Positions 1-64,000 of a stretch of 64,000 bases of DNA are shown piece after piece. Each line of letters opens with the position of its first letter. Positions within the stretch are counted from its first letter, which is position 1. The DNA comes from an uncultured Armatimonadota bacterium. GTDB lineage: Bacteria > Armatimonadota > Fimbriimonadia > Fimbriimonadales > Fimbriimonadaceae. The stretch lies in contig CAIYMO010000036.1 of the NCBI GenBank assembly GCA_903927345.1, positions 1 through 64,000 on the forward strand, written 5' to 3'. Made by a program: the position numbers and the translations under genes. The notes beneath the pieces are model-generated. The model was not told the origin of the DNA and did no database searches. It saw only the letters and a list, made by a program, of their open reading frames with translations.

Positions 1-1335
1 GTCACCCGAGGTCGAAAAGCCGTCCAAGAGCTAAAGCAAAAGGAAGACGAAGTTCTCGCCAAAAACGCCCTCCTCCAGCAAACCGACAAGTCCCTCAAAG
101 ACAGCCAAGCCTTAGTCGCAAAAAGCGAACTCCAACAGAAAAGCCTTACCAAGACCTTAGATGTCAAAAAGAAGGAGGCTGAGGAGCAAGTCGCCCGTGC
201 CAAACGCCTGAGCTCCACCATCAGCGTCCAGCAAAACCAGCTATCCCGTCTCAGCAACTCGGTAAACCGTGCCGAGGCATCCGTCCGAAAGTTCAAGTCC
301 GAAACCTCGGTCGCCCTCAAAACCCTCGCGACCACCAAGCAACTCCTCCAGAAAGAGCAGACCGGACTCCGAGATATCCGGCAAAGCCTTGAAACCGCGG
401 TCAAACAGCGCGACGCCGCCGATGCCTCCAAAACCCAAGCGCTCACGGATTACAACAACCTCAACGCCCGCAACCTGGAAATCCAAAAGACAAACGACGA
501 CCTCACCAAAAATCTGAACGAGCTAAGAAAGCAACTCCCAAGTCTTCTTACCGAAATCGAAGCTCTTAAAGGCGACCGGGAATCCGCCAATAAAGATCTC
601 ACCGACCTTATCCGGCAGATCGACGACCGCACCCGAGTACTCGAACAAGTTCGCAAGGAAAACAACACCTACGCCTCGTTCTCCCGAACCTCGACACTGA
701 TGTTCGGTCGCGGTGAAGAAGTCGCCCGAATCATCGTCCCATCCAGCCTCACCACCGACGAAGCGAGAAACCTCCTCAGATCCCTCCTCCGTGCGGCACG
801 CACCAAGGCGTCGGAGCGCGGCGCCGTCTCTGACCCCGCCTACCCCTTCGCTGGAGAAGCCGGACTCCTCAGAGTCGTCAACCGACAAGAAGTGCCCCAA
901 AGCGAAGTCGAAGACTTCTGGGTCAAGCAAATAACTCCAGCCACCTCGACGCGCCTCCTCGTTGCACGATCAACCTGGAACCGCTTCACCGGAGAGCCCG
1001 TCACTCTCGACCTTCAGTTCTATCCCAACCCTATCGTCTTTCAACAAGGCGATGTCATCGCCGAAGGAATCGTCGACGGCCGCGAAACCGACATCGTCGT
1101 CTTCACCCAAATCCGAGACTTCGTCAAAACTTACGTCAACTCAAAAGCGAAGCGAGTCAAGATGGTCCCCTTCACCGGCCGCGATGGCGAAACATTCGGC
1201 GAAATCGACCCCGAACAGCTGCTCAACACCATCAGCGTCGTCCGATCAACTCACCGCCTCTTGCGCCTCCAAGCAGTTGCCCGCAGAGACACCCGAGCCG
1301 GAGATACACTAGCATTTGACCTTGTGGTGCGCTAA
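1..1335 (+). CDS. DUF3084-type coiled-coil protein, 5' end missing
   Basis: The gene enters from the left edge, so its start is not visible; the frame is open from base 1 to TAA at 1333-1335, giving 444 residues. The first ~225 residues are Lys/Glu/Gln/Ser-rich, almost free of Pro and Gly, and read as a long coiled coil. The last ~210 residues are a mixed alpha/beta region containing FQQGDVIAEGIVDG, which I recognise as the DUF3084 C-terminal region. Family function is unknown; members usually carry an N-terminal membrane anchor, which would lie outside the window. The next gene, YqgF-like, starts at the base after the stop codon, so the two are co-transcribed. Confidence 0.75.
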   Translation, partial: VTRGRKAVQELKQKEDEVLAKNALLQQTDKSLKDSQALVAKSELQQKSLTKTLDVKKKEAEEQVARAKRLSSTISVQQNQLSRLSNSVNRAEASVRKFKSETSVALKTLATTKQLLQKEQTGLRDIRQSLETAVKQRDAADASKTQALTDYNNLNARNLEIQKTNDDLTKNLNELRKQLPSLLTEIEALKGDRESANKDLTDLIRQIDDRTRVLEQVRKENNTYASFSRTSTLMFGRGEEVARIIVPSSLTTDEARNLLRSLLRAARTKASERGAVSDPAYPFAGEAGLLRVVNRQEVPQSEVEDFWVKQITPATSTRLLVARSTWNRFTGEPVTLDLQFYPNPIVFQQGDVIAEGIVDGRETDIVVFTQIRDFVKTYVNSKAKRVKMVPFTGRDGETFGEIDPEQLLNTISVVRSTHRLLRLQAVARRDTRAGDTLAFDLVVR

Positions 1336-1752
1336 ATGACCCCGAAAACCGTCCTCTCAATCGACCCTGGCACCAGCAAGTGCGGGCTCGCATTGGTACA
1401 GCGAGATGGAGATGGGAACATCACAATGCTCTGGCACGACGTCGTCCCCATCGACAGCGTCCTCGTCAAGCTCCACGAAGCCTACATCGTCCACGACTTC
1501 CAACTCGTGATCCTCGGAGACTCCACGGGCTCGAAACAAGTCAAAACCGCCATCCGTCGACACCTGCCCTCGATGGGCCTTCTCGTCATCGACGAGAAAG
1601 AAACCACCATCCAAGCCCGCGAGCGCTACTGGGAAGCAAACCCTCGCACCGGCTGGCGAAAGCTTTTGCCGGCCTCCCTCCAAGTACCACCTGAACCTTA
1701 CGATGACTTCGCAGCCCTCGTCCTGGCTGAAAGAGTTTTGAGCGAAGGCTAG
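1336..1752 (+). CDS. YqgF/RuvX-like RNase H-fold nuclease
   Basis: A 138-residue RNase H-fold protein. The N-terminal strand has SIDPGTSKCGLAL, matching the D-x-G-x-x-x-x-G signature of YqgF/RuvC proteins, with D9 as the expected first metal ligand. The middle has VILGDSTGSKQ in place of the usual GLP-x-x-x-x-G segment, and the C-terminal YDDFAALVLAE supplies acidic residues at the expected last catalytic helix. YqgF proteins process the 5' end of 16S rRNA or resolve branched DNA; this divergent branch is not the canonical RuvX. The ATG directly follows the TAA of the DUF3084 gene. The end overlaps the convergent ABM gene by 4 bases. Confidence 0.75.
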   Translation: MTPKTVLSIDPGTSKCGLALVQRDGDGNITMLWHDVVPIDSVLVKLHEAYIVHDFQLVILGDSTGSKQVKTAIRRHLPSMGLLVIDEKETTIQARERYWEANPRTGWRKLLPASLQVPPEPYDDFAALVLAERVLSEG

Positions 1753-2063
1753 TTCAGTAGGTCGGCGATCACTTCGAGCCGGATCTCGTCAAATCGCTCA
1801 GCGATGGACTCTGACATCGGCCGTACCGAGGTGACCGCCACAGGTTCACTAAACGCCTTCTCGCGCGCCTCAGCCGATGGCCATTGTGCGTATGCCCAAT
1901 AGGTTCCATCTTCAGCTTTATGGAGTCTTGACCCTCGCCCACCACGAGTCTTCAACGACTCCGTGACGGCAGCCCACGAATCCGTAAACGCAGACTCCGC
2001 ACCTGGAACGAGACGCCAACGGTAAAGAACGGCAAATGAGATTTCCGGCTTTTCCATACTCAT
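1749..2063 (-). CDS. antibiotic biosynthesis monooxygenase (ABM)-fold protein
   Basis: A 104-residue single-domain protein with the ferredoxin-like ABM pattern: an initial strand (ISFAVLYRWRLVPG), a helix, a central YWAYAQWPS strand and a closing helix. ABM proteins are small heme-degrading or quinol-oxidising enzymes, or structural relatives without activity; the substrate cannot be told here. ATG at 2063 is followed by a second in-frame ATG at 2057 that could also serve as the start. It is convergent with the YqgF-like gene and appears monocistronic. Confidence 0.65.
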   Translation of the reverse strand: MSMEKPEISFAVLYRWRLVPGAESAFTDSWAAVTESLKTRGGRGSRLHKAEDGTYWAYAQWPSAEAREKAFSEPVAVTSVRPMSESIAERFDEIRLEVIADLLN

Positions 2064-2157
2064 TCCTACGCCACCTCTAGCTCACGCTATCTCTCTCACG
2101 AACTTAGGCTGATAGCTCAGGAACTATCGTCGATCTGAAAGTGTTGCGAACTGGAAG

Positions 2158-2973
2158 ATGAGCAAATTCGCCTTGGTCTTGCTTGCCTTGGTTCTTGCTC
2201 TAGGGTGCAACTCTGGCACCCCAGCACGACCCACGCAAGTCGCCGCCAAAAAACGGGTAGCGAGCACTCACTCGAACTCGAAGCCTGTCGTCCATGTCCT
2301 CGTCGCGCTCTGCGACAACAAATACCAAGGCATCGTCCCCGTCTCCGCCCGATTAGGAAACGGCGACGACCTCAAGGACAACCTGTACTGGGGCTCAATG
2401 TACGGAGTCAAGGCCTACTTCACACCGCAAAGAGGCTGGAAAAGAATCAGCTCGACCAAAAATCCCAAACCGGGAATCCTGGAGCGGATCATCCTGCGAA
2501 ACTCCTCCGGGACCACCCTAGTTGCAGACGCGTATCGAGGTCGCAATATCCAGAACGCAATCGAGGACTTCCTGAGCTTCACCAACGGCTTTGATCCCCA
2601 AGCACTCCACAACTCGAAACAGGCGTTCGGGGGTGGATCCGACATGCTGGTCTTCCTCGGTCACGACGGCCTCATGGACTTTAGGCTCCCCGTCACGACG
2701 CATACCAAACTAAGTGCTCCGAAATCGGTCGCGATCCTATGCTGCAAGAGCAAGAAGTTCTTCGAACCGCACATTCGTCCTTCTGCAGCCAAACCGATCC
2801 TTTGGACTAAGTCCCTGATGGCTCCGGAAGCTTACGTCCTTGAAGCCTCGATTCAGAGTTTCGAGCGTCAAGAATCTTCGGCCGAAGCCATTCAAAGAGC
2901 GGCTCGTGCCTACTCCAAATACCAGAATTGTTCGCTCAAAGCCGTTCGCTCGGTATTCACTTCAGGCTACTAG
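2158..2973 (+). CDS. secreted lipoprotein with possible caspase-like His/Cys dyad
   Basis: 271 residues beginning with a hydrophobic signal and a lipobox ending in Cys17 (LVLALGC), so a lipoprotein is likely. The body has HVLVALCDNKYQGIVPV near residue 46, a hydrophobic strand ending MLVFLGHDG (His169), and 26 residues later SVAILCCKSKKFF (Cys195/Cys196). A strand-H-G and strand-C-x-S arrangement of this kind is typical of caspase/gingipain/CHAT-fold peptidases. I recognise the start of the mature part as a conserved uncharacterised family but cannot name it, and the peptidase idea is an inference. GGAAG directly before the ATG supports the start. Monocistronic; followed by typA. Confidence 0.6.
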   Translation: MSKFALVLLALVLALGCNSGTPARPTQVAAKKRVASTHSNSKPVVHVLVALCDNKYQGIVPVSARLGNGDDLKDNLYWGSMYGVKAYFTPQRGWKRISSTKNPKPGILERIILRNSSGTTLVADAYRGRNIQNAIEDFLSFTNGFDPQALHNSKQAFGGGSDMLVFLGHDGLMDFRLPVTTHTKLSAPKSVAILCCKSKKFFEPHIRPSAAKPILWTKSLMAPEAYVLEASIQSFERQESSAEAIQRAARAYSKYQNCSLKAVRSVFTSGY

Positions 2974-3020
2974 GCACCCCCGAACTCCCCAATCCAAACC
3001 CCGAACCAGCCTCAAAAAGG

Positions 3021-3026
3021 TAAACT
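3021..3026 (+). promoter_or_regulatory. -10-like TAAACT box of typA, 7 bases before ATG
   Basis: TAAACT lies 7 bases upstream of the typA ATG at 3034. The spacing suggests that transcription starts at or next to the start codon. No convincing -35 element is seen. An A-rich AAAAAGG just upstream is too far from the ATG to act as a good ribosome site. Confidence 0.4.
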
Positions 3027-3033
3027 GCTTCCC

Positions 3034-4866
3034 ATGTCCCCCAAAATTCGGAACATTGGCATTATCGCGCACGTCGATCACGGCAAGACGACGCTCGTCG
3101 ACGCCATCTTCAGACAGGCCGGCCTGTTCCGAGAGAACCAGCACATGGCTAACCGAGTCATGGATAGCAACGACCTTGAGCGTGAAAAGGGTATCACCAT
3201 CCTCTCCAAGGTTGCTTCCGTTCAATACCTTGGCACCAAGATCAACATTGTAGATACTCCGGGCCACGCCGACTTCGGCGGTGAAGTGGAGCGAGTTCTC
3301 AGCATGGTCGATAGCGTCCTCCTCGTCGTTGACGCCAACGAAGGCCCAATGCCGCAAACCCGATTCGTTCTTAAGAAAGCCTTCCAGAACGGTCTCAAGC
3401 CGCTCGTTTTCATCAACAAGATTGATCGCGAAAACGCTCGACCAGACTACGCGTACGACAAGACTCTCGACCTCTTCATCGACCTCGGTGGCGACGACGT
3501 AGACCTAGAATTCCCTGTCCTTTACGGATCTGGTGCCGGTGGATACGCTCGCGCAACCCCAAGCGGAACCGAGACCGACATGAAGCTCCTTTTCGACATG
3601 ATCGTCGAAAACGTTCCAGAGCCACGCGTCGAGCGAGAAGGCGCCTTCCGACTTCAAGTCAACAACCTCGACTACAGCGAGTACCTCGGTCGAATGTTCG
3701 GTGGAAAGGTTCTCCGTGGCGAAGTCAAAGTCGGCGACCGCGTCGAAATGCTCCGCGAAGGCCTCACCAAGAAAGCCGGATTCAACGTCACCAAGCTCTG
3801 GACGTACGAAGGAATCCAACTGAAAGAAACCGAATCCGTTGCAGCCGGCGAAATCGCAATGCTTGCCGGACTTGACAACGTCCTCATCTCCGACACCATC
3901 GCTCACAACGACACCAGCGAGGCGCTTCCTGCCATCAAGGTCGAGCCAAGCACCCTGTCGATGAACTTCTACGCGAACAACTCCCCGCTGAGCGGAAAGG
4001 ACGGCGGCAAGTTCCTCACCATCCACAAGATCCGCGAGCGAGTCGAGAAAGAAGAAGCCGTTTCGGTTAGCGTCAAGATCGACAATACCGCCGCGTCGGA
4101 CACCGTCAAGACCCAAGCTCGAGGCGAACTCCAGCTCGCAATCCTGATCGAAACCATGCGCCGCGAAGGCTACGAGATGCAAATCTCGCGCCCTCAGGTT
4201 ATCTACCGCAAGGACGAAAACGGCAAGATCGAAGAGCCTTACGAAGTTGCCACTCTCGAAGTCCCAGAGGATGCCGTCGGTAGCGTTATGGAAGAGATGA
4301 GCCGACGTAAAGGCGACCTTCTCGACCTCCGCATCAACGACAACGGAACCCAGTCCCTTGAGTACTCGGTCCCAACGCGAGGCCTTATCGGATTCCGATC
4401 CACCTTCTTGACCCTCTCACGAGGTCTCGGTCTGATCTCGTCCCTGTTCGATGGCTACAAGCCGTACAAGGGCGAAGTCGCCAGCCGAACCCAGGGATCC
4501 CTCATCAGCAAGGATCCAGGCAAGATCACCCGCTACGCTTACGAAGATGTCCAGGAGCGAGGAACCCTCTTCTATCCTGTTCAAACCGAGGTCTATGCCG
4601 GAATGATCGTCGGAGCATGTAGCCGGGACGAAGACATGATCGTTAACTGCACCCGAGAAAAGGCTGCTAACAACATCCGATCCGCAAACTCGGAAGCTAC
4701 GTCAGTTCTGGACGCGCACAAGGACTTCTCACTCGAGCAAGCCCTTGCTTGGCTCCGTGACGACGAACTACTCGAAGTCACGCCGAAGCAGCTTCGCTTC
4801 CGAAAGAAGGTCCTGGACCACTCCGAACGCCGCGTCTCCGAGCGCCGCGCCGAAGTCCTGGTCTAA
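3034..4866 (+). CDS. typA: translational GTPase BipA/TypA
   Basis: 610 residues, the usual length of BipA/TypA, a ribosome-associated GTPase of the EF-G/LepA family involved in 50S assembly and stress or cold adaptation. Visible GTPase motifs are AHVDHGKTT (P-loop), EREKGITIL (switch I), DTPGHADFG (switch II) and NKID. Domain II, the EF-G-like domains III and V, and the TypA-specific C-terminal region with SRTQGSLIS and NNIRSANSE follow. It is probably transcribed alone from the TAAACT box; a hairpin follows at 4877-4904. Confidence 0.97.
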
Positions 4867-4876
4867 TCCAGAGCCA

Positions 4877-4904
4877 CCCCTCTCCTCATCAAAAGGGAGA
4901 GGGG
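4877..4904 (+). terminator. hairpin after typA
   Basis: Perfect 9-bp stem CCCCTCTCC/GGAGAGGGG with a 10-base loop, 10 bases after the typA stop. There is no T-tract, only ATTAAG. It could be a terminator, an attenuator before the next gene, or an mRNA 3'-end stabiliser. Confidence 0.5.
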
Positions 4905-4926
4905 ATTAAGCTATCCTAAATTCCAG

Positions 4927-5457
4927 ATGAGCGATCTTCTCGCCTCAATTGCGTCCCGTCTGGTTACCAAGGCACTCGCTCCGCGCCCAGTTGTGCGCCG
5001 CGAAGGAATCCTCCTTGTTATCGAATCAGGTTGGCGAACCGCCCTCCTCACCGCCGGTGGACGCAAGCGCCGAGTCTCGATCGACCCCAAAAACCGGATC
5101 ATCAGAATCCAAGACCGCAGATTCTGGGCATTCACAAACCGCCAAGTCGTCACTTTCGACCGAATCCACGAGATCATTTACTCGTACAACGACATGATGG
5201 AGAACGGCTGGTTCTCCCACGATAGCGAAGACCTCTACAAAGTCGGTCTCTGGCTCACCGACGACCGTGAGCTCATCCTCTTCCGCTTTTACGGCCAAGG
5301 CGAATTCGTGAATAACTCCCTGTGGCCCGACTGGATGATGTGGGACGACTTCCTCCCTGGACAAATCGTCCAACACAACCTAGACTCCGAAGCCCTCGGA
5401 GTCGCTGAACTTCTCTCGGCTATGGTCGGCGTGCCGATTGGCAACGGACCACTATGA
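4927..5457 (+). CDS. conserved hypothetical protein (176 aa)
   Basis: No signal peptide or membrane segment. The protein opens with an amphipathic stretch, then beta-rich sequence (GILLVIESGWRTALL, RIIRIQDRRFWAFTNRQVVTFDRI), which could be a PH-like or similar barrel, followed by a Trp-rich acidic part (LWPDWMMWDDF). I do not recognise a family. A TATCCT box 9 bases before the ATG may be its own promoter. It shares ATGA with the next gene, so both are translated together; the downstream membrane protein suggests a peripheral-plus-integral pair. Confidence 0.65.
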   Translation: MSDLLASIASRLVTKALAPRPVVRREGILLVIESGWRTALLTAGGRKRRVSIDPKNRIIRIQDRRFWAFTNRQVVTFDRIHEIIYSYNDMMENGWFSHDSEDLYKVGLWLTDDRELILFRFYGQGEFVNNSLWPDWMMWDDFLPGQIVQHNLDSEALGVAELLSAMVGVPIGNGPL

Positions 5458-6224
5458 CCGCAACCGTCCCGCCCTCAGATAAGCGCGTTGAACAAATCAA
5501 AGCGTGGGGCGGAGTCCTTGGTTTCTGGCTCGCCATCCGACTGACCCTCAGCGTCATCGCCCTATTCGGAGCTTCGCCAGGTTTCATTACGCTGATCCTC
5601 TGCGTACCTGTCGGACCGTTCACCGGCGTCCTAGGAATGCTCTGGGGGAGCCAAGTCGCCAAGCGCCTCGCGATCCAAGCCCAATTCAAGCCCGAAGAAT
5701 TCCCAAAGGAGCGCCATCTGCGCATCAAGCTCTTCATCGCGTGCGCCTTGGTGATCAGCTGGTTCCTCCCCAGTTGGATGGAAGAAATCCGCTCAACCAA
5801 ACCGTCCGAACGCGCCCTCAAACGCTATGTCACCGAACATTCTGCAACCCTCAATCAGATCTACACATTAGCGTCCAAGACTCCACCCATCTTCTTTGGT
5901 GCTAACGCTGAGTCATTGACTCCGCCCGACCACCTCACGGCGGAACAGAAAGAAAGGGTCACCCAAATCGCGCTCCTCACCCGAAAGCTTGGAAAGTTCA
6001 AACTGCTTTACTACGCCGAAGACGGCGAACTAGCCATGACACTCTGGTCAGGCGATGTAGGACTGTTCGACAACCGTGACCGGGGCATATCGCGCCCCGC
6101 CAAACCGCCGTCTCAGATCATCCACTCAATCGAAAATTTCGGAACGATTAACGTAGAGTACGTCACCAAATACCAGGATGTCGGCGGAGGCTGGTACCTC
6201 TTCGAGTCCGCCAACCTCGACTAG
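5454..6224 (+). CDS. hypothetical membrane protein (256 aa)
   Basis: Overlaps the preceding gene by ATGA. Two closely spaced hydrophobic segments (about residues 19-65, including ASPGFITLILCVPVGP) and a third near residues 93-106 (LFIACALVISWFLPSW) anchor the protein; the C-terminal ~140 residues are hydrophilic and beta-rich at the end (INVEYVTKYQDVGGGWYLFE). No family recognised. It is followed by a bidirectional hairpin at 6266-6293 and the convergent gene at 6305. Confidence 0.65.
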   Translation: MTATVPPSDKRVEQIKAWGGVLGFWLAIRLTLSVIALFGASPGFITLILCVPVGPFTGVLGMLWGSQVAKRLAIQAQFKPEEFPKERHLRIKLFIACALVISWFLPSWMEEIRSTKPSERALKRYVTEHSATLNQIYTLASKTPPIFFGANAESLTPPDHLTAEQKERVTQIALLTRKLGKFKLLYYAEDGELAMTLWSGDVGLFDNRDRGISRPAKPPSQIIHSIENFGTINVEYVTKYQDVGGGWYLFESANLD

Positions 6225-6265
6225 CCCCCTCTCAGCTCAAAGAGCTTTTGCGGCTCCCAACGGAG

Positions 6266-6293
6266 GGCTCACCGGGATCAGTCCCGATGAGCC
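6266..6293. terminator. hairpin between convergent genes
   Basis: 12-bp stem GGCTCACCGGGA/TCCCGATGAGCC with one imperfect pair and a 4-base loop, sitting between the stops of the convergent genes at 6224 and 6305. The odd pair is a G-U wobble only in the minus-strand RNA. No T-tract; the position suggests a shared 3' end. Confidence 0.5.
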
Positions 6294-6304
6294 CTGGAGG
6301 TGAC

Positions 6305-6673
6305 TTACTGGAACAGGCCGGATTGGACGATTGTGCCAGCCGCATTCTTCAACGTCACCGGCATTCCGGGAGCGACAAACAGGCGAATGGCCGTCGTGTA
6401 GCGTTGCGAGAGCTTGTAATTGCCAAGCGCATCGGTGGTTACGACGAATGGCATATTGCTTCCGATCGTGAGCGTGAAGGCCGACGAACGGGGAAGGTTC
6501 TCGCCGCTTGCCTCAAGTTGGGCTTCGAGCTGACCTGGCTTATCATTGATCTTCCAGGCAACCTTGCCCTTACCGGTTCCAACCAGATTTGCCCGTAGGA
6601 CGATTCCACCGGCAAGCGCGACCACAGATAGAGCAGCAACGGCTCCGACGACGATTGAATTTCGAATCTTCAA
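6305..6673 (-). CDS. small secreted or membrane-anchored protein (122 aa)
   Basis: Starts with TTG at 6673; GGAG six bases upstream decides this start. The first ~28 residues (KIRN followed by VVGAVAALSVVALAGGIVL) form a signal peptide or single anchor. The remainder is a beta-rich domain of ~90 residues (AFTLTIGSNMPFVVTTDALG) like a small carboxypeptidase-regulatory or Ig-type fold. No family recognised. It follows the Rieske operon by 81 bases and could be a separate unit. Confidence 0.6.
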   Translation of the reverse strand: MKIRNSIVVGAVAALSVVALAGGIVLRANLVGTGKGKVAWKINDKPGQLEAQLEASGENLPRSSAFTLTIGSNMPFVVTTDALGNYKLSQRYTTAIRLFVAPGMPVTLKNAAGTIVQSGLFQ

Positions 6674-6754
6674 TGTTTTCTCCAGTCACTCAAAATTGGT
6701 GACTCGAAGAAAGGAGTCAATCAGTCCGCGCAGAAATACATGGACCTGGAAGAA

Positions 6755-7834
6755 CTACCGAAGCCGATCCGCCAGCAGTCCATGAAAGTGATGCGTTCCA
6801 ATCTCTCGCTTCGGCGAGAACCGACCTGTCGAATAGAACCGCGACTTCATGCCGCGCTGAACCAGTTCAACCACTTGTTCGTCCTCTCGCTCAACGCGAT
6901 CCAGTTCGGCACCAGCCCCTACGCCAACCTTCGTCTCGTCCCAGACGTACCGAATGAACGACACTCGAGTGAGCTCCGGCGAAACCGGCCGAACGACATT
7001 CACACTCAGCCCCCAGGGGTAGAAGTTAAGCATCAAATTGGGGAACAGCCAGTAGTAGTAAGCCGAGATGTTCTTGCCGTAATCTGGCGATGAAGCAGGC
7101 AGATCGAAGCAACCCTCGGTTCCCTTTGCTTCAGCGAGTTGGAGGTTAAACGAGTCGTAACAGTGAGTGTTGTAGTTCTCGTATTCCAACACATCGTTCA
7201 GCGAGGCGTGAATGAAAGGAATGTGGAAGCCCTCGAGGTAGTTATCGACATAGAGTGCCCAGTGGCATTTGACGACGTAGTCCCTAGAGTTCGCGGGGTC
7301 ATGTCGAAACTCATGGAGCGGAAGCCAGCCAATTCGATCCAGCATCGGCTTGAACTCGTCTTCAAATGACTTCCGAGGATCCAGAGAGGCAAACAAAAGC
7401 GGTCCCCATCGGTGGAGAGGCACCGTAGTCAGGTGATCTTCTTCTCGTGGAAAGTTGGTGACCTCTTCAAATTCAGGCATGTGCTGCATCCGGCCATCCA
7501 GCCCGAACCGTCGACCGTGGTACCGACACCGCAAAAAGCGCTCATTGCCGGCGCCTTCACAAAGGCGCATCCCTCGGTGGGTGCATACATTACTCAGGCA
7601 CCGAATCTCATCATTCGTATCCCGCGTCAACACAAGTGGCTCATCGAGGTACCCCGGCAAAAGCTCAAACGGATAAACCTGCCCCGGCACCTTCACCATC
7701 GAGTCATCGCCAACAAACTGCCAACTCTTAGCGAAGTACTGATCCTTCCCCTGAGCCCACACCGAGGGATCGATATAGTAACTCGACGGAAGCGTCTCCG
7801 CGTTTCGGATATCAGGATCAACGTGGTAGCTCAT
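6755..7834 (-). CDS. Rieske non-heme iron oxygenase, alpha subunit-like
   Basis: 359 residues from the ATG at 7834, which gives the usual family N-terminus; a longer frame extends 26 codons upstream but overlaps the preceding gene. The Rieske [2Fe-2S] ligands are CTH near residue 84 and CRYH about 17 residues later. The catalytic domain has N-x-x-E-x-x-H-x4-H (DNYLEGFHIPFIH), the mononuclear Fe(II) site, with the bridging Asp just before it. Members hydroxylate aromatic rings or demethylate quaternary amines with a separate reductase, which is not in the window. The gene starts 4 bases after the upstream membrane-protein gene, so the two are one operon. Substrate unknown. Confidence 0.9.
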   Translation of the reverse strand: MSYHVDPDIRNAETLPSSYYIDPSVWAQGKDQYFAKSWQFVGDDSMVKVPGQVYPFELLPGYLDEPLVLTRDTNDEIRCLSNVCTHRGMRLCEGAGNERFLRCRYHGRRFGLDGRMQHMPEFEEVTNFPREEDHLTTVPLHRWGPLLFASLDPRKSFEDEFKPMLDRIGWLPLHEFRHDPANSRDYVVKCHWALYVDNYLEGFHIPFIHASLNDVLEYENYNTHCYDSFNLQLAEAKGTEGCFDLPASSPDYGKNISAYYYWLFPNLMLNFYPWGLSVNVVRPVSPELTRVSFIRYVWDETKVGVGAGAELDRVEREDEQVVELVQRGMKSRFYSTGRFSPKREIGTHHFHGLLADRLR

Positions 7835-7838
7835 GAGT

Positions 7839-8366
7839 TCACTCTTTCTCCATGCTTGCGGCTTTCCAGAAGCTATCGATACAGCCAAGAAGTTCCCGGT
7901 GGGGAACCGCAAAGTTCATCGCGCTCAACACAAACGGAGACCCGCACATGGTTGTGTTGGCCTTTGCAATCATCGAGCCACCCGATCCCAACGAGCTGAT
8001 CAGCTGGTCTTGGTTCTCGGTGGTAATGAAGACAAACGGCTGATTCCGGAGAGAAAGGCTGGAGACCGATTGAACTTCGTTCCATCGTATTGAGACCTCT
8101 TCCGAGATACCTGGGAATGCGTCTGACCGAACTCCGGTCGCGTTCACAACCAGATACTTAGGAGGCAGATTCATACGCTTGATCCCCATTGCCGCGAAGG
8201 TACCAAACGTCAAGATGCTGAGCCCTCCGCCTAGTTTTTGACCCATTTCTGGGCGCGTGATAGTCATCCAAAGACCAACAGCGACAAAGACGAATGAGCC
8301 AAGGACGGCGAGCAACATCCTGCCCCGACTCTCTTCAAACCTTTTCTCAGTAACGGCGTTAAGCAC
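7839..8366 (-). CDS. small membrane protein with PH-like domain (STM3941-like)
   Basis: 175 residues. Two hydrophobic segments at about residues 18-37 (LLAVLGSFVFVAVGLWM) and 46-63 are followed by a soluble beta-rich domain (YLVVNATGVRSDAF, VSIRWNEVQSVSSLSL, PFVFITTENQDQLIS) ending in a helix. This layout matches STM3941/YcxB-type PH-fold membrane proteins of unknown function. The stop lies 4 bases before the Rieske oxygenase start, an operon; no functional link is known. Confidence 0.65.
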   Translation of the reverse strand: MLNAVTEKRFEESRGRMLLAVLGSFVFVAVGLWMTITRPEMGQKLGGGLSILTFGTFAAMGIKRMNLPPKYLVVNATGVRSDAFPGISEEVSIRWNEVQSVSSLSLRNQPFVFITTENQDQLISSLGSGGSMIAKANTTMCGSPFVLSAMNFAVPHRELLGCIDSFWKAASMEKE

Positions 8367-8404
8367 GACCAGATTTTAGCCCACGACACTGAACCGCTGA
8401 GAAA

Positions 8405-9625
8405 TCAGAACAAGTCGCAAGGCATCCCCGACTCTTCAAGGTGCGCAATCAGCTCCGAAGCGTGGGTCTTATCCTTCGTCTCGACGATACAAGATATCGT
8501 GACCTTGCTAAAGTTCGGCTGTCCAAACGTTCGCTCATGAGAGATCTGCTTAACGCTCGCCGCCTTCTCGGCAATCGCTTTCGTCAGCTTTTCGAGCCCA
8601 CCCGGTCGATCTGAGATCACCGTGCGGAAGCGAACGAGCCGCCAGTCGCAGCGAAGACCGTAGTTGATGACTCGCCCCAGAACCGCCGGATCGATATTGC
8701 CTCCGCACAGAACGATGACCACTGTCTTGCCCCGCAGCTCCGGTAATTTGTCGCCGACCAATGCGGCGAGCCCCGCCGCTCCGGCGCCTTCAACAACGCC
8801 CTTCTCAACTTCCAGAATCCGCAGAATCGCGAGCGCAATGTCCTGCTCCGAGACCGTGACCACCTTATCAACATGTTGCCGAGCCAGTGCAAAGGCGTTA
8901 TCTCCAACCCGCGGAACCGCAAGGCCGTCCCCAAGTGAGTCGCCCATCTCGATCATCACTGGTTCTCCGTTCGCCTCAGCCGCCAGATAGGAAGCGCACT
9001 GATCAGGCTCGACGCCAATCACCTGAACACCAGGCGCCTTTGTCTTCACCGCAAGCGCAAGCCCCGCGATCAACCCCGCACCACCAACCGGCAGAACAAT
9101 GGCATCCGGTGCAACTGGCATCTGCTCGAGGATTTCGAGACCCATCGAACCTGCGCCGGCAATCACATCGATGCCGTCAAACCCGTGCACATAAGTCATT
9201 CCATCGCGAGCGACATACTCATCAGCGCGAGTCTTCGCCTCCGCGATATTTGCTCCGAACAGTTCAACCTCGGCCCCAAACTGCCGACACCGCTCCTGCT
9301 TCACTAGGGGAGCCACTGTAGGCATCACCACCCGAACTGGAATGCCGAGCAGCTTCCCGTGGTAAGCCAATGCAAGCGCATGGTTTCCTGCCGACGCCGC
9401 AACGACTCCCTTTCTCTTCTGTTCATCACTCAGCAGCAAAAGTGCGTTCCGCGCTCCTCGCTCCTTGAACGAGCCAGTCTCCTGCAGGTACTCCATTTTG
9501 GTGTAAACCTCGCACCCAAACATCTGGGAGAGAATCGGGGAGTGGCTACAAGGAGTGCGCACAATGCCGTCGGAGATCCGAGCGGCGGCGGCAACTACTT
9601 CGTCGTAAGTTGGCCGGAGAGACAT
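8405..9625 (-). CDS. ilvA: threonine ammonia-lyase with C-terminal ACT domain
   Basis: 406 residues. A fold-type II PLP enzyme: the Schiff-base lysine is in GSFKERGARN, the phosphate-binding glycine loop is PVGGAGLIAGLAL, and the terminal PLP contact is VLCGGNIDP. The last ~80 residues (RTVISDRPGGLEKLTKAIAE and on) form one ACT domain, as in catabolic or short threonine dehydratases, so allosteric control by an amino acid is likely. It converts threonine to 2-oxobutanoate and ammonia, for isoleucine synthesis or threonine breakdown. Divergent from maf, with only 14 bases between the starts. Confidence 0.92.
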   Translation of the reverse strand: MSLRPTYDEVVAAAARISDGIVRTPCSHSPILSQMFGCEVYTKMEYLQETGSFKERGARNALLLLSDEQKRKGVVAASAGNHALALAYHGKLLGIPVRVVMPTVAPLVKQERCRQFGAEVELFGANIAEAKTRADEYVARDGMTYVHGFDGIDVIAGAGSMGLEILEQMPVAPDAIVLPVGGAGLIAGLALAVKTKAPGVQVIGVEPDQCASYLAAEANGEPVMIEMGDSLGDGLAVPRVGDNAFALARQHVDKVVTVSEQDIALAILRILEVEKGVVEGAGAAGLAALVGDKLPELRGKTVVIVLCGGNIDPAVLGRVINYGLRCDWRLVRFRTVISDRPGGLEKLTKAIAEKAASVKQISHERTFGQPNFSKVTISCIVETKDKTHASELIAHLEESGMPCDLF

Positions 9626-9631
9626 GAGCTT

Positions 9632-9637
9632 AGTTTA
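9632..9637 (-). promoter_or_regulatory. -10-like TAAACT box of ilvA, 6 bases before ATG
   Basis: On the minus strand TAAACT ends 6 bases upstream of the ilvA ATG at 9625. The 14-base gap to the divergent maf start leaves no room for a leader, so both transcripts probably begin at or near their start codons. Confidence 0.45.
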
Positions 9638-9639
9638 CT

Positions 9640-10247
9640 GTGCCAAAATTCCATGTGCCCCCACAAGTTGTCCTTGCAAGCGCCTCACCCCGAAGGCAAG
9701 AGCTTCTAAAGAAGGTCGTCAAGGATTTCATTGTTGACCCGGCGGACCTAGACGAAGACTCTCTAACCCTCGAAGACCCCTTCAAGACCGCCGAAAGTCT
9801 CGCTCTCGCCAAAGCCGAATCTGTAGCTCAAAAGAGGAAAAGCGGCGACTGGTTCCTCGGCAGCGACACCGTCGTGGCACTTCCTCTGGCAGCGGGTGGT
9901 TTTCAACAATTTTCAAAGCCGGTTGACACCGCTGATGCCCTCAGCATTCTGACCGAGCTCTCCGGGAAAACGCATTTCGTGATCACCGGGATCGCCATCC
10001 TCACGCCGCACTCAACAGTGTGTACCCACGCAATCGCCGAAGTCGAATTCAACTCGGTGACCACCGATCAGATCACGGAGTACATCCAATCCGGAGAGCC
10101 AATGGACAAGGCGGGTGCTTACGGAGCACAAGGATTGGGCGCTTTTCTCGTCAAGGAAATCCGCGGGGACCTTGAGACGGTCGTCGGATTGCCGACTGAC
10201 CTCGTCCGAACAATCCTCCAAGAGCTAGACTATCCATTCGAATCGAA

Positions 10248-10251
<4 letters not shown>
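9640..10251 (+). CDS. maf: Maf-like nucleoside triphosphate pyrophosphatase
   Basis: 203 residues from GTG at 9640; an in-frame GTG at 9655 would give the more usual short lead before LASASPRRQELL and is equally possible. Further Maf motifs are GSDTVV, the SKPVDTADAL segment and DKAGAYGAQGLGA. Maf proteins hydrolyse non-canonical or modified NTPs (dTTP/UTP or m7GTP classes) to monophosphates and are linked to cell-division control. It shares ATGA with ispE at 10248, so the two are translationally coupled. Confidence 0.92.
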
Positions 10252-11914
<1,663 letters not shown>

Positions 11915-11977
11915 TTACCGTCCTTAACCTCCAAACAGTTCGTTCGAAGCATCCTCAAGGTAAAACCCTAGTTGCTT

Positions 11978-12721
11978 ATGAGCCTGCCCATCAGCCTTCA
12001 ACTCTATTCCCTGCGCGATGACGCGCCCAAAGACTTCCCTGGAATCCTTGGCAAAGTAGCCGAGATGGGTTACGAAGCCGTCGAGTTCGCTGGCTACCAC
12101 GGACACACCGCGAGTGAACTCCGCTCGGTTTTGGATTCAAACGGTCTCAAGTGCTCGGGCACCCACACCATGCTCAAAGCGCTAGAAGATGACTTTGATG
12201 GCACGCTCGAGATTCACGCCACTCTTGGGACCAAAAACATTATTATTCCCTGGCTCCCTCTTGAGCTTCACTCGACCGCCGAAGCTACTCTTGAGCTTTC
12301 AAAGGTTCTCACCGAAATGACCCACAAGGTCGAGGCTGCTGGTTTCCGACTTGGGTTTCACGCCCATGATGCGGACATGAAGCCGCTCGACGATGGCCGA
12401 TCCACCTGGTACATCCTCGGCGAAAACACTCCATCGACGTTCATCCTTCAGTTCGACACCGCCAACTCAATGCATGGAGGAAGTGACCCCGTTCAACCGC
12501 TACTCGATTGGCCAGGACGTGGCGTCACTGTTCACCTCAAGGAGTATCCGTTTGATGGTGCAGCACTCGGCGAAGGCAAGGTTCCGTTCGCAGAAGTGCT
12601 CGAAGCTCTTCCAACGGCTGGGGCTGAGTGGATCGTCATTGAGCAAGAGCAGTACGGCTCTCGAACTCCGCTTGAGAGTTGCGAGGTCAGCCTGCAGAAC
12701 TTGAAAAAGCTCCTCGCCTAA
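11978..12721 (+). CDS. sugar phosphate isomerase/epimerase family protein
   Basis: 247 residues from ATG at 11978; a TTG two codons upstream is less likely. It is a xylose isomerase-like TIM barrel: QLYSLRDDAPKDF at the start, GYEAVEFAGYHGH, then the metal-ligand regions GFRLGFHAHDADM, FDTANSMHGG, VHLKEYPFDG and a final WIVIEQEQYG. Members include inosose dehydratases and D-tagatose epimerases; the substrate cannot be assigned. A perfect hairpin follows the stop. Confidence 0.85.
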   Translation: MSLPISLQLYSLRDDAPKDFPGILGKVAEMGYEAVEFAGYHGHTASELRSVLDSNGLKCSGTHTMLKALEDDFDGTLEIHATLGTKNIIIPWLPLELHSTAEATLELSKVLTEMTHKVEAAGFRLGFHAHDADMKPLDDGRSTWYILGENTPSTFILQFDTANSMHGGSDPVQPLLDWPGRGVTVHLKEYPFDGAALGEGKVPFAEVLEALPTAGAEWIVIEQEQYGSRTPLESCEVSLQNLKKLLA

Positions 12722-12729
12722 CCAAGGCA

Positions 12730-12763
12730 TCACGCTGTGACCTAGTGAAAGGTCACAGCGTGA
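12730..12763. terminator. perfect 13-bp hairpin shared by convergent genes
   Basis: Perfect inverted repeat TCACGCTGTGACC/GGTCACAGCGTGA with an 8-base loop. It follows the isomerase stop (12721) and overlaps the last codons of the minus-strand gene, whose stop TAG (12742-12744) falls at the stem-loop junction. No T-tract on either strand. Confidence 0.55.
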
Positions 12764-13179
12764 CTTGCCAAAATAGCGAACTCTGCTCGGTCTAACTCAG
12801 CGATTCGGAGATCAATGCTAGTCAAGCCGGTCAGGCCGTCCGGGGCCCAGTAATTGACGATCGCTGGCTCAATCTCCAACCGTATAAGCTCGGCTAGAAG
12901 ATCAAAGACCGGTTCAGAGGGGTTTCCGTCACCTTCCTCATCTTCCGCCTGTAGGGGATGAAAACGTACATCACATTTTGTATTTGTCGAACAATGGCTT
13001 GCCATTCGAAAGCCGCATCCACAGTCCCAGTCAAGCTGCAACTTGTAGGCCCACTCCCTGCCAAACTTCCGGGAAAACCCAGGGGCTTCGTCCGCATCTA
13101 CGCGTCGAACAAAATCAAACTTGGAGATAACCGCCTCAGGAACAGCGGCATTGACGAGCAGATAGGTTTGATAACACAC
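12742..13179 (-). CDS. hypothetical protein (145 aa)
   Basis: The frame encodes a Cys/His-containing acidic protein; DCGCGFRMASHCS in the middle could bind a metal, and the end is Leu/Ile/Asp-rich. Start taken as GTG at 13179 with no clear Shine-Dalgarno; no better downstream start exists. The start lies only 8 bases past the ndk terminator T-tract, so it either depends on read-through or has a promoter inside the terminator region. No family recognised. Coding status is supported by length and placement only. Confidence 0.5.
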   Translation of the reverse strand: MCYQTYLLVNAAVPEAVISKFDFVRRVDADEAPGFSRKFGREWAYKLQLDWDCGCGFRMASHCSTNTKCDVRFHPLQAEDEEGDGNPSEPVFDLLAELIRLEIEPAIVNYWAPDGLTGLTSIDLRIAELDRAEFAILASHAVTFH

Positions 13180-13187
13180 TTCAGTCG

Positions 13188-13216
13188 AAAAAAAGCCCCA
13201 GCGGTTGGCTGGGGCT
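13188..13216 (-). terminator. rho-independent terminator of ndk
   Basis: On the minus strand a perfect 9-bp stem AGCCCCAGC/GCTGGGGCT with a 5-base loop is followed by seven T residues. It lies 14 bases after the ndk stop. Confidence 0.85.
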
Positions 13217-13229
13217 ACTCACATGGAAC

Positions 13230-13640
13230 TTAGATCGTTCCTTCTGGGAACCAGAGCTTGAGCTCATTAGCCGCGGCTTCTGGATCGCTGGAGCTGTGGA
13301 CGAGGTTATCGTCGATGGTCAGCGCGAGGTCGCCTCGGACGGTTCCGGGGGTTGCTTCGATTGGGTTAGTTGCACCCATCATTGCTCGGATCGCTTTGGT
13401 AGCGTTGGTTCCGCTGACTGCCATGGCGACGATTGGGCCGCTCACAAGGTAGTCGCAGACGTCCTTGAAGAAAGGTCGCTCGCTGTGCTCGGCATAGTGA
13501 GCTTCAACGGTTGCGCGCTCTGCGTTGATGAGCTTCAGCCCGGTGACTTTGAGGCCGCGAGCCTCGACTCGGCGAGTGATCTCACCGATCAGATTCCGGC
13601 TTACTCCGCCTGGCTTAATGAGTACAAGTGTCGTCTCCAT
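13230..13640 (-). CDS. ndk: nucleoside diphosphate kinase
   Basis: 136 residues, normal length. METTLVLIKPGGV at the start, the nucleotide-binding central region and the active-site histidine in the C-terminal NLVHSSSD identify Ndk, which transfers the gamma phosphate between NTPs and NDPs. Twenty bases downstream of thyX with a good AAGGGA ribosome site, so thyX-ndk form a nucleotide-metabolism operon ended by the terminator at 13188. Confidence 0.97.
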   Translation of the reverse strand: METTLVLIKPGGVSRNLIGEITRRVEARGLKVTGLKLINAERATVEAHYAEHSERPFFKDVCDYLVSGPIVAMAVSGTNATKAIRAMMGATNPIEATPGTVRGDLALTIDDNLVHSSSDPEAAANELKLWFPEGTI

Positions 13641-13660
13641 TTTCCCTTAAAGGGTACCCG

Positions 13661-14536
13661 CTATGAGCTGGGCGGCACGAAGTCGTCAGGAGCCTCAACC
13701 GGCGCGGCGGCACGAAGCTTAACAAGCTTTTCCTCGAAGATCTTCATCGGACGCTCTTCGAGACCAGCCTCGCCACCAGCGAGCATCCTCGCCAGAGCCG
13801 CGGATTCCGCTCGCGAGAACGAAATAGAACCAACTATGTGCTCCTCAAACGCTTCGTAAGCCATCGGGGCTACGGCTTTTGCGCACTGGGCGAGCGCATC
13901 TGCATAAGCGCGAATCTCATATTGAGCGTGGGCGTCTGCACGCAACCGGATGAAGTGGAAGAGATTGTGAAGGTCGATCTGCCAGTACCACTCGGTGTAG
14001 AGCGAAAGTGGAAGATTCGTTCGGGCAAGCTCCCGAGCAACCCCTTTATCCAGCATGTCCGTATAGCCCGCATATGCTTCCTTCTGCTCGCGCTCGAGCT
14101 GAGCAATGACCGCCATCGCCTCCTCTAGAGGAAGAACCTCGCCACGTCCTTGCTTGTTATCTTTACTCTGGAACGACACCTTGTCCGGCTGAGGAACGTA
14201 AAACTCGTCCTTCATCACCGAATACCGACCGCTGATCTCATTGAGCCTCGCCGTTCGGTGACGAATCCACTGCCGAGCTATGAAGATTGGCATCTTGCAG
14301 TGGAACGTCAGTTGCACCTGCTCAAACGGAGACGTATGCCAGTTGCGCAACAAATAGTGGATCAGCGCTCGGTCCTGACGAACAGTCTTCGTTCCTTCGC
14401 CATAGCTGACCCGCGCCGATTGGACAATTCGCTGGTCACCGCCCATGTAATCCACGAGTCGGACAAACCCCTTATCAAGCACTTTGATTTCTTGATCGAG
14501 CAGGGCTTCGGCTTCGGGAACGGTGATGCGCGGCAT
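13661..14536 (-). CDS. thyX: flavin-dependent thymidylate synthase
   Basis: 291 residues. The ThyX signature RHR-x7-S is present as RHRTARLNEIS, followed by GRYS; further motifs include the FAD-contacting R-x-N-L-P-L-S region (RTNLPLSLYTEWYWQ) and the C-terminal helical part. It makes dTMP from dUMP with methylenetetrahydrofolate and FAD. The C-terminal ~20 residues (Ala/Pro/Asp-rich) extend beyond the usual end. Divergent from the pilin gene; a TAAAAT box lies 11 bases before the ATG. Confidence 0.95.
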   Translation of the reverse strand: MPRITVPEAEALLDQEIKVLDKGFVRLVDYMGGDQRIVQSARVSYGEGTKTVRQDRALIHYLLRNWHTSPFEQVQLTFHCKMPIFIARQWIRHRTARLNEISGRYSVMKDEFYVPQPDKVSFQSKDNKQGRGEVLPLEEAMAVIAQLEREQKEAYAGYTDMLDKGVARELARTNLPLSLYTEWYWQIDLHNLFHFIRLRADAHAQYEIRAYADALAQCAKAVAPMAYEAFEEHIVGSISFSRAESAALARMLAGGEAGLEERPMKIFEEKLVKLRAAAPVEAPDDFVPPSS

Positions 14537-14596
14537 GAGAACCTAGGATTTTACTGGGATCAATTCGAATTTCTTACACTTCACTTGAAGTTCGGT

Positions 14597-14602
14597 TAAT
14601 AT
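14597..14602 (+). promoter_or_regulatory. -10-like TAATAT box of the pilin gene
   Basis: TAATAT ends 6 bases before the GTG start at 14609. TTACAC 17 bases further upstream could be a -35 element. The spacing places the transcription start at or next to GTG. Confidence 0.4.
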
Positions 14603-14608
14603 GTTTTC

Positions 14609-15451
14609 GTGCGCCGTGCTTTTACTCTTATCGAATTGCTGGTAGTGATCGCCATCATAGCGATTCTTGCCGCAATCCTTTTCCCCGTCTTCGCGCAAGC
14701 CAAAGAAGCCGCGAAGAAGACGAAGGCACTCGCCCAGATGAAGCAACTAGGCAGCTCGCTGTTCATCTACGCTTCAGACCACGATGACTTCTTTGTCCCT
14801 TCGTCGCAGCGTGATGGTACGTCAGCAACCCCCACTATCTGGACGCAAGGGCTCATGCCTTACGTGAAAAACACCGAGATCTTTGTGGCACCCGATGCCC
14901 AAGGGTCTTCATTCGCCGCCGATTGGAATGGAAGGCGAAACCAGAGCATCGGCTACTCGGATGCGACTGGAGTTGACCCATTTAGCACGGCCGTCCCGGG
15001 CGCTGCTGGTCCCGGCACCGAAGGATTCACTAGCGGTGCAAGCTTCTCAGTTGCCGAAGAGTCGGCCCGCACAGGACTGATCGTAACCACCCCCAACACC
15101 GCGATCACAACAGAAAAGGAGCGAGGTTACGTCTTCAACCCCTACAACGGCGCGAAGCCAACGACGGCAGACCCCGTTGAAGACTACAAGAACGGACTTC
15201 CGCTCATCGCCGACGTCAACCTGGTTAAGCAGCCCGGAATCCTCCCCGTTGGTTCACCTTGCCCTGTCAGCCTTGGTTTATCAAACTGTACAGGTCTTAC
15301 CCCAGGCACTTTGAAGCCGGTCTACGCTCGATACAGCCGGACCGGGAAGAATGACGGATCAACCCCCGTTGTATTCGCCGACAGCCACGCAAAATCCATG
15401 ACCGCAGCCGCAATGAACTCATTCGGAAAAGTCATCTGGCGATTCCGCTAA
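14609..15451 (+). CDS. type IV pilin-like (prepilin N-terminal motif) protein
   Basis: 280 residues from GTG. The N-terminus has the prepilin peptidase motif RRAFTLIELLVVIAI with the conserved Glu at +5, followed by the armatimonadal extension FPVFAQAKEAAKKTK. The exported part is Gly/Ser/Thr-rich and ends with VVFADSHAKSM, the H-x-D-G-like pseudopilin C-terminal feature in variant form. Proteins of this type are very numerous in Armatimonadota; whether they form pili or a secretion pseudopilus is unknown. No pilus machinery genes are adjacent. Confidence 0.88.
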   Translation: MRRAFTLIELLVVIAIIAILAAILFPVFAQAKEAAKKTKALAQMKQLGSSLFIYASDHDDFFVPSSQRDGTSATPTIWTQGLMPYVKNTEIFVAPDAQGSSFAADWNGRRNQSIGYSDATGVDPFSTAVPGAAGPGTEGFTSGASFSVAEESARTGLIVTTPNTAITTEKERGYVFNPYNGAKPTTADPVEDYKNGLPLIADVNLVKQPGILPVGSPCPVSLGLSNCTGLTPGTLKPVYARYSRTGKNDGSTPVVFADSHAKSMTAAAMNSFGKVIWRFR

Positions 15452-15474
15452 GTCCAGATGTGGGCGCGCCACAA

Positions 15475-15518
15475 AAGAGAAGACCTCTCCCGGAGATTCC
15501 GACGAGAGGTCTTCTCTT
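15475..15518. terminator. perfect 15-bp hairpin between convergent genes
   Basis: Perfect inverted repeat AAGAGAAGACCTCTC/GAGAGGTCTTCTCTT with a 14-base loop, 23 bases after the pilin stop and 54 bases from the convergent stop at 15573. It lacks a T-tract but is strong enough to act as a bidirectional 3' end. Confidence 0.6.
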
Positions 15519-15572
15519 GTATCTAGCCTGCTCTTTGAGCCCGATTCCGCAGATCGGCTCTATACGACCGGC

Positions 15573-18080
15573 TTAGTCTCGTTCTGAAAGGAACTCAGGA
15601 AAAATACCACTACGACCACCCTTTGGTCGCTTCGTATTTACCCCTCGCGTCGCACCCCAAAGAATGTCGTTGAGATGCTCATCAATCTCGCTTTCCTCGG
15701 CATCCAACGGAATGCGGTCAGAGTCAGCTGATCGGTATGCCGAACGAGTGTTCGCCTTACAAACGATCTCTCGAGACGGCTTTATTGCCTTGTAGGGCTC
15801 GATGTTGGAAGCAATTGGCCCGAACATCTGGAATGGCGGTGCCACGGCATCAAACTGGCTCATCGGCGGCATACCAAGGAGCAGTTCAATCGTCCTTAGC
15901 ATCGAGTCGGTATTGTAGAACCGCGAATCAACCGTGCCCTTTCGGATGAACGGGGAGATCACATAGGCGGTCGATCGGTGAGAATCCACATGATCATAAC
16001 CGGCCTGACTGTCGTCCTCGAGAATGCAGATTGCGGTGTCCTTCCAGAACGGGCTGTTTGAGATCAACTCGACCAGCTGTCCGACAGCGTAGTCGTTATC
16101 TGCGACCATCGATTGTGGCGTTGGTTGTCCGGCAGAGGTCCCCGACGTGTGGTCGTTACCCAGCCGAACCATCAGGAACTCGGGCATTTCGCCTTTCGCA
16201 ACAAACTCAGCAAACTCTTTTTTGAATTCGCCAATACGGCTCGTCGAACCCTTCGACCCGTATTTAGCTTTGCGCCTCGGCGCGCTCCATCCATACTCGT
16301 CATAAATTTCCGAGTCGGCGTAGCTTAGATCATAGCGGAGGAAGTCAACGTCTGTGTTCCCCTCAAGCAACTTCTTTGTTGGTCGGCTGTCAACGGTCGA
16401 CGGAAGCGGATTGAAACGCTTATCATCCGGATCGGTGAACTGGACGAACATCCCATAGTTGCGATAGCTCACTCCATTCTTTGCGCAGTGCTCCCAAATG
16501 TAGCCGCTCGGAGGACGCGTCACATCGTTCATCCCAAGCAGATCGACCGGCACTCCGTTGTTCGAACCCTCGGTGTCATAAGCTCGGCCCCGACCCGAGT
16601 AGTTTGTCGGCGTATTTCGAGATGCATAAGCGTTGACCATTCCGGTAGTGGACCAAGACCATCCGTCCTGGCTGCACTCGGCGCAAACATAGAAGTTGTC
16701 CATCAATACAAATCGCTCCGCGATCGCATGTTGGTTAGGAGTGACCTCGCGAGGGAACATCAGAACACTCTTATCGCCGTTGCCCTGCGGCAAGTCAGAA
16801 AGAACGTTGTCGTAGGTTCGGTTTTCCTTGACCACGTAGATGACGTGCTTGATCCCCGGATTCTTGAAATTGGGGTGATTCGCAGTGGTGAGATCAGATC
16901 GCAGGAAGTTGTTCTTGGCAACTTGGGAAGACAAGCGCTTGAGATCTTTCAGCATTCCAAGGGGAATTCGCGTTAGGCTGCCGTCAATGATGTCCTGGCC
17001 ATACTGTCCCCACGAGCCGACGGGCTTGTGGTTCGGGTTCATCGCCTTCACGCCCTTGGCGCAAGTGACATAGAGATCGGTATCAGTCGCCACCGCTTTC
17101 GTAGGAATCCAACCAGTTGGAACCAGACCCTTCAACGTGTTGGTCTTGGTGTCCACCACGGCAACCGCGTTCATGTCCATGAGGGTTGCGTAGAGAGTGT
17201 TCCCGTCGGGGCTAATTGAGACCGAGTTCGGTCCCGCACCTGGGAGGCCGCGCATCTCGTTTGGCCGAAGGATGATCGTGTCGACTACCGAGTCCGTGCG
17301 GGTGTTGATGACTGAAACAGTATCGCTACCGTAGTTGCTCACATAGAGCTTGGATTGATCCTTGCTGAGCACCAAGCCGTTCGGATTTGCGCCCGTGTGG
17401 ATCGTTCGAATGACCGTCTTTCGATCCAGGTCGATCACCGTGACTTCATCATCGCGCTCGTTGGTGACGTAGGCGACCCTGTCCTTCTGAGGACCGGCCG
17501 TGAGGGCGACGACTGCGAGCGGAAATCCTCCAACTTCAATTCTGGAGTCCGTTTCTCCAGTTGCTGAGTTGACAACGCTGACCGAACCGCGGTAGTTGTT
17601 TGCCGTCGTCGTCTGGTTGTTAACCACCAGCAGTCGGGAGCCAGTCGAGTTAAACGCTATGCCCGCCGGATACGCCTTGGCATCGACCTTAATCGTGTCC
17701 CCTGCTTCGGAAACAAGGCCGGAAGAACCGACTCCATGAACCGAAATCATGTCCTGATTACCTCTGCTCACGAAAAGCTTTGAGGCAGTAGGATGATGGG
17801 CGAGTCCGTAATAAAGAGCCTCCTTTGGAGTTGAGTTCTTCTTGCCAAAATCCAGATCGCTCAGCACCTTTCCGGTAGCCGCTTCAACCGTTGTGAGGTG
17901 CTGTCGGTAGCCAGAGTCTGTAACCGTGATCGCCCTTCCGTCCGGCGACAACACCATATTGACCGGATAGCTCCCAACCGAAGTGTGCTGACCGATTGGC
18001 GTGATAAGTTTGCCATTCACCAATTGCTGGGGCGTTGCCATCTGCAAGGCAAGCATCGTGCTCAGAGCGGATACGATCAT
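15573..18080 (-). CDS. YncE-type beta-propeller fused to phosphoesterase
   Basis: 835 residues with a short signal peptide. Residues ~30-380 are a beta-propeller with repeated strands such as LYVSNYGSDTVSVINTRTDSV and LYATLMDMNAVAVVDTKT (YVTN/YncE repeats). Residues ~400-740 are an alkaline phosphatase-superfamily phosphoesterase (PF04185) opening with IKHVIYVVKENRTYDN and containing GNDHTSG and CILEDDSQAGYDHVDSHR, which supply metal ligands. The closest known description is bifunctional YncE family/alkaline phosphatase family protein. It acts outside the cytoplasm; the substrate is unknown. Appears monocistronic. Confidence 0.88.
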   Translation of the reverse strand: MIVSALSTMLALQMATPQQLVNGKLITPIGQHTSVGSYPVNMVLSPDGRAITVTDSGYRQHLTTVEAATGKVLSDLDFGKKNSTPKEALYYGLAHHPTASKLFVSRGNQDMISVHGVGSSGLVSEAGDTIKVDAKAYPAGIAFNSTGSRLLVVNNQTTTANNYRGSVSVVNSATGETDSRIEVGGFPLAVVALTAGPQKDRVAYVTNERDDEVTVIDLDRKTVIRTIHTGANPNGLVLSKDQSKLYVSNYGSDTVSVINTRTDSVVDTIILRPNEMRGLPGAGPNSVSISPDGNTLYATLMDMNAVAVVDTKTNTLKGLVPTGWIPTKAVATDTDLYVTCAKGVKAMNPNHKPVGSWGQYGQDIIDGSLTRIPLGMLKDLKRLSSQVAKNNFLRSDLTTANHPNFKNPGIKHVIYVVKENRTYDNVLSDLPQGNGDKSVLMFPREVTPNQHAIAERFVLMDNFYVCAECSQDGWSWSTTGMVNAYASRNTPTNYSGRGRAYDTEGSNNGVPVDLLGMNDVTRPPSGYIWEHCAKNGVSYRNYGMFVQFTDPDDKRFNPLPSTVDSRPTKKLLEGNTDVDFLRYDLSYADSEIYDEYGWSAPRRKAKYGSKGSTSRIGEFKKEFAEFVAKGEMPEFLMVRLGNDHTSGTSAGQPTPQSMVADNDYAVGQLVELISNSPFWKDTAICILEDDSQAGYDHVDSHRSTAYVISPFIRKGTVDSRFYNTDSMLRTIELLLGMPPMSQFDAVAPPFQMFGPIASNIEPYKAIKPSREIVCKANTRSAYRSADSDRIPLDAEESEIDEHLNDILWGATRGVNTKRPKGGRSGIFPEFLSERD

Positions 18081-18086
18081 TCCGCC

Positions 18087-18092
18087 AGCATA
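18087..18092 (-). promoter_or_regulatory. -10-like TATGCT box, 6 bases before ATG
   Basis: On the minus strand TATGCT ends 6 bases upstream of the ATG at 18080, the same geometry as the other leaderless-type boxes. A short GGCGGA between them could also help ribosome binding. Confidence 0.35.
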
Positions 18093-18109
18093 TCTGACAG
18101 GAGAGCCAC

Positions 18110-18763
18110 TTAAAGGATTCTTGACAAACTTAATCCGTCTCCAATTGGCAGCATGACAGTTTCCACCCTCGGATCGTTAAATAGCTTCTGGTTGTAAGCG
18201 CGGATGATTTCCGTTTCGGGGTCTTGTTCTGCAGGATCGATCACTCGACCCGCCCAGAGTACATTGTCACTCATAATCACTCCACCCTTTCGAACGAGCT
18301 TCAAGCAGCGCTCAAAGTAGTGCGGCATATTCGGCTTGTCCGGGTCAATGAACGCGAGATCGAACGGCTCGACATTTTCCTCGATCAGCTTCTCGAGAGT
18401 CTCCAGGGCGGGAGCAAGGGTAAGATGCACTCGGTCGACGAAGCCCGCCTCGTTCCAGTACCTACGGGCGATTGATGTGTACTCTTCGCTCACGTCGCAT
18501 GCCTGGGTGTAACCTTTCTCGCCCATACCGAGCATCACGCTCAGCGAAGAGTAGCCAGTGAAAACACCGATTTCGAGATATCTTTTGGCTCCGATCATCG
18601 CCGCAAACTGCCGCATAAACCACCCTTGATCGGGACTGATTTGATATCTGGCCTGCTCGTGAGTTGCGGTTTCTTCGCGCAACCGCCGCAGAACGTCTGA
18701 TTCTTGTACAGAATGGGAAGAAACGTATTCCTGCAAAGCGCTTGAAATGAATGATTTGGACAC
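18110..18763 (-). CDS. SAM-dependent O-methyltransferase
   Basis: 217 residues, caffeoyl-CoA/catechol O-methyltransferase family (class I). The SAM-binding motif YLEIGVFTGYSSL, the acidic motif LAFIDPDKPNMPHYF and GGVIMSDNVLW match the family. It methylates a hydroxyl on a small aromatic or similar substrate, with a divalent metal bound by the Asp residues. GTG start shares its G with the stop of the upstream gene (TAGTG), so it is translationally coupled to the YcxB-like membrane protein. Confidence 0.9.
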   Translation of the reverse strand: MSKSFISSALQEYVSSHSVQESDVLRRLREETATHEQARYQISPDQGWFMRQFAAMIGAKRYLEIGVFTGYSSLSVMLGMGEKGYTQACDVSEEYTSIARRYWNEAGFVDRVHLTLAPALETLEKLIEENVEPFDLAFIDPDKPNMPHYFERCLKLVRKGGVIMSDNVLWAGRVIDPAEQDPETEIIRAYNQKLFNDPRVETVMLPIGDGLSLSRIL

Positions 18764-19338
18764 TATCTTTTTCCTTTGTTCGACAAATTGTTTTCGTCAG
18801 CGAAGTTTCGGAGGCTCTGCAACTTGGCTTGATCGGAAAACGCAGAATTCGGAATCAGCACTACTTGGTTCGCTGCGAGACCTATCGAGACGTAGGATGA
18901 CTCAAAACGGATTCGCTTAACGATGCTCCATGAAAAGTGACCCTCACCAAGTGCCCCGACACGACTGGTTAGGCCGCTCGAACTGAAAGCGACTGTTCTG
19001 TGCGCGGAGAAGAATAGACCTTCAACTGGATCGGAAAGGAGTTTCCGGTATCTCGTCACGAACCCCCGTTTTTGAGAGAACGCGCTGAGGATGTTAAACA
19101 CCAACATCACACCTAGAGGGACAAAACTCCAGGACGCACCGAAAACCCTCCGTTCCAAAAGGGCAATGACGGCCCAAAGATAGATCGGGACGACGATCCA
19201 GTAGATCCAGCTGGTCGCAACAGTCTGCTTCGCGCTGATATCCGCCAGAAGGTCAGTGTCCAGAACAAATCTGTCTGTTTCAAACTCAGGCGGTGGCGTG
19301 GTGAGCACCCTCCCCCTCGGATAATTGGACTCCATCAC
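18763..19338 (-). CDS. YcxB-like membrane protein
   Basis: 191 residues from GTG at 19338, with an ATG at the second codon (19335). Two hydrophobic segments at about residues 42-60 and 70-86 (WSFVPLGVMLVFNIL) are followed by a soluble domain with FSSSGLTSRVGALGEGHF and SWSIVKRIRFESSYVSIGL, the pattern of the YcxB-like C-terminal domain. Function unknown. A TAGACT box 6 bases before GTG is a candidate promoter. Cotranscribed with the O-methyltransferase. Confidence 0.65.
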   Translation of the reverse strand: MMESNYPRGRVLTTPPPEFETDRFVLDTDLLADISAKQTVATSWIYWIVVPIYLWAVIALLERRVFGASWSFVPLGVMLVFNILSAFSQKRGFVTRYRKLLSDPVEGLFFSAHRTVAFSSSGLTSRVGALGEGHFSWSIVKRIRFESSYVSIGLAANQVVLIPNSAFSDQAKLQSLRNFADENNLSNKGKR

Positions 19339-19399
19339 ATTTGCAGTCTACAGGAAACGAACTGAGGGCTAAACCGTCTTGAATCAGTGATATGAGAGC

Positions 19400-19405
19400 T
19401 AGACT
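19400..19405 (+). promoter_or_regulatory. -10-like TAGACT box, 7 bases before ATG
   Basis: TAGACT ends 7 bases before the ATG at 19413 and is the reason for preferring that start over the ATG at 19392, which lies upstream of the box. Confidence 0.4.
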
Positions 19406-19412
19406 AGGATAT

Positions 19413-20144
19413 ATGAAGAACGCAACGATTGCGGTCATGTTTCTCCTCGGTGCGACTTTTGCCATGGGGCAGGACGACATGGCGAAAGCAGGTAAAGCAA
19501 GTGAAGCCTACCGAGCTCATCGCGAGCAGATCACCAAGCCCAGCTACGGCCTTGCGAAGGTAGAAACTCTGATCAAGAAGTACAAACTGCGCGACAAGGA
19601 GGACGGTCCGCTGCCCGCCGCAGAATACAAGAAACTCACTACAGCTGAGAGATTCACTTACCATATGATCTTTGGCGAGGTCTCCTCACAGAACTGTGAC
19701 GCAATGCCAACGTTTGTTGATGAAGAGAAGCATATTTATGCCTACCCTCCTGGAGCGTTTCAGGACGAACGCGCATGGAGCGATACGCAACTGGCAACCA
19801 TCAAAAAGAGCAAGTCGGCATTCCTACCCTTGCTCAAAGCGACCATTTTGAAGGGCAAGATCGGCTGTAACCTCAAACAAGCAATTCTCGAGCTCGACGC
19901 TGTCGAACTCATCCCCACGATCTGCGAGGTCTACAAGCAGAAGCGCTATGACCACGACATCTTGTCCATGTTGATGATCCTGATGAAGGAGGGCAAGTTT
20001 AAGCCATTCATGGACTCAGCATCATACAAGAAGCTCTACGCTGACGAAACGTCCTCGTACCAATCGTTCCTGGTGGCCAACCGGGAAAACCAAGACCTGA
20101 TCATTTCCCGGGCGATGGCGTATTACGCCACCAAGAAGAAATGA
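19413..20144 (+). CDS. secreted hypothetical protein (243 aa)
   Basis: Starting at 19413 gives a clean signal peptide (KNATIAVMFLLGATFAMGQ) with cleavage near residue 18. The mature part is Lys-rich and largely alpha-helical, with VSSQNCDAMPTFVDEEKHI in the middle. No family recognised. It overlaps the FGE-like gene by ATGA, so the two are coupled; it may work with or be modified alongside that enzyme, though this is only inferred from position. Confidence 0.65.
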   Translation: MKNATIAVMFLLGATFAMGQDDMAKAGKASEAYRAHREQITKPSYGLAKVETLIKKYKLRDKEDGPLPAAEYKKLTTAERFTYHMIFGEVSSQNCDAMPTFVDEEKHIYAYPPGAFQDERAWSDTQLATIKKSKSAFLPLLKATILKGKIGCNLKQAILELDAVELIPTICEVYKQKRYDHDILSMLMILMKEGKFKPFMDSASYKKLYADETSSYQSFLVANRENQDLIISRAMAYYATKKK

Positions 20145-20902
20145 TTCCCTGGGTGACGATTCCGGCGGGAACCTATCAGATCGGGGCAACCGAGCTGATC
20201 GATAATCCTCGTCGGACCGTCGCCATAGCTGCGTTTGAAGTCTCGAAATACGAGGTAACAAACCAACAGTTCTACGAATTCGTGCAGGCAACTGGGTACC
20301 TCACCGATGCCGAGCGCACTCACAACGGTCGCGTCTTTGAGCCAGGTCTAAAGGAGTTTCGTTGGCTGAGCGATAGAACCGCGAACTGGCACTTCCCAAA
20401 TGGCCGTACGAGAGGGGGAATCCAGGGCAAGATGAACCACCCCGTGACCTGTATCTCCTTCCGAGATGCAGAGGCATATTGCAAATGGGCCGGAACCAGG
20501 CTACCGACCTTGGACGAGTGGGAAGTCGCCGCCCGAGGCGGCACCGATGGCCGTTACTTCTGCGACTTCGCCAACCTCCGGGAGTACGCCAACGTTTGGG
20601 GAGGCAGAGACCACTTAAAGGCAGACACCTCAGATGCATTCCTGACCACTGCACCAGTTGGCTCATTCAAGCCCAACCCGGTCGGGCTCTATGACATTTA
20701 CGGAAATGTGTTCGAGTTCTGCGGCGGCAAGCTTCGTTCCGACAGCCGTGCAACCCAGCGACACTCTCGAGGTGGCTCATGGTGGTGCAGTAGGAACTCC
20801 TGTTGCTTCTTTAACTCTGTGGACGTAGGAACAGTTAACGTCCGGGCGAGTTTCAGCAATCAAGGCTTTCGCGTCGCACGCACGATCACTTCTTCTTCTT
20901 GA
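20141..20902 (+). CDS. formylglycine-generating enzyme family protein
   Basis: 253 residues, SUMF1/FGE-sulfatase fold: start IPAGTYQIGATE, EVSKYEVTNQQFYEFV, HPVTCISFRDAEAYCKWAG, RLPTLDEWEVAARGG, and the end GNVFEFCGG and NQGFRVAR. Cys216 and Cys221 (C-x4-C in GGSWWCSRNSC) match the catalytic copper-binding pair of genuine FGEs, so this member may oxidise a sulfatase Cys to formylglycine rather than being an inactive homologue. No sulfatase lies in the window and no signal peptide is seen. The 3' end overlaps a small antisense gene by 17 bases. Confidence 0.88.
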   Translation: MIPWVTIPAGTYQIGATELIDNPRRTVAIAAFEVSKYEVTNQQFYEFVQATGYLTDAERTHNGRVFEPGLKEFRWLSDRTANWHFPNGRTRGGIQGKMNHPVTCISFRDAEAYCKWAGTRLPTLDEWEVAARGGTDGRYFCDFANLREYANVWGGRDHLKADTSDAFLTTAPVGSFKPNPVGLYDIYGNVFEFCGGKLRSDSRATQRHSRGGSWWCSRNSCCFFNSVDVGTVNVRASFSNQGFRVARTITSSS

Positions 20903-21029
20903 AGACGCTCAGCAGAGCGGCAATACGTGTGCGGAAGAATACGACCACCGCCAAAAATCCGCCTATCGCAGCTTGCCAAAGCAAAGCACCAGCACCTGGA
21001 TCGAGATAGCCAACCACCAGATTGATCAT
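20886..21029 (-). CDS. 47-residue LDPG-type small membrane protein
   Basis: A 144-base frame from ATG at 21029 to TGA at 20886-20888. It encodes VVGYLDPGAGALLWQA followed by a hydrophobic helix (GGFLAVVVFF) and a basic tail RTRIAALLSVFKKKK. The YLDPG-x-G-x-L-L/I-Q pattern before one transmembrane helix is a widespread small-protein family that I recognise from many bacteria, often near envelope or glycan genes; its function is unknown. The clear family resemblance supports coding despite the short length. It overlaps the end of the FGE-like gene on the other strand. Confidence 0.75.
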   Translation of the reverse strand: MINLVVGYLDPGAGALLWQAAIGGFLAVVVFFRTRIAALLSVFKKKK

Positions 21030-21049
21030 AACCAGAGTATGGCAGACAC

Positions 21050-21079
21050 AAAAAAGCCTGCAAGTAGACCTGCAGGCTT
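21050..21079 (-). terminator. rho-independent terminator of the PEP-CTERM gene
   Basis: On the minus strand a 9-bp stem AAGCCTGCA/TGCAGGCTT with an 8-base loop is followed by a T-rich run (T6 including the stem end). It lies 14 bases after the PEP-CTERM stop and upstream of the 47-residue gene, which therefore needs its own promoter. Confidence 0.8.
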
Positions 21080-21092
21080 CTTCAGAATGCTC

Positions 21093-21686
21093 TTACTTTG
21101 TTCGCTTGCGGCGAACAAGGCCAACGATGCCCAGTCCAAGAACTGCCATGGTGGCTGGTTCTGGAACTGCAGCGACAACAGAGACGTTGTCGATATGCGT
21201 CCAGGAGCCCCCTCGGTTGACGAACTCCAGGTTGGTGCTGGTCGAGGTTGCAACGAAGGAATAGGTCTCGCCGAGCGATCGCGTATTGACGTTGGATCGA
21301 TTCCAAGTATTCGAGCCAGCCTTAATGTCGATCGAACCTGAAAGTGCATAGACGTCCAACTTCAGTTCGTACGTTTGGCCTACGACCGTAGCTAGGGTCT
21401 GGGAAACTCCACTGCCCGCAGTATCCGCAACGCCGCTAAGATCTAGCTCCTTGGAAGGGCTAGGAGTTAGCCACGTGAACGTGGAACCCTGACCAACAAC
21501 AACGACGTTGCCCGTAGGAAGAACGTTCCATCCACTGAGAGGCGAGCCTGACGTGAAGGTCGCCCAAGAGTTTGCTCCAAGCGCGCCAGTTCCAGCCTCA
21601 AAGCCACCATTGGTGACCAAGTTCTGTGCGTTAGCAAGAACCCCTAAAGCTCCTAAAATCATAGAAAATACCAGTTTTCTCTTCAT
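21093..21686 (-). CDS. PEP-CTERM sorting domain protein
   Basis: 197 residues from ATG at 21686 (a GTG three codons upstream is also in frame). A signal peptide (KLVFSMILGALGVLANA) precedes a beta-sandwich beginning NLVTNGGFEAGTG, typical of DUF642-like or carbohydrate-binding modules. The C-terminus VPEPATMAVLGLGIVGLVRRK is the PEP-CTERM tripartite signal: PEP motif, transmembrane helix, basic tail, recognised by exosortase. The gene implies an exosortase elsewhere in the genome and an exopolysaccharide-associated surface protein. Confidence 0.92.
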   Translation of the reverse strand: MKRKLVFSMILGALGVLANAQNLVTNGGFEAGTGALGANSWATFTSGSPLSGWNVLPTGNVVVVGQGSTFTWLTPSPSKELDLSGVADTAGSGVSQTLATVVGQTYELKLDVYALSGSIDIKAGSNTWNRSNVNTRSLGETYSFVATSTSTNLEFVNRGGSWTHIDNVSVVAAVPEPATMAVLGLGIVGLVRRKRTK

Positions 21687-21792
21687 ATTGTACACATAAC
21701 CTAAAGTAACTCCTTAGATTAGGCTCTAGTGTAATTGCTGGCTGGTGAGAATATGAGAATGTTAACGAACATTCGAAAAACCTGGTAACAAA

Positions 21793-21818
21793 AAAGCACC
21801 CCCAAACGGGGGTGCTTT
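21793..21818 (-). terminator. rho-independent terminator of the ribosomal operon after rpsI
   Basis: On the minus strand a perfect 11-bp stem AAAGCACCCCC/GGGGGTGCTTT with an AAAC-type 4-base loop is followed by further T residues. It lies 21 bases after the rpsI stop and ends the rpmJ-to-rpsI transcription unit. Confidence 0.88.
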
Positions 21819-21839
21819 GAATCTTTCGGGGACGAGTTC

Positions 21840-22232
21840 TCAGCGCTTAACGAACTGGAAGCCACGTCGTGCTTTCTTGCGACCGTACTTCTTGCGTTCC
21901 TTAACTCGTGAGTCTCGGGTCATATAACCGTGCGCTCGGAGTTCCTTCTTGAACTCTTCGTCGATGGTGACCAAAGCTCGTGAGATGCCAAGTCGGACTG
22001 CACCAGCTTGACCGGTGATTCCGCCACCCTTGGTAGTAGCAACCACGTCGTACTTGCCTTCAAGACCAAGTGCAACGAGCGGGCTCATCACAAGGATTTC
22101 GAGGACAGGGCGACCGAGGTAGCTCTTGAAGTCCTTTCCGTTGATGACAATCTTGCCCTCGCCTGGCTTGAGCCACACGCGAGCGACCGCGCTCTTTCGG
22201 CGGCCAGTTCCATAGTTTTGACTTGTAGCCAT
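21840..22232 (-). CDS. rpsI: 30S ribosomal protein S9
   Basis: 130 residues, normal length. YGTGRRKSAVARVWL at the start and the C-terminal KKYGRKKARRGFQFVKR, whose terminal Lys-Arg reaches the P-site tRNA, are diagnostic. Last gene of the cluster, 3 bases after rplM. Confidence 0.97.
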   Translation of the reverse strand: MATSQNYGTGRRKSAVARVWLKPGEGKIVINGKDFKSYLGRPVLEILVMSPLVALGLEGKYDVVATTKGGGITGQAGAVRLGISRALVTIDEEFKKELRAHGYMTRDSRVKERKKYGRKKARRGFQFVKR

Positions 22233-22235
22233 GCG

Positions 22236-22679
22236 TTATTTCTTCTCCTTCTTAATGTCGTAAGCGACTGGGTTCTGCGCCTCATGCGGGTGTGAAGAAC
22301 CGGCGTAAACCTTGCACTTACTGAAAATCTGCTTACCAAGCTTGGTCTTTGGGCACATTCCCCAAATCGCCTTTTCGACGAGCTTAGCTGGATCGTTCTC
22401 GAGCATATCGCCTCGAGCAACGTTTCGGAGTCCGCCGGGCCACATGGTGTGCCAGTAGATCAGCTCGTCCTTCTTGTTTCCAGTGAGGACAGCCTGTTCG
22501 GCGTTGATGACGATGACGAAGTCACCGCAGTCTCGGTTATATTCAAAAGTGGGTTTATTCTTCCCACGCAGAAGCTGTGCGACTTGAGCAGCGAGGCGGC
22601 CTACTGGGATGCCTGCAGCATCCACAACGTACCACTTGTGATCAAGCGAGTCTCCTTTATTCGTAAATGTTCGGTTCAT
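22236..22679 (-). CDS. rplM: 50S ribosomal protein L13
   Basis: 147 residues from ATG at 22679, chosen because AGGA lies upstream and the product then starts like other L13 proteins; the frame stays open 20 codons further but those residues are not L13-like. HKWYVVDAAGIPVGRLA, the conserved CGDFVIVINAEQ and the WHTMWPGGLR segment identify it. Binds 23S rRNA early in assembly. Confidence 0.96.
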   Translation of the reverse strand: MNRTFTNKGDSLDHKWYVVDAAGIPVGRLAAQVAQLLRGKNKPTFEYNRDCGDFVIVINAEQAVLTGNKKDELIYWHTMWPGGLRNVARGDMLENDPAKLVEKAIWGMCPKTKLGKQIFSKCKVYAGSSHPHEAQNPVAYDIKKEKK

Positions 22680-22739
22680 TTTGTTGTTCCTATCTTTCTT
22701 AAATTGTCTTTCTTGATCGAAGCTGTTAACATGGCACAC

Positions 22740-23519
22740 CTACTCCTCTTGCAAGAGAAGCCGGTGATCCCGAGGATGCCTTCCATAGCGAATTTTCATG
22801 AGACATAGTCCCTTCGCCGGTAGCACCTCTGGCCACTGGTACTTGAGCCGCTCCTCTGGTTGGAGGAGTCTACTGACCTCTACGACATCACGGTGACCTC
22901 GACCCACTTCTAGGATCGCGCCCGACATTCTTCGCATCATTCCGCGCATGAATGCCGTACCCACAATGTCCACCCACACCTCGTTTCGTACTTCCTTCAC
23001 ACCAACGCTGAACAGAGTTCTTGTGGTGTTAGTTACCGTAGGCTCCAACTCCTCGGTAAAGGCTCGAAAATCGTGTTCACCTTGAAGGATGCTTGCTGCT
23101 TCCTGCATTTTTTCCAAGTCGAGTTTCACTCCGCAAAAGTGCGCAAAGCGCTCCTTCTGGGGATCTCGTTGCTTGGTAACGATGCGGTAGCGGTAGTAAC
23201 GATCCAAAACGCAAAAACGCGAATTAAAGTCGTCGCTCACCCTTTGCGCCTTAAGCACAGCAACGTCATGTGGCAGTCTGCGGTTGAGAGCGTATGGCAA
23301 CCGTTCGATAGGAATTTTGCAATCCCAGTCTAAGTGGCAGACCTGACCCTTCGCATGTGCCCCGCTGTCTGTGCGGCTGGCTCCGATGATTTCGATTTCC
23401 TCGCCCGAAACTAGGCGAACAGCTTCTGTCAAAGTGCTTCGGACAGTTCTCTGTCCTTTTTGTAAGGCCCATCCTCTGAAGTCCGTGCCATCGTAGGCAA
23501 CGGTGAGTTTGATCCTCAT
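22740..23519 (-). CDS. truA: tRNA pseudouridine(38-40) synthase
   Basis: 259 residues. AYDGTDFRGWALQ at the start and the catalytic aspartate in GASRTDSGAHAKGQV identify TruA, which modifies uridines 38-40 of the tRNA anticodon stem. Its place between rplQ and rplM is common in bacteria. The last residues (GRHPRDHRLLLQEE) are a little longer than usual. Confidence 0.95.
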   Translation of the reverse strand: MRIKLTVAYDGTDFRGWALQKGQRTVRSTLTEAVRLVSGEEIEIIGASRTDSGAHAKGQVCHLDWDCKIPIERLPYALNRRLPHDVAVLKAQRVSDDFNSRFCVLDRYYRYRIVTKQRDPQKERFAHFCGVKLDLEKMQEAASILQGEHDFRAFTEELEPTVTNTTRTLFSVGVKEVRNEVWVDIVGTAFMRGMMRRMSGAILEVGRGHRDVVEVSRLLQPEERLKYQWPEVLPAKGLCLMKIRYGRHPRDHRLLLQEE

Positions 23520-23554
23520 TTTTCTTTATCCCCGACCCATGTCGGGGAAAATCT

Positions 23555-24004
23555 TTAGACGAGTTCGATGACGGCGGTTTGTGCTCCGTCGCCTCGGCGG
23601 TTGCCGGTCTTGACGACGCGGGTGTATCCACCGTTTCGGTCCTTGTATCGAGGGCCGATGTTGTCGAACAGGTGCTTGACCAAGTCTTCGCCGTTCAACT
23701 TGTTGAACTGAGCTTTGATTTGGGTGACTTCGAGTTCGGTCTTTCCAGCAATCATCTTTGCGGAGACAAGGTTGCTGCTGCTGTGGCCAACAAGAATCTT
23801 GCGAGCTCGGCGGCGTGCCTCAAGTCCGTCCTCAAGCTTGGTGAGGGTAATGAGCTTCTCAACCATGCGTTGCACTTCTTTAGCTCGTCCGAAGGTCGTT
23901 CGCACATAGCCGTGCGTAACGAACTGTCGTGACAGGTTCGTGAGAAGGTGCAACCGCTGATCGGTTGGCAGGCCAAGTTTACGATGGTCTACTTTATGTC
24001 GCAT
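23555..24004 (-). CDS. rplQ: 50S ribosomal protein L17
   Basis: 149 residues. HRKLGLPTDQRLHLLTNLSRQ and the C-terminal NGGYTRVVKTGNRRGDGAQ are the L17 signatures. It follows rpoA by 12 bases, the usual order. Confidence 0.96.
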   Translation of the reverse strand: MRHKVDHRKLGLPTDQRLHLLTNLSRQFVTHGYVRTTFGRAKEVQRMVEKLITLTKLEDGLEARRRARKILVGHSSSNLVSAKMIAGKTELEVTQIKAQFNKLNGEDLVKHLFDNIGPRYKDRNGGYTRVVKTGNRRGDGAQTAVIELV

Positions 24005-24016
24005 GGTTTTGTGTCC

Positions 24017-25006
24017 TTAGAAATCGTCGTCTTCGTCATCGAGCAAGTCGATGGATCGGTAGCCGCCCTTACTTGGCTTCATTTCGAGGCCGTGCTCTTG
24101 CAGCTTGTCTCGCACTTCGAGGAGCGACTTCTTACCAAATCCACGGATTGCAGTAAGGTCAGCCTCGGTGACGAGGGCGAGGGCGCGGAGGTTAAGAATT
24201 CCGGCTCGGCGGAGGCAGTTGAAGGTTCGTTGCGAGAAGTCGAGTTCTTCGATCTTTACGTCAGGAACGTTCTTAAGGATCTCGTCCGTGCTTTGCTCTT
24301 CGGTTCCAATCTCAGCCTGGAAGCCAGCGGCGCCAAGCTCGAAGAAGAGTCGGAAATACTTGTCAAGGATGTGAGCCGACTGCGAAAGCGCATCGTTTGG
24401 AGCGATCGAACCGTTAGTCTCGATCTCAATCACAAGTCGCTCGTAGTCTGTTCGGGTTCCAACACGGGTTGCTTCAACTGTGTAGTTGACTTTGCGAACC
24501 GGCGTGAATTGCGAACCGACAGGAAGAAGGCCGATAACGCCTCGGTATCGCTCCTGCTTATCAGGAAGAACGTAGCCGACTCCCCAGTTCACAAACAGCT
24601 CGACCGAAAGGGTCGCCTTCGGATCCGAAAGAGTAGCGATGTAAACTTCAGGGTTGACGATCTCGACACCTTCTGGGCAGACGATGTCTGCTCCGGTGAC
24701 TCGGCCAGGTCCAGTTGCTTCAATCTTGAGGACAACCTCATCAATCGGCTCTTCACTGGTGACCTTAACGGCAACATCCTTCAAGTTGAGGATCAGCTGA
24801 GTAGTGTCTTCCTTCACTCCAACGATAGGAGCAAACTCGTGGAAGACCTTGTCGATTCTGATCGCAGCAATTGCAGCACCTTGAATCGAGCTGAGAAGAA
24901 CGCGGCGAAGCGCGTTGCCGACAGTCTGCCCGTAACCGCGATCTAGCGGCTCGAAAACAAACTTCCCGTAATCGGCAGAGAGTTGAAGAGAGGAAATAGC
25001 AGGCAT
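24017..25006 (-). CDS. rpoA: RNA polymerase alpha subunit
   Basis: 329 residues, normal length. The N-terminal dimerisation domain has FEPLDRGYGQTVGNALRRVLL; the C-terminal domain has INVRALA-type sequence ILNLRALALVTEADLTAI and GFGKKSLLEVRDKL, which contacts UP elements and activators. It directly follows rpsK; the usual rpsD between them is missing. Confidence 0.97.
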   Translation of the reverse strand: MPAISSLQLSADYGKFVFEPLDRGYGQTVGNALRRVLLSSIQGAAIAAIRIDKVFHEFAPIVGVKEDTTQLILNLKDVAVKVTSEEPIDEVVLKIEATGPGRVTGADIVCPEGVEIVNPEVYIATLSDPKATLSVELFVNWGVGYVLPDKQERYRGVIGLLPVGSQFTPVRKVNYTVEATRVGTRTDYERLVIEIETNGSIAPNDALSQSAHILDKYFRLFFELGAAGFQAEIGTEEQSTDEILKNVPDVKIEELDFSQRTFNCLRRAGILNLRALALVTEADLTAIRGFGKKSLLEVRDKLQEHGLEMKPSKGGYRSIDLLDDEDDDF

Positions 25007-25015
25007 GGGTTCTTT

Positions 25016-25408
25016 TTAGACTCGGCGTCGCTTAGGAGGTCGGCAACCGTTGTGTGGAAGCGGGGTCACATCGACGATGTGGGTGACTTCGAGACCGGAA
25101 GCAGCAAGGGCGCGCATCGCAGTTTCTCGACCAGATCCTGGACCGTTAACCTGGATGCTAATCTGCTTAAGACCGTGCTCTTGAGCAATTCGCGAAGCCT
25201 TATCAGCAGCAACCTGCGCAGCGAACGGAGTGCCTTTTCGGCTTCCCTTGAAGTTCACATTGCCAGCGCTTGCCCAGCTAATCGTGTTACCGTTTGGATC
25301 GGTGATTGTGATGATCGTGTTGTTGAACGAAGCATGAACGTGAGCCACTCCAATTGGAATGTTTTTCTTCTCTTTCTGCTTTCCTCGGGTCGTTGTTTTG
25401 CGTGCCAT
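25016..25408 (-). CDS. rpsK: 30S ribosomal protein S11
   Basis: 130 residues. [18 protein letters not shown] and the C-terminal [20 protein letters not shown] are diagnostic of S11, which forms part of the platform near the E site. Confidence 0.97.
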
Positions 25409-25433
25409 AAATTAACTCTTACTTCCCTTAGCC

Positions 25434-25811
25434 TTACTTCTTGGCCTTCTTCTTTCCGGCAACGGTCTTTGCCTTACCCTTTCGAGTTCGGGCGTTGCTT
25501 CGGGTGCGCTGACCACGGGTCGGGAGACCTCGTGAGTGGCGAATGCCACGGTAGCAGCGAATTTCCATCAGACGGCGGATGTTGGTCTGGACTTCTCGGC
25601 GCAGGTCGCCTTCGATTTGGTAGTCCGCGTCCAAAACTTCTCGGAGTCGCTGAATCTCGTTTTCATCAAGATCCTTGATCTTCTTTCGAGGATCAATCTG
25701 AGTCTTCTCCAAAAGCTCAATGACATTGTGCTTACCAATTCCATAAAGAACTGGAAGCGCATACTGCGCCATTTTTTCGCGCGGAAGGTCGATACCTGCA
25801 ATACGTGCCAT
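25434..25811 (-). CDS. rpsM: 30S ribosomal protein S13
   Basis: 125 residues. [14 protein letters not shown] at the start, [13 protein letters not shown] and [19 protein letters not shown] are S13 signatures; the tail is Lys/Ala-rich as usual and contacts the P-site tRNA. Confidence 0.97.
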
Positions 25812-25822
25812 AAATTCTCTTC

Positions 25823-25936
25823 TTAACCCTGTCGTTGCTTGTGCTTAGGAACACTACAAATCACGCGAACGACTCCGTTTCGCTTGATGATCTTGCACTT
25901 GTCGCAGATCTTTTTAACGCTTGCTCTCACTTTCAT
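25823..25936 (-). CDS. rpmJ: 50S ribosomal protein L36
   Basis: 37 residues from ATG at 25936, the standard L36 length: [18 protein letters not shown] and [13 protein letters not shown], with the Cys/Cys/Cys/His zinc site intact. The frame continues upstream but without similarity. First gene of the rpmJ-rpsI unit, about 87 bases downstream of a candidate promoter. Confidence 0.95.
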
Positions 25937-26514
25937 GATCTGAATGTCCATCGTCGGTCGTCTATGATGAATACTGCTCACCAGAACGGCGGAACGATTC
26001 ACCATCAACCAAGGCTGACGCAATAGAGAATGATACTCAAGCACCGCACCGTTTTGCAACCGTAAACCGTCTTTGTCTGTTTCGGAAGTGATTCATTCGC
26101 ATTTGTTTGCGGTTCAATGTGATTCCAAGACGATATCTGGACGGAAATTCTCCCAGTCGCCTCTCAAACAGTTTCGCAGTGCCTCCCATTTGGCAACACT
26201 CATTGAGCCTTTTCGCCACGACCTGAGAAATCTCTCTCACCAAGGTTGGCTTTGACCCAGCTTCCTGTCCTTGATGTATAGACTCGTAAGGGTCACCCCC
26301 GAACCTCATGCTTTCTCTGAGCGGAGGTCAACTACCTTTTCCTGCCCTAGTCTCAGGCGATTCCTTCCGATTTTGCACTCAACCTGCTCCGATTCCCCAC
26401 GCACTTGCCGGGACACTGTCACCAAAAGCCATGACATCCAATCCCGCCACTTACCGACGGTTTCCCCGACCAACCCCTAATATTGGACCCCAAACGCTCT
26501 AACTTATAAGTGTT
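25937..26514. other. 578-bp intergenic region between rpmJ and a divergent gene
   Basis: The minus-strand side next to rpmJ holds a candidate promoter (26030-26059) and an ~87-base leader. The plus-strand side next to the gene at 26515 has a TAACTTATAAG box. The remaining ~400 bases contain no recognisable gene. A 90-codon minus-strand frame (26037-26309) is unlike any family and Cys-rich, and I do not accept it. I see no tRNA, SRP RNA, RNase P or tmRNA signature, but an unidentified RNA is possible. Confidence 0.5.
26030..26059 (-). promoter_or_regulatory. candidate sigma70-type promoter of rpmJ-rpsI operon
   Basis: On the minus strand TTGCAA (-35, 26054-26059) and TATCAT (-10, 26030-26035) are separated by 18 bases. 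Transcription would start near 26023. Confidence 0.45.
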
Positions 26515-27240
26515 ATGGACCCACGCGGATTGATCTTAGCCCTGAGCATTATTGCTGGAGTAGTTGTTTACCAGTCGACCAGCTCGACGGCGCACAAGTA
26601 CAACTACGAGCCAGATGCCAACAAGCAGTTCTACGTTGCCAACCTTGCAGATGGCGTTGATGCCGTTTCCGTCTCGACTGGCGGTGGAGTGACCTCCCAG
26701 GCCGTCAGCGTTGCGAGCCCTTCTCGGCTCCTCGCCCAGCACAAGGTCGGTGTCATGTCAAATCCAAAAACGGTCAGTTACAGCGTCACCGGATCTAACG
26801 GCAACTTTAACGTCAAGACCGACGAAACCAAGCTCGGCTACCACAACCTGATCGTCACCACCCGAACCCCATCGGGCGATAAAGTAGAAGCCCGAACACT
26901 CGTCGGCAAGGTGCAGCCAATGCTCCAAGTCGTAATCGACGCCCCAATCGGCGGCGCAAGCAACTTCGACGTTTACGTCACCAAGTCAGCTTCCATCGAA
27001 GGCGCGACTCCCGTCGCTACCTACAATGAGTTCGGCAAGGTCGCAGATCTCCCCGAAAGCACGATCAAGGCAGGTTTCGGTTACACCGTTACTCTGACCA
27101 AAGCAGGTTCGAAGGAAGTGTTGAGTCAAGCTCAGAGCGACGCTGGTCTCCAAACCGGTTGGTACCGACTGCACGCCTTCACCCACAAGGCCGGACAACT
27201 TGTCCAAACCAAGTTCGACGTCGACGCCTGGCGCAGCTAA
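26515..27240 (+). CDS. hypothetical secreted or anchored protein (241 aa)
   Basis: A hydrophobic N-terminus (GLILALSIIAGVVVYQS) is a signal or anchor. The following sequence begins FYVANLADGVDAVSVSTGGG, faintly like DUF4397 domains, and continues as two or three beta-sandwich units rich in Thr/Val/Ser. No family is certain. It stands in opposite orientation between rpmJ and infA, inside an otherwise conserved ribosomal cluster, and ends in the bidirectional terminator at 27255. Confidence 0.65.
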   Translation: MDPRGLILALSIIAGVVVYQSTSSTAHKYNYEPDANKQFYVANLADGVDAVSVSTGGGVTSQAVSVASPSRLLAQHKVGVMSNPKTVSYSVTGSNGNFNVKTDETKLGYHNLIVTTRTPSGDKVEARTLVGKVQPMLQVVIDAPIGGASNFDVYVTKSASIEGATPVATYNEFGKVADLPESTIKAGFGYTVTLTKAGSKEVLSQAQSDAGLQTGWYRLHAFTHKAGQLVQTKFDVDAWRS

Positions 27241-27254
27241 GACCCGCCGACAAG

Positions 27255-27286
27255 AAAAAGGGCGTACCGTTCGGTACGCCCTTTTT
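27255..27286. terminator. bidirectional rho-independent terminator
   Basis: Perfect 14-bp stem AAAAAGGGCGTACC/GGTACGCCCTTTTT with a 4-base loop; reads as stem plus T-tract on both strands. It serves the plus-strand gene ending at 27240 and infA ending at 27306. Confidence 0.9.
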
Positions 27287-27305
27287 GTGTTTGAATTTTC
27301 GAGGC

Positions 27306-27572
27306 TCAGTTTCGATGTCGGAAGGTGATTCGACCCATAGTCAAATCGTAGGGGCTCAGTTCTACCTTGACACGGTCGCCAGGCATGATTCGGATATAGT
27401 GCATCCGCATCTTTCCGCTAACGTGGGCGAGAACTTCCATATCCCCTTCGTCCAGCTTCACGCGGAACCGCGCGTTCGGCAAGTTTTCGACAATTGTGCC
27501 ATCCAGCTCAATGCCTTTCTCCTTATCCGACTGGTCGTTTGTTTTGGGTTTATAGTGCCTTCTTCGAGCCAT
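27306..27572 (-). CDS. infA: translation initiation factor IF-1
   Basis: 88 residues; the S1/OB fold is complete ([53 protein letters not shown]). A basic extension of about 15 residues ([13 protein letters not shown]) precedes the usual IF-1 start. It is a single-gene unit: a TAAACT box lies 8 bases before the ATG and a terminator follows, so infA has been separated from map and rpmJ. Confidence 0.96.
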
Positions 27573-27580
27573 GTGTTTGT

Positions 27581-27586
27581 AGTTTA
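27581..27586 (-). promoter_or_regulatory. -10-like TAAACT box of infA, 8 bases before ATG
   Basis: On the minus strand TAAACT ends 8 bases upstream of the infA ATG; the intervening bases (ACAAACAC) hold no Shine-Dalgarno sequence. Confidence 0.45.
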
Positions 27587-27670
27587 CCAGTGTAGCTTGC
27601 TAACGTCAAAAACGAGCGGTCCGTAAGTACACTTCAGGTGGGTCTTCAAAGCTCAAAGTCTGGTGACCCA

Positions 27671-28291
27671 ATGCGACGCAAATCCCTTATCCTCGCCCTC
27701 CCGCTCGTTCTCCTGACCGGTTTCGCCGCCCGACGCGCCAGCCTCCAGCAATACGACATTCAAGACCCTAAAGGCGCCAACGGTTTCAGCTTCTCGATGA
27801 TTGACGGCCTCGAGCCCATCCACGGTCAAGGCAACGACGTCTCCGGCTCGATCATGCTCGACCTTGAACACCCTGAGAAGTCGAAAGGCAAAGTGGTCAT
27901 CGGCGTCAAAGCGCTCAAGCTAACCAGCGACGTTATGACTAACAACATGATGGGCGAGTGGTGCCTCGACGCAGAGAAGCATCCAACCGCAACCTTCGAG
28001 GTCACCAGCGGAAAGGTGAAGAAGGCTGCGAACGGCGAATACGAGGGCACCGCAACGGGAAATCTAACGCTTAAGGGAATCACGAAAGTAGTTTCCGTCC
28101 CGGTAACGGCTCGGCTCGTCAAAGGCGGAGTGAAGGAGCGCTTCGGTGACAAGGATGGCGATCTCCTCATGTTCAGCACGAAGTTCACGTTCAACCGTTT
28201 CGATTACGAAATCGGAAAGGCCGTGAAGCAGGAATTGTTGAGCAACAAGGTCGAGGTCAGACTGAGCTGCGCCGGAATGCTTTACCGCTAA
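27671..28291 (+). CDS. YceI-like domain protein
   Basis: 206 residues from ATG at 27671, which gives a proper signal peptide (RRKSLILALPLVLLTGFAA); an in-frame GTG 11 codons upstream does not. The mature part is the YceI lipocalin-like barrel: SGSIMLDLEHPEKSKGKVVIGV, MGEWCLDAEKHPTATFEV, GNLTLKGITKVVSVPV and TFNRFDYEIG. YceI proteins bind polyisoprenoids or similar lipids in the periplasm. It lies antisense to the ribosomal cluster between map and infA, 3 bases from the convergent map stop. Confidence 0.88.
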   Translation: MRRKSLILALPLVLLTGFAARRASLQQYDIQDPKGANGFSFSMIDGLEPIHGQGNDVSGSIMLDLEHPEKSKGKVVIGVKALKLTSDVMTNNMMGEWCLDAEKHPTATFEVTSGKVKKAANGEYEGTATGNLTLKGITKVVSVPVTARLVKGGVKERFGDKDGDLLMFSTKFTFNRFDYEIGKAVKQELLSNKVEVRLSCAGMLYR

Positions 28292-28294
28292 GCG

Positions 28295-29050
28295 TCAGCC
28301 TTCTGTAGTCAAAATCTCTGGACCCGATTTTAGGATCGCAATCGTGTGCTCGAAGTGAGCTGCGAGTTTGTCGTCCGCAGTGACAACAGTCCAGCCATCT
28401 TCGAGGGTTTTCACTTTGTGGGTGCCCTCGTTGATCATGGGTTCAATGCAGATACACATCCCTTCGCGGAGCCGGTCGCCTTTTCCAGGCTTGCCGAAAT
28501 TCGGAACATTTGAGGGCTCGTCGTGCAATCGCTCACCGATTCCGTGACCGACTAGTTCACGTACAACGCCAAAGCCATGGCTTTCAACATACTTCTGCAC
28601 CGCGTGGCCGATGTCTCCGGTCGTGTTGCCTGGGCGAGCCTTTGCGATTCCCTGGAAGAGGGATTCGCGGGTGACATTGAGAAGCTTTTGCGCGATTTGA
28701 GAAATTGTTCCTACCGGGTAGGTCCAAGCGCTGTCGGCATGCCAGCCGTCCTTGTAGACTCCGAAGTCCAGCGTAATGATATCGCCTTCGTGAAGGACGT
28801 CCTCTGTTGGAATGCCGTGAACCACGACATTGTTTACCGCGATACAGGTCGCATTCGGATATCCACGGTAGTTAAGAAAAGACGGTACACCGCCCTCCTC
28901 CCGGATCAGGCGTTCGGCAAGTTCATCAAGTTGTTTCGGCGTCGTCTTGCCGGGCACGATTGTCTCGGAGACAAGGCGTAGGGTCCGGGCGACGATTCGA
29001 CCCGACTCCTTCATTTTCGTAATCTCCGACGCCTTCTTGATGATTGCCAT
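28295..29050 (-). CDS. map: methionine aminopeptidase, type I
   Basis: 251 residues. The five metal ligands are visible: LDFGVYKDGWHAD (two Asp), GHGIGERLHDEP (His), ICIEPMINEG (Glu) and FEHTIAI (Glu). It removes the initiator Met from nascent proteins. The ATG directly follows the adk TAA, so adk-map are cotranscribed; the gene ends without an obvious terminator against the convergent YceI gene. Confidence 0.96.
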   Translation of the reverse strand: MAIIKKASEITKMKESGRIVARTLRLVSETIVPGKTTPKQLDELAERLIREEGGVPSFLNYRGYPNATCIAVNNVVVHGIPTEDVLHEGDIITLDFGVYKDGWHADSAWTYPVGTISQIAQKLLNVTRESLFQGIAKARPGNTTGDIGHAVQKYVESHGFGVVRELVGHGIGERLHDEPSNVPNFGKPGKGDRLREGMCICIEPMINEGTHKVKTLEDGWTVVTADDKLAAHFEHTIAILKSGPEILTTEG

Positions 29051-29695
29051 TTACTTAATACTCGTGAGAATGTCTTGGTAAACCTGTTCTGGATCGCGGC
29101 TTGAATCGACTCGCTTTAGCAACCCGGCTTTGTCATAGTAGTCCACAACGTCTGCGGTGTTCTCTCGGAAGATTCGTAGTCGTTCGCGAATGGTTTCCGG
29201 TTGGTCATCGGAGCGCACCATCAGCGGGCTATTGCACTTGTCGCAGAATCCATCCCGAGTGGGCGGCTTCGACTTGCTGTTATAGTTTTCTCCACACTTG
29301 GTGCAGCCGAGGCGATCCTTTAAGCGGTCGACGATGAGTTGGTCGTTCACCTCAAGAGAGACAACTGTTTCCAAGGGCATTTCGAGGTCCGCGAGGATTT
29401 CTTCGAGAGCCTCGGCCTGCTTGATCGTTCTCGGGAATCCGTCAAGGATAAACCCTTTCTTGCGAACTTCTGGTTCACGAAGGCGCTTTGCCATCATCTC
29501 GATCGTTACGCCGTTCGGTACGAGTTCCCCGTGTTGGATATAACGCTGCGCCAATCGGCCAAGATCCGTTTGTGCCTCAATTTCCTTTCGGAAGATCTCA
29601 CCAGATGACAAAGTGAAAATCCCCATTCGACTTGCGAATAGGGCACTTTGGGTTCCTTTTCCGACTCCTGGGGGGCCAATAAAGATCAGTCTCAT
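29051..29695 (-). CDS. adk: adenylate kinase
   Basis: 214 residues from ATG at 29695, which gives the canonical MRLIFIGPPGVGKGT; an earlier in-frame start exists but lies at the hairpin. LDGFPRT and the LID with four cysteines (CTKCGENY and CDKCNSP) show the zinc-bearing long form. It interconverts AMP, ADP and ATP. GGAAG precedes the ATG. Follows secY, with a 15-bp hairpin between. Confidence 0.96.
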   Translation of the reverse strand: MRLIFIGPPGVGKGTQSALFASRMGIFTLSSGEIFRKEIEAQTDLGRLAQRYIQHGELVPNGVTIEMMAKRLREPEVRKKGFILDGFPRTIKQAEALEEILADLEMPLETVVSLEVNDQLIVDRLKDRLGCTKCGENYNSKSKPPTRDGFCDKCNSPLMVRSDDQPETIRERLRIFRENTADVVDYYDKAGLLKRVDSSRDPEQVYQDILTSIK

Positions 29696-29711
29696 CGTTG
29701 AGCTTCCAAGT

Positions 29712-29746
29712 CCCATAAGTCTTATAGGACATATAAGACTTATGGG
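29712..29746. repeat. perfect 15-bp inverted repeat between secY and adk
   Basis: CCCATAAGTCTTATA/TATAAGACTTATGGG with loop GGACA. Each arm contains its own 11-base near-palindrome (ATAAG-N-CTTAT), so the element is both an inverted and a direct repeat. It lies inside the operon, 12 bases from the secY stop and 17 bases before the adk start. It resembles the short TATGGGAC-type dispersed repeats I recall from planctomycete and verrucomicrobial genomes; it may also limit read-through from secY into adk. Confidence 0.7.
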
Positions 29747-29757
29747 CTCTGATGGTT

Positions 29758-31161
29758 TTAGTCGTACTGCTTCATGAGCAGGTTCGCTTCAATTTGGCGC
29801 ATCGTCTCTAGGGCGACGCTGACCAGAATCAGAAGCGAGGTTCCACCCACCATACCGACGCCATAACGGTAGTCGAGTTTGGTGATCGCGGGAGTGATGT
29901 ATTGCAGAAGCGCAACAATCGAGATGAATCCCGCACCGACGATCGTGATCTTTGAGATAACGTCGTCAAGGAAGTCCTTTGTCTGCTTTCCGGGTCGGAC
30001 TCCGGGAATGATTGAACCGCCTCGCTTGAGGTTGTTGCTAATGTCTTCAACGTTGTACTGAATTGCGGTCCAGAAGTAGCTGAAGAAGAAGATCATTCCG
30101 ACATAGACCAAGCACCCGATGGGGTTGATCACGAAGTTGATACCGAAGAGTGGACCACTTGGAGCAGGGTTGATGTATTGACCGATGGTGATCAATAGCT
30201 GACCCAACTTACCAATGCCTGCAGGATCCTTTGCTTCGCCACCGAGCATCGTACCAAACTGTTGGGGAAGGTAGATGATTGCTGAGGCGAAGATGATCGG
30301 GATAACGCCCGCCATGAGCAGAGAGAACGGAAGATAGCTTGTCTTTCCGCCAACCGCCTTGGTGCCAATCATTCGTCGCATGTGCTGAACCGGAATTCGG
30401 CGCTGAGCGGCGGTGAAGTGGACAATAAGCCAAGTGGACGCAAGGAATAACGCGATCAGCGTGATAACGCTGAACGGAGACACTGCTCCATCCTTCAATC
30501 CTTGGATGAGCTTCTGACCTTGATAGGGCAGAGCAATCATGATGCCGGCGAAGATCATGAGGGAAACACCGTTACCGATTCCTCGCTCTGAGATCTGCTC
30601 GCCAAGCCATAGAGTGAACATTGAGCCAGCGGTCCAGAAGGTTAGGATCGTGAGCTTGGTTCCGATCGGAAGGTGCTGAACAGCCTGCTCAAGCATGGAG
30701 ATGTAGCCCCAGCCTTGTAGGAAGCACATCATGATCGTGAGACCACGGGTGCGCTGGTTCTGCTTCTTGCGAGCGTATTCGCCGCCCTCTTCCATTTCCT
30801 TCTTCATCTGCGGGAACGCAGTCGTAAGAATCTGGATGATGATCGACGCCGTAATGTACGGGTTCATACCGAGCGCGAAAATGGAGAGACGGCGCAGAGC
30901 ACCACCACCAAATGCGTCAATAAGCTGGAAAACTTGGTTTTTTTCCAGTGCCGCAAGCATCGTTTCCTCGGTGAAACCGGGAACGGGCACTGGGACGTGA
31001 ACGCCCAAGGCGAACACTGCAAACATGAGCAGGACGAACTTTAGGCGGGCGCGAAGATCCTCGTCCTCCCAAGCAAGCTTAAAGATTTGCGTCAAAGGCA
31101 GCGAAAGGGATTTATCCCCTCCGCCGCCTGAGTAGCCGCCGCCAAAGCCGCCGAAGCTCAC
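29758..31161 (-). CDS. secY: protein translocase subunit SecY
   Basis: 467 residues with ten hydrophobic segments. The conserved start of TM1 (FVLLMFAVFALGVHVPVPG), the plug-region GGGALRRLSIFALGMNPYI and the late NPIGCLVYVGMIFFFSYFW region are SecY-typical. The N-terminus carries an unusual Gly-rich lead (FGGFGGGYSGGGGDK). GTG start at 31161 overlaps the rplO stop (GTGA). Confidence 0.96.
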   Translation of the reverse strand: MSFGGFGGGYSGGGGDKSLSLPLTQIFKLAWEDEDLRARLKFVLLMFAVFALGVHVPVPVPGFTEETMLAALEKNQVFQLIDAFGGGALRRLSIFALGMNPYITASIIIQILTTAFPQMKKEMEEGGEYARKKQNQRTRGLTIMMCFLQGWGYISMLEQAVQHLPIGTKLTILTFWTAGSMFTLWLGEQISERGIGNGVSLMIFAGIMIALPYQGQKLIQGLKDGAVSPFSVITLIALFLASTWLIVHFTAAQRRIPVQHMRRMIGTKAVGGKTSYLPFSLLMAGVIPIIFASAIIYLPQQFGTMLGGEAKDPAGIGKLGQLLITIGQYINPAPSGPLFGINFVINPIGCLVYVGMIFFFSYFWTAIQYNVEDISNNLKRGGSIIPGVRPGKQTKDFLDDVISKITIVGAGFISIVALLQYITPAITKLDYRYGVGMVGGTSLLILVSVALETMRQIEANLLMKQYD

Positions 31162-31601
31162 AGTGAGACTGCCTGTCCTCCGTTGGCCTCAATTGCTTCT
31201 TTTGCTTTCGCGCTGAAGCGATGTGCCTTGACAGTCAGCTTCTTGCTGAGCGTGCCGAAGGCGAGGACTTTGACTCCGTCGACCTTAGCGAGCGAAACGA
31301 CGCCCTTAGCGATCAACGCTTCGATTGTGACTTCGTCACCAGCGTTGAAATGCTTCTCAAGATCATCAAGATTCACAACCGAAAACTCCAAGTGATTGAC
31401 GTTTCGGAAGCCCTTCTTGACCGGAAGTCGGCGGAAGATTGGGCTCTGTCCACCTTCGAAGTTAGGGTGAATCTGGCGTCGAGCCTTCTGTCCCTTGGTA
31501 CCTCGGGTAGCGGTTTTACCCATTCCCGAGCCGATGCCTCGAGCTACACGTCGCTTTGGGCGAGTTGAGCCGGGGCTTGGTGAAAAGTTATGCAGACCCA
31601 T
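31158..31601 (-). CDS. rplO: 50S ribosomal protein L15
   Basis: 147 residues. GSTRPKRRVARGIGSGMGKTA with TKGQKARR and FEGGQSPIFRRLPVKKGF are diagnostic. Lies between rpmD and secY in the standard spc-operon order and overlaps secY by 4 bases. Confidence 0.96.
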   Translation of the reverse strand: MGLHNFSPSPGSTRPKRRVARGIGSGMGKTATRGTKGQKARRQIHPNFEGGQSPIFRRLPVKKGFRNVNHLEFSVVNLDDLEKHFNAGDEVTIEALIAKGVVSLAKVDGVKVLAFGTLSKKLTVKAHRFSAKAKEAIEANGGQAVSL

Positions 31602-31604
31602 CTG

Positions 31605-31940
31605 TTACTTGTCCTCCGATTTCTTCGTTGCCTTCTTTTTAGGCTTTTCTTCCGACGCCGGAGCGGCTTCCGCCGTTGCTACCTTCTTAGCTGGAGCCTT
31701 CTTTGCAGTCTTTTCAGCAACTGCAGCGGTCACAACTCTTGGAGCCTTCTTCTTCGTCGGGGTTCCTTCTACTTCTTCAACGTGAATAAGTTCCTTCACG
31801 CGGTGGATCATTCCTCGAATTACCGCGGTATCGTCGTGCTCAACAACTTGGTTGATCTTACGAAGACCGAGTGATTCGACGACGCGGCGGGTTCGCCACT
31901 GGTGAGCCACGGTGGATCGAATGAGTTTAATGCGAAGCAT
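31605..31940 (-). CDS. rpmD: 50S ribosomal protein L30 with long C-terminal tail
   Basis: 111 residues from ATG at 31940, preceded by a strong AAAGGAGG ribosome site. Residues 1-57 are L30 (RIKLIRSTVAHQWRTRRVVES, GLRKINQVVEHDD, GMIHRVKELIHVEEVE). L30 is normally about 60 residues; here a further ~54 residues of Lys/Ala/Pro/Glu (AEKTAKKAPAKKVATAEAAP) follow, a flexible histone-H1-like tail. The start overlaps the end of rpsE by 14 bases. The frame is open further upstream inside rpsE but is not coding there. Confidence 0.92.
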   Translation of the reverse strand: MLRIKLIRSTVAHQWRTRRVVESLGLRKINQVVEHDDTAVIRGMIHRVKELIHVEEVEGTPTKKKAPRVVTAAVAEKTAKKAPAKKVATAEAAPASEEKPKKKATKKSEDK

Positions 31941-32502
31941 TGAATTCTTCCTCCTTTCGAGCTTTTTCAAGCCATGGGACGAGTTGCTTGGTTTCGATTC
32001 CACGTCGAGCAGCCACGTCTTCTGGGTTCGCCAGGGACTTGAACGCTTCGATGGTGGCATAGGCCATGTTAATGGCGTTTCGGCTACCAAGCGACTTTGC
32101 GAGAACGTTGTGGATTCCGCATGCTTCAAGGCAAGCTCGGACCGCACCGCCAGCCTTAACACCCGTACCGGGAGCAGCTGGTCGAAGCATGACCTGAGCG
32201 GTACCGCTGACAGCGACGATCTCGTGAGGGATCGTATCGCCGATCATTGGAACCTTGAACATTGCCTTTCGAGCAGCTTCTTCAGCCTTTCGAATGGCGT
32301 CCGGAATTCCGCGAGCCTTACCAAGACCAACTCCTACACTGCCCTTGTTGTCTCCAACAACGACGAGGATTGACCAGCTAGCGGTTTTTCCACCCTTGTG
32401 GGTCTTAAAGACCTTGTTTGTTCGGATAACTCGAACGTCGAGCTGAGGGCCTTCGGTATTCCGGCTCTCTCGCTTTCCGCTCAGTCGGTTCATCATTCTC
32501 AT
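31927..32502 (-). CDS. rpsE: 30S ribosomal protein S5
   Basis: 191 residues. DVRVIRTNKVFKTHKGGKTA, GDNKGSVGVGLGKARGIPDA and the C-terminal SLGSRNAINMAYATIEAF match S5. It helps decoding accuracy. Starts 3 bases after rplR; overlaps rpmD. Confidence 0.96.
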   Translation of the reverse strand: MRMMNRLSGKRESRNTEGPQLDVRVIRTNKVFKTHKGGKTASWSILVVVGDNKGSVGVGLGKARGIPDAIRKAEEAARKAMFKVPMIGDTIPHEIVAVSGTAQVMLRPAAPGTGVKAGGAVRACLEACGIHNVLAKSLGSRNAINMAYATIEAFKSLANPEDVAARRGIETKQLVPWLEKARKEEEFNASH

Positions 32503-32505
32503 GGT

Positions 32506-32859
32506 TTAGAACTCCAACCCAGCTTCTCGAGCGCCATCCGCAAGGGATGCCACTCGCCCGTGGTACTGGAAGCCTCCACGATCAAAAATAACGGAAGAAA
32601 GACCGGCCTTCTTTGCTCGCTCGGCAATTGCCTGACCGACCAATTTGGCGCCTTCAATGTTTCCGGTTGCCTTTAGATCCTTTTCAAGGGAACTAGCAGC
32701 GACAAGGGTTCGACCCGTTGTGTCGTCGATGATTTGAGCTGAAATGTGCTTCAGACTTCGATATACGCTCAGGCGCGGCTTTTCCGGAGTTCCGGTAACT
32801 CGCTTTCGAAGGCGAGCGTGCCGTGCAAGGCGAAGTTCATGTCGTGTTTTCTTTGCCAT
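32506..32859 (-). CDS. rplR: 50S ribosomal protein L18
   Basis: 117 residues. [23 protein letters not shown] and the C-terminal [20 protein letters not shown] are L18 signatures; it binds 5S rRNA. Confidence 0.96.
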
Positions 32860-32869
32860 GTGTTACTCC

Positions 32870-33436
32870 TTACTTCTTAGCTGAGGCGCGCTTACCGGCC
32901 TTCAGCTTGACCACTTCACCCTGGTAGCGAATTCCCTTGCCCTTGTACGGTTCTGGCTTTCGGACCTTTCGGATGTCGGCAGCGACCTGACCAACGAGGG
33001 CCTTGTCGATTCCGGTGACGATGATGCTTTGGGTTCGAGCCTTGTCATCAGCCTTGATCTCGAGAGTGATCCCCTCGGGAGCGTCGACCTTAACAGGGTG
33101 CGAATAACCCATTGCGAGGTTCAATCCTCGACCTTCCATGGTAGCGCGGTAACCGACACCGATGATGTCGAGCTGTTTGGTGTGACCCTTAGTCACGCCT
33201 TCCACCATGTTTGCAACCAACGTTCGGGCGAGACCGTGCTGGCTTCGCGCTTCTCGCAGGTTGTTTGGCCGCTCAAGGTTAACCTTTCCATCTTCCTGCT
33301 TAAGAGTAAGCAAGCGAGAGATTGGCTGCCTGAGTTCGCCCTTTGGACCCTTAACAATGACGGTATTGGTTGCTTCTTCAACCGTGATCGTCACGTTTCC
33401 GGGGACTTCGATTGGCTTAATTCCGATTCGTGACAT
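32870..33436 (-). CDS. rplF: 50S ribosomal protein L6
   Basis: 188 residues. SRIGIKPIEVPGNVTITV, VEGVTKGHTKQLDIIGVGYRA and KPEPYKGKGIRYQGE identify L6. It lies 2 bases after rpsH. Confidence 0.96.
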   Translation of the reverse strand: MSRIGIKPIEVPGNVTITVEEATNTVIVKGPKGELRQPISRLLTLKQEDGKVNLERPNNLREARSQHGLARTLVANMVEGVTKGHTKQLDIIGVGYRATMEGRGLNLAMGYSHPVKVDAPEGITLEIKADDKARTQSIIVTGIDKALVGQVAADIRKVRKPEPYKGKGIRYQGEVVKLKAGKRASAKK

Positions 33437-33438
33437 GC

Positions 33439-33834
33439 TTAGTACACCTCACAGAGGACTTCGCCGCCGATCTTGCGTCGGCGCGCCTCGCGGTCAGTCA
33501 TCAAGCCTTGGTTCGTGGTCAGGATGCGCGTGGCAAGACCGTTTCGAATTGGCTTGAGTTCAGTGACGTCCGAGTAGACACGAAGACCAGGCTTGGAAAC
33601 CCGCTTCAGCTCATGAATGAGCGGTCGTCGTCGGTTGTCGTATTTGAGAACAACACGAATGTTGGGAAACTTAGATTCAGTCGTGACTTCGTAGCTCTCG
33701 ACGTAACCCTCTGCCTGAAGAAGTTTGACAATTTCAACCTTGATCTTCGAGTGAGGAACATCGACGCTAATCATCCGCGCCTGGCATCCGTTTCGAATTC
33801 GCGTGAGTAGATCTGCAATTGGATCGCTGTGCAT
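33439..33834 (-). CDS. rpsH: 30S ribosomal protein S8
   Basis: 131 residues. DPIADLLTRIRNG at the start and the C-terminal GLMTDREARRRKIGGEVLCEVY are S8 signatures. Confidence 0.96.
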   Translation of the reverse strand: MHSDPIADLLTRIRNGCQARMISVDVPHSKIKVEIVKLLQAEGYVESYEVTTESKFPNIRVVLKYDNRRRPLIHELKRVSKPGLRVYSDVTELKPIRNGLATRILTTNQGLMTDREARRRKIGGEVLCEVY

Positions 33835-33850
33835 ATTGAAACCTTACTGA

Positions 33851-34144
33851 TTACCAGCTGGACTTGGTGATGCCCGGAAGTTCACCGCGGTGAGCCTTCT
33901 CCCGGAAGGACTGTCGGCATAGGCCGAAGAAACCGATGTAGCCGTGTGCACGGCCTGTGAGGTTGCATCGATTGTAGCGTCGCGTCTTGAACATTCTGTT
34001 CTTGATGCGGCGCGCCTTGAAAGCAGCCAAAGCCTCTTCACGCTTCTCTTTTGGAAGTTCAAGGATTGCCTTTTCTTCCGCAATGAGGCGTGCCCACTTG
34101 GCTTGCTGCACTCTGTGCTTTTGAATTAATGATTCTTTCGCCAT
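33851..34144 (-). CDS. rpsN: 30S ribosomal protein S14, long zinc-free form
   Basis: 97 residues from ATG at 34144. The C-terminal [19 protein letters not shown] followed by [11 protein letters not shown] is S14; the length and lack of the C-x2-C...C-x2-C ribbon show the long form. It is the first ribosomal gene here: rplE, rplX, rplN and the S10 operon are not upstream. The start is preceded by GGTGG. A TATCAT-like -10 lies about 90 bases upstream on the minus strand, without a clear -35. Confidence 0.95.
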
Positions 34145-34271
34145 TTGTGTGACCACCGTTGTCGAGTAGGTACAAGTCGCGGCGGCGAACCGGCCTTGCG
34201 GTACTCGGGGTTAGGTTGTATCGACTGCCGAGGCAGCCAACGAGAAATGATACCTCAAAAGGTTGCGACTT

Positions 34272-34991
34272 TTACTCGCCGTCATCCGTCGGCTTTCGCT
34301 TACCTAGGTGCAAGCGAACCGGCTGACCTGGAAACGGGTCAATAATGATGGATAGCACCTTCACAGTTTCGCCTTCAATGGCAGGCTCATAATGGTGCAT
34401 CTCTGCTGCCCAGAACATGCAGGCCTCTTCTTCTTCAAGAACCATTTCTTGGTCATCGAAGACGACCTTGAGGGTTCCGGAGACTACCCAGACAAATTCG
34501 TCTCCTCGGTGCGACCGTCGTGGCGTGGGTTTTGCCAGCAGAATCATGTTTGGATTGAAAACCCCATCACCAAAACGGGCCTTGATATTCGAAAACGGCG
34601 TAACACTCTCCGGTAATTCGTTCCGATAGACAAGTTCAGGGTCCAAGGCTGGGTCATCACCATTGCCAGAGAAGTTGTTCATGTCCATCCAGACGTAGTC
34701 GGACTTTTTATGAACTGCGCGAATCGACGCCTGCGGAGTCTCAACGCCTACAACAGAACTCGTCTTGACCTTTAATGCCTTGCAGACTGCAACAATTGTA
34801 CTGAGGTGCGTCGGATGTCCCTGCTCCAAACGGAGAAGTGTGTTTTTGCTGACCTGTGCAATGTCAGCGAGATCCCTGATGGAGTAGTTCTGCCGGGTGC
34901 GCAAGCGTCTGATTCTGTGTCCGATGACATCTAAACCCGCTTGATCGACTAGTTCCTGCAGTGTGGGCTTCCTGCCCTTACGTTGGCTCAT
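34272..34991 (-). CDS. XRE-family regulator with C-terminal cupin domain
   Basis: 239 residues from ATG at 34991, chosen because a TAATCT box lies 8 bases upstream; the frame is open 15 codons further. Residues ~20-75 are a lambda-repressor-type HTH (IGHRIRRLRTRQNYSIRDLA, VSKNTLLRLEQGHPTHLSTI). The C-terminal ~90 residues are a cupin (HRGDEFVWVVSGTLKVVF, EACMFWAAEMHHYEPA) that may sense a small ligand. XRE-cupin regulators usually control amine, amino-acid or sugar metabolism. The intergenic region toward the divergent propeller gene contains repeated GGGACA sites. Confidence 0.88.
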   Translation of the reverse strand: MSQRKGRKPTLQELVDQAGLDVIGHRIRRLRTRQNYSIRDLADIAQVSKNTLLRLEQGHPTHLSTIVAVCKALKVKTSSVVGVETPQASIRAVHKKSDYVWMDMNNFSGNGDDPALDPELVYRNELPESVTPFSNIKARFGDGVFNPNMILLAKPTPRRSHRGDEFVWVVSGTLKVVFDDQEMVLEEEEACMFWAAEMHHYEPAIEGETVKVLSIIIDPFPGQPVRLHLGKRKPTDDGE

Positions 34992-34999
34992 CCGATGTG

Positions 35000-35005
35000 A
35001 GATTA
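35000..35005 (-). promoter_or_regulatory. -10-like TAATCT box of the XRE-cupin gene
   Basis: On the minus strand TAATCT ends 8 bases before ATG at 34991; no Shine-Dalgarno sequence lies between. Confidence 0.4.
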
Positions 35006-35065
35006 TGCGTCGCCCAGGTCCCAACAAGCACACCATTTCATAACTAAGTTAGATTATCAACAAAC

Positions 35066-35183
35066 TATGGGACATCAGATGCCCGCAAGGTTGGGACAGG
35101 GACAGTTTTGAGCCTGCCAGAGGGTGTCCGATGGACTGTCCCAATATTTCACTATTGATTGTCCCAATTTCCTTAAGGACAAT
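35066..35183. promoter_or_regulatory. cluster of GGGACA/TGTCCC sites, possible operator region
   Basis: Within 118 bases there are TATGGGACA (35066-35074), TTGGGACA (35091-35098), CTGTCCCAA (35136-35144) and TGTCCCAA (35160-35167); the last is also half of the inverted repeat ATTGTCC-N12-GGACAAT (35158-35183). The sites occur in both orientations between the divergent XRE-cupin and propeller genes. They may be binding sites of the adjacent regulator or copies of a short dispersed repeat. Confidence 0.45.
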
Positions 35184-35219
35184 GAATACATCTTCCCGCC
35201 CTGACGGGAATCTGAAACC

Positions 35220-36266
35220 ATGATTACAACTCTGATCTCAGTCCTTGCATTGAAGGCAACACTTCACACTCGCCCGGCATCAATGTCGGATTTCGACCAT
35301 GGCGCGGAAGTTCGAGTCATGCGAACCTTCGACGGGAAACTGTACGTCGGCGGTAAGTTCGAGCGAGCCAACCGAAAGCTGGCAAACAACATCGCCGTCT
35401 GGGACGGAACCGCCTGGTCAACACTCGGAAAGGGCGTTGATGGTCCTGTGCACGATATCTGTGCAGTAGGCAAGGACATCTACGTTTGCGGAGAGTTCAG
35501 CTACGTAAATAAGGGCAAAACCGACGCTGGAACCGAAACCGGCCGCGTGGCCAAGTGGGATGGAACCAAGTGGTCCGCACTCGCCAAGGTTCCGGTAGAC
35601 CGCGAGATCTTCGCTCTTGCGACCGATGGAAAGAACCTTTACCTAGGCGGAAACTTCCAGAAGATCAACGACACGACCGAATCACGATCGGTTGCCAAGT
35701 ACGATGGCACCAAGATCACCACAATGGGCGGTCAGTTCGACCGTGGCGTCATGAACATGGCGTGGTTCAATGGAAAGCTGTACGTCGGTGGAATCTTCAA
35801 GGAGAATGGTGACGATGAGTGCCTGAATACTGCGGTCTGGGACGGCAAGGCCTGGTCCGAAGTTCCAGGGATGCCCAGCAGCTGCTACCAAATGAGAACC
35901 GACGGCAAGGACCTCTATGCAGCTCCTTCTGCCGGCAATGTCTACAAGCTTGACGGAGCGAAGTGGACCAAGGTTGTTGAGACCAGCGGTCAAGTGTTTG
36001 GCCTCCACGTCGAAGAGGGCAAGCTCTACCTTGGTGGTGACTTCACGAAGGTCAACGGCAAGGAGACTTATCAGCTTGCAATCATCGACGGAAAGAACAC
36101 GATCACCATCCCAGAGATTCGATATGCTCGTCACCGAGCCATCGTTCCTTTCGGTGGCGCGTTCATCGTCGGCGGAAACTACAGCGACGTCCAAGGTGCT
36201 GACTACCTCGGCGGAATGCTGAAGTGGGACGGTAAGAAAGAGATCGACGCCCTCACCAAAGACTGA
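35220..36266 (+). CDS. secreted Kelch-like beta-propeller protein
   Basis: 348 residues with a short hydrophobic N-terminus that may be a signal. About six to seven repeats of the type LYVGGKFERANRK...AVWDGTAWSTL (also LYLGGNFQKIND, LYVGGIFKENGD, LYLGGDFTKVNG) form a propeller. Similar repeats occur in large extracellular proteins of gliding and soil bacteria; no enzymatic site is visible. Divergent from the XRE-cupin regulator; ends in the terminator at 36287. Confidence 0.8.
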   Translation: MITTLISVLALKATLHTRPASMSDFDHGAEVRVMRTFDGKLYVGGKFERANRKLANNIAVWDGTAWSTLGKGVDGPVHDICAVGKDIYVCGEFSYVNKGKTDAGTETGRVAKWDGTKWSALAKVPVDREIFALATDGKNLYLGGNFQKINDTTESRSVAKYDGTKITTMGGQFDRGVMNMAWFNGKLYVGGIFKENGDDECLNTAVWDGKAWSEVPGMPSSCYQMRTDGKDLYAAPSAGNVYKLDGAKWTKVVETSGQVFGLHVEEGKLYLGGDFTKVNGKETYQLAIIDGKNTITIPEIRYARHRAIVPFGGAFIVGGNYSDVQGADYLGGMLKWDGKKEIDALTKD

Positions 36267-36286
36267 TCACGCAACCAAATTCAACC

Positions 36287-36318
36287 CGCCTCGCGTAGAC
36301 TCTACGCGGGGCGTTTTT
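36287..36318 (+). terminator. terminator abutting the next start codon
   Basis: Stem CGCCTCGCGTAGA/TCTACGCGGGGCG (one G-U wobble) followed by TTTTT and then immediately the ATG at 36319. The hairpin would sequester the only ribosome-site-like bases (GGGGCG) of the following gene. Confidence 0.8.
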
Positions 36319-36756
36319 ATGGCGAAAGATCCAGATAGCGAGTATCTGAGCGGATGTTTGTTTGTCGCGACCGCGGCAATCCTGACGCTTTTGCCTCCTA
36401 TCTTCTTCGTTTCTACCGATGTCGACGATGTCCTACCGGTTATTGGAACTAATGCGGGTCTGCAACGGCTGTTCACCTGGTCAGCGGGCTATTCCGCACT
36501 GTTTGGACTGATCTTTTCGCGGTTGGGAGGTCTTGCTGGGGCTTTCGGAACACTGGGTGGCTACTTGTGTGGAGCGGCCTACTGGTTCCTCACTATCCAA
36601 CAGACACTAGTGAAGACTCTTGCGAAAGAAGGGCACCCGACCGAGTATCCAGACAGCACAGTTTGGCTAGTCCCTCTCGCATGGCTTGGCATCGGAATCG
36701 TTGTTAGTTTTCTGCCAATGTTGAAGAATCCGCGCCTTAAGCATAAGGAATCGTAG
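36319..36756 (+). CDS. hypothetical membrane protein (145 aa)
   Basis: Three to four hydrophobic segments (about residues 12-32, 50-70, 72-92 and 113-131) and a charged C-terminus NPRLKHKES. No family recognised. The ATG directly follows the T-tract of the preceding terminator, so expression needs read-through with unfolding of the hairpin, or a different start. The next gene, fliS, begins 31 bases later. Confidence 0.6.
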   Translation: MAKDPDSEYLSGCLFVATAAILTLLPPIFFVSTDVDDVLPVIGTNAGLQRLFTWSAGYSALFGLIFSRLGGLAGAFGTLGGYLCGAAYWFLTIQQTLVKTLAKEGHPTEYPDSTVWLVPLAWLGIGIVVSFLPMLKNPRLKHKES

Positions 36757-36787
36757 TCCGATCTGCCGATATTTCTGCTAGGTCGCA

Positions 36788-37177
36788 GTGAGTTACGCAA
36801 ACGGAGCCAACGCATATCGCAAAAACGCCGCAATGGGGGCGTCGCCAGTCCAACTCGTCGTCATGTTGTACGACGGCGCGATTCGCTTTATGGAAGAAGG
36901 AAAACGAGCAATGGAAGAGAGGAACTACGAGGTTCAGAATGCCAAGCTGCAGCGCGCTCAGAAGATCGTCATGGAACTCATGGGATCCCTTGACTTTGCT
37001 CAAGGTGGCGAAGTTGCCAAAAACCTCTTGAAGTTGTACGAATTTGTCCTCGCAGAACTCGTTGAGGCAAATATCACAGACGATCCTCAACGCATTTCTA
37101 ACGCCCAGCACACCATGCGCGAGCTACGAGAAGCTTGGGCAGCAATCCAATCTGGTGGAGCACAAATTGCAGCCTAA
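36788..37177 (+). CDS. fliS: flagellar secretion chaperone FliS
   Basis: 129 residues from GTG at 36788, preceded by AGG. ANAYRKNAAMGASPVQLVVMLYDGAIRFME is the FliS hallmark, followed by the helical bundle. It binds flagellin C-termini before export. The next gene overlaps it and looks FliT-like, the usual partner. No flagellin or FliD lies in the window. Confidence 0.92.
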   Translation: MSYANGANAYRKNAAMGASPVQLVVMLYDGAIRFMEEGKRAMEERNYEVQNAKLQRAQKIVMELMGSLDFAQGGEVAKNLLKLYEFVLAELVEANITDDPQRISNAQHTMRELREAWAAIQSGGAQIAA

Positions 37178-37457
37178 CGAAGTCTCAAACTGGTTTGTCC
37201 TCACACTGTCGGCAGAGCGTGCTGCCATGGATGAGGACTTCGAACACTTAGATGTGTTACTCCGGCGTCGGGAGGAAATTCTTACTCAGTGGGAGCATGA
37301 GCAAGTCAAGTTCACCGCAAAGCAACAAGAGGAAATCAAAGTTGCCGAGAATCGCCTTCTCGCCGAAATGATCAAGCTTCGGGACCGAGCTGGAGCAAAT
37401 CTCCAGGCAGGTTCCAAGCGCACCAAAGTGGCCGCTGCATATCGCGCCTCGGCATGA
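37167..37457 (+). CDS. FliT-like flagellar protein
   Basis: 96 residues from TTG at 37167, which has a well-placed GGTGGAG six bases upstream, inside the end of fliS; GTG at 37155 is an alternative. The product is one long charged helical protein (ERAAMDEDFEHLDVLLRRREEILTQWE), matching the size, helical nature and position of FliT chaperones after fliS. Direct similarity is weak, so the name is an inference from context. Strong terminator follows. Confidence 0.65.
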   Translation: MQPNEVSNWFVLTLSAERAAMDEDFEHLDVLLRRREEILTQWEHEQVKFTAKQQEEIKVAENRLLAEMIKLRDRAGANLQAGSKRTKVAAAYRASA

Positions 37458-37460
37458 AAA

Positions 37461-37496
37461 AGCCCTTGCCTACAGAGTAGGCAAGGGCTTTTTTTT
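37461..37496 (+). terminator. rho-independent terminator of fliS operon
   Basis: Perfect 13-bp stem AGCCCTTGCCTAC/GTAGGCAAGGGCT with a 3-base loop and a run of eight T residues. A-richness on the left side also gives T residues on the minus strand, so it may serve the convergent gene at 37512 too. Confidence 0.92.
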
Positions 37497-37511
37497 GTAT
37501 TCGGCAGCTGA

Positions 37512-39509
37512 TTACTGCTTCTTAGAGGTGAGGATATTCACCTTATCGACTGCTAGCGAGAAGACACCTGGCATTCGACCTGCGCGAACAGGAAGTACTC
37601 CACGGACGACGAGGTTGACGCCTCCGCTGGTGGAGACGTACTTAGCGATCTGCGCGGGAGTGAACTCCGTGTTGCGAGTCTGTCGGGCCGTAGTCAATCC
37701 AACAGAATCGATCTGCTCATACTGACCTGTAGTGACGTTGAGAGCAAAGACGCTCGCAGAGGCACCGGCAATGCCGCTTACCGAGTAGGTAACCCGCATT
37801 GTGTCAATGTCGGTGTACGTCAGCGCGAACAGCACATTCGCTCCAGCCAGCTGTCCGAGACCTCGGATCGCTTCGCTTCGAACGATGTAGTTATTCGTAT
37901 CGTCGGTGAACAGGCTAGGTCGATCGCCAGAGGAAAGCTTTCCGCCGGAGATTGAGACTGCACTTGGAAGAGACTTGTCGAGTGATGCATCTGGCAACGA
38001 AACAACAAACGACTTGATGTAGGTCTGCCACTTTCGATTGTCACCGGCGCCCATTCCGACTGCCCAGTACTTGCCAACAGTGGTTGGATCCTGTTCGACG
38101 TCAAAGTAGTCACCCCATCGAGTGCTAAATCCGCCGTACTGAGAGCCCGTCGAGCTATCAAGAACGACTGGAGCGCTCATCGCACCAGCTGGGTCCGATG
38201 GTCGTCGTCCACAACCGATCAATTGACCTGGAGTCGTAGTTCCAATCTTGGTGAACGCAAGCGCGATTCCGCCCTTGCTATCCAGACAGACTGCTGGGAA
38301 GTTGTATCCGTGACCGGCTGGAGGATTGACCTGACCAGCTTGGACCAAGGTCGGCAGAGTTGCGGCGACTGGCCAGTTGTTGGTCTTGAACTCGTACCAG
38401 CGAGCAGCTGGTCGCCCATCCGATCCGCTTACACCAGCGCAGTGGCTAGCGACGAGACGCCCGCCGAGCGTCGCTGCGGTGAGGATTCGAGGGTCATTGT
38501 TTTGGACAGGAACTCCGCCAGGACCTTGGATGAACTGGTCGTAACCGCTCCAACTTGGAACGTTAACGATCGTTTGCTTCACGCTGAATGCGCTTGAGGT
38601 TTGTCGCTCAACAGCAGTCACTCGAACTGAGCTTTGTGACTCCTGCGATACACCGTAGACCACTGGGGTCGTGCTGTCGTAGGTCTTCGCAAGCTGGACG
38701 GTAAAGTCATCTGCGATGGTGAAGGAGAATGGAGTCGCCGTCCCACCGTAGAGGGTGGTCTTGTCAAACGCCATGATCTGCACGCCGTTGAAGCCTGAGC
38801 TTCCCGACATTGCAAACATGTTGCCGCTGAAGACGATCATGTCCTTGTTGTAGCCAAAGCCAGGGTAGTCCAGCCAGTAGTTATTGCTACCGACCGTCTG
38901 CTTGTTGCTGACCTTGAAGAGTGACCAAGATCCAGTTGGATCGGAGTCATCGGACACAGCGATGAGGAAGCTACTGGTGCCGCTCGACGTATCGTTAAGG
39001 CCGAGGTCAACGATAACAAATCGCTTTGCGATTTGGTCGTAGATGACCTTCGGGTCGAAGTCAAACGCTTCAGGGGAAACCGATGCGAAGAACTGCTGTG
39101 CAGACTGTTGGAACGTCTTGTTGCCGGCCTTGGTAAAGAAGGCAACGTCGGAGTTGACGACCTCTACGATATGAGTAGGACCGACCGCCAAATCTGGATC
39201 TGGGGGCTCAGGTCCGGTGTTACCGATACCTGGGAACAGCAATCCAAGATTGCCGATTCGTGGTTGCTCAAAAATTCCGCCAACTGGAACCGAAGATCCA
39301 GGACCTGGCTTGAAAACTTGCTTGAACTTATGCTCAGGAACGGCGCCCTTTCGGCCCGCAGCGTCAACCTGAGTTTTGAAGTCCTTGGTGTTGATCTTCA
39401 CCGCAACTTTCGATGGACCAGCACCGTGAGCGATGACTTGCCCGAAACTCGCCGCTGACAATCCCAGCACGAGCCCTCGGAGCGCAATTGATAGTGATAC
39501 CTTCCTCAT
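37512..39509 (-). CDS. large secreted protein, probable beta-propeller
   Basis: 665 residues from ATG at 39509, chosen for the AGGAG ribosome site and the signal peptide (KVSLSIALRGLVLGLSAASFG); the frame is open 41 codons further. The conserved segment PEPPDPDLAVGPTHIVEVVN followed by VAFFTKAGNKTFQQS and YDQIAKRFVIVDLGLN is a recurring start of secreted proteins in soil bacteria. The middle reads as beta-propeller blades and the last ~150 residues as a beta-sandwich. Function unknown. A TATTATAG -10-like box lies upstream with a leader. Confidence 0.75.
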   Translation of the reverse strand: MRKVSLSIALRGLVLGLSAASFGQVIAHGAGPSKVAVKINTKDFKTQVDAAGRKGAVPEHKFKQVFKPGPGSSVPVGGIFEQPRIGNLGLLFPGIGNTGPEPPDPDLAVGPTHIVEVVNSDVAFFTKAGNKTFQQSAQQFFASVSPEAFDFDPKVIYDQIAKRFVIVDLGLNDTSSGTSSFLIAVSDDSDPTGSWSLFKVSNKQTVGSNNYWLDYPGFGYNKDMIVFSGNMFAMSGSSGFNGVQIMAFDKTTLYGGTATPFSFTIADDFTVQLAKTYDSTTPVVYGVSQESQSSVRVTAVERQTSSAFSVKQTIVNVPSWSGYDQFIQGPGGVPVQNNDPRILTAATLGGRLVASHCAGVSGSDGRPAARWYEFKTNNWPVAATLPTLVQAGQVNPPAGHGYNFPAVCLDSKGGIALAFTKIGTTTPGQLIGCGRRPSDPAGAMSAPVVLDSSTGSQYGGFSTRWGDYFDVEQDPTTVGKYWAVGMGAGDNRKWQTYIKSFVVSLPDASLDKSLPSAVSISGGKLSSGDRPSLFTDDTNNYIVRSEAIRGLGQLAGANVLFALTYTDIDTMRVTYSVSGIAGASASVFALNVTTGQYEQIDSVGLTTARQTRNTEFTPAQIAKYVSTSGGVNLVVRGVLPVRAGRMPGVFSLAVDKVNILTSKKQ

Positions 39510-39597
39510 ATCGGAAATACTCCTAGCTTCTATAATAGCTTGGTTCGCATCAAATTGCGACGCTCTGGGACCAGCTTTTTGCAGGTACCCTGAATGA

Positions 39598-40714
39598 ATG
39601 CTCTCTATCGAACAGCATGAAGCGCTGTCCAAGGCTCGCCCGCGCCTGGACGCTATTGGAGGTCATCTTTGACCTACCTTCACTCAAATCCCAAATAAGT
39701 CAGCTCGAAGAGCAGTCAGCACACCAAGATTTCTGGAATGATCCCGAGTCGGCGAACAAAATCCTGCAAAGATTAAGTCGCCTTAAAGGAATCCTTACCC
39801 CGTTTGCGGTCCTAGATAAAACGGAAAAAGATATCACTGAGCTCTACGACATGCTGAAACTCGAGCCAGATGAAGCCCTTGAAAAAGAGGCTGACACGAT
39901 GGCTATCCAGCTCTGCAAAGACCTGGACAATTACGAACTTCAGACCCTTTTGAACGGCGAATACGACGGACGCAACGCGCTCCTTGAAGTTAACGCTGGC
40001 GCAGGAGGCTCGGAGGCTTGCGACTGGGCGTCGATGCTGTATCGGCAGTATCTGCGCTGGGCGGAACGTCATGGATTCAAATGTGATCTGATCACCGAGA
40101 ACCCAGGCGACGTTACAGGCTACCGAACAGTTCAAATCCTGGTCTCTGGAATGAATGCATATGGATATTTGAAGTGCGAAGCAGGTGTGCACCGCTTAGT
40201 CCGCATCTCTCCATTTGACTCCGCCTCTCGACGGCACACTTCCTTCTGCAAAGTCGAAGTTTTGCCAGAGATCGACGAGAACGAGGTCAACATCAACCCT
40301 GATGATCTTAAGGTCGAGACGCTCCGTGCGGGTGGCGCTGGTGGTCAACACGTTAATAAAACGGAGTCGGCTGTCCGCATCACGCACCTTCCTACCGGAA
40401 TCGTCGTGAACTGCCAAAACGAACGAAGTCAGCACAAGAACCGAGCCGCAGCAATGTCTGTTCTTCTTGGAAAGCTGATGGAACTTGAAAAAGCGAACAC
40501 GGCCGATAAGCTCAGTGACCTGAAAGGCGACGGAGGGCCGGCGGCCTGGGGTCGCCAAATCCGAAGCTATGTCATGCAACCGTACACGATGGTCAAAGAT
40601 CACCGTACCGGGCATGAAACCGGAAACGTCACAGGAGTCATGGACGGCGACATCGACGGTTTTATCGAGGCGTATCTCAAAAAGGCACCTTCGGAAGACA
40701 GTTATGTTGAATAG
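39598..40714 (+). CDS. prfB: peptide chain release factor 2, with programmed +1 frameshift
   Basis: Two frames are joined by a +1 shift. The first starts at ATG 39598 and runs 24 codons ([15 protein letters not shown]) to CTT TGA at 39667-39672. Skipping T39670 continues with GAC at 39671 as [15 protein letters not shown], the normal RF2 N-terminus, to TAG at 40714; total 371 residues. The shift signal is complete: GGAGGT (39658-39663), a 3-base gap, then CTTTGAC. RF2 releases peptides at UGA and UAA, and its own in-frame UGA makes it autoregulated. The GGQ motif ([15 protein letters not shown]) and the SPF anticodon motif ([15 protein letters not shown]) are present. Confidence 0.96.
39658..39673 (+). 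promoter_or_regulatory. RF2 programmed frameshift signal
   Basis: Internal Shine-Dalgarno GGAGGT, spacer CAT, slippery CTT and stop TGA followed by C. The spacing equals that of the E. coli prfB site. Slow termination at UGA when RF2 is scarce favours the +1 shift and restores RF2. Confidence 0.95.
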
Positions 40715-40722
40715 TTAATGGC

Positions 40723-42348
40723 ATGATCTCCGCGCTAATCTGCTCTGTTGCCCTGAACCAAAAGGCTCCCGTAGTGGACTACTCAGTCCCGTTGGGAGCC
40801 TCTACACAGTTCCACGAAGTAGTTAATCAGGTGAAGTCCAAGCTTTTCGCAAAGGATTTCACCGGTGCAGCGGCGCTTGCGAAGGTGTTGCCTCAATCGG
40901 TGGTCACATACCGATTCAACTTCTCAAAGGTGCCAAAAGAGCTTCGAGAATCCTTCCAGCAGTCCGCATCCTTTGCGATCGATTCGTGGCAGAAGAATCT
41001 CGACGGGAAGGCCACCTTAGTCGAGTCTAAGTCAGGTGTCCCGAACATCCTGTTCTCGTTCGAGCAGGTTCTGCAAAAGACGGCTGACACTGGGGAGATC
41101 CCAGGCGTTGCCCTTTTCTACACAATCTCGACTAAAGAACCACGTGTCGAAGCAGTTATCGGACTCAAGCGCACGGCTGAACTGCTCGAAACAAAGTCAA
41201 GCGAGGTCTTCGACGAGGTCATGTTTGGCATCGGTAGCTATTTGGGGCTCGCCCCTTCGCCAATTCCCGGTTCAGCCATGGGGCGGGTGAACGGTCGAAT
41301 GCTCGGACTCAATCTTGTTAATCGGGAGGAATCTGCGGTTGCTGAAGCAAACCTGCGTCTCGCAAAGGCGCTTCGCGTCGCGGCCCTCGCCAAGGTAGCG
41401 GTCAAACCTTCAAGGCCACGGCTAACCGTATCGCAAAGTGCGTTCGACTTTAGACCTGCGTTCCAAGGAGATACTGTTTACGAATTCCTGACGGTCACAA
41501 ATCGAGGAGACGCCCCTTTGCAAATGCGAGCGTTTGGCGACTGTTCCTGTATCTCCGGCGACGTTCTGGACGTTTTGAAGCCTGGCGAGTCTACTGCCCT
41601 CAAAGCGCGCTATCGCACGGACGAGCTCGTCGGCAACATCGAGCACAACGTGGTTCTGATCTCCAATGATGCGGAACAGCCGTCACTCAAGTTCCCTGCC
41701 AAGATCCATGTAGAGCCCCGCGCAGAAGTTATCTTTCCAAACTCTGACACAGTCGTCCTCGACAGCGGGGAAAAGACTTTGACGTTCTATATTCATTCTT
41801 CAGAGCCCGTTGAGTGGGAATTGACGGCCGCCCAGCTCATCCCACTGAACAGTAAGGTCCTCTATGAGCGATTCGAAGGAGACGTTGCAGATTGGAGAAG
41901 CGGCGGTCAAATCCGACACGTCAAGGGATACAAAGTCACCGCAGACTTCACAACACTTCCGGAAAATCAAGTTTTTGGGCGCATTCTGATGACCGTGTAT
42001 GCGACCTTAACCAATAAAAACTACAAGCTCGCTCGTGCTCAAATTTATGTTCAGAAGGGTATTGTTGCCCAGCCTGAGCGACTCTACTTAGGCGCTCCCA
42101 CCGGAGCCGCGGATACCAACTTCGTGCTGATGCGCCCTGGTAAACCCTTTAACATCCTAAGCGTTTCATCGGATTCCAAATACGTTACAGCCCAAGTGAA
42201 ATCGAACAAACTCAAATCGGAGTACACCCTCTCGGTTAAGTACGACGGAAAGGCTCCAGAACACCGCCTCGACACACAGATAAGGATCACAACGGATGAT
42301 CCTAAGCAACCGATAATCCTGATCCCGCTTGCCACCGCACAGTCATGA
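40723..42348 (+). CDS. pseudo-matrixin/DUF1573 secreted protein
   Basis: 541 residues with a weak signal at the N-terminus. Residues ~50-210 look like a matrixin-type metzincin (FAIDSWQKNLDGKATLVES, VPNILFSFEQVL), but the zinc-binding helix HE-x-x-H-x-x-G-x-x-H is replaced by FGIGSYLGLAP, so every His and the Glu are lost. Residues ~235-330 are a DUF1573 Ig-like domain (LTVTNRGDAPLQMRAFGDCSC, LKPGESTALKARYRT), and the rest reads as further beta-sandwich domains. Follows prfB by 8 bases and overlaps the tetraheme cytochrome gene by ATGA. Confidence 0.75.
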   Translation: MISALICSVALNQKAPVVDYSVPLGASTQFHEVVNQVKSKLFAKDFTGAAALAKVLPQSVVTYRFNFSKVPKELRESFQQSASFAIDSWQKNLDGKATLVESKSGVPNILFSFEQVLQKTADTGEIPGVALFYTISTKEPRVEAVIGLKRTAELLETKSSEVFDEVMFGIGSYLGLAPSPIPGSAMGRVNGRMLGLNLVNREESAVAEANLRLAKALRVAALAKVAVKPSRPRLTVSQSAFDFRPAFQGDTVYEFLTVTNRGDAPLQMRAFGDCSCISGDVLDVLKPGESTALKARYRTDELVGNIEHNVVLISNDAEQPSLKFPAKIHVEPRAEVIFPNSDTVVLDSGEKTLTFYIHSSEPVEWELTAAQLIPLNSKVLYERFEGDVADWRSGGQIRHVKGYKVTADFTTLPENQVFGRILMTVYATLTNKNYKLARAQIYVQKGIVAQPERLYLGAPTGAADTNFVLMRPGKPFNILSVSSDSKYVTAQVKSNKLKSEYTLSVKYDGKAPEHRLDTQIRITTDDPKQPIILIPLATAQS

Positions 42349-43454
42349 AATGGCTTCCCCATGTCTTTGGCGCACTACTTTTCGGAATCGGCCTGAGTGT
42401 TCAGCCTGCCCAGGATGTTTACGTGATCGTGACCGGAGGAGCAAGGGGAAACCTTGCTCCCTGCGGATGCACCAAGCCAATGACAGGAGGCCTGAAGCGT
42501 ATGGCGAACATGGTGCGAGAACTCAAAGTTCGGCACGGTGCGCTCTGGATTGATACGGGCGACATTACAAATGCTCCGGGAAGACAGTCGGAACTGAAAG
42601 TCGAGGCTTACGCGCAAGTCATGGGTGAACTTGGTGTTGATGCATTTGCAATCAGTCCTTCGGAGCGCGCCCTCGGTGAAGGGGTCATCCTTTCAATGAA
42701 GTCGCTTGCCAAAGGTGTCGCACTTGATCCATCGGGACAGGACTCTGTTACGCTACGAAGTATCCGCATTGCCGTCGAAATCCCAGGCTTCCCACACCCG
42801 GAGGCTGATGTTGTCATCACCCGGGATCCTCAACATCGAGAGCCAAACATCGTGTCGGTCTTCCCTTCCGGCGGGACTTCCCAAGCGGATCGGTTCCAAG
42901 TTTCGCCGGGTGAGGCATTGCGCGGGTTGGTACTGCTCCGCTTTCGAGACGGAGTCTTGGCGGATTCAAAAGCGATCCCGCTCGAGCCACGAGTCGCAGA
43001 AGACCCACAGGCCACACGAGCATACAACAGCTATCTCAACCGAATCAAAACTGAGCGACTAGCGGAAAAGGTTCTGAAGACCGACCAAGGACGATTTGCT
43101 GGATCAACAAGCTGCACAAATTGCCACCCATCAGCGACGAAGGTTCACATGAAGACCGCCCATGCGCACGCCATGTCAACACTAAAGACGGTCAAGCACG
43201 AACTGGATCCAGACTGTATCAGCTGCCACTCGGTCGGTTTTGATGCGCGAGGGGGATACTCACCTCTTCAGCCCAAAAAGTTTGCCGAAGTGGGTTGCGA
43301 ATCTTGCCATGGTGCGGCGGCAAGCCATGTGGCTCAACCGAAGGTCTACAAGCTCCCGAAAGTGGGTGAGAAAAAGTGCCTGACGTGCCATACCACACGA
43401 ACGAGCCCAGGCTTCACTTTTCTGAAGAACTGGACAAAAATCAAACATCGTTAG
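42345..43454 (+). CDS. UshA-like domain fused to tetraheme cytochrome c
   Basis: 369 residues with a signal peptide. Residues ~28-235 resemble the metallophosphatase-like domain found before multiheme cytochromes (GARGNLAPCGCTKPMTGGLK, ALWIDTGDI), lacking most phosphatase metal ligands. The last ~115 residues contain four c-type heme sites: CTNCH, CISCH, CESCH and CLTCH, with extra His (KTAHAHAM) as likely axial ligands, like cytochrome c554-type proteins. It acts in the periplasm or outer membrane in electron transfer and needs a cytochrome c maturation system. It shares ATGA with the pseudo-matrixin gene. Confidence 0.85.
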   Translation: MKWLPHVFGALLFGIGLSVQPAQDVYVIVTGGARGNLAPCGCTKPMTGGLKRMANMVRELKVRHGALWIDTGDITNAPGRQSELKVEAYAQVMGELGVDAFAISPSERALGEGVILSMKSLAKGVALDPSGQDSVTLRSIRIAVEIPGFPHPEADVVITRDPQHREPNIVSVFPSGGTSQADRFQVSPGEALRGLVLLRFRDGVLADSKAIPLEPRVAEDPQATRAYNSYLNRIKTERLAEKVLKTDQGRFAGSTSCTNCHPSATKVHMKTAHAHAMSTLKTVKHELDPDCISCHSVGFDARGGYSPLQPKKFAEVGCESCHGAAASHVAQPKVYKLPKVGEKKCLTCHTTRTSPGFTFLKNWTKIKHR

Positions 43455-43654
43455 TGGGCAAAGTGTGGATAACTTAACAAAATTTGGTGAATATATTTTC
43501 AGCGATTTTGCCTGAAATAACGAGCAAACGTGAGATTAAACACATCAGTTGCCATAAAAAATGACGCCTCTGGGGGTTGCGTTCTTAACGTCCAACATCT
43601 AGACTAGAGGAGGAAATCGTAAGGTTTCCGTCAATCAATTTTCGGCTCACTCTC
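43455..43654 (+). promoter_or_regulatory. AT-rich region with a perfect DnaA box
   Basis: The minus-strand sequence TTATCCACA (43464-43472) is a perfect DnaA box. A weaker match TTAAACACA (7 of 9) lies at 43536-43544. AT-rich runs (AATATATTTTC) follow the first box. TTGCGT-N17-TAGACT (43578-43605) could be a promoter for the next gene, followed directly by AGGAGG (43608-43613), which has no standard start codon at proper distance. Too few boxes for a confident origin. Confidence 0.55.
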
Positions 43655-44638
43655 GTGGCAATTCTTTCGGACAACTGGCAACTAACTCAAGAGAAAACTC
43701 GCACACTTAGCGAGGTGTTTTCGTGCACACGAAAACCATCTTTTTCTGCCCTCGCGCCACTACCGAGTAATGTTGAAGCAATCGAGGCAGGCCTTCTGTT
43801 TAGCCGAGGGATGCAGCAGTTTGTGAGCATCTGTGGACCAAGTGGAGTCGGCAAGAGCGAGATTCTATCGGCCACCCATGCTCACTGTCACGGAGCGGCC
43901 CTCATGAGCGCCGAGCACTACCTTAGCGTTCGCACTCGCATAAGCCCTCGCCAACCCCTCATTATTGACGACTGTCAAGAACTCCTGGGAAAGCCTCGCC
44001 GGATGGTCATGTTTCGAAGCGCCCTCGACCGACGCGTCCGAGGGGGTTGCCCAACGATGCTAAGCTTCACATGCGATCAGCCACCAACCAATGGGTTTGT
44101 TGTGATTCCACAGAGCAAGAGATGGGCGAAGTACGCAATTGAAGCGCCCAACATCGACGAACGACTGCAACTGATCAACCATGTTGCCAAGCAGGAGCAA
44201 ATGGAGATCGGTCCTGTTCTTGGTCAGATCCTAGCTAAATGGCTCGGAGGGACAGGAAGAGGCATACTCGGAGCGCTCCATCGCCTGAAGCTCGAACAGA
44301 CAAGTTGGACAAACTCCCGAGACTCGCTGCGAGCTTGCGGAATTCTTGACGCCTACCTTTCGGGCAATCCGCAGTGGGACTTGCGCCACCGCACTCTTAG
44401 AACAGCTTTGGCTTGCGAATCACTTTTCCCAGATATCAATCCTCAGGAAATGGCCTGCTACACCCTCATCCGCACCGCGAGTCTTTGCGAGCATTCTGTG
44501 GCGCAGTATATGGATCAAACTCCTGGTCACTGCTATGTACGCGCAAACCAGTTTGCTGAACTGAGGAGAACCACCCCGTCTGTCGCACAGGCACACCACC
44601 AGTTTGTCGAGCTGGTGCTTGATAGACTCCTTCGCTAA
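43655..44638 (+). CDS. divergent DnaA-like AAA+ protein
   Basis: 327 residues from GTG at 43655; the frame is open upstream to the strong AGGAGG, so the true start may differ. Walker A is GPSGVGKS (residues 61-68) and Walker B LIIDD (102-106). MLSFTCDQPP, IEAPNIDERLQLI and GRGILGALHRLK correspond to DnaA domain III motifs. The C-terminal ~70 residues align with DnaA domain IV (QEMACYTLIR for RQIAMYLAR), but the DNA-binding RDHTTV signature is changed to TPGHCYV. Domains I and II are absent. It is a DnaA/Hda-type paralogue, possibly a replication regulator; a perfect DnaA box lies upstream. Confidence 0.72.
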   Translation: MAILSDNWQLTQEKTRTLSEVFSCTRKPSFSALAPLPSNVEAIEAGLLFSRGMQQFVSICGPSGVGKSEILSATHAHCHGAALMSAEHYLSVRTRISPRQPLIIDDCQELLGKPRRMVMFRSALDRRVRGGCPTMLSFTCDQPPTNGFVVIPQSKRWAKYAIEAPNIDERLQLINHVAKQEQMEIGPVLGQILAKWLGGTGRGILGALHRLKLEQTSWTNSRDSLRACGILDAYLSGNPQWDLRHRTLRTALACESLFPDINPQEMACYTLIRTASLCEHSVAQYMDQTPGHCYVRANQFAELRRTTPSVAQAHHQFVELVLDRLLR

Positions 44639-44704
44639 TTCTCGTATTCTTGCCAACTACTACATATTCAGATTGCAGTTACAATCGTTTTGGGCAAATA
44701 ACGC

Positions 44705-45988
44705 ATGACAAATCCCGGCGGACTGCCGATCATCCGAGTGTGGTTGCAACCTGAGCACCAGGTCTCGACAGCGAAGCTGTTGCTGACTGGTCACCGGTTG
44801 CCTGCCATCGGCGTGGTTGGTCCTCAGAGGAAGCTGATTGGTCTGGCAACCCAAGCTTCTCTGCACGGTGCGCCTGAGGATGCGGAACTTGCCTCCTACC
44901 TTGTCGAGGCTGGCGATCCAATCTCAATCTATACGACAGTACGTGATGCCGCCAAACTGATTCAGGATTCTGATCATGATTTTCTGCCAGTGATACATGA
45001 AGGGGCTTTTCAAGGCATTCTTTCAGCGAAATCGCTCCTTGGGCGCCTACGACAATCCTTTGACCCGATGACTCAGCTCCCATGGAGCGATGCGCTTCGA
45101 GATTGGGGTGCTGAGCAACTGAGCCTGTCCAATGAGATCGCCATTATCTTTGTGGATCTGAACAAATTTGGGGTTTTCAACAAGCAATTCGGGCATGTCA
45201 TCGGCGATAAGGTTCTGCAAGGCGTTGTTGCAGAGCTCAAAGTCGCGATCGATCCTATTACCGATCTATTGGTTCGCTATGGCGGTGACGAATTCGCGAT
45301 CGGCACTCTGAGAGATCGCGACGATGCGGATGTTTTCGTCAACCAATTGCGTCTGCTCGGCAAGGACCTCATGGTTGACGGTGTTCCCGCTCCAATTAGC
45401 TTCTCGGTAGGCATTCATGGTGGTCGCAGGTCCAAGGTGAGAAACGACATTCACGTCCAGGCGAACCTCGACAATTTGGTTAACCTTGCGAGCCAAGACT
45501 GCATCTCGTCTAAGAATGAGTCCGGAGCCGCTGATGAGAAGGCTTCCCTGGCCGAGACAACTGAGCCGACGCCATCTCACCATCAAAGCAGTACCAATAG
45601 CGAACAGGCCGACTATAACCAAACGTTGCCACCAGGATATGCTGTTGTGGAGACCGTTCAGGCAGATGAGGACCCAAACAGCCTGACCTATGCGGTTGTA
45701 CGTTCCAGCGGTGGGCTGTCAGTGGGAACATCTCTCAAGATGGGACGGTCGTTAGCCGAATCAATCGCCATCGCAACAGCAAAGGCCCTCGAAAAGGCAT
45801 ACCCGGAGTCATCCATAACAATTGACAGTCTTATCGTTACTAAGGCCGGGAGTACCGAACTCATCTCGTTGGAGACTACCGTGGTTCGAGACGGTTTCCA
45901 GCGATCAGTAAAGGCCGAAGTCGAAGCAAACGATGACCTCGGGGAATCTGTTGCAAGTGGAGTAATTTCCGCCTTCTTCGCCGAATAG
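44705..45988 (+). CDS. CBS-GGDEF diguanylate cyclase-like protein with novel C-terminal domain
   Basis: 427 residues, no membrane segment. Residues ~10-120 form two CBS motifs that bind adenine nucleotides. The GGDEF domain has FVDLNKFGVFNKQFGHVIGD and an intact YGGDEF (193-197), so c-di-GMP synthesis is possible; the inhibitory RxxD site is lost (PITD). A Ser/Thr/Glu-rich linker (~265-305) leads to ~115 residues that I do not recognise (VVRSSGGLSVGTSLKMG, LAESIAIATAKALEKAYPES). The domain order suggests control of c-di-GMP by cellular energy. Followed by the Mpa-like ATPase 26 bases later. Confidence 0.8.
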   Translation: MTNPGGLPIIRVWLQPEHQVSTAKLLLTGHRLPAIGVVGPQRKLIGLATQASLHGAPEDAELASYLVEAGDPISIYTTVRDAAKLIQDSDHDFLPVIHEGAFQGILSAKSLLGRLRQSFDPMTQLPWSDALRDWGAEQLSLSNEIAIIFVDLNKFGVFNKQFGHVIGDKVLQGVVAELKVAIDPITDLLVRYGGDEFAIGTLRDRDDADVFVNQLRLLGKDLMVDGVPAPISFSVGIHGGRRSKVRNDIHVQANLDNLVNLASQDCISSKNESGAADEKASLAETTEPTPSHHQSSTNSEQADYNQTLPPGYAVVETVQADEDPNSLTYAVVRSSGGLSVGTSLKMGRSLAESIAIATAKALEKAYPESSITIDSLIVTKAGSTELISLETTVVRDGFQRSVKAEVEANDDLGESVASGVISAFFAE

Positions 45989-46003
45989 GGACCAGTGTGG
46001 GCG

Positions 46004-46009
46004 TAGTAT
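46004..46009 (+). promoter_or_regulatory. -10-like TAGTAT box, 5 bases before ATG
   Basis: TAGTAT ends 5 bases before the ATG at 46015. The 26-base gap after the previous gene contains no Shine-Dalgarno sequence, so a leaderless start from an internal promoter is plausible. Confidence 0.35.
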
Positions 46010-46014
46010 GATTC

Positions 46015-47694
46015 ATGCCTCGCGAATCGCTCGAAATGCTCTCTCTGATTGAGGTTGAGCTACCTTCCGATCAACCGAAGCTTCGCGCCTACGTCAATGC
46101 ACTTAAGCAGACTCTTGAGGCCGAGGAGCGTGACGCGATTGCGAGTGCAGAAGAACTCGCCCAATACCGAGCCGCCTACGAAAAGCTAACTCAGCCAGCA
46201 AACAGAATTGGCGTTTTCCTCAAATGGGTGGAATCAGAAGACTCAACAACGCTCGCCTTCGTTTTGTTAGGGGATAGCGAGTACGTCGTGACTTGGGACC
46301 CGACGATTGATCCTGAGAAGCTCCTACTCGGTACCAGGGTCCGGCTGAACGAAGCGTACGCCATAGTTGGCCTTGCCCCAAACGCCGATTTGGGTTCAAT
46401 CGCGAAGATCTCTGAGGTTTTAGACAAGAACCGCATCCAAATCGGTGGTGATCAGCCCGGCGAGGGGACTCGACTGGTCTTTCGAGCAGAAGAGCTGGCA
46501 GAAGCGACTCTACAACCAGGTGATCGTATTCGGCTAGACCCCACCGGACGATTTGCCGTTGAGCTCCTCCAGAAGTCGGAGAACAAGGATTACTTCGTTG
46601 AGGAAGTGCCCCCTATCTCATGGGATCAGGTCGGCGGCCAGGAAGAGGCAATTAGACTGATTCGCGAAACCATCGAACAACCCCTCCTGCATCCTGAGGT
46701 CTTCGAAGCCTACGGAAAGAAACCAATAAAAGGTGTGCTCCTCTATGGCCCCCCTGGTTGTGGGAAGACGCTTCTCGGGAAGGCTACCGCTCACAACTTG
46801 GCGAAGGAGTACAGCAAGAAGCTCGGAAGAGAGGTGAAGGAGTGCTTCCTCAGCATCTCTGGTCCCAAGATTTTGAATATGTGGGTCGGTGAGACCGAGC
46901 GCATGGTCCGAGAGATCTTCGCAATCGCTCGAGCCCGAGCGAAAGAGGGGCAACTCGTCTTTATCTTTATGGATGAAGCTGAGTCGCTGCTTCGCACACG
47001 TTCATCAGGGCGCAATTTCTCGATGAGCAATACAGTCGTCCCCCAGTTTTGCGCTGAACTTGATGGACTCGTTGAGTTAGAAAACGTCGTCTTGATGCTC
47101 ACGTCGAATAGGCCGGACTACATTGACCCAGCAATTCTTCGCCCCGGTCGTATTGATCGCAAGGTTAAAGTTGAACGTCCATCGAAGGAAGCGTGCCGGC
47201 AGATCCTCAACATCTATCTTCCGGCAACCCTCCCCTTCGATCCTGAGCTCCTCGCAGAAAGCGACGGAGACTCCGACCGTGCAAGAAGCACACTGGTTGA
47301 GCTCGCTACAGAAGAAATATGGCGAAAAACTCCCGCTGCGGAAATCGCCACGATGTACTTGAGAGATGGAAACCAAGAGGTGTTGTACCGAAGTAATTTT
47401 GTGTCAGGAGCTATCTTGGAAAGCATCATTGATCGCTCCAAAGAGAGTGCCATACGCCGCTCTTTGGAGGACCTTAATGCCCAGACTGGCCTAAACACGG
47501 GAGATATCATTGATGCTATTGACAAAGAATTTCTTGAGAATGATATATTGCCGCAGTCAGATCAGGTGGAAGATTGGGTTCAATTACTAGATATGAAATC
47601 TGATAACTGTGTTGCTGTCCGATCTCGTCGAAAAAATCAAGATAAATTCGGGACGAAATCTTACGGAACACGCAGTTTGAAAAGCATTTTCTGA
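46015..47694 (+). CDS. Mpa/ARC-like proteasomal-type AAA+ ATPase
   Basis: 559 residues. The order matches Mpa/ARC: N-terminal coiled coil (~25-65), OB-like barrels (~66-195), then one AAA+ module with Walker A GPPGCGKT (245-252), Walker B IFMDEAE (Asp320/Glu321), VGETERMVREIF and the arginine-finger region ILRPGRIDRKVKVERP. Mpa unfolds Pup-tagged proteins for the 20S proteasome. The C-terminus here ends SLKSIF and lacks the GQYL/HbYX tail that docks to the proteasome; the last ~60 residues are Lys/Arg/Asp-rich and unlike Mpa. No pup, dop, pafA or prcBA genes are adjacent, so the partner is unknown. Confidence 0.85.
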   Translation: MPRESLEMLSLIEVELPSDQPKLRAYVNALKQTLEAEERDAIASAEELAQYRAAYEKLTQPANRIGVFLKWVESEDSTTLAFVLLGDSEYVVTWDPTIDPEKLLLGTRVRLNEAYAIVGLAPNADLGSIAKISEVLDKNRIQIGGDQPGEGTRLVFRAEELAEATLQPGDRIRLDPTGRFAVELLQKSENKDYFVEEVPPISWDQVGGQEEAIRLIRETIEQPLLHPEVFEAYGKKPIKGVLLYGPPGCGKTLLGKATAHNLAKEYSKKLGREVKECFLSISGPKILNMWVGETERMVREIFAIARARAKEGQLVFIFMDEAESLLRTRSSGRNFSMSNTVVPQFCAELDGLVELENVVLMLTSNRPDYIDPAILRPGRIDRKVKVERPSKEACRQILNIYLPATLPFDPELLAESDGDSDRARSTLVELATEEIWRKTPAAEIATMYLRDGNQEVLYRSNFVSGAILESIIDRSKESAIRRSLEDLNAQTGLNTGDIIDAIDKEFLENDILPQSDQVEDWVQLLDMKSDNCVAVRSRRKNQDKFGTKSYGTRSLKSIF

Positions 47695-47738
47695 CGTTGG
47701 TAGGGTTCCCCGCACATCCTCCCCCCCAAAAAACTCCA

Positions 47739-48563
47739 ATGGCAAGTCTTCCAGTCGCTAAATCGTTATCTTCTCAAGAACCCGGTGTCCGGTTTACATC
47801 TGATCTGATGAATTCGTCTGTAAAATTTCAGGTTCACTTTGACATTGAGGTCAATTACCTCTTTGAAGGATCAGCCAGATACTTCTTTGGAAGGACGGAT
47901 TGGAACCTGCCTGAGCGGCGACTGGTCGCATTTTGGGGTACGACGCCTCACCGACTTGTTGATGTATCAACCAATGCGAGACTGGCTACACTTCGCATTC
48001 CGCTCGTTGATTACCTACAATGGGAGTCACCAAAGCCTCTGTTTGAAGGTGTTTTTGAGAACGGAGTCATTATTGAGCCAATTGAGTTAACAGCACCACA
48101 GCGTATGGATCGCTGGTTGCTTGAGTACGCATCAGAAGATCCTAACCTTCGTATGGCAGCGCTGCTCGAGATCCAGGCGGCGATGTTGCGATCCCAGGTC
48201 GCAGTCCCCGCCAGGAAAACATCATCAACTGCAAATTCGGAAGCCGAGCCAGTGATGGTGATGTGTAAATACATCACTGCCAACCTGACGGAATCACTGA
48301 CATCGAGCGATGTGGCTGATATTGCTGGTCTCCACCCCAACTATGCGATGCGGTTGTTCAAAAGATTGACCGGCATGACCATTCAGGAATACGTTGTTCA
48401 TAGTCGCATGGCGAACGCTCAGCGACTGCTGTTGCGATCAAAAGAGAGTGTTGAGGAGATTGGAGAAAAGGCTGGCTTCCAATGTGCAAGCCAGTACTAC
48501 GCAACCTTTAAGAAGTTCACGGGTTACACTCCGCTTCAGTTCCGAAAGCGACACCTGAGCTAA
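47739..48563 (+). CDS. AraC-family transcriptional regulator
   Basis: 274 residues from ATG at 47739; an upstream TTG at 47697 is less convincing. The N-terminal half is a cupin-like sensor (FDIEVNYLFEGSARYFFGRT, FWGTTPHRLVDV). The C-terminal ~100 residues carry two HTH motifs (TSSDVADIAGLHPNYAMRLFK and the AraC signature EEIGEKAGFQCASQYYATFKK). Such regulators typically control sugar uptake; the target here is unknown. Overlaps the convergent phosphorylase by 4 bases. Confidence 0.9.
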   Translation: MASLPVAKSLSSQEPGVRFTSDLMNSSVKFQVHFDIEVNYLFEGSARYFFGRTDWNLPERRLVAFWGTTPHRLVDVSTNARLATLRIPLVDYLQWESPKPLFEGVFENGVIIEPIELTAPQRMDRWLLEYASEDPNLRMAALLEIQAAMLRSQVAVPARKTSSTANSEAEPVMVMCKYITANLTESLTSSDVADIAGLHPNYAMRLFKRLTGMTIQEYVVHSRMANAQRLLLRSKESVEEIGEKAGFQCASQYYATFKKFTGYTPLQFRKRHLS

Positions 48564-49903
48564 GCGGGTCGAACGAGGATTGGTCGCGGTGGCACAGGAG
48601 TTGAGACCACGCTCACCGCGAACCCGACCCGATCATGCGCATACTGATACCCTTCGTCATTCCGGGCATGGACGGTGACGAGAGGTTGCCCCTCGACAAC
48701 GAAGTCACCGATCTTCACGTGGACTTCCAAACCAACCGCTAGATCAATTTCCGACTCCTTGGTCTTTCTTCCCGCTCCCAATTCGAGGGCGATCTCTCCA
48801 AGTACACGTGCATCCACCTTGGACACGCAACCTGCAAACGTGGAGTTGACGCTGTTGATAATAGGAGCTTTGACGAGCCAGCCCTCTTCAGAGAGCTGAA
48901 CGGTTGCTCCTTGTGCCTCAACCCACTCCTGCGCCTTCCGCAGAGCGCGCCCCGATGACAGAGTAGCCTCAACTCGATCTAGGGCATCTCCAGCCGACGG
49001 AGAGAGTCCACTAACACGTAACGTCAACGCAGCGAAGTAGCGGACAAGCTCTCGGAATCGCTTGGTTGTAGAACTGAGTTGATCCTCAGGTTTAGTCAAG
49101 ACTTCGATCGCTTCCTGCACCTCAAGAGCATTACCGATTGCTCTGCCAAGGGGCTGCTCCATATCTGTTATGGCGGCATAGACGTTAAGCCCAGCTTTCT
49201 TCCCCACTCGGACAAGGGCGTCCGCCAGCGTTTCAGCGTGCTGCCGAGTTGGGTTAAACGATCCGCAACCGCATTTCACATCGAGGACAACTGTCTCTGC
49301 CCCTCCGGCGATCTTCTTAGACAGAATCGAGCCCACGATCAGGGGTAGCGAACTAACAGTTTCTGTAACATCGCGGAGGGCGTACAAGGTCTTGTCAGCT
49401 GGAGCTAGGTCAGCGGTTTGTCCAGCGACAACGATTCCGATCTTCTTTGCCTGGTCAATCATCGCCTGTGGCTCAATCTCTGTTGTCATCCCAGGTATCG
49501 CCAAAAGCTTGTCTAAGGTGCCACCGGTAATCCCGAGCCCACGGCCGGACATCTTGACTACCGAGAGACCACATGCGGCAAGGAGCGGCGCAAGGACAAG
49601 CGTCGTCTTATCCCCCACTCCCCCAGTGCTGTGCTTATCCACCCAGGGCTTAGGAACTCCCGTTAAATCCAGTCGCTGACCACTGTCTGCCATTGCGAGC
49701 GTGAAGTCGGCTGTTTCCGCCTCGGAGAGTGGCTTTAGGTACGCAGCCATCAGCCAAGCGGCAAGCTGGTAGTCGGGTGCACTCCGATCAGCAGCGGCAG
49801 CGCAGAGTAAATCCAAATCCTCCCGAGAATGGACCCCACCATCACGCCGAGTCGCGATTAGGCTACGAATGTCTGTTTGGTTATCCTTCTTCTTTCGAGC
49901 CAT
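48560..49903 (-). CDS. pyrimidine-nucleoside (thymidine) phosphorylase
   Basis: 447 residues. The family signature KHSTGGVGDKTTLVLAPLLAA, KMSGRGLGITGGTLDKL and LDVKCGCGSFN (phosphate and nucleoside contacts) identify a DeoA/Pdp-type enzyme that splits thymidine or uridine to base and pentose-1-phosphate. The family cannot be split into DeoA and Pdp by eye. The N-terminus has a Lys-rich lead (ARKKKDNQTD). Probably monocistronic; DUF488 follows in the same orientation upstream. Confidence 0.93.
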   Translation of the reverse strand: MARKKKDNQTDIRSLIATRRDGGVHSREDLDLLCAAAADRSAPDYQLAAWLMAAYLKPLSEAETADFTLAMADSGQRLDLTGVPKPWVDKHSTGGVGDKTTLVLAPLLAACGLSVVKMSGRGLGITGGTLDKLLAIPGMTTEIEPQAMIDQAKKIGIVVAGQTADLAPADKTLYALRDVTETVSSLPLIVGSILSKKIAGGAETVVLDVKCGCGSFNPTRQHAETLADALVRVGKKAGLNVYAAITDMEQPLGRAIGNALEVQEAIEVLTKPEDQLSSTTKRFRELVRYFAALTLRVSGLSPSAGDALDRVEATLSSGRALRKAQEWVEAQGATVQLSEEGWLVKAPIINSVNSTFAGCVSKVDARVLGEIALELGAGRKTKESEIDLAVGLEVHVKIGDFVVEGQPLVTVHARNDEGYQYAHDRVGFAVSVVSTPVPPRPILVRPA

Positions 49904-49921
49904 CGCTGGTTCAAAGCATAC

Positions 49922-50440
49922 TCAGAAAAGCGATTGCTGGAACCCGGCTTGCTCCTGAGCCACGATGCGCTGGGTCTTAAGGGTCTCGTCAGCGTCGATA
50001 TGAATCAACTCGACCCCGCGCTGAAGAAGGGCTTCCCCCAGAAGTCGTGAACGGTGACACGAGTGCGGCTTCTTACACCCGCACATCAGGCAGAGTACTC
50101 GACCCGGCACTTGGGCGGCCTTCAGAAGGACATTGAGACCGAGCTGCAGTTCTGGAACTTCGAACAGCGGGTTGATGTCCACCGAATCCGGGTCCTTGCA
50201 AAGTACTGGCGAATTCTGGACTCCGCCAAGTGTGTCGCCCATGTAAATGTATTTCAAACCAGTCGGAGGCACGAGAACCTCCAGGTTTTGGCGTCGGAAA
50301 TCCTCCCAATAGATTGATTGCGGTACCGAACGCACATCCACAAGATGCGTTACACCGAGCCGCTGGACAAGAGCAATAAACGCGCCAAAACCCCGATTCC
50401 CGTATCCAGCGGTGTAGATATCTGGTATTTCCCCGGTCAT
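49922..50440 (-). CDS. DUF488 domain protein
   Basis: 172 residues. DIYTAGYGNRGFGAFIALVQ, THLVDVRSVPQS, LGG and the Cys-rich VLCLMCGCKKPHSCHRSRLL are DUF488 hallmarks. Function unknown; the conserved CxCxxxxxxCHR could bind a metal or be redox-active. Eighteen bases before the phosphorylase start in the same direction, so possibly cotranscribed. Confidence 0.88.
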   Translation of the reverse strand: MTGEIPDIYTAGYGNRGFGAFIALVQRLGVTHLVDVRSVPQSIYWEDFRRQNLEVLVPPTGLKYIYMGDTLGGVQNSPVLCKDPDSVDINPLFEVPELQLGLNVLLKAAQVPGRVLCLMCGCKKPHSCHRSRLLGEALLQRGVELIHIDADETLKTQRIVAQEQAGFQQSLF

Positions 50441-50473
50441 GCTCGCTATTCATTATGGAACAAGCCCAGAGCT

Positions 50474-51100
50474 ATGGAAAGTGCATGGGCTCTGTGGGCA
50501 GGATTAGGAGGAATGGTGGTGGCGACAGCTGCGACGTCCGTCTTCTGGTCCTGGAAGAACAAGGAACGCCTTCGCTTCGAGAGTGAGGCTCTTCAAAAGG
50601 CAACGCCCTCGGCGAGGGACGGACTCGTCGTATCGGCTCTTGCCATTGACCTAAAGCCAAGTGGTCACGAACCCGCAGGCTGGTTCTCGGACCTGATCCC
50701 GATGCTCGACGAGATTGTGGCAAAAACCAATCTTCGGAGAGTTGGAGCGTTTCAAGGGACCTACATGGTTGTGGGAACCGATGAACGAGTGGCGAGCAAT
50801 GCCCTCCGGTCTGTCGCACAGACCGCGCTGGACCTCCGAGATCGGGTGATGCTCTACTCAGCGATGCGGGAAGTTCCGATGGCTTGTGGATGCGGCATCC
50901 ACGCAGATATTGTTCCCACGATCGGACTTGGCTCAACCGTCGCTTTGAGTCAGCTGTGGAGCGAGACCTTATCGCTCGCCGACCGAGCGAGCGATGGTCG
51001 CGTTGACTTGAGCAAACAATCTGCCGAGTGGCTCGGCAACGAGTTTGACATTGCAATGCTCGGCGAGCGCCCGGTACTGCAAGCCCGTAAAGCTGCCTAG
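50474..51100 (+). CDS. membrane-anchored degenerate nucleotidyl-cyclase-fold protein
   Basis: 208 residues from ATG at 50474; the frame is open upstream but would overlap DUF488. One N-terminal transmembrane helix (ALWAGLGGMVVATAATSVFW) precedes a domain that reads as a class III cyclase fold: VVSALAIDL, LRRVGAFQGTYMVVG for the usual gG-x-x-x-k-x-x-GD, ALDLRDRV, CGCGIHADIVPTIGLGS and LADRASDGRVDLS. The metal-binding Asp and substrate residues are not evident, so it is probably inactive and may be regulatory. Convergent with the ABC permease. Confidence 0.6.
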   Translation: MESAWALWAGLGGMVVATAATSVFWSWKNKERLRFESEALQKATPSARDGLVVSALAIDLKPSGHEPAGWFSDLIPMLDEIVAKTNLRRVGAFQGTYMVVGTDERVASNALRSVAQTALDLRDRVMLYSAMREVPMACGCGIHADIVPTIGLGSTVALSQLWSETLSLADRASDGRVDLSKQSAEWLGNEFDIAMLGERPVLQARKAA

Positions 51101-51103
51101 CCC

Positions 51104-51982
51104 TTACTTGATTCCCGTCATAACGATGCCCTTGACGAAGTATCGCTGACCGAGCAAGAACAAGATGATAATCGGAATCATGACCAAAACCGAACCTGCC
51201 ATCAGCAGCTCCCACTGGTTTTGGTTAGCGGCTCGATACGTCGCAAGTCCTAGCTCAAGGGTCTGATTTTCAGGGCTGTTCAGGATGATCAGCGGGCCCA
51301 TGAATTCCTTCCAGTTGTAGATAAAGCTGAATATCCCAACCGTCGCCATCGCAGGTCCCATGTTAGGCAACAGGAGTCGCCAGAAGATCACGGAGTGGCT
51401 AGCTCCATCAAGAAGCGCAGCCTCATCAATATCTCGTGGAATCCCCATGAGGAACTGTCGCAACAGGAAGATGTTGTAAGCACCACCGCCAAAGAAGGCC
51501 GGAACGATGAGCGGCTTGAATGTGTCGATCCAACCGAAGTATTTCCAGAGGGCGTACTGCGGGATCATCGTGACGATCCCTGGCAGCATCATGGTGCTGA
51601 GCAGGATCATGAACAGTCGATCTCGACCTGGGAACTTGAGCCTCGCGAATCCGTACGCGACGATCGAAGAACTAAACATCACGCCGAGCGTTGAGAACGT
51701 CGCAATGATCACAGAGTTGCGGAAGAACAGGAAGAAGGGTGCGTTCTTGTTGGAGAGCACCTCTTGGTAGTTCGAGAACGCCCATTCTTTTGGAAGAGCC
51801 CAAACCGAAGAGCCCGCCAACTCGCCAGCCGACTTCAGCGACATGACAACCATGATGTAGAACGGAAGTAGCGAGAGGACGACTCCAGCGACCAGTACAA
51901 CCCACAAGAGGAACCGAAGAACGCTAGCTGTACGCTGCGCCTTGTCCGCTGACTGTTGCCAAATTTGTGATTGATTTTGCAT
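51104..51982 (-). CDS. carbohydrate ABC transporter permease (MalG type)
   Basis: 292 residues with six transmembrane segments. The EAA loop DIDEAALLDGASHSVIFWRL, which docks the ATPase, and the C-terminal GQRYFVKGIVMTGIK are typical of CUT1 permeases. It lies 3 bases after the fused binding protein-permease gene and completes the membrane channel. No ATP-binding subunit is adjacent; a shared MsmX-type ATPase elsewhere is likely. Confidence 0.93.
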   Translation of the reverse strand: MQNQSQIWQQSADKAQRTASVLRFLLWVVLVAGVVLSLLPFYIMVVMSLKSAGELAGSSVWALPKEWAFSNYQEVLSNKNAPFFLFFRNSVIIATFSTLGVMFSSSIVAYGFARLKFPGRDRLFMILLSTMMLPGIVTMIPQYALWKYFGWIDTFKPLIVPAFFGGGAYNIFLLRQFLMGIPRDIDEAALLDGASHSVIFWRLLLPNMGPAMATVGIFSFIYNWKEFMGPLIILNSPENQTLELGLATYRAANQNQWELLMAGSVLVMIPIIILFLLGQRYFVKGIVMTGIK

Positions 51983-51985
51983 GGC

Positions 51986-54403
51986 TTACTTGGTCTCCGC
52001 TTCGTAGTAGACCCACTTGTTCTGCGCCCACCATTGGACGACCGTAATGAGCATGATGATGACAAACAGAACCCAACCGAGCGCACTCGCATAGCCCATG
52101 CGCAGGGATTGGAATGCGTTTCCAAACAAGTGATAGACAAAGAATCTTGTCGCATCGTTTGGTCCTCCTTGCGTCATGACGAACGCTTGGGTGAAGGCTT
52201 GGAAGGCACCGACCATTCCGGTGATCAGGGTGAAGAAGATTGTTGGGGTCAGCAGAGGAAGTGTGACCGCCTTAAACCGCTGCATGATGCCTGCTCCGTC
52301 AAGAGTCGCGGCTTCGTAGTAGTACGTCGGAATACCTTGCAGGCCTGCCAGGAAGACGACCGTTCCGCCGCCAATTCCCCAGAGCGACATGATGATGAGC
52401 GCGGGAAGCGCCGTTCCCTCGGTCGCCATCCAGTCAACTGGCTTGGACGGATCCGTCATGATCCATGAGCTAAGCATCCGACCGATCGGCCAGTTACCGT
52501 TGGGGCCGTACAGGAAGAAGTTGAGCATTCCTGTTTCGGCGTTAAACACACGCAGCCAAATCAGAGAAGCAGCAACGGCGGACGTGATCGACGGCACGTA
52601 GTAGAGAGTCCTGAACAGCGACACTCCCTTCACCTTCTGGTTAAGCAACAGGGCAAGACCGAGCGAGCCAATGATTCCTAGCGGCACCGAGAAGATCACG
52701 TAAACAGTGGTTACCTTCAGTGACTTCCAGAAGGAGGGGTCAATGTTGACCATCTCGTTGAAGTTGCCGAGACCACGCGACTGCGCTGGCAAAATCATGT
52801 CCCAGTTCGAGAACGCCATCATCAGAGAGAGCATCATCGGGACCAGGGTGAAGATTAAGAAGCCAAGAATCCAAGGTGAAAGGAACCAGTAAGCCGATCG
52901 CGTTTCTCCTCGTTCTAATTGAGTGAGCTTCTTACCAAAATGTGGTCGGTAAACCCAAACAACAATTGCGGCAAAAAGAGCCGAACAAAGTGCTATACCG
53001 AGCGGCCAGTTGAACGGTGGTAATGCTTCTTCCTTTCGAAGGAAGTCAAGCCGCGTTTGGGCATCAACAGCGTTTTCTTTGAGGATTTCAGCAGCCGTCT
53101 TTTGACCGTTCCAAATCAACTCTTGGCCTTTGTTTACGCGGTCCGTAATCGCCTGATAGTATTGCGACGTCGTTGGGAACTGGACGTAAGGAACCGCCTG
53201 GTCGGTTACGATCCGGTTTGCAGGATACATTTCCTCAATCGGAGTGTTCGGACCAGGAACCCATAGGCCTGGCTTAATCGCAAGCTCGCGGATCGCGGGC
53301 TGTGCGATTCCTGCTTTTGCCATTGCAATCATTCCGGGCTCGCCACCCATGAACCGACAAAGGCGCCAAGCGGCGTCTCGATTCTTGGTGGAGCTCATGA
53401 TGCCGTAGCCTGATCCTCCTGTAGGGAACTTAAGAACCTTCTTACCGTCTTTCCCAGCATAGGCTGGGGCCAAAGCGACATCCCATTCAAAGAACTCTTT
53501 GGAACCAGGTTTCAAGAGCTTTCGCACGTTCGGAACTTCCCAAATTCCGTTCTGGTACATCGCGACCCTCTGCTGAACGAACAACGCCTGGGCTGTTGCG
53601 CCCGCAAACGCCGAGCTCTGCTCGGTCACCGACGGAGCATAGTGGAACTTGTTCATGAAGTCGGCCGCAAACTGAAGGGCCTTCGCATATTCGGGGCTGC
53701 CGATCAGAACCTTGGTCGGCGACTCCATATTGTCGTAAGGGAGCAATCCGGTGGCGTAGACGATCATGTCCGCGAACAGACCTGTCCAGCCGGACGTGTA
53801 ACCCCACTGGACGTACTTACCTTCAGGGTTCTTCTTCGTAAACTGTTCGCATACCCAGAGGAAGTCTTTCTCTTTCAGCTCAGGGCGAATTTTGAAGTCC
53901 CAGGTCCATGTTCCATCGGGGTAAGGAATGCCCGCCTTCTTGAACATCGCCTTGTTGTAATAGATGATGCCCATGGGAGCAATATCCCGAGGGAGAGCGT
54001 AGCAGGTGCCTTGAAATGAGTGAGCATCAACAATCGGCTTGTAGTAGCTCTTGATATCGAAGCCGGGAGTTTGCTCAAAAAATGGGTTGAGCGGAAGCAG
54101 CGCCTTTCGCACAGCCAGTGCTTGGAAGTGCTGGGGGTCCATCATGACTACATCCGGGGCGACTCCCGCGGCGTAGGTAACCAGCATCTTCTGGTGGTAC
54201 AGGTTGTAGTCTGGGTAGTTCTCGAGTTTGACCTTGATGTCCGGATTTTGCGATTCAAAATCCGCAACTAGCTGACGAATTGTTTCGAGAGCCTTATCTC
54301 CATCCCAGACACTGAACCGGACCGTGGTGACGTTTGCAAAGCTGGCAGCAGCAGCCAGAAGCAGAGTCACAAAAAATAGCAGTCGAAATCTGAGTCTGGT
54401 CAT
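51986..54403 (-). CDS. ABC transporter sugar-binding protein fused to MalF-type permease
   Basis: 805 residues. A signal peptide (FFVTLLLAAAASFA) is followed at ~27-440 by a complete family-1 solute-binding protein (TTVRFSVWDGDKALETIRQL, AGVAPDVVMMDPQHF, FPTGGSGYGI). After a short linker a transmembrane helix (~455-475) leads into a six-helix CUT1 permease (SAYWFLSPWILGFLIFTLVP) with EAA loop EAATLDGAGIMQRFKAVTLP. The binding protein is thus tethered to the outer face of its own permease. The frame is continuous without any stop between the parts. Forms an operon with the MalG-type gene. The sugar is unknown. Confidence 0.93.
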   Translation of the reverse strand: MTRLRFRLLFFVTLLLAAAASFANVTTVRFSVWDGDKALETIRQLVADFESQNPDIKVKLENYPDYNLYHQKMLVTYAAGVAPDVVMMDPQHFQALAVRKALLPLNPFFEQTPGFDIKSYYKPIVDAHSFQGTCYALPRDIAPMGIIYYNKAMFKKAGIPYPDGTWTWDFKIRPELKEKDFLWVCEQFTKKNPEGKYVQWGYTSGWTGLFADMIVYATGLLPYDNMESPTKVLIGSPEYAKALQFAADFMNKFHYAPSVTEQSSAFAGATAQALFVQQRVAMYQNGIWEVPNVRKLLKPGSKEFFEWDVALAPAYAGKDGKKVLKFPTGGSGYGIMSSTKNRDAAWRLCRFMGGEPGMIAMAKAGIAQPAIRELAIKPGLWVPGPNTPIEEMYPANRIVTDQAVPYVQFPTTSQYYQAITDRVNKGQELIWNGQKTAAEILKENAVDAQTRLDFLRKEEALPPFNWPLGIALCSALFAAIVVWVYRPHFGKKLTQLERGETRSAYWFLSPWILGFLIFTLVPMMLSLMMAFSNWDMILPAQSRGLGNFNEMVNIDPSFWKSLKVTTVYVIFSVPLGIIGSLGLALLLNQKVKGVSLFRTLYYVPSITSAVAASLIWLRVFNAETGMLNFFLYGPNGNWPIGRMLSSWIMTDPSKPVDWMATEGTALPALIIMSLWGIGGGTVVFLAGLQGIPTYYYEAATLDGAGIMQRFKAVTLPLLTPTIFFTLITGMVGAFQAFTQAFVMTQGGPNDATRFFVYHLFGNAFQSLRMGYASALGWVLFVIIMLITVVQWWAQNKWVYYEAETK

Positions 54404-54526
54404 GGCAGCGTTGCCGGTGATGGCTCTGACATTTTATCGGTAAATCGCCCTTTTCGCTAGTGGAACTTCACACATCGGCGTAATTCCCTATAAAAGGGTA
54501 AAATCTAGCCCACCTCGCGGTGCTCG
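54404..54526 (+). promoter_or_regulatory. divergent promoter region of lpdA and the ABC operon
   Basis: For lpdA, TTCACA (54467-54472) and TATAAA (54489-54494) are spaced by 16 bases; TAAAAT follows a few bases later. For the ABC operon a minus-strand TAAAAT lies about 30 bases before the ATG at 54403. Confidence 0.4.
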
Positions 54527-56107
54527 ATGAGTGAGCGATTAAACGACTCCAAGGAGCCTTCAGCGGTTGAGCTGACAAACGGTCCGGCCGTTCAAACGCC
54601 GACCCCTGCTTCTTCCATCATCGATGCAATTACCAGTCTGAAAACGACCGGTGCCCCCGAGACCCAGGAGCAAACTCAAGCAATGGCAAATGAACAGTTC
54701 GACGCAGATTTGATCGTGATTGGAGCAGGCCCTGGTGGCTACTACGCCGCCATCCGAGCCGCCCAAGAAGGACTGAAAGTCATCTGTGTAGAAAAGGACC
54801 AACTTGGTGGAACCTGTCTCAACTGGGGTTGCGTTCCTTCGAAGGCAATGATCGCTAGCGTCGAAATGCTTCACAAGACAAAGCATGCAGATGCTTTCGG
54901 CCTCAAGAAGATCGACAACGCAGAAATGGACTTCACCGCGATGATGGCTCGTAAGGACAAGATCGTTCTTACCGAGCGAAACGGTATCGGATTCCTTTTC
55001 AAAAAGAAGAACATTAACCACGTTGCTGGTTTTGCGAAGTTTGTTGATGCAAACACGATTTCGGTCACTGATAAAGACGGGAAGGAAACCAAGTACCGAG
55101 GCAAGAACTTCATCCTCGCCATGGGCTCATCGGTCATCCACATCCCAGTTCCTGGACTCGAGGGCGGAAAGGATGCCGGAGTTTGGACCTCCGACGAAGC
55201 AGTTCACGCTCCTTTCGTTCCAAAGAAGATGGTCGTCCTCGGCGGCGGCGCAGTCGGTTGCGAATTCAGCTTCGTGTTCAACGGACTCGGAACCGAAGTT
55301 ACTCTTGTCGAAATGATGCCCACCCTGCTCAACATCATGGATGAAGAACTCGGGAAGGAACTCGCGAAGAACCTAACCAAGCAAGGCGTTAAGGTCAAGA
55401 CAGGCGCGACCATCGAAAAGGCAGAAAAGACCAAGACCGGTTGGAAGGTCACTGTTAAGCAAGGCACTGTTGAAGAGGTCATCGAGGCAGACGTGGTTCT
55501 GCTCGGCGTTGGTCGAAAGGCGAACACCGAAGGAATGAACCTTGAAGGCATCGGAGTCAAAATGCACCGACGTGGAGTCGAGATCGTGGACGACACCCTG
55601 AAGACGCACGTTCCAAACATCTGGGCAATTGGCGACGTTACCGGAAGAATTCAGCTTGCGCACGTCGCTCAACAAGAAGGGCTCACCGCCGTCCATAACA
55701 TCATCCACCCAGAATCACCTAAGAAACTGGACTACCGGTTTGTCCCTAACGCCGTTTACACCTCACCTGAGGTTGCTTCATGCGGTCTCACCGAAAGCCA
55801 AGCTCTTGCTGCGGGACACGATGTGGTCGTGGGACGGTCCAAGTTCCAGATCTTTGCGAAAGCAATGGCTAACAACGAAACTGAAGGTTTCGTCAAGGTC
55901 GTTGCGGACAAGAAGTACGGCGAAATCCTAGGCGTCCACATGATCGGCGGACACGTGACTGACCTGATCCACGAAGCAGTCGTCGCTCTCGTTCACGAAG
56001 CCACTCTGGACTCCATGGAAACCGTTATCCACGCGCACCCAACCATGGCAGAAGCTGTCATCGAAGCGTTCGAAGACGCAATGGGTCACGCAATCCACAA
56101 GGCGTAA
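54527..56107 (+). CDS. lpdA: dihydrolipoyl dehydrogenase
   Basis: 526 residues from ATG at 54527. A Ser/Thr/Pro/Ala-rich lead of ~52 residues precedes a second possible start at 54683 (ANEQFDADLIVIG). FAD site VIGAGPGGYYAAI, redox disulfide GGTCLNWGCVPSK, NAD site VVLGGGAVGCEFS, the second FAD motif WAIGDVTG and the active-site HAHPTMAEAVIEA are all present. It is the E3 subunit of pyruvate, 2-oxoglutarate or branched-chain dehydrogenases or the glycine cleavage system; no other subunit is adjacent. Followed by a terminator. Confidence 0.96.
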   Translation: MSERLNDSKEPSAVELTNGPAVQTPTPASSIIDAITSLKTTGAPETQEQTQAMANEQFDADLIVIGAGPGGYYAAIRAAQEGLKVICVEKDQLGGTCLNWGCVPSKAMIASVEMLHKTKHADAFGLKKIDNAEMDFTAMMARKDKIVLTERNGIGFLFKKKNINHVAGFAKFVDANTISVTDKDGKETKYRGKNFILAMGSSVIHIPVPGLEGGKDAGVWTSDEAVHAPFVPKKMVVLGGGAVGCEFSFVFNGLGTEVTLVEMMPTLLNIMDEELGKELAKNLTKQGVKVKTGATIEKAEKTKTGWKVTVKQGTVEEVIEADVVLLGVGRKANTEGMNLEGIGVKMHRRGVEIVDDTLKTHVPNIWAIGDVTGRIQLAHVAQQEGLTAVHNIIHPESPKKLDYRFVPNAVYTSPEVASCGLTESQALAAGHDVVVGRSKFQIFAKAMANNETEGFVKVVADKKYGEILGVHMIGGHVTDLIHEAVVALVHEATLDSMETVIHAHPTMAEAVIEAFEDAMGHAIHKA

Positions 56108-56122
56108 GAAACCCTGCGCATC

Positions 56123-56157
56123 ATCCCCCAAGCGTCATGCTCGGGGGATATTTTTTT
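56123..56157 (+). terminator. rho-independent terminator of lpdA
   Basis: Stem ATCCCCC/GGGGGAT extended by AGC/GCT across one mismatch, 5-base loop, followed by ATTTTTTT. It lies 15 bases after the lpdA stop. Confidence 0.88.
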
Positions 56158-56197
56158 CAACTTCTCTTCAAGCGTGTTCATCGCCAAAGCCCAGCGA

Positions 56198-56203
56198 TAA
56201 ACT
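56198..56203 (+). promoter_or_regulatory. -10-like TAAACT box of cutC, 6 bases before ATG
   Basis: TAAACT ends 6 bases before the ATG at 56210; the spacer CTCTGC contains no Shine-Dalgarno sequence. Confidence 0.45.
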
Positions 56204-56209
56204 CTCTGC

Positions 56210-56935
56210 ATGCTCGTCGAAGTCATTGCATGTGCCCCAGAAGAAGTCATCGCGGTTCAGGAGGGCGGTGCAGACCGGATCGAACTTTGCTGTGCACTTG
56301 AGATTGGTGGCTTGACGCCAAGCAAGGCTCTCTTTGAGTTTGCAAAGGAGGGGTCTGTCCCCGTCGCAGCGATGGTTCGCCCACGGACAGGGGGATATCG
56401 GTATTCCTCCGACGAAATCTCGTTCATCTGTCGCGAGATCAGTTGGTTTGCAGCAAACCAGGCAAACTTCATCGTTGTTGGCGCGTCGCATTCGGACGAC
56501 ACTCTGAATCTAGATGCCATGAAGCAGTTCCAAGAAGTTGCCAACGGCGTTCCGATTGTGTGTCACCGAGTCTTCGACCAAACTCCAGACCTTGAGCTCG
56601 CGTTGGAGCAGCTCATGAAGCTAGGCATTCGCCGAACGCTTACAAGCGGAGCCCAGAAGACCGCCGCCGAAGGGGCGGAGATGATTGCAAGGCTTGTCAA
56701 ACTCGCCGGAAACGACATTGAAATAGCACCCGCTGCAGGCATTCGCTACCATAACGTACAAGATTTGATCTCACAAACGGGAGTCTCCCAGATTCACGCG
56801 AGTGTGGTCGCCGCACCCGAACCACACTTCCCAAAGCCTGTAGACTTCGGTGTAGCGCCGCGCGTCTTGGCAAGCGAAGTCCGACGTTTTGTCGAAGCGG
56901 CGAAAGGTGTATCCAAAGATACAGATTCTGCGTAG
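56210..56935 (+). CDS. cutC: CutC family protein
   Basis: 241 residues, TIM barrel. EVIACAPEEVIAVQEGGADRIELC at the start, IGGLTPS, MVRPRTGGYRYS, VCHRVFDQTPD, RTLTSGAQKTA and the final IHASV match CutC. The family was linked to copper homeostasis, but the enzymatic role is unsettled. Followed 21 bases later by the MhqO-like gene, which may share its transcript. Confidence 0.92.
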   Translation: MLVEVIACAPEEVIAVQEGGADRIELCCALEIGGLTPSKALFEFAKEGSVPVAAMVRPRTGGYRYSSDEISFICREISWFAANQANFIVVGASHSDDTLNLDAMKQFQEVANGVPIVCHRVFDQTPDLELALEQLMKLGIRRTLTSGAQKTAAEGAEMIARLVKLAGNDIEIAPAAGIRYHNVQDLISQTGVSQIHASVVAAPEPHFPKPVDFGVAPRVLASEVRRFVEAAKGVSKDTDSA

Positions 56936-56956
56936 CTCTCCAGCGTTAATAGAGTC

Positions 56957-57904
56957 ATGGTTTTAGGAATTCACCACGTCACCGCAATCTCGGGCGATCC
57001 GCAACAGAATGTCGATTTCTATGTCGGCGTACTGGGCTTACGCCTTGTGAAGCAAACCGTCAACTTCGATGACCCAACGGTCTACCATCTGTACTATGGC
57101 GATGGCATTGGCCGGCCCGGCACCTTGATGACCACGTTCCCTTATGGACATATCTTGCCCGGCAAGCGGGGCCGTGGAGAGACGGCAGCGATCACTTTTG
57201 AAGTGCCGACGGGCTCGCTCGATTTTTGGGCAACCCGACTTGGCATCGAAGTAAGCCACAGCGGCGAAGAAGTGATCTTCGACAAGCGCGTCGTTTGGGC
57301 ACTCGACCCAGATGGACTCCGGGTCGAGCTTGAAGAAGTTGAAACACCAGCCGAATACACGGAATGGACTCAATCGTCCGTCCCGACTCAGTTTGCGATT
57401 CGCGCCATCCGAAGGATTTCGCTCATGCCTGCGAGGGGCCGTTCCATCGGTAGTTTCGACTCGACTGAAGCAGCTCTAACCGGCATGCTGGGCTTCGAGC
57501 TGACCAGGGAAGAAGGAAATCGAAAGCGATTTAAGGTCGGAGTTTCCGAAGTTGACGTTATTGACGCGCCAGAAGAGCCGATGGCTAGAAATTCGGCCGG
57601 AACGGTCCACCACGTCGCGTTCCGAAACGAGAACGATGAGGTCCACGAGAAGTGGTTGATGGACCTCAACCGAAACGGCTTCCATACGTCCCCGATCATG
57701 GACCGGGATTACTTCCGATCCATTTACTTCCGTGAGCCAGGAGGAATCCTCTTCGAGTTTGCCACCGATCAACCAGGAATGCTTATTGATGAGACCGCCG
57801 AGCATCTAGGCGAAGCTTTACGGGTGCCTAAAATGCATGTTCATCGGCAGGATCACCTTGAACGAGTGCTTCCGAAGCTCAACATTCCTGGGGTGACTCG
57901 ATGA
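56957..57904 (+). CDS. ring-cleaving dioxygenase-like protein (MhqO type)
   Basis: 315 residues made of two vicinal-oxygen-chelate repeats. LGIHHVTAISGDPQQNVDFY and DPTVYHLYYGDGIGRPGTLMT open the first; VHHVAFRNENDEVHEKW and FEFATDQPGM are in the second, with His and Glu as likely metal ligands. This is the MhqA/MhqO branch described in Bacillus for quinone and hydroquinone resistance. It overlaps the next gene by ATGA; the MhqD-like hydrolase there supports the assignment. Confidence 0.85.
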   Translation: MVLGIHHVTAISGDPQQNVDFYVGVLGLRLVKQTVNFDDPTVYHLYYGDGIGRPGTLMTTFPYGHILPGKRGRGETAAITFEVPTGSLDFWATRLGIEVSHSGEEVIFDKRVVWALDPDGLRVELEEVETPAEYTEWTQSSVPTQFAIRAIRRISLMPARGRSIGSFDSTEAALTGMLGFELTREEGNRKRFKVGVSEVDVIDAPEEPMARNSAGTVHHVAFRNENDEVHEKWLMDLNRNGFHTSPIMDRDYFRSIYFREPGGILFEFATDQPGMLIDETAEHLGEALRVPKMHVHRQDHLERVLPKLNIPGVTR

Positions 57905-58485
57905 GCTTCATCCATGTGGAAAGAGAGGGTTCAAATCCGACCCTGGTGCTCTTCCACGGAACTGGGGGGACCGAGAACGATCTCATTCCGGTCGGTCAAG
58001 ATTTGCTTCCCGGCGCGAGGTTGGTGTCACCTCGTGGAAAGGTTAATGAGCATGGCCTGAACCGCTGGTTCCGTCGGTTTACTGAAGGGCTTTTTGACGA
58101 GGACGACATTCGTCGCCAAGCCTCTGACCTCGCCGACTTTCTGCGCGCCAAAAAGACCGGACCAATGATCGGGCTAGGATATTCCAACGGAGCGAATATA
58201 GGAGCATCGCTTATGCTGCTCCATCCTGACGTGCTCGACGGCTTGGTGATGTGGCGCGGCATGAACCCAATCGCTCCAAAGGACGATCTGAATCTCGCCA
58301 ACAAGAAGATCTTGATGATCAACGGCACGAGCGATCCCATGGCCCCGACTCACTCTGTTGGAGTTATCAGATCAACATTTGCGGCATCCGGAGCGACATT
58401 AGAAGCGGTTGATCTGCCTGGAGGACATGGCTTGACACAATCTGACTTCTTGCGCACCAAGGAGTGGCTTACCAACTTCAATTAG
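57901..58485 (+). CDS. carboxylesterase/phospholipase family hydrolase (MhqD type)
   Basis: 194 residues, alpha/beta hydrolase. LVLFHGTGGTENDLIPVG gives the oxyanion region, GLGYSNGANIGAS carries the nucleophile Ser, NGTSDPMAP the Asp and PGGHGLTQ the His. Overlaps the dioxygenase-like gene by 4 bases, the same pairing as in quinone-detoxification loci, so it probably acts on the same chemical class. Confidence 0.88.
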   Translation: MSFIHVEREGSNPTLVLFHGTGGTENDLIPVGQDLLPGARLVSPRGKVNEHGLNRWFRRFTEGLFDEDDIRRQASDLADFLRAKKTGPMIGLGYSNGANIGASLMLLHPDVLDGLVMWRGMNPIAPKDDLNLANKKILMINGTSDPMAPTHSVGVIRSTFAASGATLEAVDLPGGHGLTQSDFLRTKEWLTNFN

Positions 58486-58508
58486 GTTCTGTGCCAAAAT
58501 GAATTCAT

Positions 58509-59252
58509 ATGGCCGGACACAGTAAATGGAAGAACATTCGCATTCGCAAGGGCAAACAAGACGCCCTGCGAGGAAACACCTTTACAAAGCTTGCGCGTGA
58601 GATCACGGTCGCAGCGAAGGCGGGTGGTGGCGATCCTGGGATGAACCCACGTCTTCGCGTTGCCGTGGAAAAGGCAAAGGCTGCTTCCTTGCCGAAGGAC
58701 AACATCGAGCGAGCGATCAAGAAAGGAACAGGCGAGCTTGAAGGCGGCAACTACGAAGAAATTGTATACGAAGGCGTAGGACCCGGCGGAACCGGCATCA
58801 TCCTTCAGTGCTACTCCGAGAACCGAAACCGAACTGTCAGCGAAGTTCGAAATGCATTCAATAAAAACGGCGGTAGCATGGCGGACAACGGCGCTGTAAG
58901 TTGGCAGTTCAAATATGTTGGCCAAATCCAGTTCAACACTGAGGGGCTTGATGAGGATGAAATTACGATGGCCGCTCTTGAGGCAGGCGCGGAAGATGTG
59001 ACCAACGACGGGGATACCTTCAACATCATCACCGCGATGGCGGACCTACATAAGGTGAACGACGGACTGATTGCAGCTGGATACCAGTCTGCAGAAGCGT
59101 CTTTGACGTACCTCGCCACCAACAAGGCAAACCCGTCCGAAGATGAAATGCGAAAGCTTCTCAAGTTGCTTGATGCACTCGAAGAGCTCGACGATGTTCA
59201 GGATACGTTCATTAACGTGGAGATTCCTGAGGAGCTATACGAAGAGGCTTGA
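58509..59252 (+). CDS. YebC/PmpR family protein
   Basis: 247 residues. AGHSKWKNIRIRKGKQDALRG is the family start; KAKAASLPKDNIERAIKKG and YEGVGPGGTGIILQCYSENRNRT follow. YebC proteins were described as transcriptional regulators and more recently as translation factors for proline-rich stretches. It overlaps the rhomboid gene by TTGA. Confidence 0.95.
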   Translation: MAGHSKWKNIRIRKGKQDALRGNTFTKLAREITVAAKAGGGDPGMNPRLRVAVEKAKAASLPKDNIERAIKKGTGELEGGNYEEIVYEGVGPGGTGIILQCYSENRNRTVSEVRNAFNKNGGSMADNGAVSWQFKYVGQIQFNTEGLDEDEITMAALEAGAEDVTNDGDTFNIITAMADLHKVNDGLIAAGYQSAEASLTYLATNKANPSEDEMRKLLKLLDALEELDDVQDTFINVEIPEELYEEA

Positions 59253-60325
59253 GCGATCGCTCCCGGCCACCATACGTAACCCTTCTGCTGATCGCCGCAA
59301 ATATCCTTGCGGCGTTCATCGTTTTAGTGCGTCCGGAATGGGTGGATGAGTACGGCTTCCGATCGTCAGCACCGTCTGTCATTACCGCCTTTACTTCCCT
59401 CTTTGTTCACGCAAATGCGCTTCACTTGATGGGGAACATGGTCTTTCTTGCGGCAGTCGGAGTCGCAGTTGAAATCGCAACGGGTTCGGGACGGTTTTCA
59501 CTCGTCTACTTTGCGTCAGGGATTGTCGGCGTCGGACTGTACTGGATGGCGACACGCAGGATGGAGGACCCGCCCGCACTAGTCGGTGCCAGCGGAGCGA
59601 TCGCCGGTTGCGCGGGCTACTACTTACTTCGATACACCAAGCTCCGGGTCCCACTCGCCCCCAAGCGATCGGCGTCAGTCGCCTTCATTACGGTTCTTTG
59701 GTTGCTGCTCCAACTCGCCGGAGCGATTATCAATATTGGTCAACCAGTCCAGGCGTCTGGATTCTTCGCTCATCTTGGAGGGGCCATTTGCGGTGTGATT
59801 CTGGGCCTTCTGCTCAAGGCTCCTGACTTGGGCGGAATGAGACTCGGTCACGCCGTACTCGATGCGCTGAACGACCAAGGTCCGGAAGCACAGATTGCTC
59901 ATCTGAGGGCTCACCTCTCTCAGCATCCGGGAGACATCTCCGTCCAACTCCGGTTGGCCCACGAGTACGAGGAACTCGGAGACAAGGCAGAGGAAATCGC
60001 CCTGCTGTCAAAGCTTGTTTTTGGCGCTCAGGGTGCCGAGCAGGTTCAGTCAGTGGATCGACTTCTTGACTTAAACGGCTTGAGTTCAGTGACTCCCGTG
60101 CGTCGCCGTCAGCTTGCAGACCAGCTCGAGACGTCCCAAGCAATCAAGGTATTGATGACCATCGTTGATGGGGATAAGCACGATCCACAGCGACCCGAAG
60201 CGATGCTTGACCTAGCCGGTCGCTTGCAAGGCTCGGAAGCGGAAGATATTGCTCGAAGGCTCGCTGAGGAGTACCCACTCCATGCGACAACAGAAGTCGC
60301 CCGCCAAAAAGGGTGGCTCGTTTGA
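59249..60325 (+). CDS. rhomboid family intramembrane serine protease with C-terminal helical domain
   Basis: 358 residues from TTG at 59249, overlapping the YebC stop. Six or more hydrophobic segments lie in residues ~8-205; the conserved HxxxN (HLMGNMVFL), catalytic Ser in GASGAIAG and catalytic His in FFAHLGGAICG are present. Residues ~215-358 are soluble and helical (AQIAHLRAHLSQHPGDISVQ), resembling TPR-type repeats. The protease cleaves membrane proteins within the bilayer; no substrate is suggested. Followed by the DUF374 gene in the same TTGA arrangement. Confidence 0.9.
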   Translation: MSDRSRPPYVTLLLIAANILAAFIVLVRPEWVDEYGFRSSAPSVITAFTSLFVHANALHLMGNMVFLAAVGVAVEIATGSGRFSLVYFASGIVGVGLYWMATRRMEDPPALVGASGAIAGCAGYYLLRYTKLRVPLAPKRSASVAFITVLWLLLQLAGAIINIGQPVQASGFFAHLGGAICGVILGLLLKAPDLGGMRLGHAVLDALNDQGPEAQIAHLRAHLSQHPGDISVQLRLAHEYEELGDKAEEIALLSKLVFGAQGAEQVQSVDRLLDLNGLSSVTPVRRRQLADQLETSQAIKVLMTIVDGDKHDPQRPEAMLDLAGRLQGSEAEDIARRLAEEYPLHATTEVARQKGWLV

Positions 60326-60975
60326 GCGATCGTCTCAGTCTCAAAGTCAAAAAAACTGTCTTGGCGCGTGTCGCAGTCAGTCTGATTCGCATCATTTCCA
60401 CAACGTTGCGACTCAAGGTTGAGGGCTGGGATCAGTACGCAAACTCCGATGAAAAGCTGATCTTCTGCGGGTGGCACGGCAAATCGTTCATCTTCGCGAA
60501 CCAGTTCCGGAAGCGTGGCTACTGGGTGATTATTAGCAACTCAAACGATGGGGACATCCAAGATAAGGTGTTCCGTTCCCTCGGATTCAAGACCATACGA
60601 GGTTCAACCGGACCGGACCGTGGCGGCATCAAGGCTGCACTTCAAGGTGTAAAAGCACTGAAGGAAGGAGGCACGATGGCAATCACCCCCGATGGACCCC
60701 GCGGACCTTCAAAAGTCGTCCAAGGTGGCGTAATGCTGATGGCAAAGAAGAGTGGAGCAAGACTCGTCCCTATCGGTATCTCAGCACAACGAGCATGGTA
60801 CGCGAGAAGCTGGGATTCGTACATGTTCCCAATGCCATTTTCCAGGGCCCGGATGATCTTTGGTGAACCCATAGAGATTCCTGAAAAGGCGACCGAAGAA
60901 GAAGTCGAATCCGTTCGTCTGGCTCTTGAACAAGAGACTGAGCGACTGGATCAATTGGCTGCTAATTGGGCATAA
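60322..60975 (+). CDS. DUF374 lysophospholipid acyltransferase family protein
   Basis: 217 residues from TTG at 60322 (TTGA overlap with the rhomboid stop); GTG at 60313 is an alternative. CGWHGKSFIFANQF contains a His/acidic-less variant of the acyltransferase box, RGSTGPDRGGIKAAL and GGTMAITPDGPRGPSKVVQGGVMLM are the DUF374 signature, and VPIGISAQRAW follows. The family is related to LPLAT acyltransferases acting on lipid A or phospholipids at the inner membrane. Part of the yebC-rhomboid-DUF374-esterase run. Confidence 0.88.
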   Translation: MSDRLSLKVKKTVLARVAVSLIRIISTTLRLKVEGWDQYANSDEKLIFCGWHGKSFIFANQFRKRGYWVIISNSNDGDIQDKVFRSLGFKTIRGSTGPDRGGIKAALQGVKALKEGGTMAITPDGPRGPSKVVQGGVMLMAKKSGARLVPIGISAQRAWYARSWDSYMFPMPFSRARMIFGEPIEIPEKATEEEVESVRLALEQETERLDQLAANWA

Positions 60976-60976
60976 T
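60971..60976 (+). promoter_or_regulatory. -10-like CATAAT box, 6 bases before ATG
   Basis: CATAAT (5 of 6 to TATAAT) overlaps the stop of the DUF374 gene and ends 6 bases before the ATG at 60983. Confidence 0.35.
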
Positions 60977-60982
60977 CGCCTC

Positions 60983-61813
60983 ATGTCACTCACCGCCCTT
61001 GCAACGGTTATCGCGCTCCAGAACCAGCGAATCGCATCGCTCACGGGCAATATTGAGAAGCTCGCCGGGTTTGAGTCAAAGGTGCTCCAGAATCGGCGCA
61101 ACATAAGCGTATACCTGCCTCCGCAGTACCGCACCGAGACCGGGCGAAGATTTCCCGTTTTGTACATGCATGATGGACAGAACATCTTTGATGGATCCAC
61201 TAGTTACATCCCAAATCAGGAGTGGCGAGCGGATGAGGCAGCAGAAGCGCTCATTGGGGCGGGACTGATCGAGCCGATTATCATCGTTGGAATCGACAAC
61301 GGCGGCATGGAGCGAGCAAACGAATACCTACCTTGGAAAATCAAGATGGGAACCTCGGAGACCGGCGGGAAGGCAGATCTGTACGGAACGATGATGACCG
61401 AGGAATTGATCCCGATGATCAACGCAAAATACCGAACCAAAACTGGGGCAACCAACACTGGTTTGCTCGGTTCCTCGTTTGGAGGGGTGATCACCAGCTA
61501 CCTCGGAACCACGCGCCCCGATATGTTCGGAAAGCTAGGAATTGTTTCTCCGTCGGTCTGGGTGAGTAACCGGGCCCTATTAAGTGCCGTTAAGCCTGTG
61601 AAAAATCGCCAAAGAATCTGGATCGACATGGGCACCAAGGAAGGAGCGGGTGCGGTGAGCGATGCGACGGCGCTCTTCGATGCCTATAAAGCTGCCGGCT
61701 GGAAAGAAGGAAAAGACATCACCCTCGTGATTGACGGCAACGCTGAACACAACGAACTCGCCTGGTCACGAAGAATGATGTCGATCCTAACTTATCTTTT
61801 TGGCCGCAAGTGA
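60983..61813 (+). CDS. esterase, PF00756 family
   Basis: 276 residues from ATG at 60983; upstream frame would overlap DUF374. RRNISVYLPPQYRTETGRRF, LYMHDGQNIFDGS (oxyanion region), GLLGSSFGGVI (nucleophile) and DGNAEHNELAW (His) define the fold, close to enterochelin-esterase-like and IroE-type proteins. The short N-terminus (SLTALATVIALQNQ) could be a weak signal. Its stop codon abuts the convergent GH20 stop with no base between. Confidence 0.85.
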   Translation: MSLTALATVIALQNQRIASLTGNIEKLAGFESKVLQNRRNISVYLPPQYRTETGRRFPVLYMHDGQNIFDGSTSYIPNQEWRADEAAEALIGAGLIEPIIIVGIDNGGMERANEYLPWKIKMGTSETGGKADLYGTMMTEELIPMINAKYRTKTGATNTGLLGSSFGGVITSYLGTTRPDMFGKLGIVSPSVWVSNRALLSAVKPVKNRQRIWIDMGTKEGAGAVSDATALFDAYKAAGWKEGKDITLVIDGNAEHNELAWSRRMMSILTYLFGRK

Positions 61814-63676
61814 TCAGAGTCGCGAGACGGTGATTTCTCCGTTCGAATCGGAACCACCGTCGCCTCGAACCTTGGCCCGAAGAGTCACTTTGTCGCCCAC
61901 GTTCACGCCCTTTAGTTCCACCGTCCAGACGTTATTGACGTGCTCATTTCCGGTTCGACCGTAGTGCGAATCTGAGGCAATTACTTTGCCACCAACCACG
62001 ATCTCGACTCCTTCGACATCAAGCCGAATTCCTCCCGACGTGTACTGGAAACGAACTGCGTATTTGCCGTTGCCGACAAACGCGCTCGTGATATCCCAAT
62101 CCTTCACCTGGTAGTTGTTCGATACTTGACCAGCCTTCCATTCCGCGGTCGGCAAACCCAGATTTGCATCGAGTGGTCGAGCATTGACGCCCATCGCCTT
62201 CAAGCGATCCATGTGAATGGTCAGACGATCGATGAATGAACGGAAGTTGCGCTTCGACTTTGGCGACCAAAGCATCTCCGAAACAGCGACACCGCGTGGC
62301 CAAGCCATGTACTCGAGGTATTCCGGAGTTCGAATGTACTCCGTCCACATCTGGAACTGCCCGCCGAGGATGTGCTTGCTTTGCTCAGCAGTGATCTCCT
62401 TCGGAATGATGTCGAAGTCGTAAACCTTGCGCAGAGGTAGGAATCCGCCAATGGCGTGAGGTTCGGTCTTGGGATCGGCTTGGTAGTAGTCAAAGTACAG
62501 CGCGTTTGTAGACGCCATGACAACATCGTGGCCCTCTTTCGCTGCCGCTATTCCGCCCGCTTCTCCTCGCCAGCTCATGACGGCGGCACCGGGTGCAAGG
62601 CCACCTTCGAGAATCTCATCCCACCCGATTAGCCGACGACCCTTGGATGCCAAATAGGCGTCGATCTGCCGGATGAACCAAGATTGCATTTCGTGTTCAT
62701 CCTTTAAGCCGCGCTCCTTCATCAGTTGCTGAACGCGAGGTGAAGCTTTCCACTCGTCTTTCGGACATTCGTCGCCACCGACATGGATGAACTTAGAAGG
62801 GAAAATCGCCATCACTTCATCGAGAACGTCTTTTTGGAATTTGATTGTCGACTCTTCTGGATTGTAAACGTGTTTGATCACACCCCAAGTTGTGGCGACG
62901 GGAACCTTTTCGCCGTTACCAAGCTCCGGATAGGACGCGATTGCGGCTTGAGCGTGGCCGGGCATTTCGATTTCGGGCACGACATTGATGAATCGAGCCT
63001 TCGCATAAGCGACGATCTCCTTCGCTTCAGCTTGGGTGTAGAAGCCGCCGTACTCCTTGTCTTCGTAGGTCGCAGGACTGTATTTGAGCATCGACTTCGA
63101 CCGCTTTGAGCCGATCTGGGTGAGCTTAGGATACTTTTTGATCTCGAGTCGCCAACCCTGGTCTTCTGTCAGGTGCCAGTGGAAGGAGTTCATCTTGTGA
63201 AACGCCAGCGTGTCGATAAACTTCTTAATCGCTGCCATCGGCATGAAGTGTCGGCCGGTGTCGAGCATCGCACCTCTCCAACCAAAGCGGGGAGTGTCTT
63301 CGATGATGACGCTTGGAACCCGCCCGTTCTGCATCAATTGTCTCAGCGTTTGGAGGCCATAGAAGGCGCCCGCTGGGGTCTTCGCGGAAATCTCGATGTT
63401 ATCGGGACTGACGTCCAGCATGTAGCCCTCCTCACCGATGCGGGGCTGCTTCTTATTGAGCTTGAGCGAAATGTTCGCACCGGTACCGCTTTGCGATGGT
63501 TTTGCAGTTGAGATGTACTCCTTGGCAAAAGCGGCGATTGAGGCGAGCTCTTTCGGAGCGATGATTTCGGTCGATGCCGAGAGGACAAACTCTCCTTCCT
63601 GCGGAATCAGGACGGCAGGCTGAGGAATGATTGCGTATCGGGATGCGGCGAGAAGGGCGGCTGCTGTGGCGACCAT
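61814..63676 (-). CDS. beta-N-acetylhexosaminidase, glycoside hydrolase family 20
   Basis: 620 residues with a signal peptide. Residues ~15-130 are the GH20b lead domain (IPQPAVLIPQEGEFVLS, YMLDVSPDNIEISAKT), then the catalytic barrel: GWRGAMLDTGRHF, NSFHWHLTEDQGWRLEIKKYP, PEIEMPGHA and the catalytic Asp-Glu in HVGGDECPKDEW. The C-terminal ~100 residues (GKYAVRFQYTSGGIRLDVEG) are a beta-sandwich like a carbohydrate-binding module. It releases GlcNAc or GalNAc from chitin, peptidoglycan or glycans outside the cytoplasm. Confidence 0.95.
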   Translation of the reverse strand: MVATAAALLAASRYAIIPQPAVLIPQEGEFVLSASTEIIAPKELASIAAFAKEYISTAKPSQSGTGANISLKLNKKQPRIGEEGYMLDVSPDNIEISAKTPAGAFYGLQTLRQLMQNGRVPSVIIEDTPRFGWRGAMLDTGRHFMPMAAIKKFIDTLAFHKMNSFHWHLTEDQGWRLEIKKYPKLTQIGSKRSKSMLKYSPATYEDKEYGGFYTQAEAKEIVAYAKARFINVVPEIEMPGHAQAAIASYPELGNGEKVPVATTWGVIKHVYNPEESTIKFQKDVLDEVMAIFPSKFIHVGGDECPKDEWKASPRVQQLMKERGLKDEHEMQSWFIRQIDAYLASKGRRLIGWDEILEGGLAPGAAVMSWRGEAGGIAAAKEGHDVVMASTNALYFDYYQADPKTEPHAIGGFLPLRKVYDFDIIPKEITAEQSKHILGGQFQMWTEYIRTPEYLEYMAWPRGVAVSEMLWSPKSKRNFRSFIDRLTIHMDRLKAMGVNARPLDANLGLPTAEWKAGQVSNNYQVKDWDITSAFVGNGKYAVRFQYTSGGIRLDVEGVEIVVGGKVIASDSHYGRTGNEHVNNVWTVELKGVNVGDKVTLRAKVRGDGGSDSNGEITVSRL

Positions 63677-63683
63677 GGCGCGG

Positions 63684-63689
63684 AGTTTA
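63684..63689 (-). promoter_or_regulatory. -10-like TAAACT box of the GH20 gene, 7 bases before ATG
   Basis: On the minus strand TAAACT ends 7 bases upstream of the ATG at 63676; the spacer CCGCGCC has no Shine-Dalgarno sequence. Confidence 0.45.
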
Positions 63690-63725
63690 CTAGGTTAGCC
63701 GTGCGACTCCGCACAAAGGTCGACT

Positions 63726-64000
63726 TCAGATTGCGTAATTCTCGAGGAGGTGACGCATCTCCGAAACGAGCTCGGCTTCAACATAGATTCCGCCTTCACG
63801 ATACTCCTCTTTGTGCACCCTGCCGAAGTTATAGCAGTCTTGCAGGAGGTGAGACTTGTCGTACGGAATCAACGCCTTAACGAAACCGAGGAGATCTTGC
63901 ACCTGTCGGCGAATCGCGTTCATGAGGTCATTCATTCCCTCTCCGGTTGTCGCAGAAATTGCTACCGAGTTAGGAAACTCGGCGACGAGTTCTCGGCGGA
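63726..64000 (-). CDS. hflX: GTPase HflX, C-terminal part
   Basis: The gene enters from the right edge; 91 residues are visible in a frame open to base 64000. VAISATTGEGMNDLMNAIRR is the end of the GTPase domain (G5 SA motif), and the final KALIPYDKSHLLQDCYNFG plus the YREGGIYVEAELVSEMRHLL segment is the HflX C-terminal domain. HflX splits stalled ribosomes under stress. The upstream part is outside the window. Confidence 0.85.
   Translation of the reverse strand, partial: RRELVAEFPNSVAISATTGEGMNDLMNAIRRQVQDLLGFVKALIPYDKSHLLQDCYNFGRVHKEEYREGGIYVEAELVSEMRHLLENYAI

Follow-up and report, generated by a model that had tools for sequence, protein, structure and literature searches.

A DnaA-like AAA+ paralogue behind a conserved DnaA-type box: a candidate Hda-like regulator of DnaA

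The stretch of DNA analysed here (the window, 64 kb) carries on its plus strand, at 43655..44638, a gene for a DnaA-like paralogue (DLP) of 327 residues that begins with a GTG codon. The gene upstream (42345-43454) encodes a multihaem cytochrome c554-like protein and is itself preceded by genes for a DUF1573 protein and prfB, a block that is syntenic in family f1. Downstream on the same strand lie the genes for a CBS-GGDEF protein (44705..45988), a conserved neighbour of DLP, and a proteasomal AAA ATPase of the Mpa/ARC-like type (46015..47694), a neighbour whose conservation extends across the order. From DLP onwards the intergenic distances are 66 and 26 bp, which suggests that the three genes may form one operon. 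The ATPase scores 442 bits against TIGR03689 (cut-off 504.75) and has no obvious HbYX-type motif at its C-terminus; genes for proteasome-family subunits lie on other contigs of the genome.

The DLP reading frame is real, with homologues at 23-82% identity, and comparison with its nearest relative (dN = 0.13, dS saturated) indicates strong purifying selection. A pseudogene was rejected on these substitution values and on the intactness of the gene in nearly all relatives, and a phage or plasmid replication protein was rejected because DLP is single copy, chromosomal and syntenic in its relatives. The viral contigs searched contained no relative of DLP, and the PHROG match was only weak. Upstream, the frame closes at 43589, leaving no room for DnaA domains I-II, whose absence had been claimed in the initial annotation; the N-terminal stretch ahead of the AAA+ core is about 25 residues long.

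A single-sequence Pfam search of DLP returned a P-loop as its sole match and did not detect Bac_DnaA_C. In NCBIfam, weak matches were found to Hda (1.9e-5; TIGR03420, 24.3 bits against a cut-off of 194.8) and to DnaA (1.2e-4; TIGR00362, 21.3 bits against 343.9), both far under the membership scores. All 27 aligned homologues match both TIGR00362 (best 9.8e-16) and TIGR03420 (best 1.8e-13), and a profile of the same 27 finds T. maritima DnaA at 3e-15 over domains III-IV, the DnaA proteins of B. subtilis and A. aeolicus, and then Hda. Aligned with hhalign against the DnaA of its own genome, the DLP family covers domains III and IV (E=2.8e-12). The C-terminal part alone matches the C-terminal parts of DnaA with E=6e-8 and a score of 45 (30 column-shuffled control profiles scored no higher than 17.5), and this profile-profile comparison backs the domain IV outline noticed earlier despite the missing Pfam match.

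The AlphaFold2 model of DLP (pLDDT 64.5) was built from a shallow alignment of 3 sequences, because the contig scan yielded just two clear full-length relatives. It resembles DnaA domain III (Z 14.0 and 13.1) and Hda (11.4) more closely than it does other AAA+ proteins (about 10). In a model of the isolated C-terminal domain, checked for a domain IV-like helix-turn-helix (HTH), the helices are predicted at low confidence in the same succession as in DnaA domain IV, the HTH turn being the lowest-confidence part, and Foldseek returned no match. In a tree, the DLP family forms its own clade, set off by a long stem (2.17) with support of 100/100, and with this placement a recent duplication of the lineage's own DnaA was not adopted as its origin. 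From these comparisons of sequence profiles, DLP is a DnaA-superfamily AAA+ protein that shares common ancestry with DnaA domains III and IV.

The residues of the DLP family were mapped onto E. coli DnaA numbering. The roles that we attach to single domain IV residues are those we take them to have in DnaA. The roles of domain III residues follow PMC5742627, and DnaA-box binding is by a basic loop together with the HTH (PMC5835720). The domain III motifs reported in the initial annotation are indeed retained in DLP. Walker A (GPSGVGKS, 43835..43858, plus strand) has K67, which is K in 41 and R in 1 of 42 homologues, Walker B (PLIIDD, 43955..43972, plus strand) follows it, and sensor 2 (GTGRGILGALHRL, 44249..44287, plus strand) has R202, an arginine in 31/42. 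In the family as a whole, the Walker A lysine and Walker B aspartate are kept and sensor-2 R334 is kept in 19/22. The equivalent of the B-motif R245 is R or K in 22/22, and a basic ERRVRxG stretch follows Walker B.

Just before Walker B, the DnaA insertion is missing. The distance between Walker A and B is 37-44 residues in DLP (mean 42), compared with 57 in every DnaA and 46 in E. coli Hda, and the initiator-specific insertion, with its ssDNA and AID-1 residues, is gone: the H-motif V211 column is empty and R227 is replaced. The box VII equivalent (KRWAK, 44117..44131, plus strand) contains the invariant W157, the R281 column is empty, and the R285 (arginine-finger) column is mostly P or S. 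An arginine outside the R285 column lies within the five residues before W157 in 29/42 homologues and is lacking there in 13/42; in DLP, K155/R156 beside W157 are possible counterparts of the arginine finger with which Hda, together with the clamp, stimulates hydrolysis of DnaA-ATP. Near the N-terminus, LSEVF (43706..43720, plus strand) aligns with the Hda clamp-binding segment QLSLPL, with the glutamine missing. A conserved β-clamp-binding motif is absent from the DLP homologues, the window protein having TLSEVF. Two relatives (L113, L070) have SQLSLPI, an Hda-like clamp motif, and most others have LSxVL or unrelated sequence; with only these two carrying it, the motif was rejected as a family feature.

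The C-terminal domain IV homologue (44297..44635, plus strand) has, by hhalign and the residue table, both the basic loop and RDHTTV replaced. The R399 position is empty, R407 and RDHTT are lost and H434 is P; in DLP itself TPGHCYV (residues 289-295) stands in place of RDHTTV, as first noted from the translation. DLP therefore lacks the residues by which DnaA recognises its box. On average the domain carries a net charge of -0.7 in DLP and +3.1 in DnaA. E279 is invariant and P290, Y294 and W241-D242 are conserved.

The genome has one canonical dnaA, found elsewhere and separate from DLP in the search that the initial annotation had called for, and nothing over the Hda cut-off. Almost all genomes of family f1 have one DLP gene each, and families f3 and f5 have it too. 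Families f2 and f4, which belong to the same order, lack the gene, as do a genus with 1.5-Mb genomes and the rest of the phylum sample, where the search matches canonical DnaA only; DLP is conserved order-wide, though not universal. The lineage concerned is probably Armatimonadota (Fimbriimonadales-like). The usual gene order, DLP, CBS-GGDEF and proteasomal ATPase, recurs across f1 and f5 and is kept despite changed upstream genes (L091, L093, L094), and some relatives have DLP without the ATPase within the fetched stretch. One family member (L069) lies on a GTDB contig titled 'Methanoregulaceae archaeon SJ84', a title that looks mislabelled.

A perfect DnaA-type box, TTATCCACA on the minus strand (TGTGGATAA in gene direction), lies at 43464..43472, 190 bp before the DLP start codon and just past the stop codon of the upstream cytochrome gene. 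Read by eye, a probable σ70-type promoter (TTGCGT, 17 bp, TAGACT) lies at 43577..43605 on the plus strand, and TTGACG/ACAAT-like pairs stand at a similar place in many relatives. The 200 bp upstream of DLP have 40.5% GC compared with 53.8% for the window. Both the box and the AT-rich region thus agree with the initial annotation. Its second, 7/9 match (TTAAACACA, 43536) was rejected as a box: shuffling the region gives 0.7 matches of this quality by chance, and the site lacks conservation. The perfect box is the only TTATNCACA in the 64-kb window, and at least one occurred in 49/100 shuffles, which is the level of chance. The box is significant because it is conserved in relatives, not because of its count in the window. 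Its absence from close relatives, which the initial annotation had named as a refuting result, was not observed: TGTGGATAA has the same position and sequence in both closest relatives. The 200-bp region contains only three invariant blocks of at least 8 bp, namely the bases past the upstream stop codon, an 11-bp block TGTGGATAACT around the box, and a 17-bp block GGTTGCGTTCTTAACGT in the probable promoter that is fully conserved in three species. Across 41 homologous upstream regions, 17 have a box with at most one mismatch in gene direction (1.1 expected, maximum of 4 in 100 shuffle sets), and opposite-strand and reversed controls are at chance level. In several relatives the box is repeated, with two or three copies at intervals of 10-12 bp.

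There is no genome-wide enrichment of TTATNCACA (29 against 27 for the reversed control), and conservation was therefore used as the criterion. The exact 9-mer occurs at 14 places in the genome and is kept in both relatives at only three, the promoters of DLP and of two ftsZ genes, ftsZ-A and ftsZ-B. Clustered perfect DnaA-type boxes lie upstream of both ftsZ genes (C30:6536-6555 and C4:8941-8987; L046, L033), those of ftsZ-B being inverted and 19 bp apart. Among genomes of the genus and family, boxes with at most one mismatch were found at ftsZ-A in 10/14 and at ftsZ-B in 9/13, with about 0.7 expected in each case. Further TTATCCACA sites are shared with just one of the two close relatives (C13:69213, which precedes an acetolactate-synthase-like gene, and C24:23784). 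There is no box at the genome's own dnaA, and four relatives assembled in one contig have no oriC-like TTWTCCACA cluster; with coarse GC skew in one complete relative also uninformative, oriC was not located by these means. Among the genes that Caulobacter DnaA activates directly are hdaA and ftsZ (PMC3193534).

We infer from the conserved box that DLP is probably under DnaA control. The reading that we tentatively prefer, and consider quite possible though somewhat short of probable, is that DLP is an Hda-like AAA+ regulator of canonical DnaA that would act by AAA+-to-AAA+ contact and would not itself initiate replication. Binding of DnaA to the candidate boxes would set the synthesis of both DLP and FtsZ; DLP could then join DnaA-ATP assemblies as a defective subunit and stop, cap or inactivate them, giving a DnaA-DLP feedback loop like that of DnaA and HdaA in Caulobacter. 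This reading is the best because the target pair is the same as in Caulobacter and the paralogue has Hda's losses. In its favour are the presence of a canonical dnaA with no Hda over the cut-off, the missing initiator-specific insertion, as in Hda, and a box that is kept in close relatives and common to both ftsZ promoters. Against it, there is no conserved clamp motif, the arginine-finger column is P or S, domain IV is retained (Hda has none), the closest conserved neighbours, CBS-GGDEF and the proteasomal ATPase, point elsewhere, the gene is missing from f2, f4 and the reduced-genome genus, and the scores are far below the family cut-offs. DLP is not a formal Hda, given the absent clamp motif, the extra domain and the score far below the cut-off. 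The initial annotation had offered an Hda-like regulator under DnaA control or an initiator with changed specificity, and the former is the better-supported half, with dnaA elsewhere, the insertion lost and the box conserved and shared with ftsZ. The latter, a second initiator with altered origin specificity, accounts for the homology to domains III and IV and is nevertheless highly improbable: DLP has neither domains I-II nor the H-motif V211, AID-1 R227, box VII R281 and basic-loop R399, and a canonical dnaA is present.

The retained C-terminal domain also fits a DnaA-derived AAA+ transcription or nucleoid factor, whose domain IV would read other DNA through its P-G/A-x-x-Y helix and whose assembly on DNA would be controlled by ATP. 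That the domain is kept, with E279 invariant and P290, Y294 and W241-D242 conserved, argues that it is under selection for something; the predicted helix order matches an HTH, and the R/K at the R245 position in 22/22 and ERRVRxG after Walker B are further points for such a factor. We nonetheless regard it as rather unlikely, as the domain is neutral to acidic (-0.7 against +3.1 for DnaA) and has lost the basic loop, and the model is least confident at the HTH turn, with no Foldseek match for the isolated domain. The neighbouring genes point in another direction, to a DnaA-derived DLP that would serve the proteasomal ATPase or c-di-GMP signalling as adaptor or regulator and whose link to replication would be purely historical. 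The order of the three genes is kept in two families while upstream genes changed, and the short gaps suggest one operon; however, synteny alone is weak because the unrelated prfB and cytochrome genes are syntenic too in f1, and as the fetched stretch of some relatives has DLP but no ATPase, this role appears distinctly unlikely.

The box itself may be read differently, a view that can be combined with any of the above for the protein: MraZ or another factor, rather than DnaA, would read the TGTGGATAA element, leaving DLP outside DnaA control. A 10-12-bp spacing is known for MraZ sites, and at ftsZ-A and some of the DLP promoters the element recurs in direct repeats with a period of 10-12 bp. 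A search of 14 genomes found mraZ in every one, and AGTGG repeats occur in its own promoter; in two mraZ promoters (L237, L238) these recur every 10-11 bp and are probably MraZ autoregulatory sites. Since no oriC with the box was found, there being no TTWTCCACA cluster in the four one-contig relatives and no box at the genome's own dnaA, MraZ could be the reader of the repeats. Against this, the full 9-mer including ATAA is conserved, whereas the genome's own mraZ repeats share AGTGG alone; the ftsZ-B boxes are inverted, 19 bp apart; and the genome's own DnaA keeps RDHT(S), the DnaA proteins of the phylum keeping the basic-loop arginine. On balance we consider a reader other than DnaA unlikely.

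RIDA, in which a DnaA paralogue inactivates DnaA, is a mechanism described for Proteobacteria, and to our knowledge replication control is unstudied in the present lineages. DnaA sites of the same kind before DLP and both ftsZ genes suggest a hitherto undescribed regulator that may couple replication to the cell cycle. It is possible, though doubtful as a whole, that DLP represents an undescribed family of DnaA paralogues from one non-proteobacterial order that works in a RIDA-like loop, in which DnaA would turn on its own regulator and two ftsZ genes. The core of these proteins would be of the Hda type, and their domain IV would no longer read DnaA boxes but might bind DnaA or other DNA. If so, the limiting of initiation through a DnaA paralogue would be older than thought or would have arisen twice, as a promoter wired like that of hdaA and a paralogue with the same losses would occur in another lineage, and DLP would connect replication with two FtsZs and perhaps with the bacterial proteasome. 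DLP is apparently undescribed, the literature searched, whose coverage excludes most subscription journals, containing no report of a protein of this kind.

Among known systems, the DnaC/IstB helicase-loader group shares the AAA+ fold and weak sequence matches with DLP, but DnaA and Hda score better in both sequence and structure and the C-terminal domain of DLP is DnaA-like. DnaA itself has in common with DLP the AAA+ domain III, with SNxxA, Walker A and B and sensor 2, and homology in domain IV; DLP differs in lacking domains I-II, the initiator-specific insertion and the basic loop, in the replacement of RDHTTV and in its long separate clade. Hda/HdaA of Proteobacteria is, like DLP, a DnaA-derived AAA+ protein without domains I-II, with a similar short N-terminal extension, a shortened Walker A-B region without the initiator insertion, and, as in Caulobacter, a promoter with a DnaA-type box and control shared with ftsZ (PMC3193534). 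In contrast to Hda/HdaA, DLP lacks the QLSLPL clamp motif, keeps a domain IV-like C-terminus (about 110 further residues), and belongs to another lineage, where it is linked to GGDEF and proteasomal ATPase genes.
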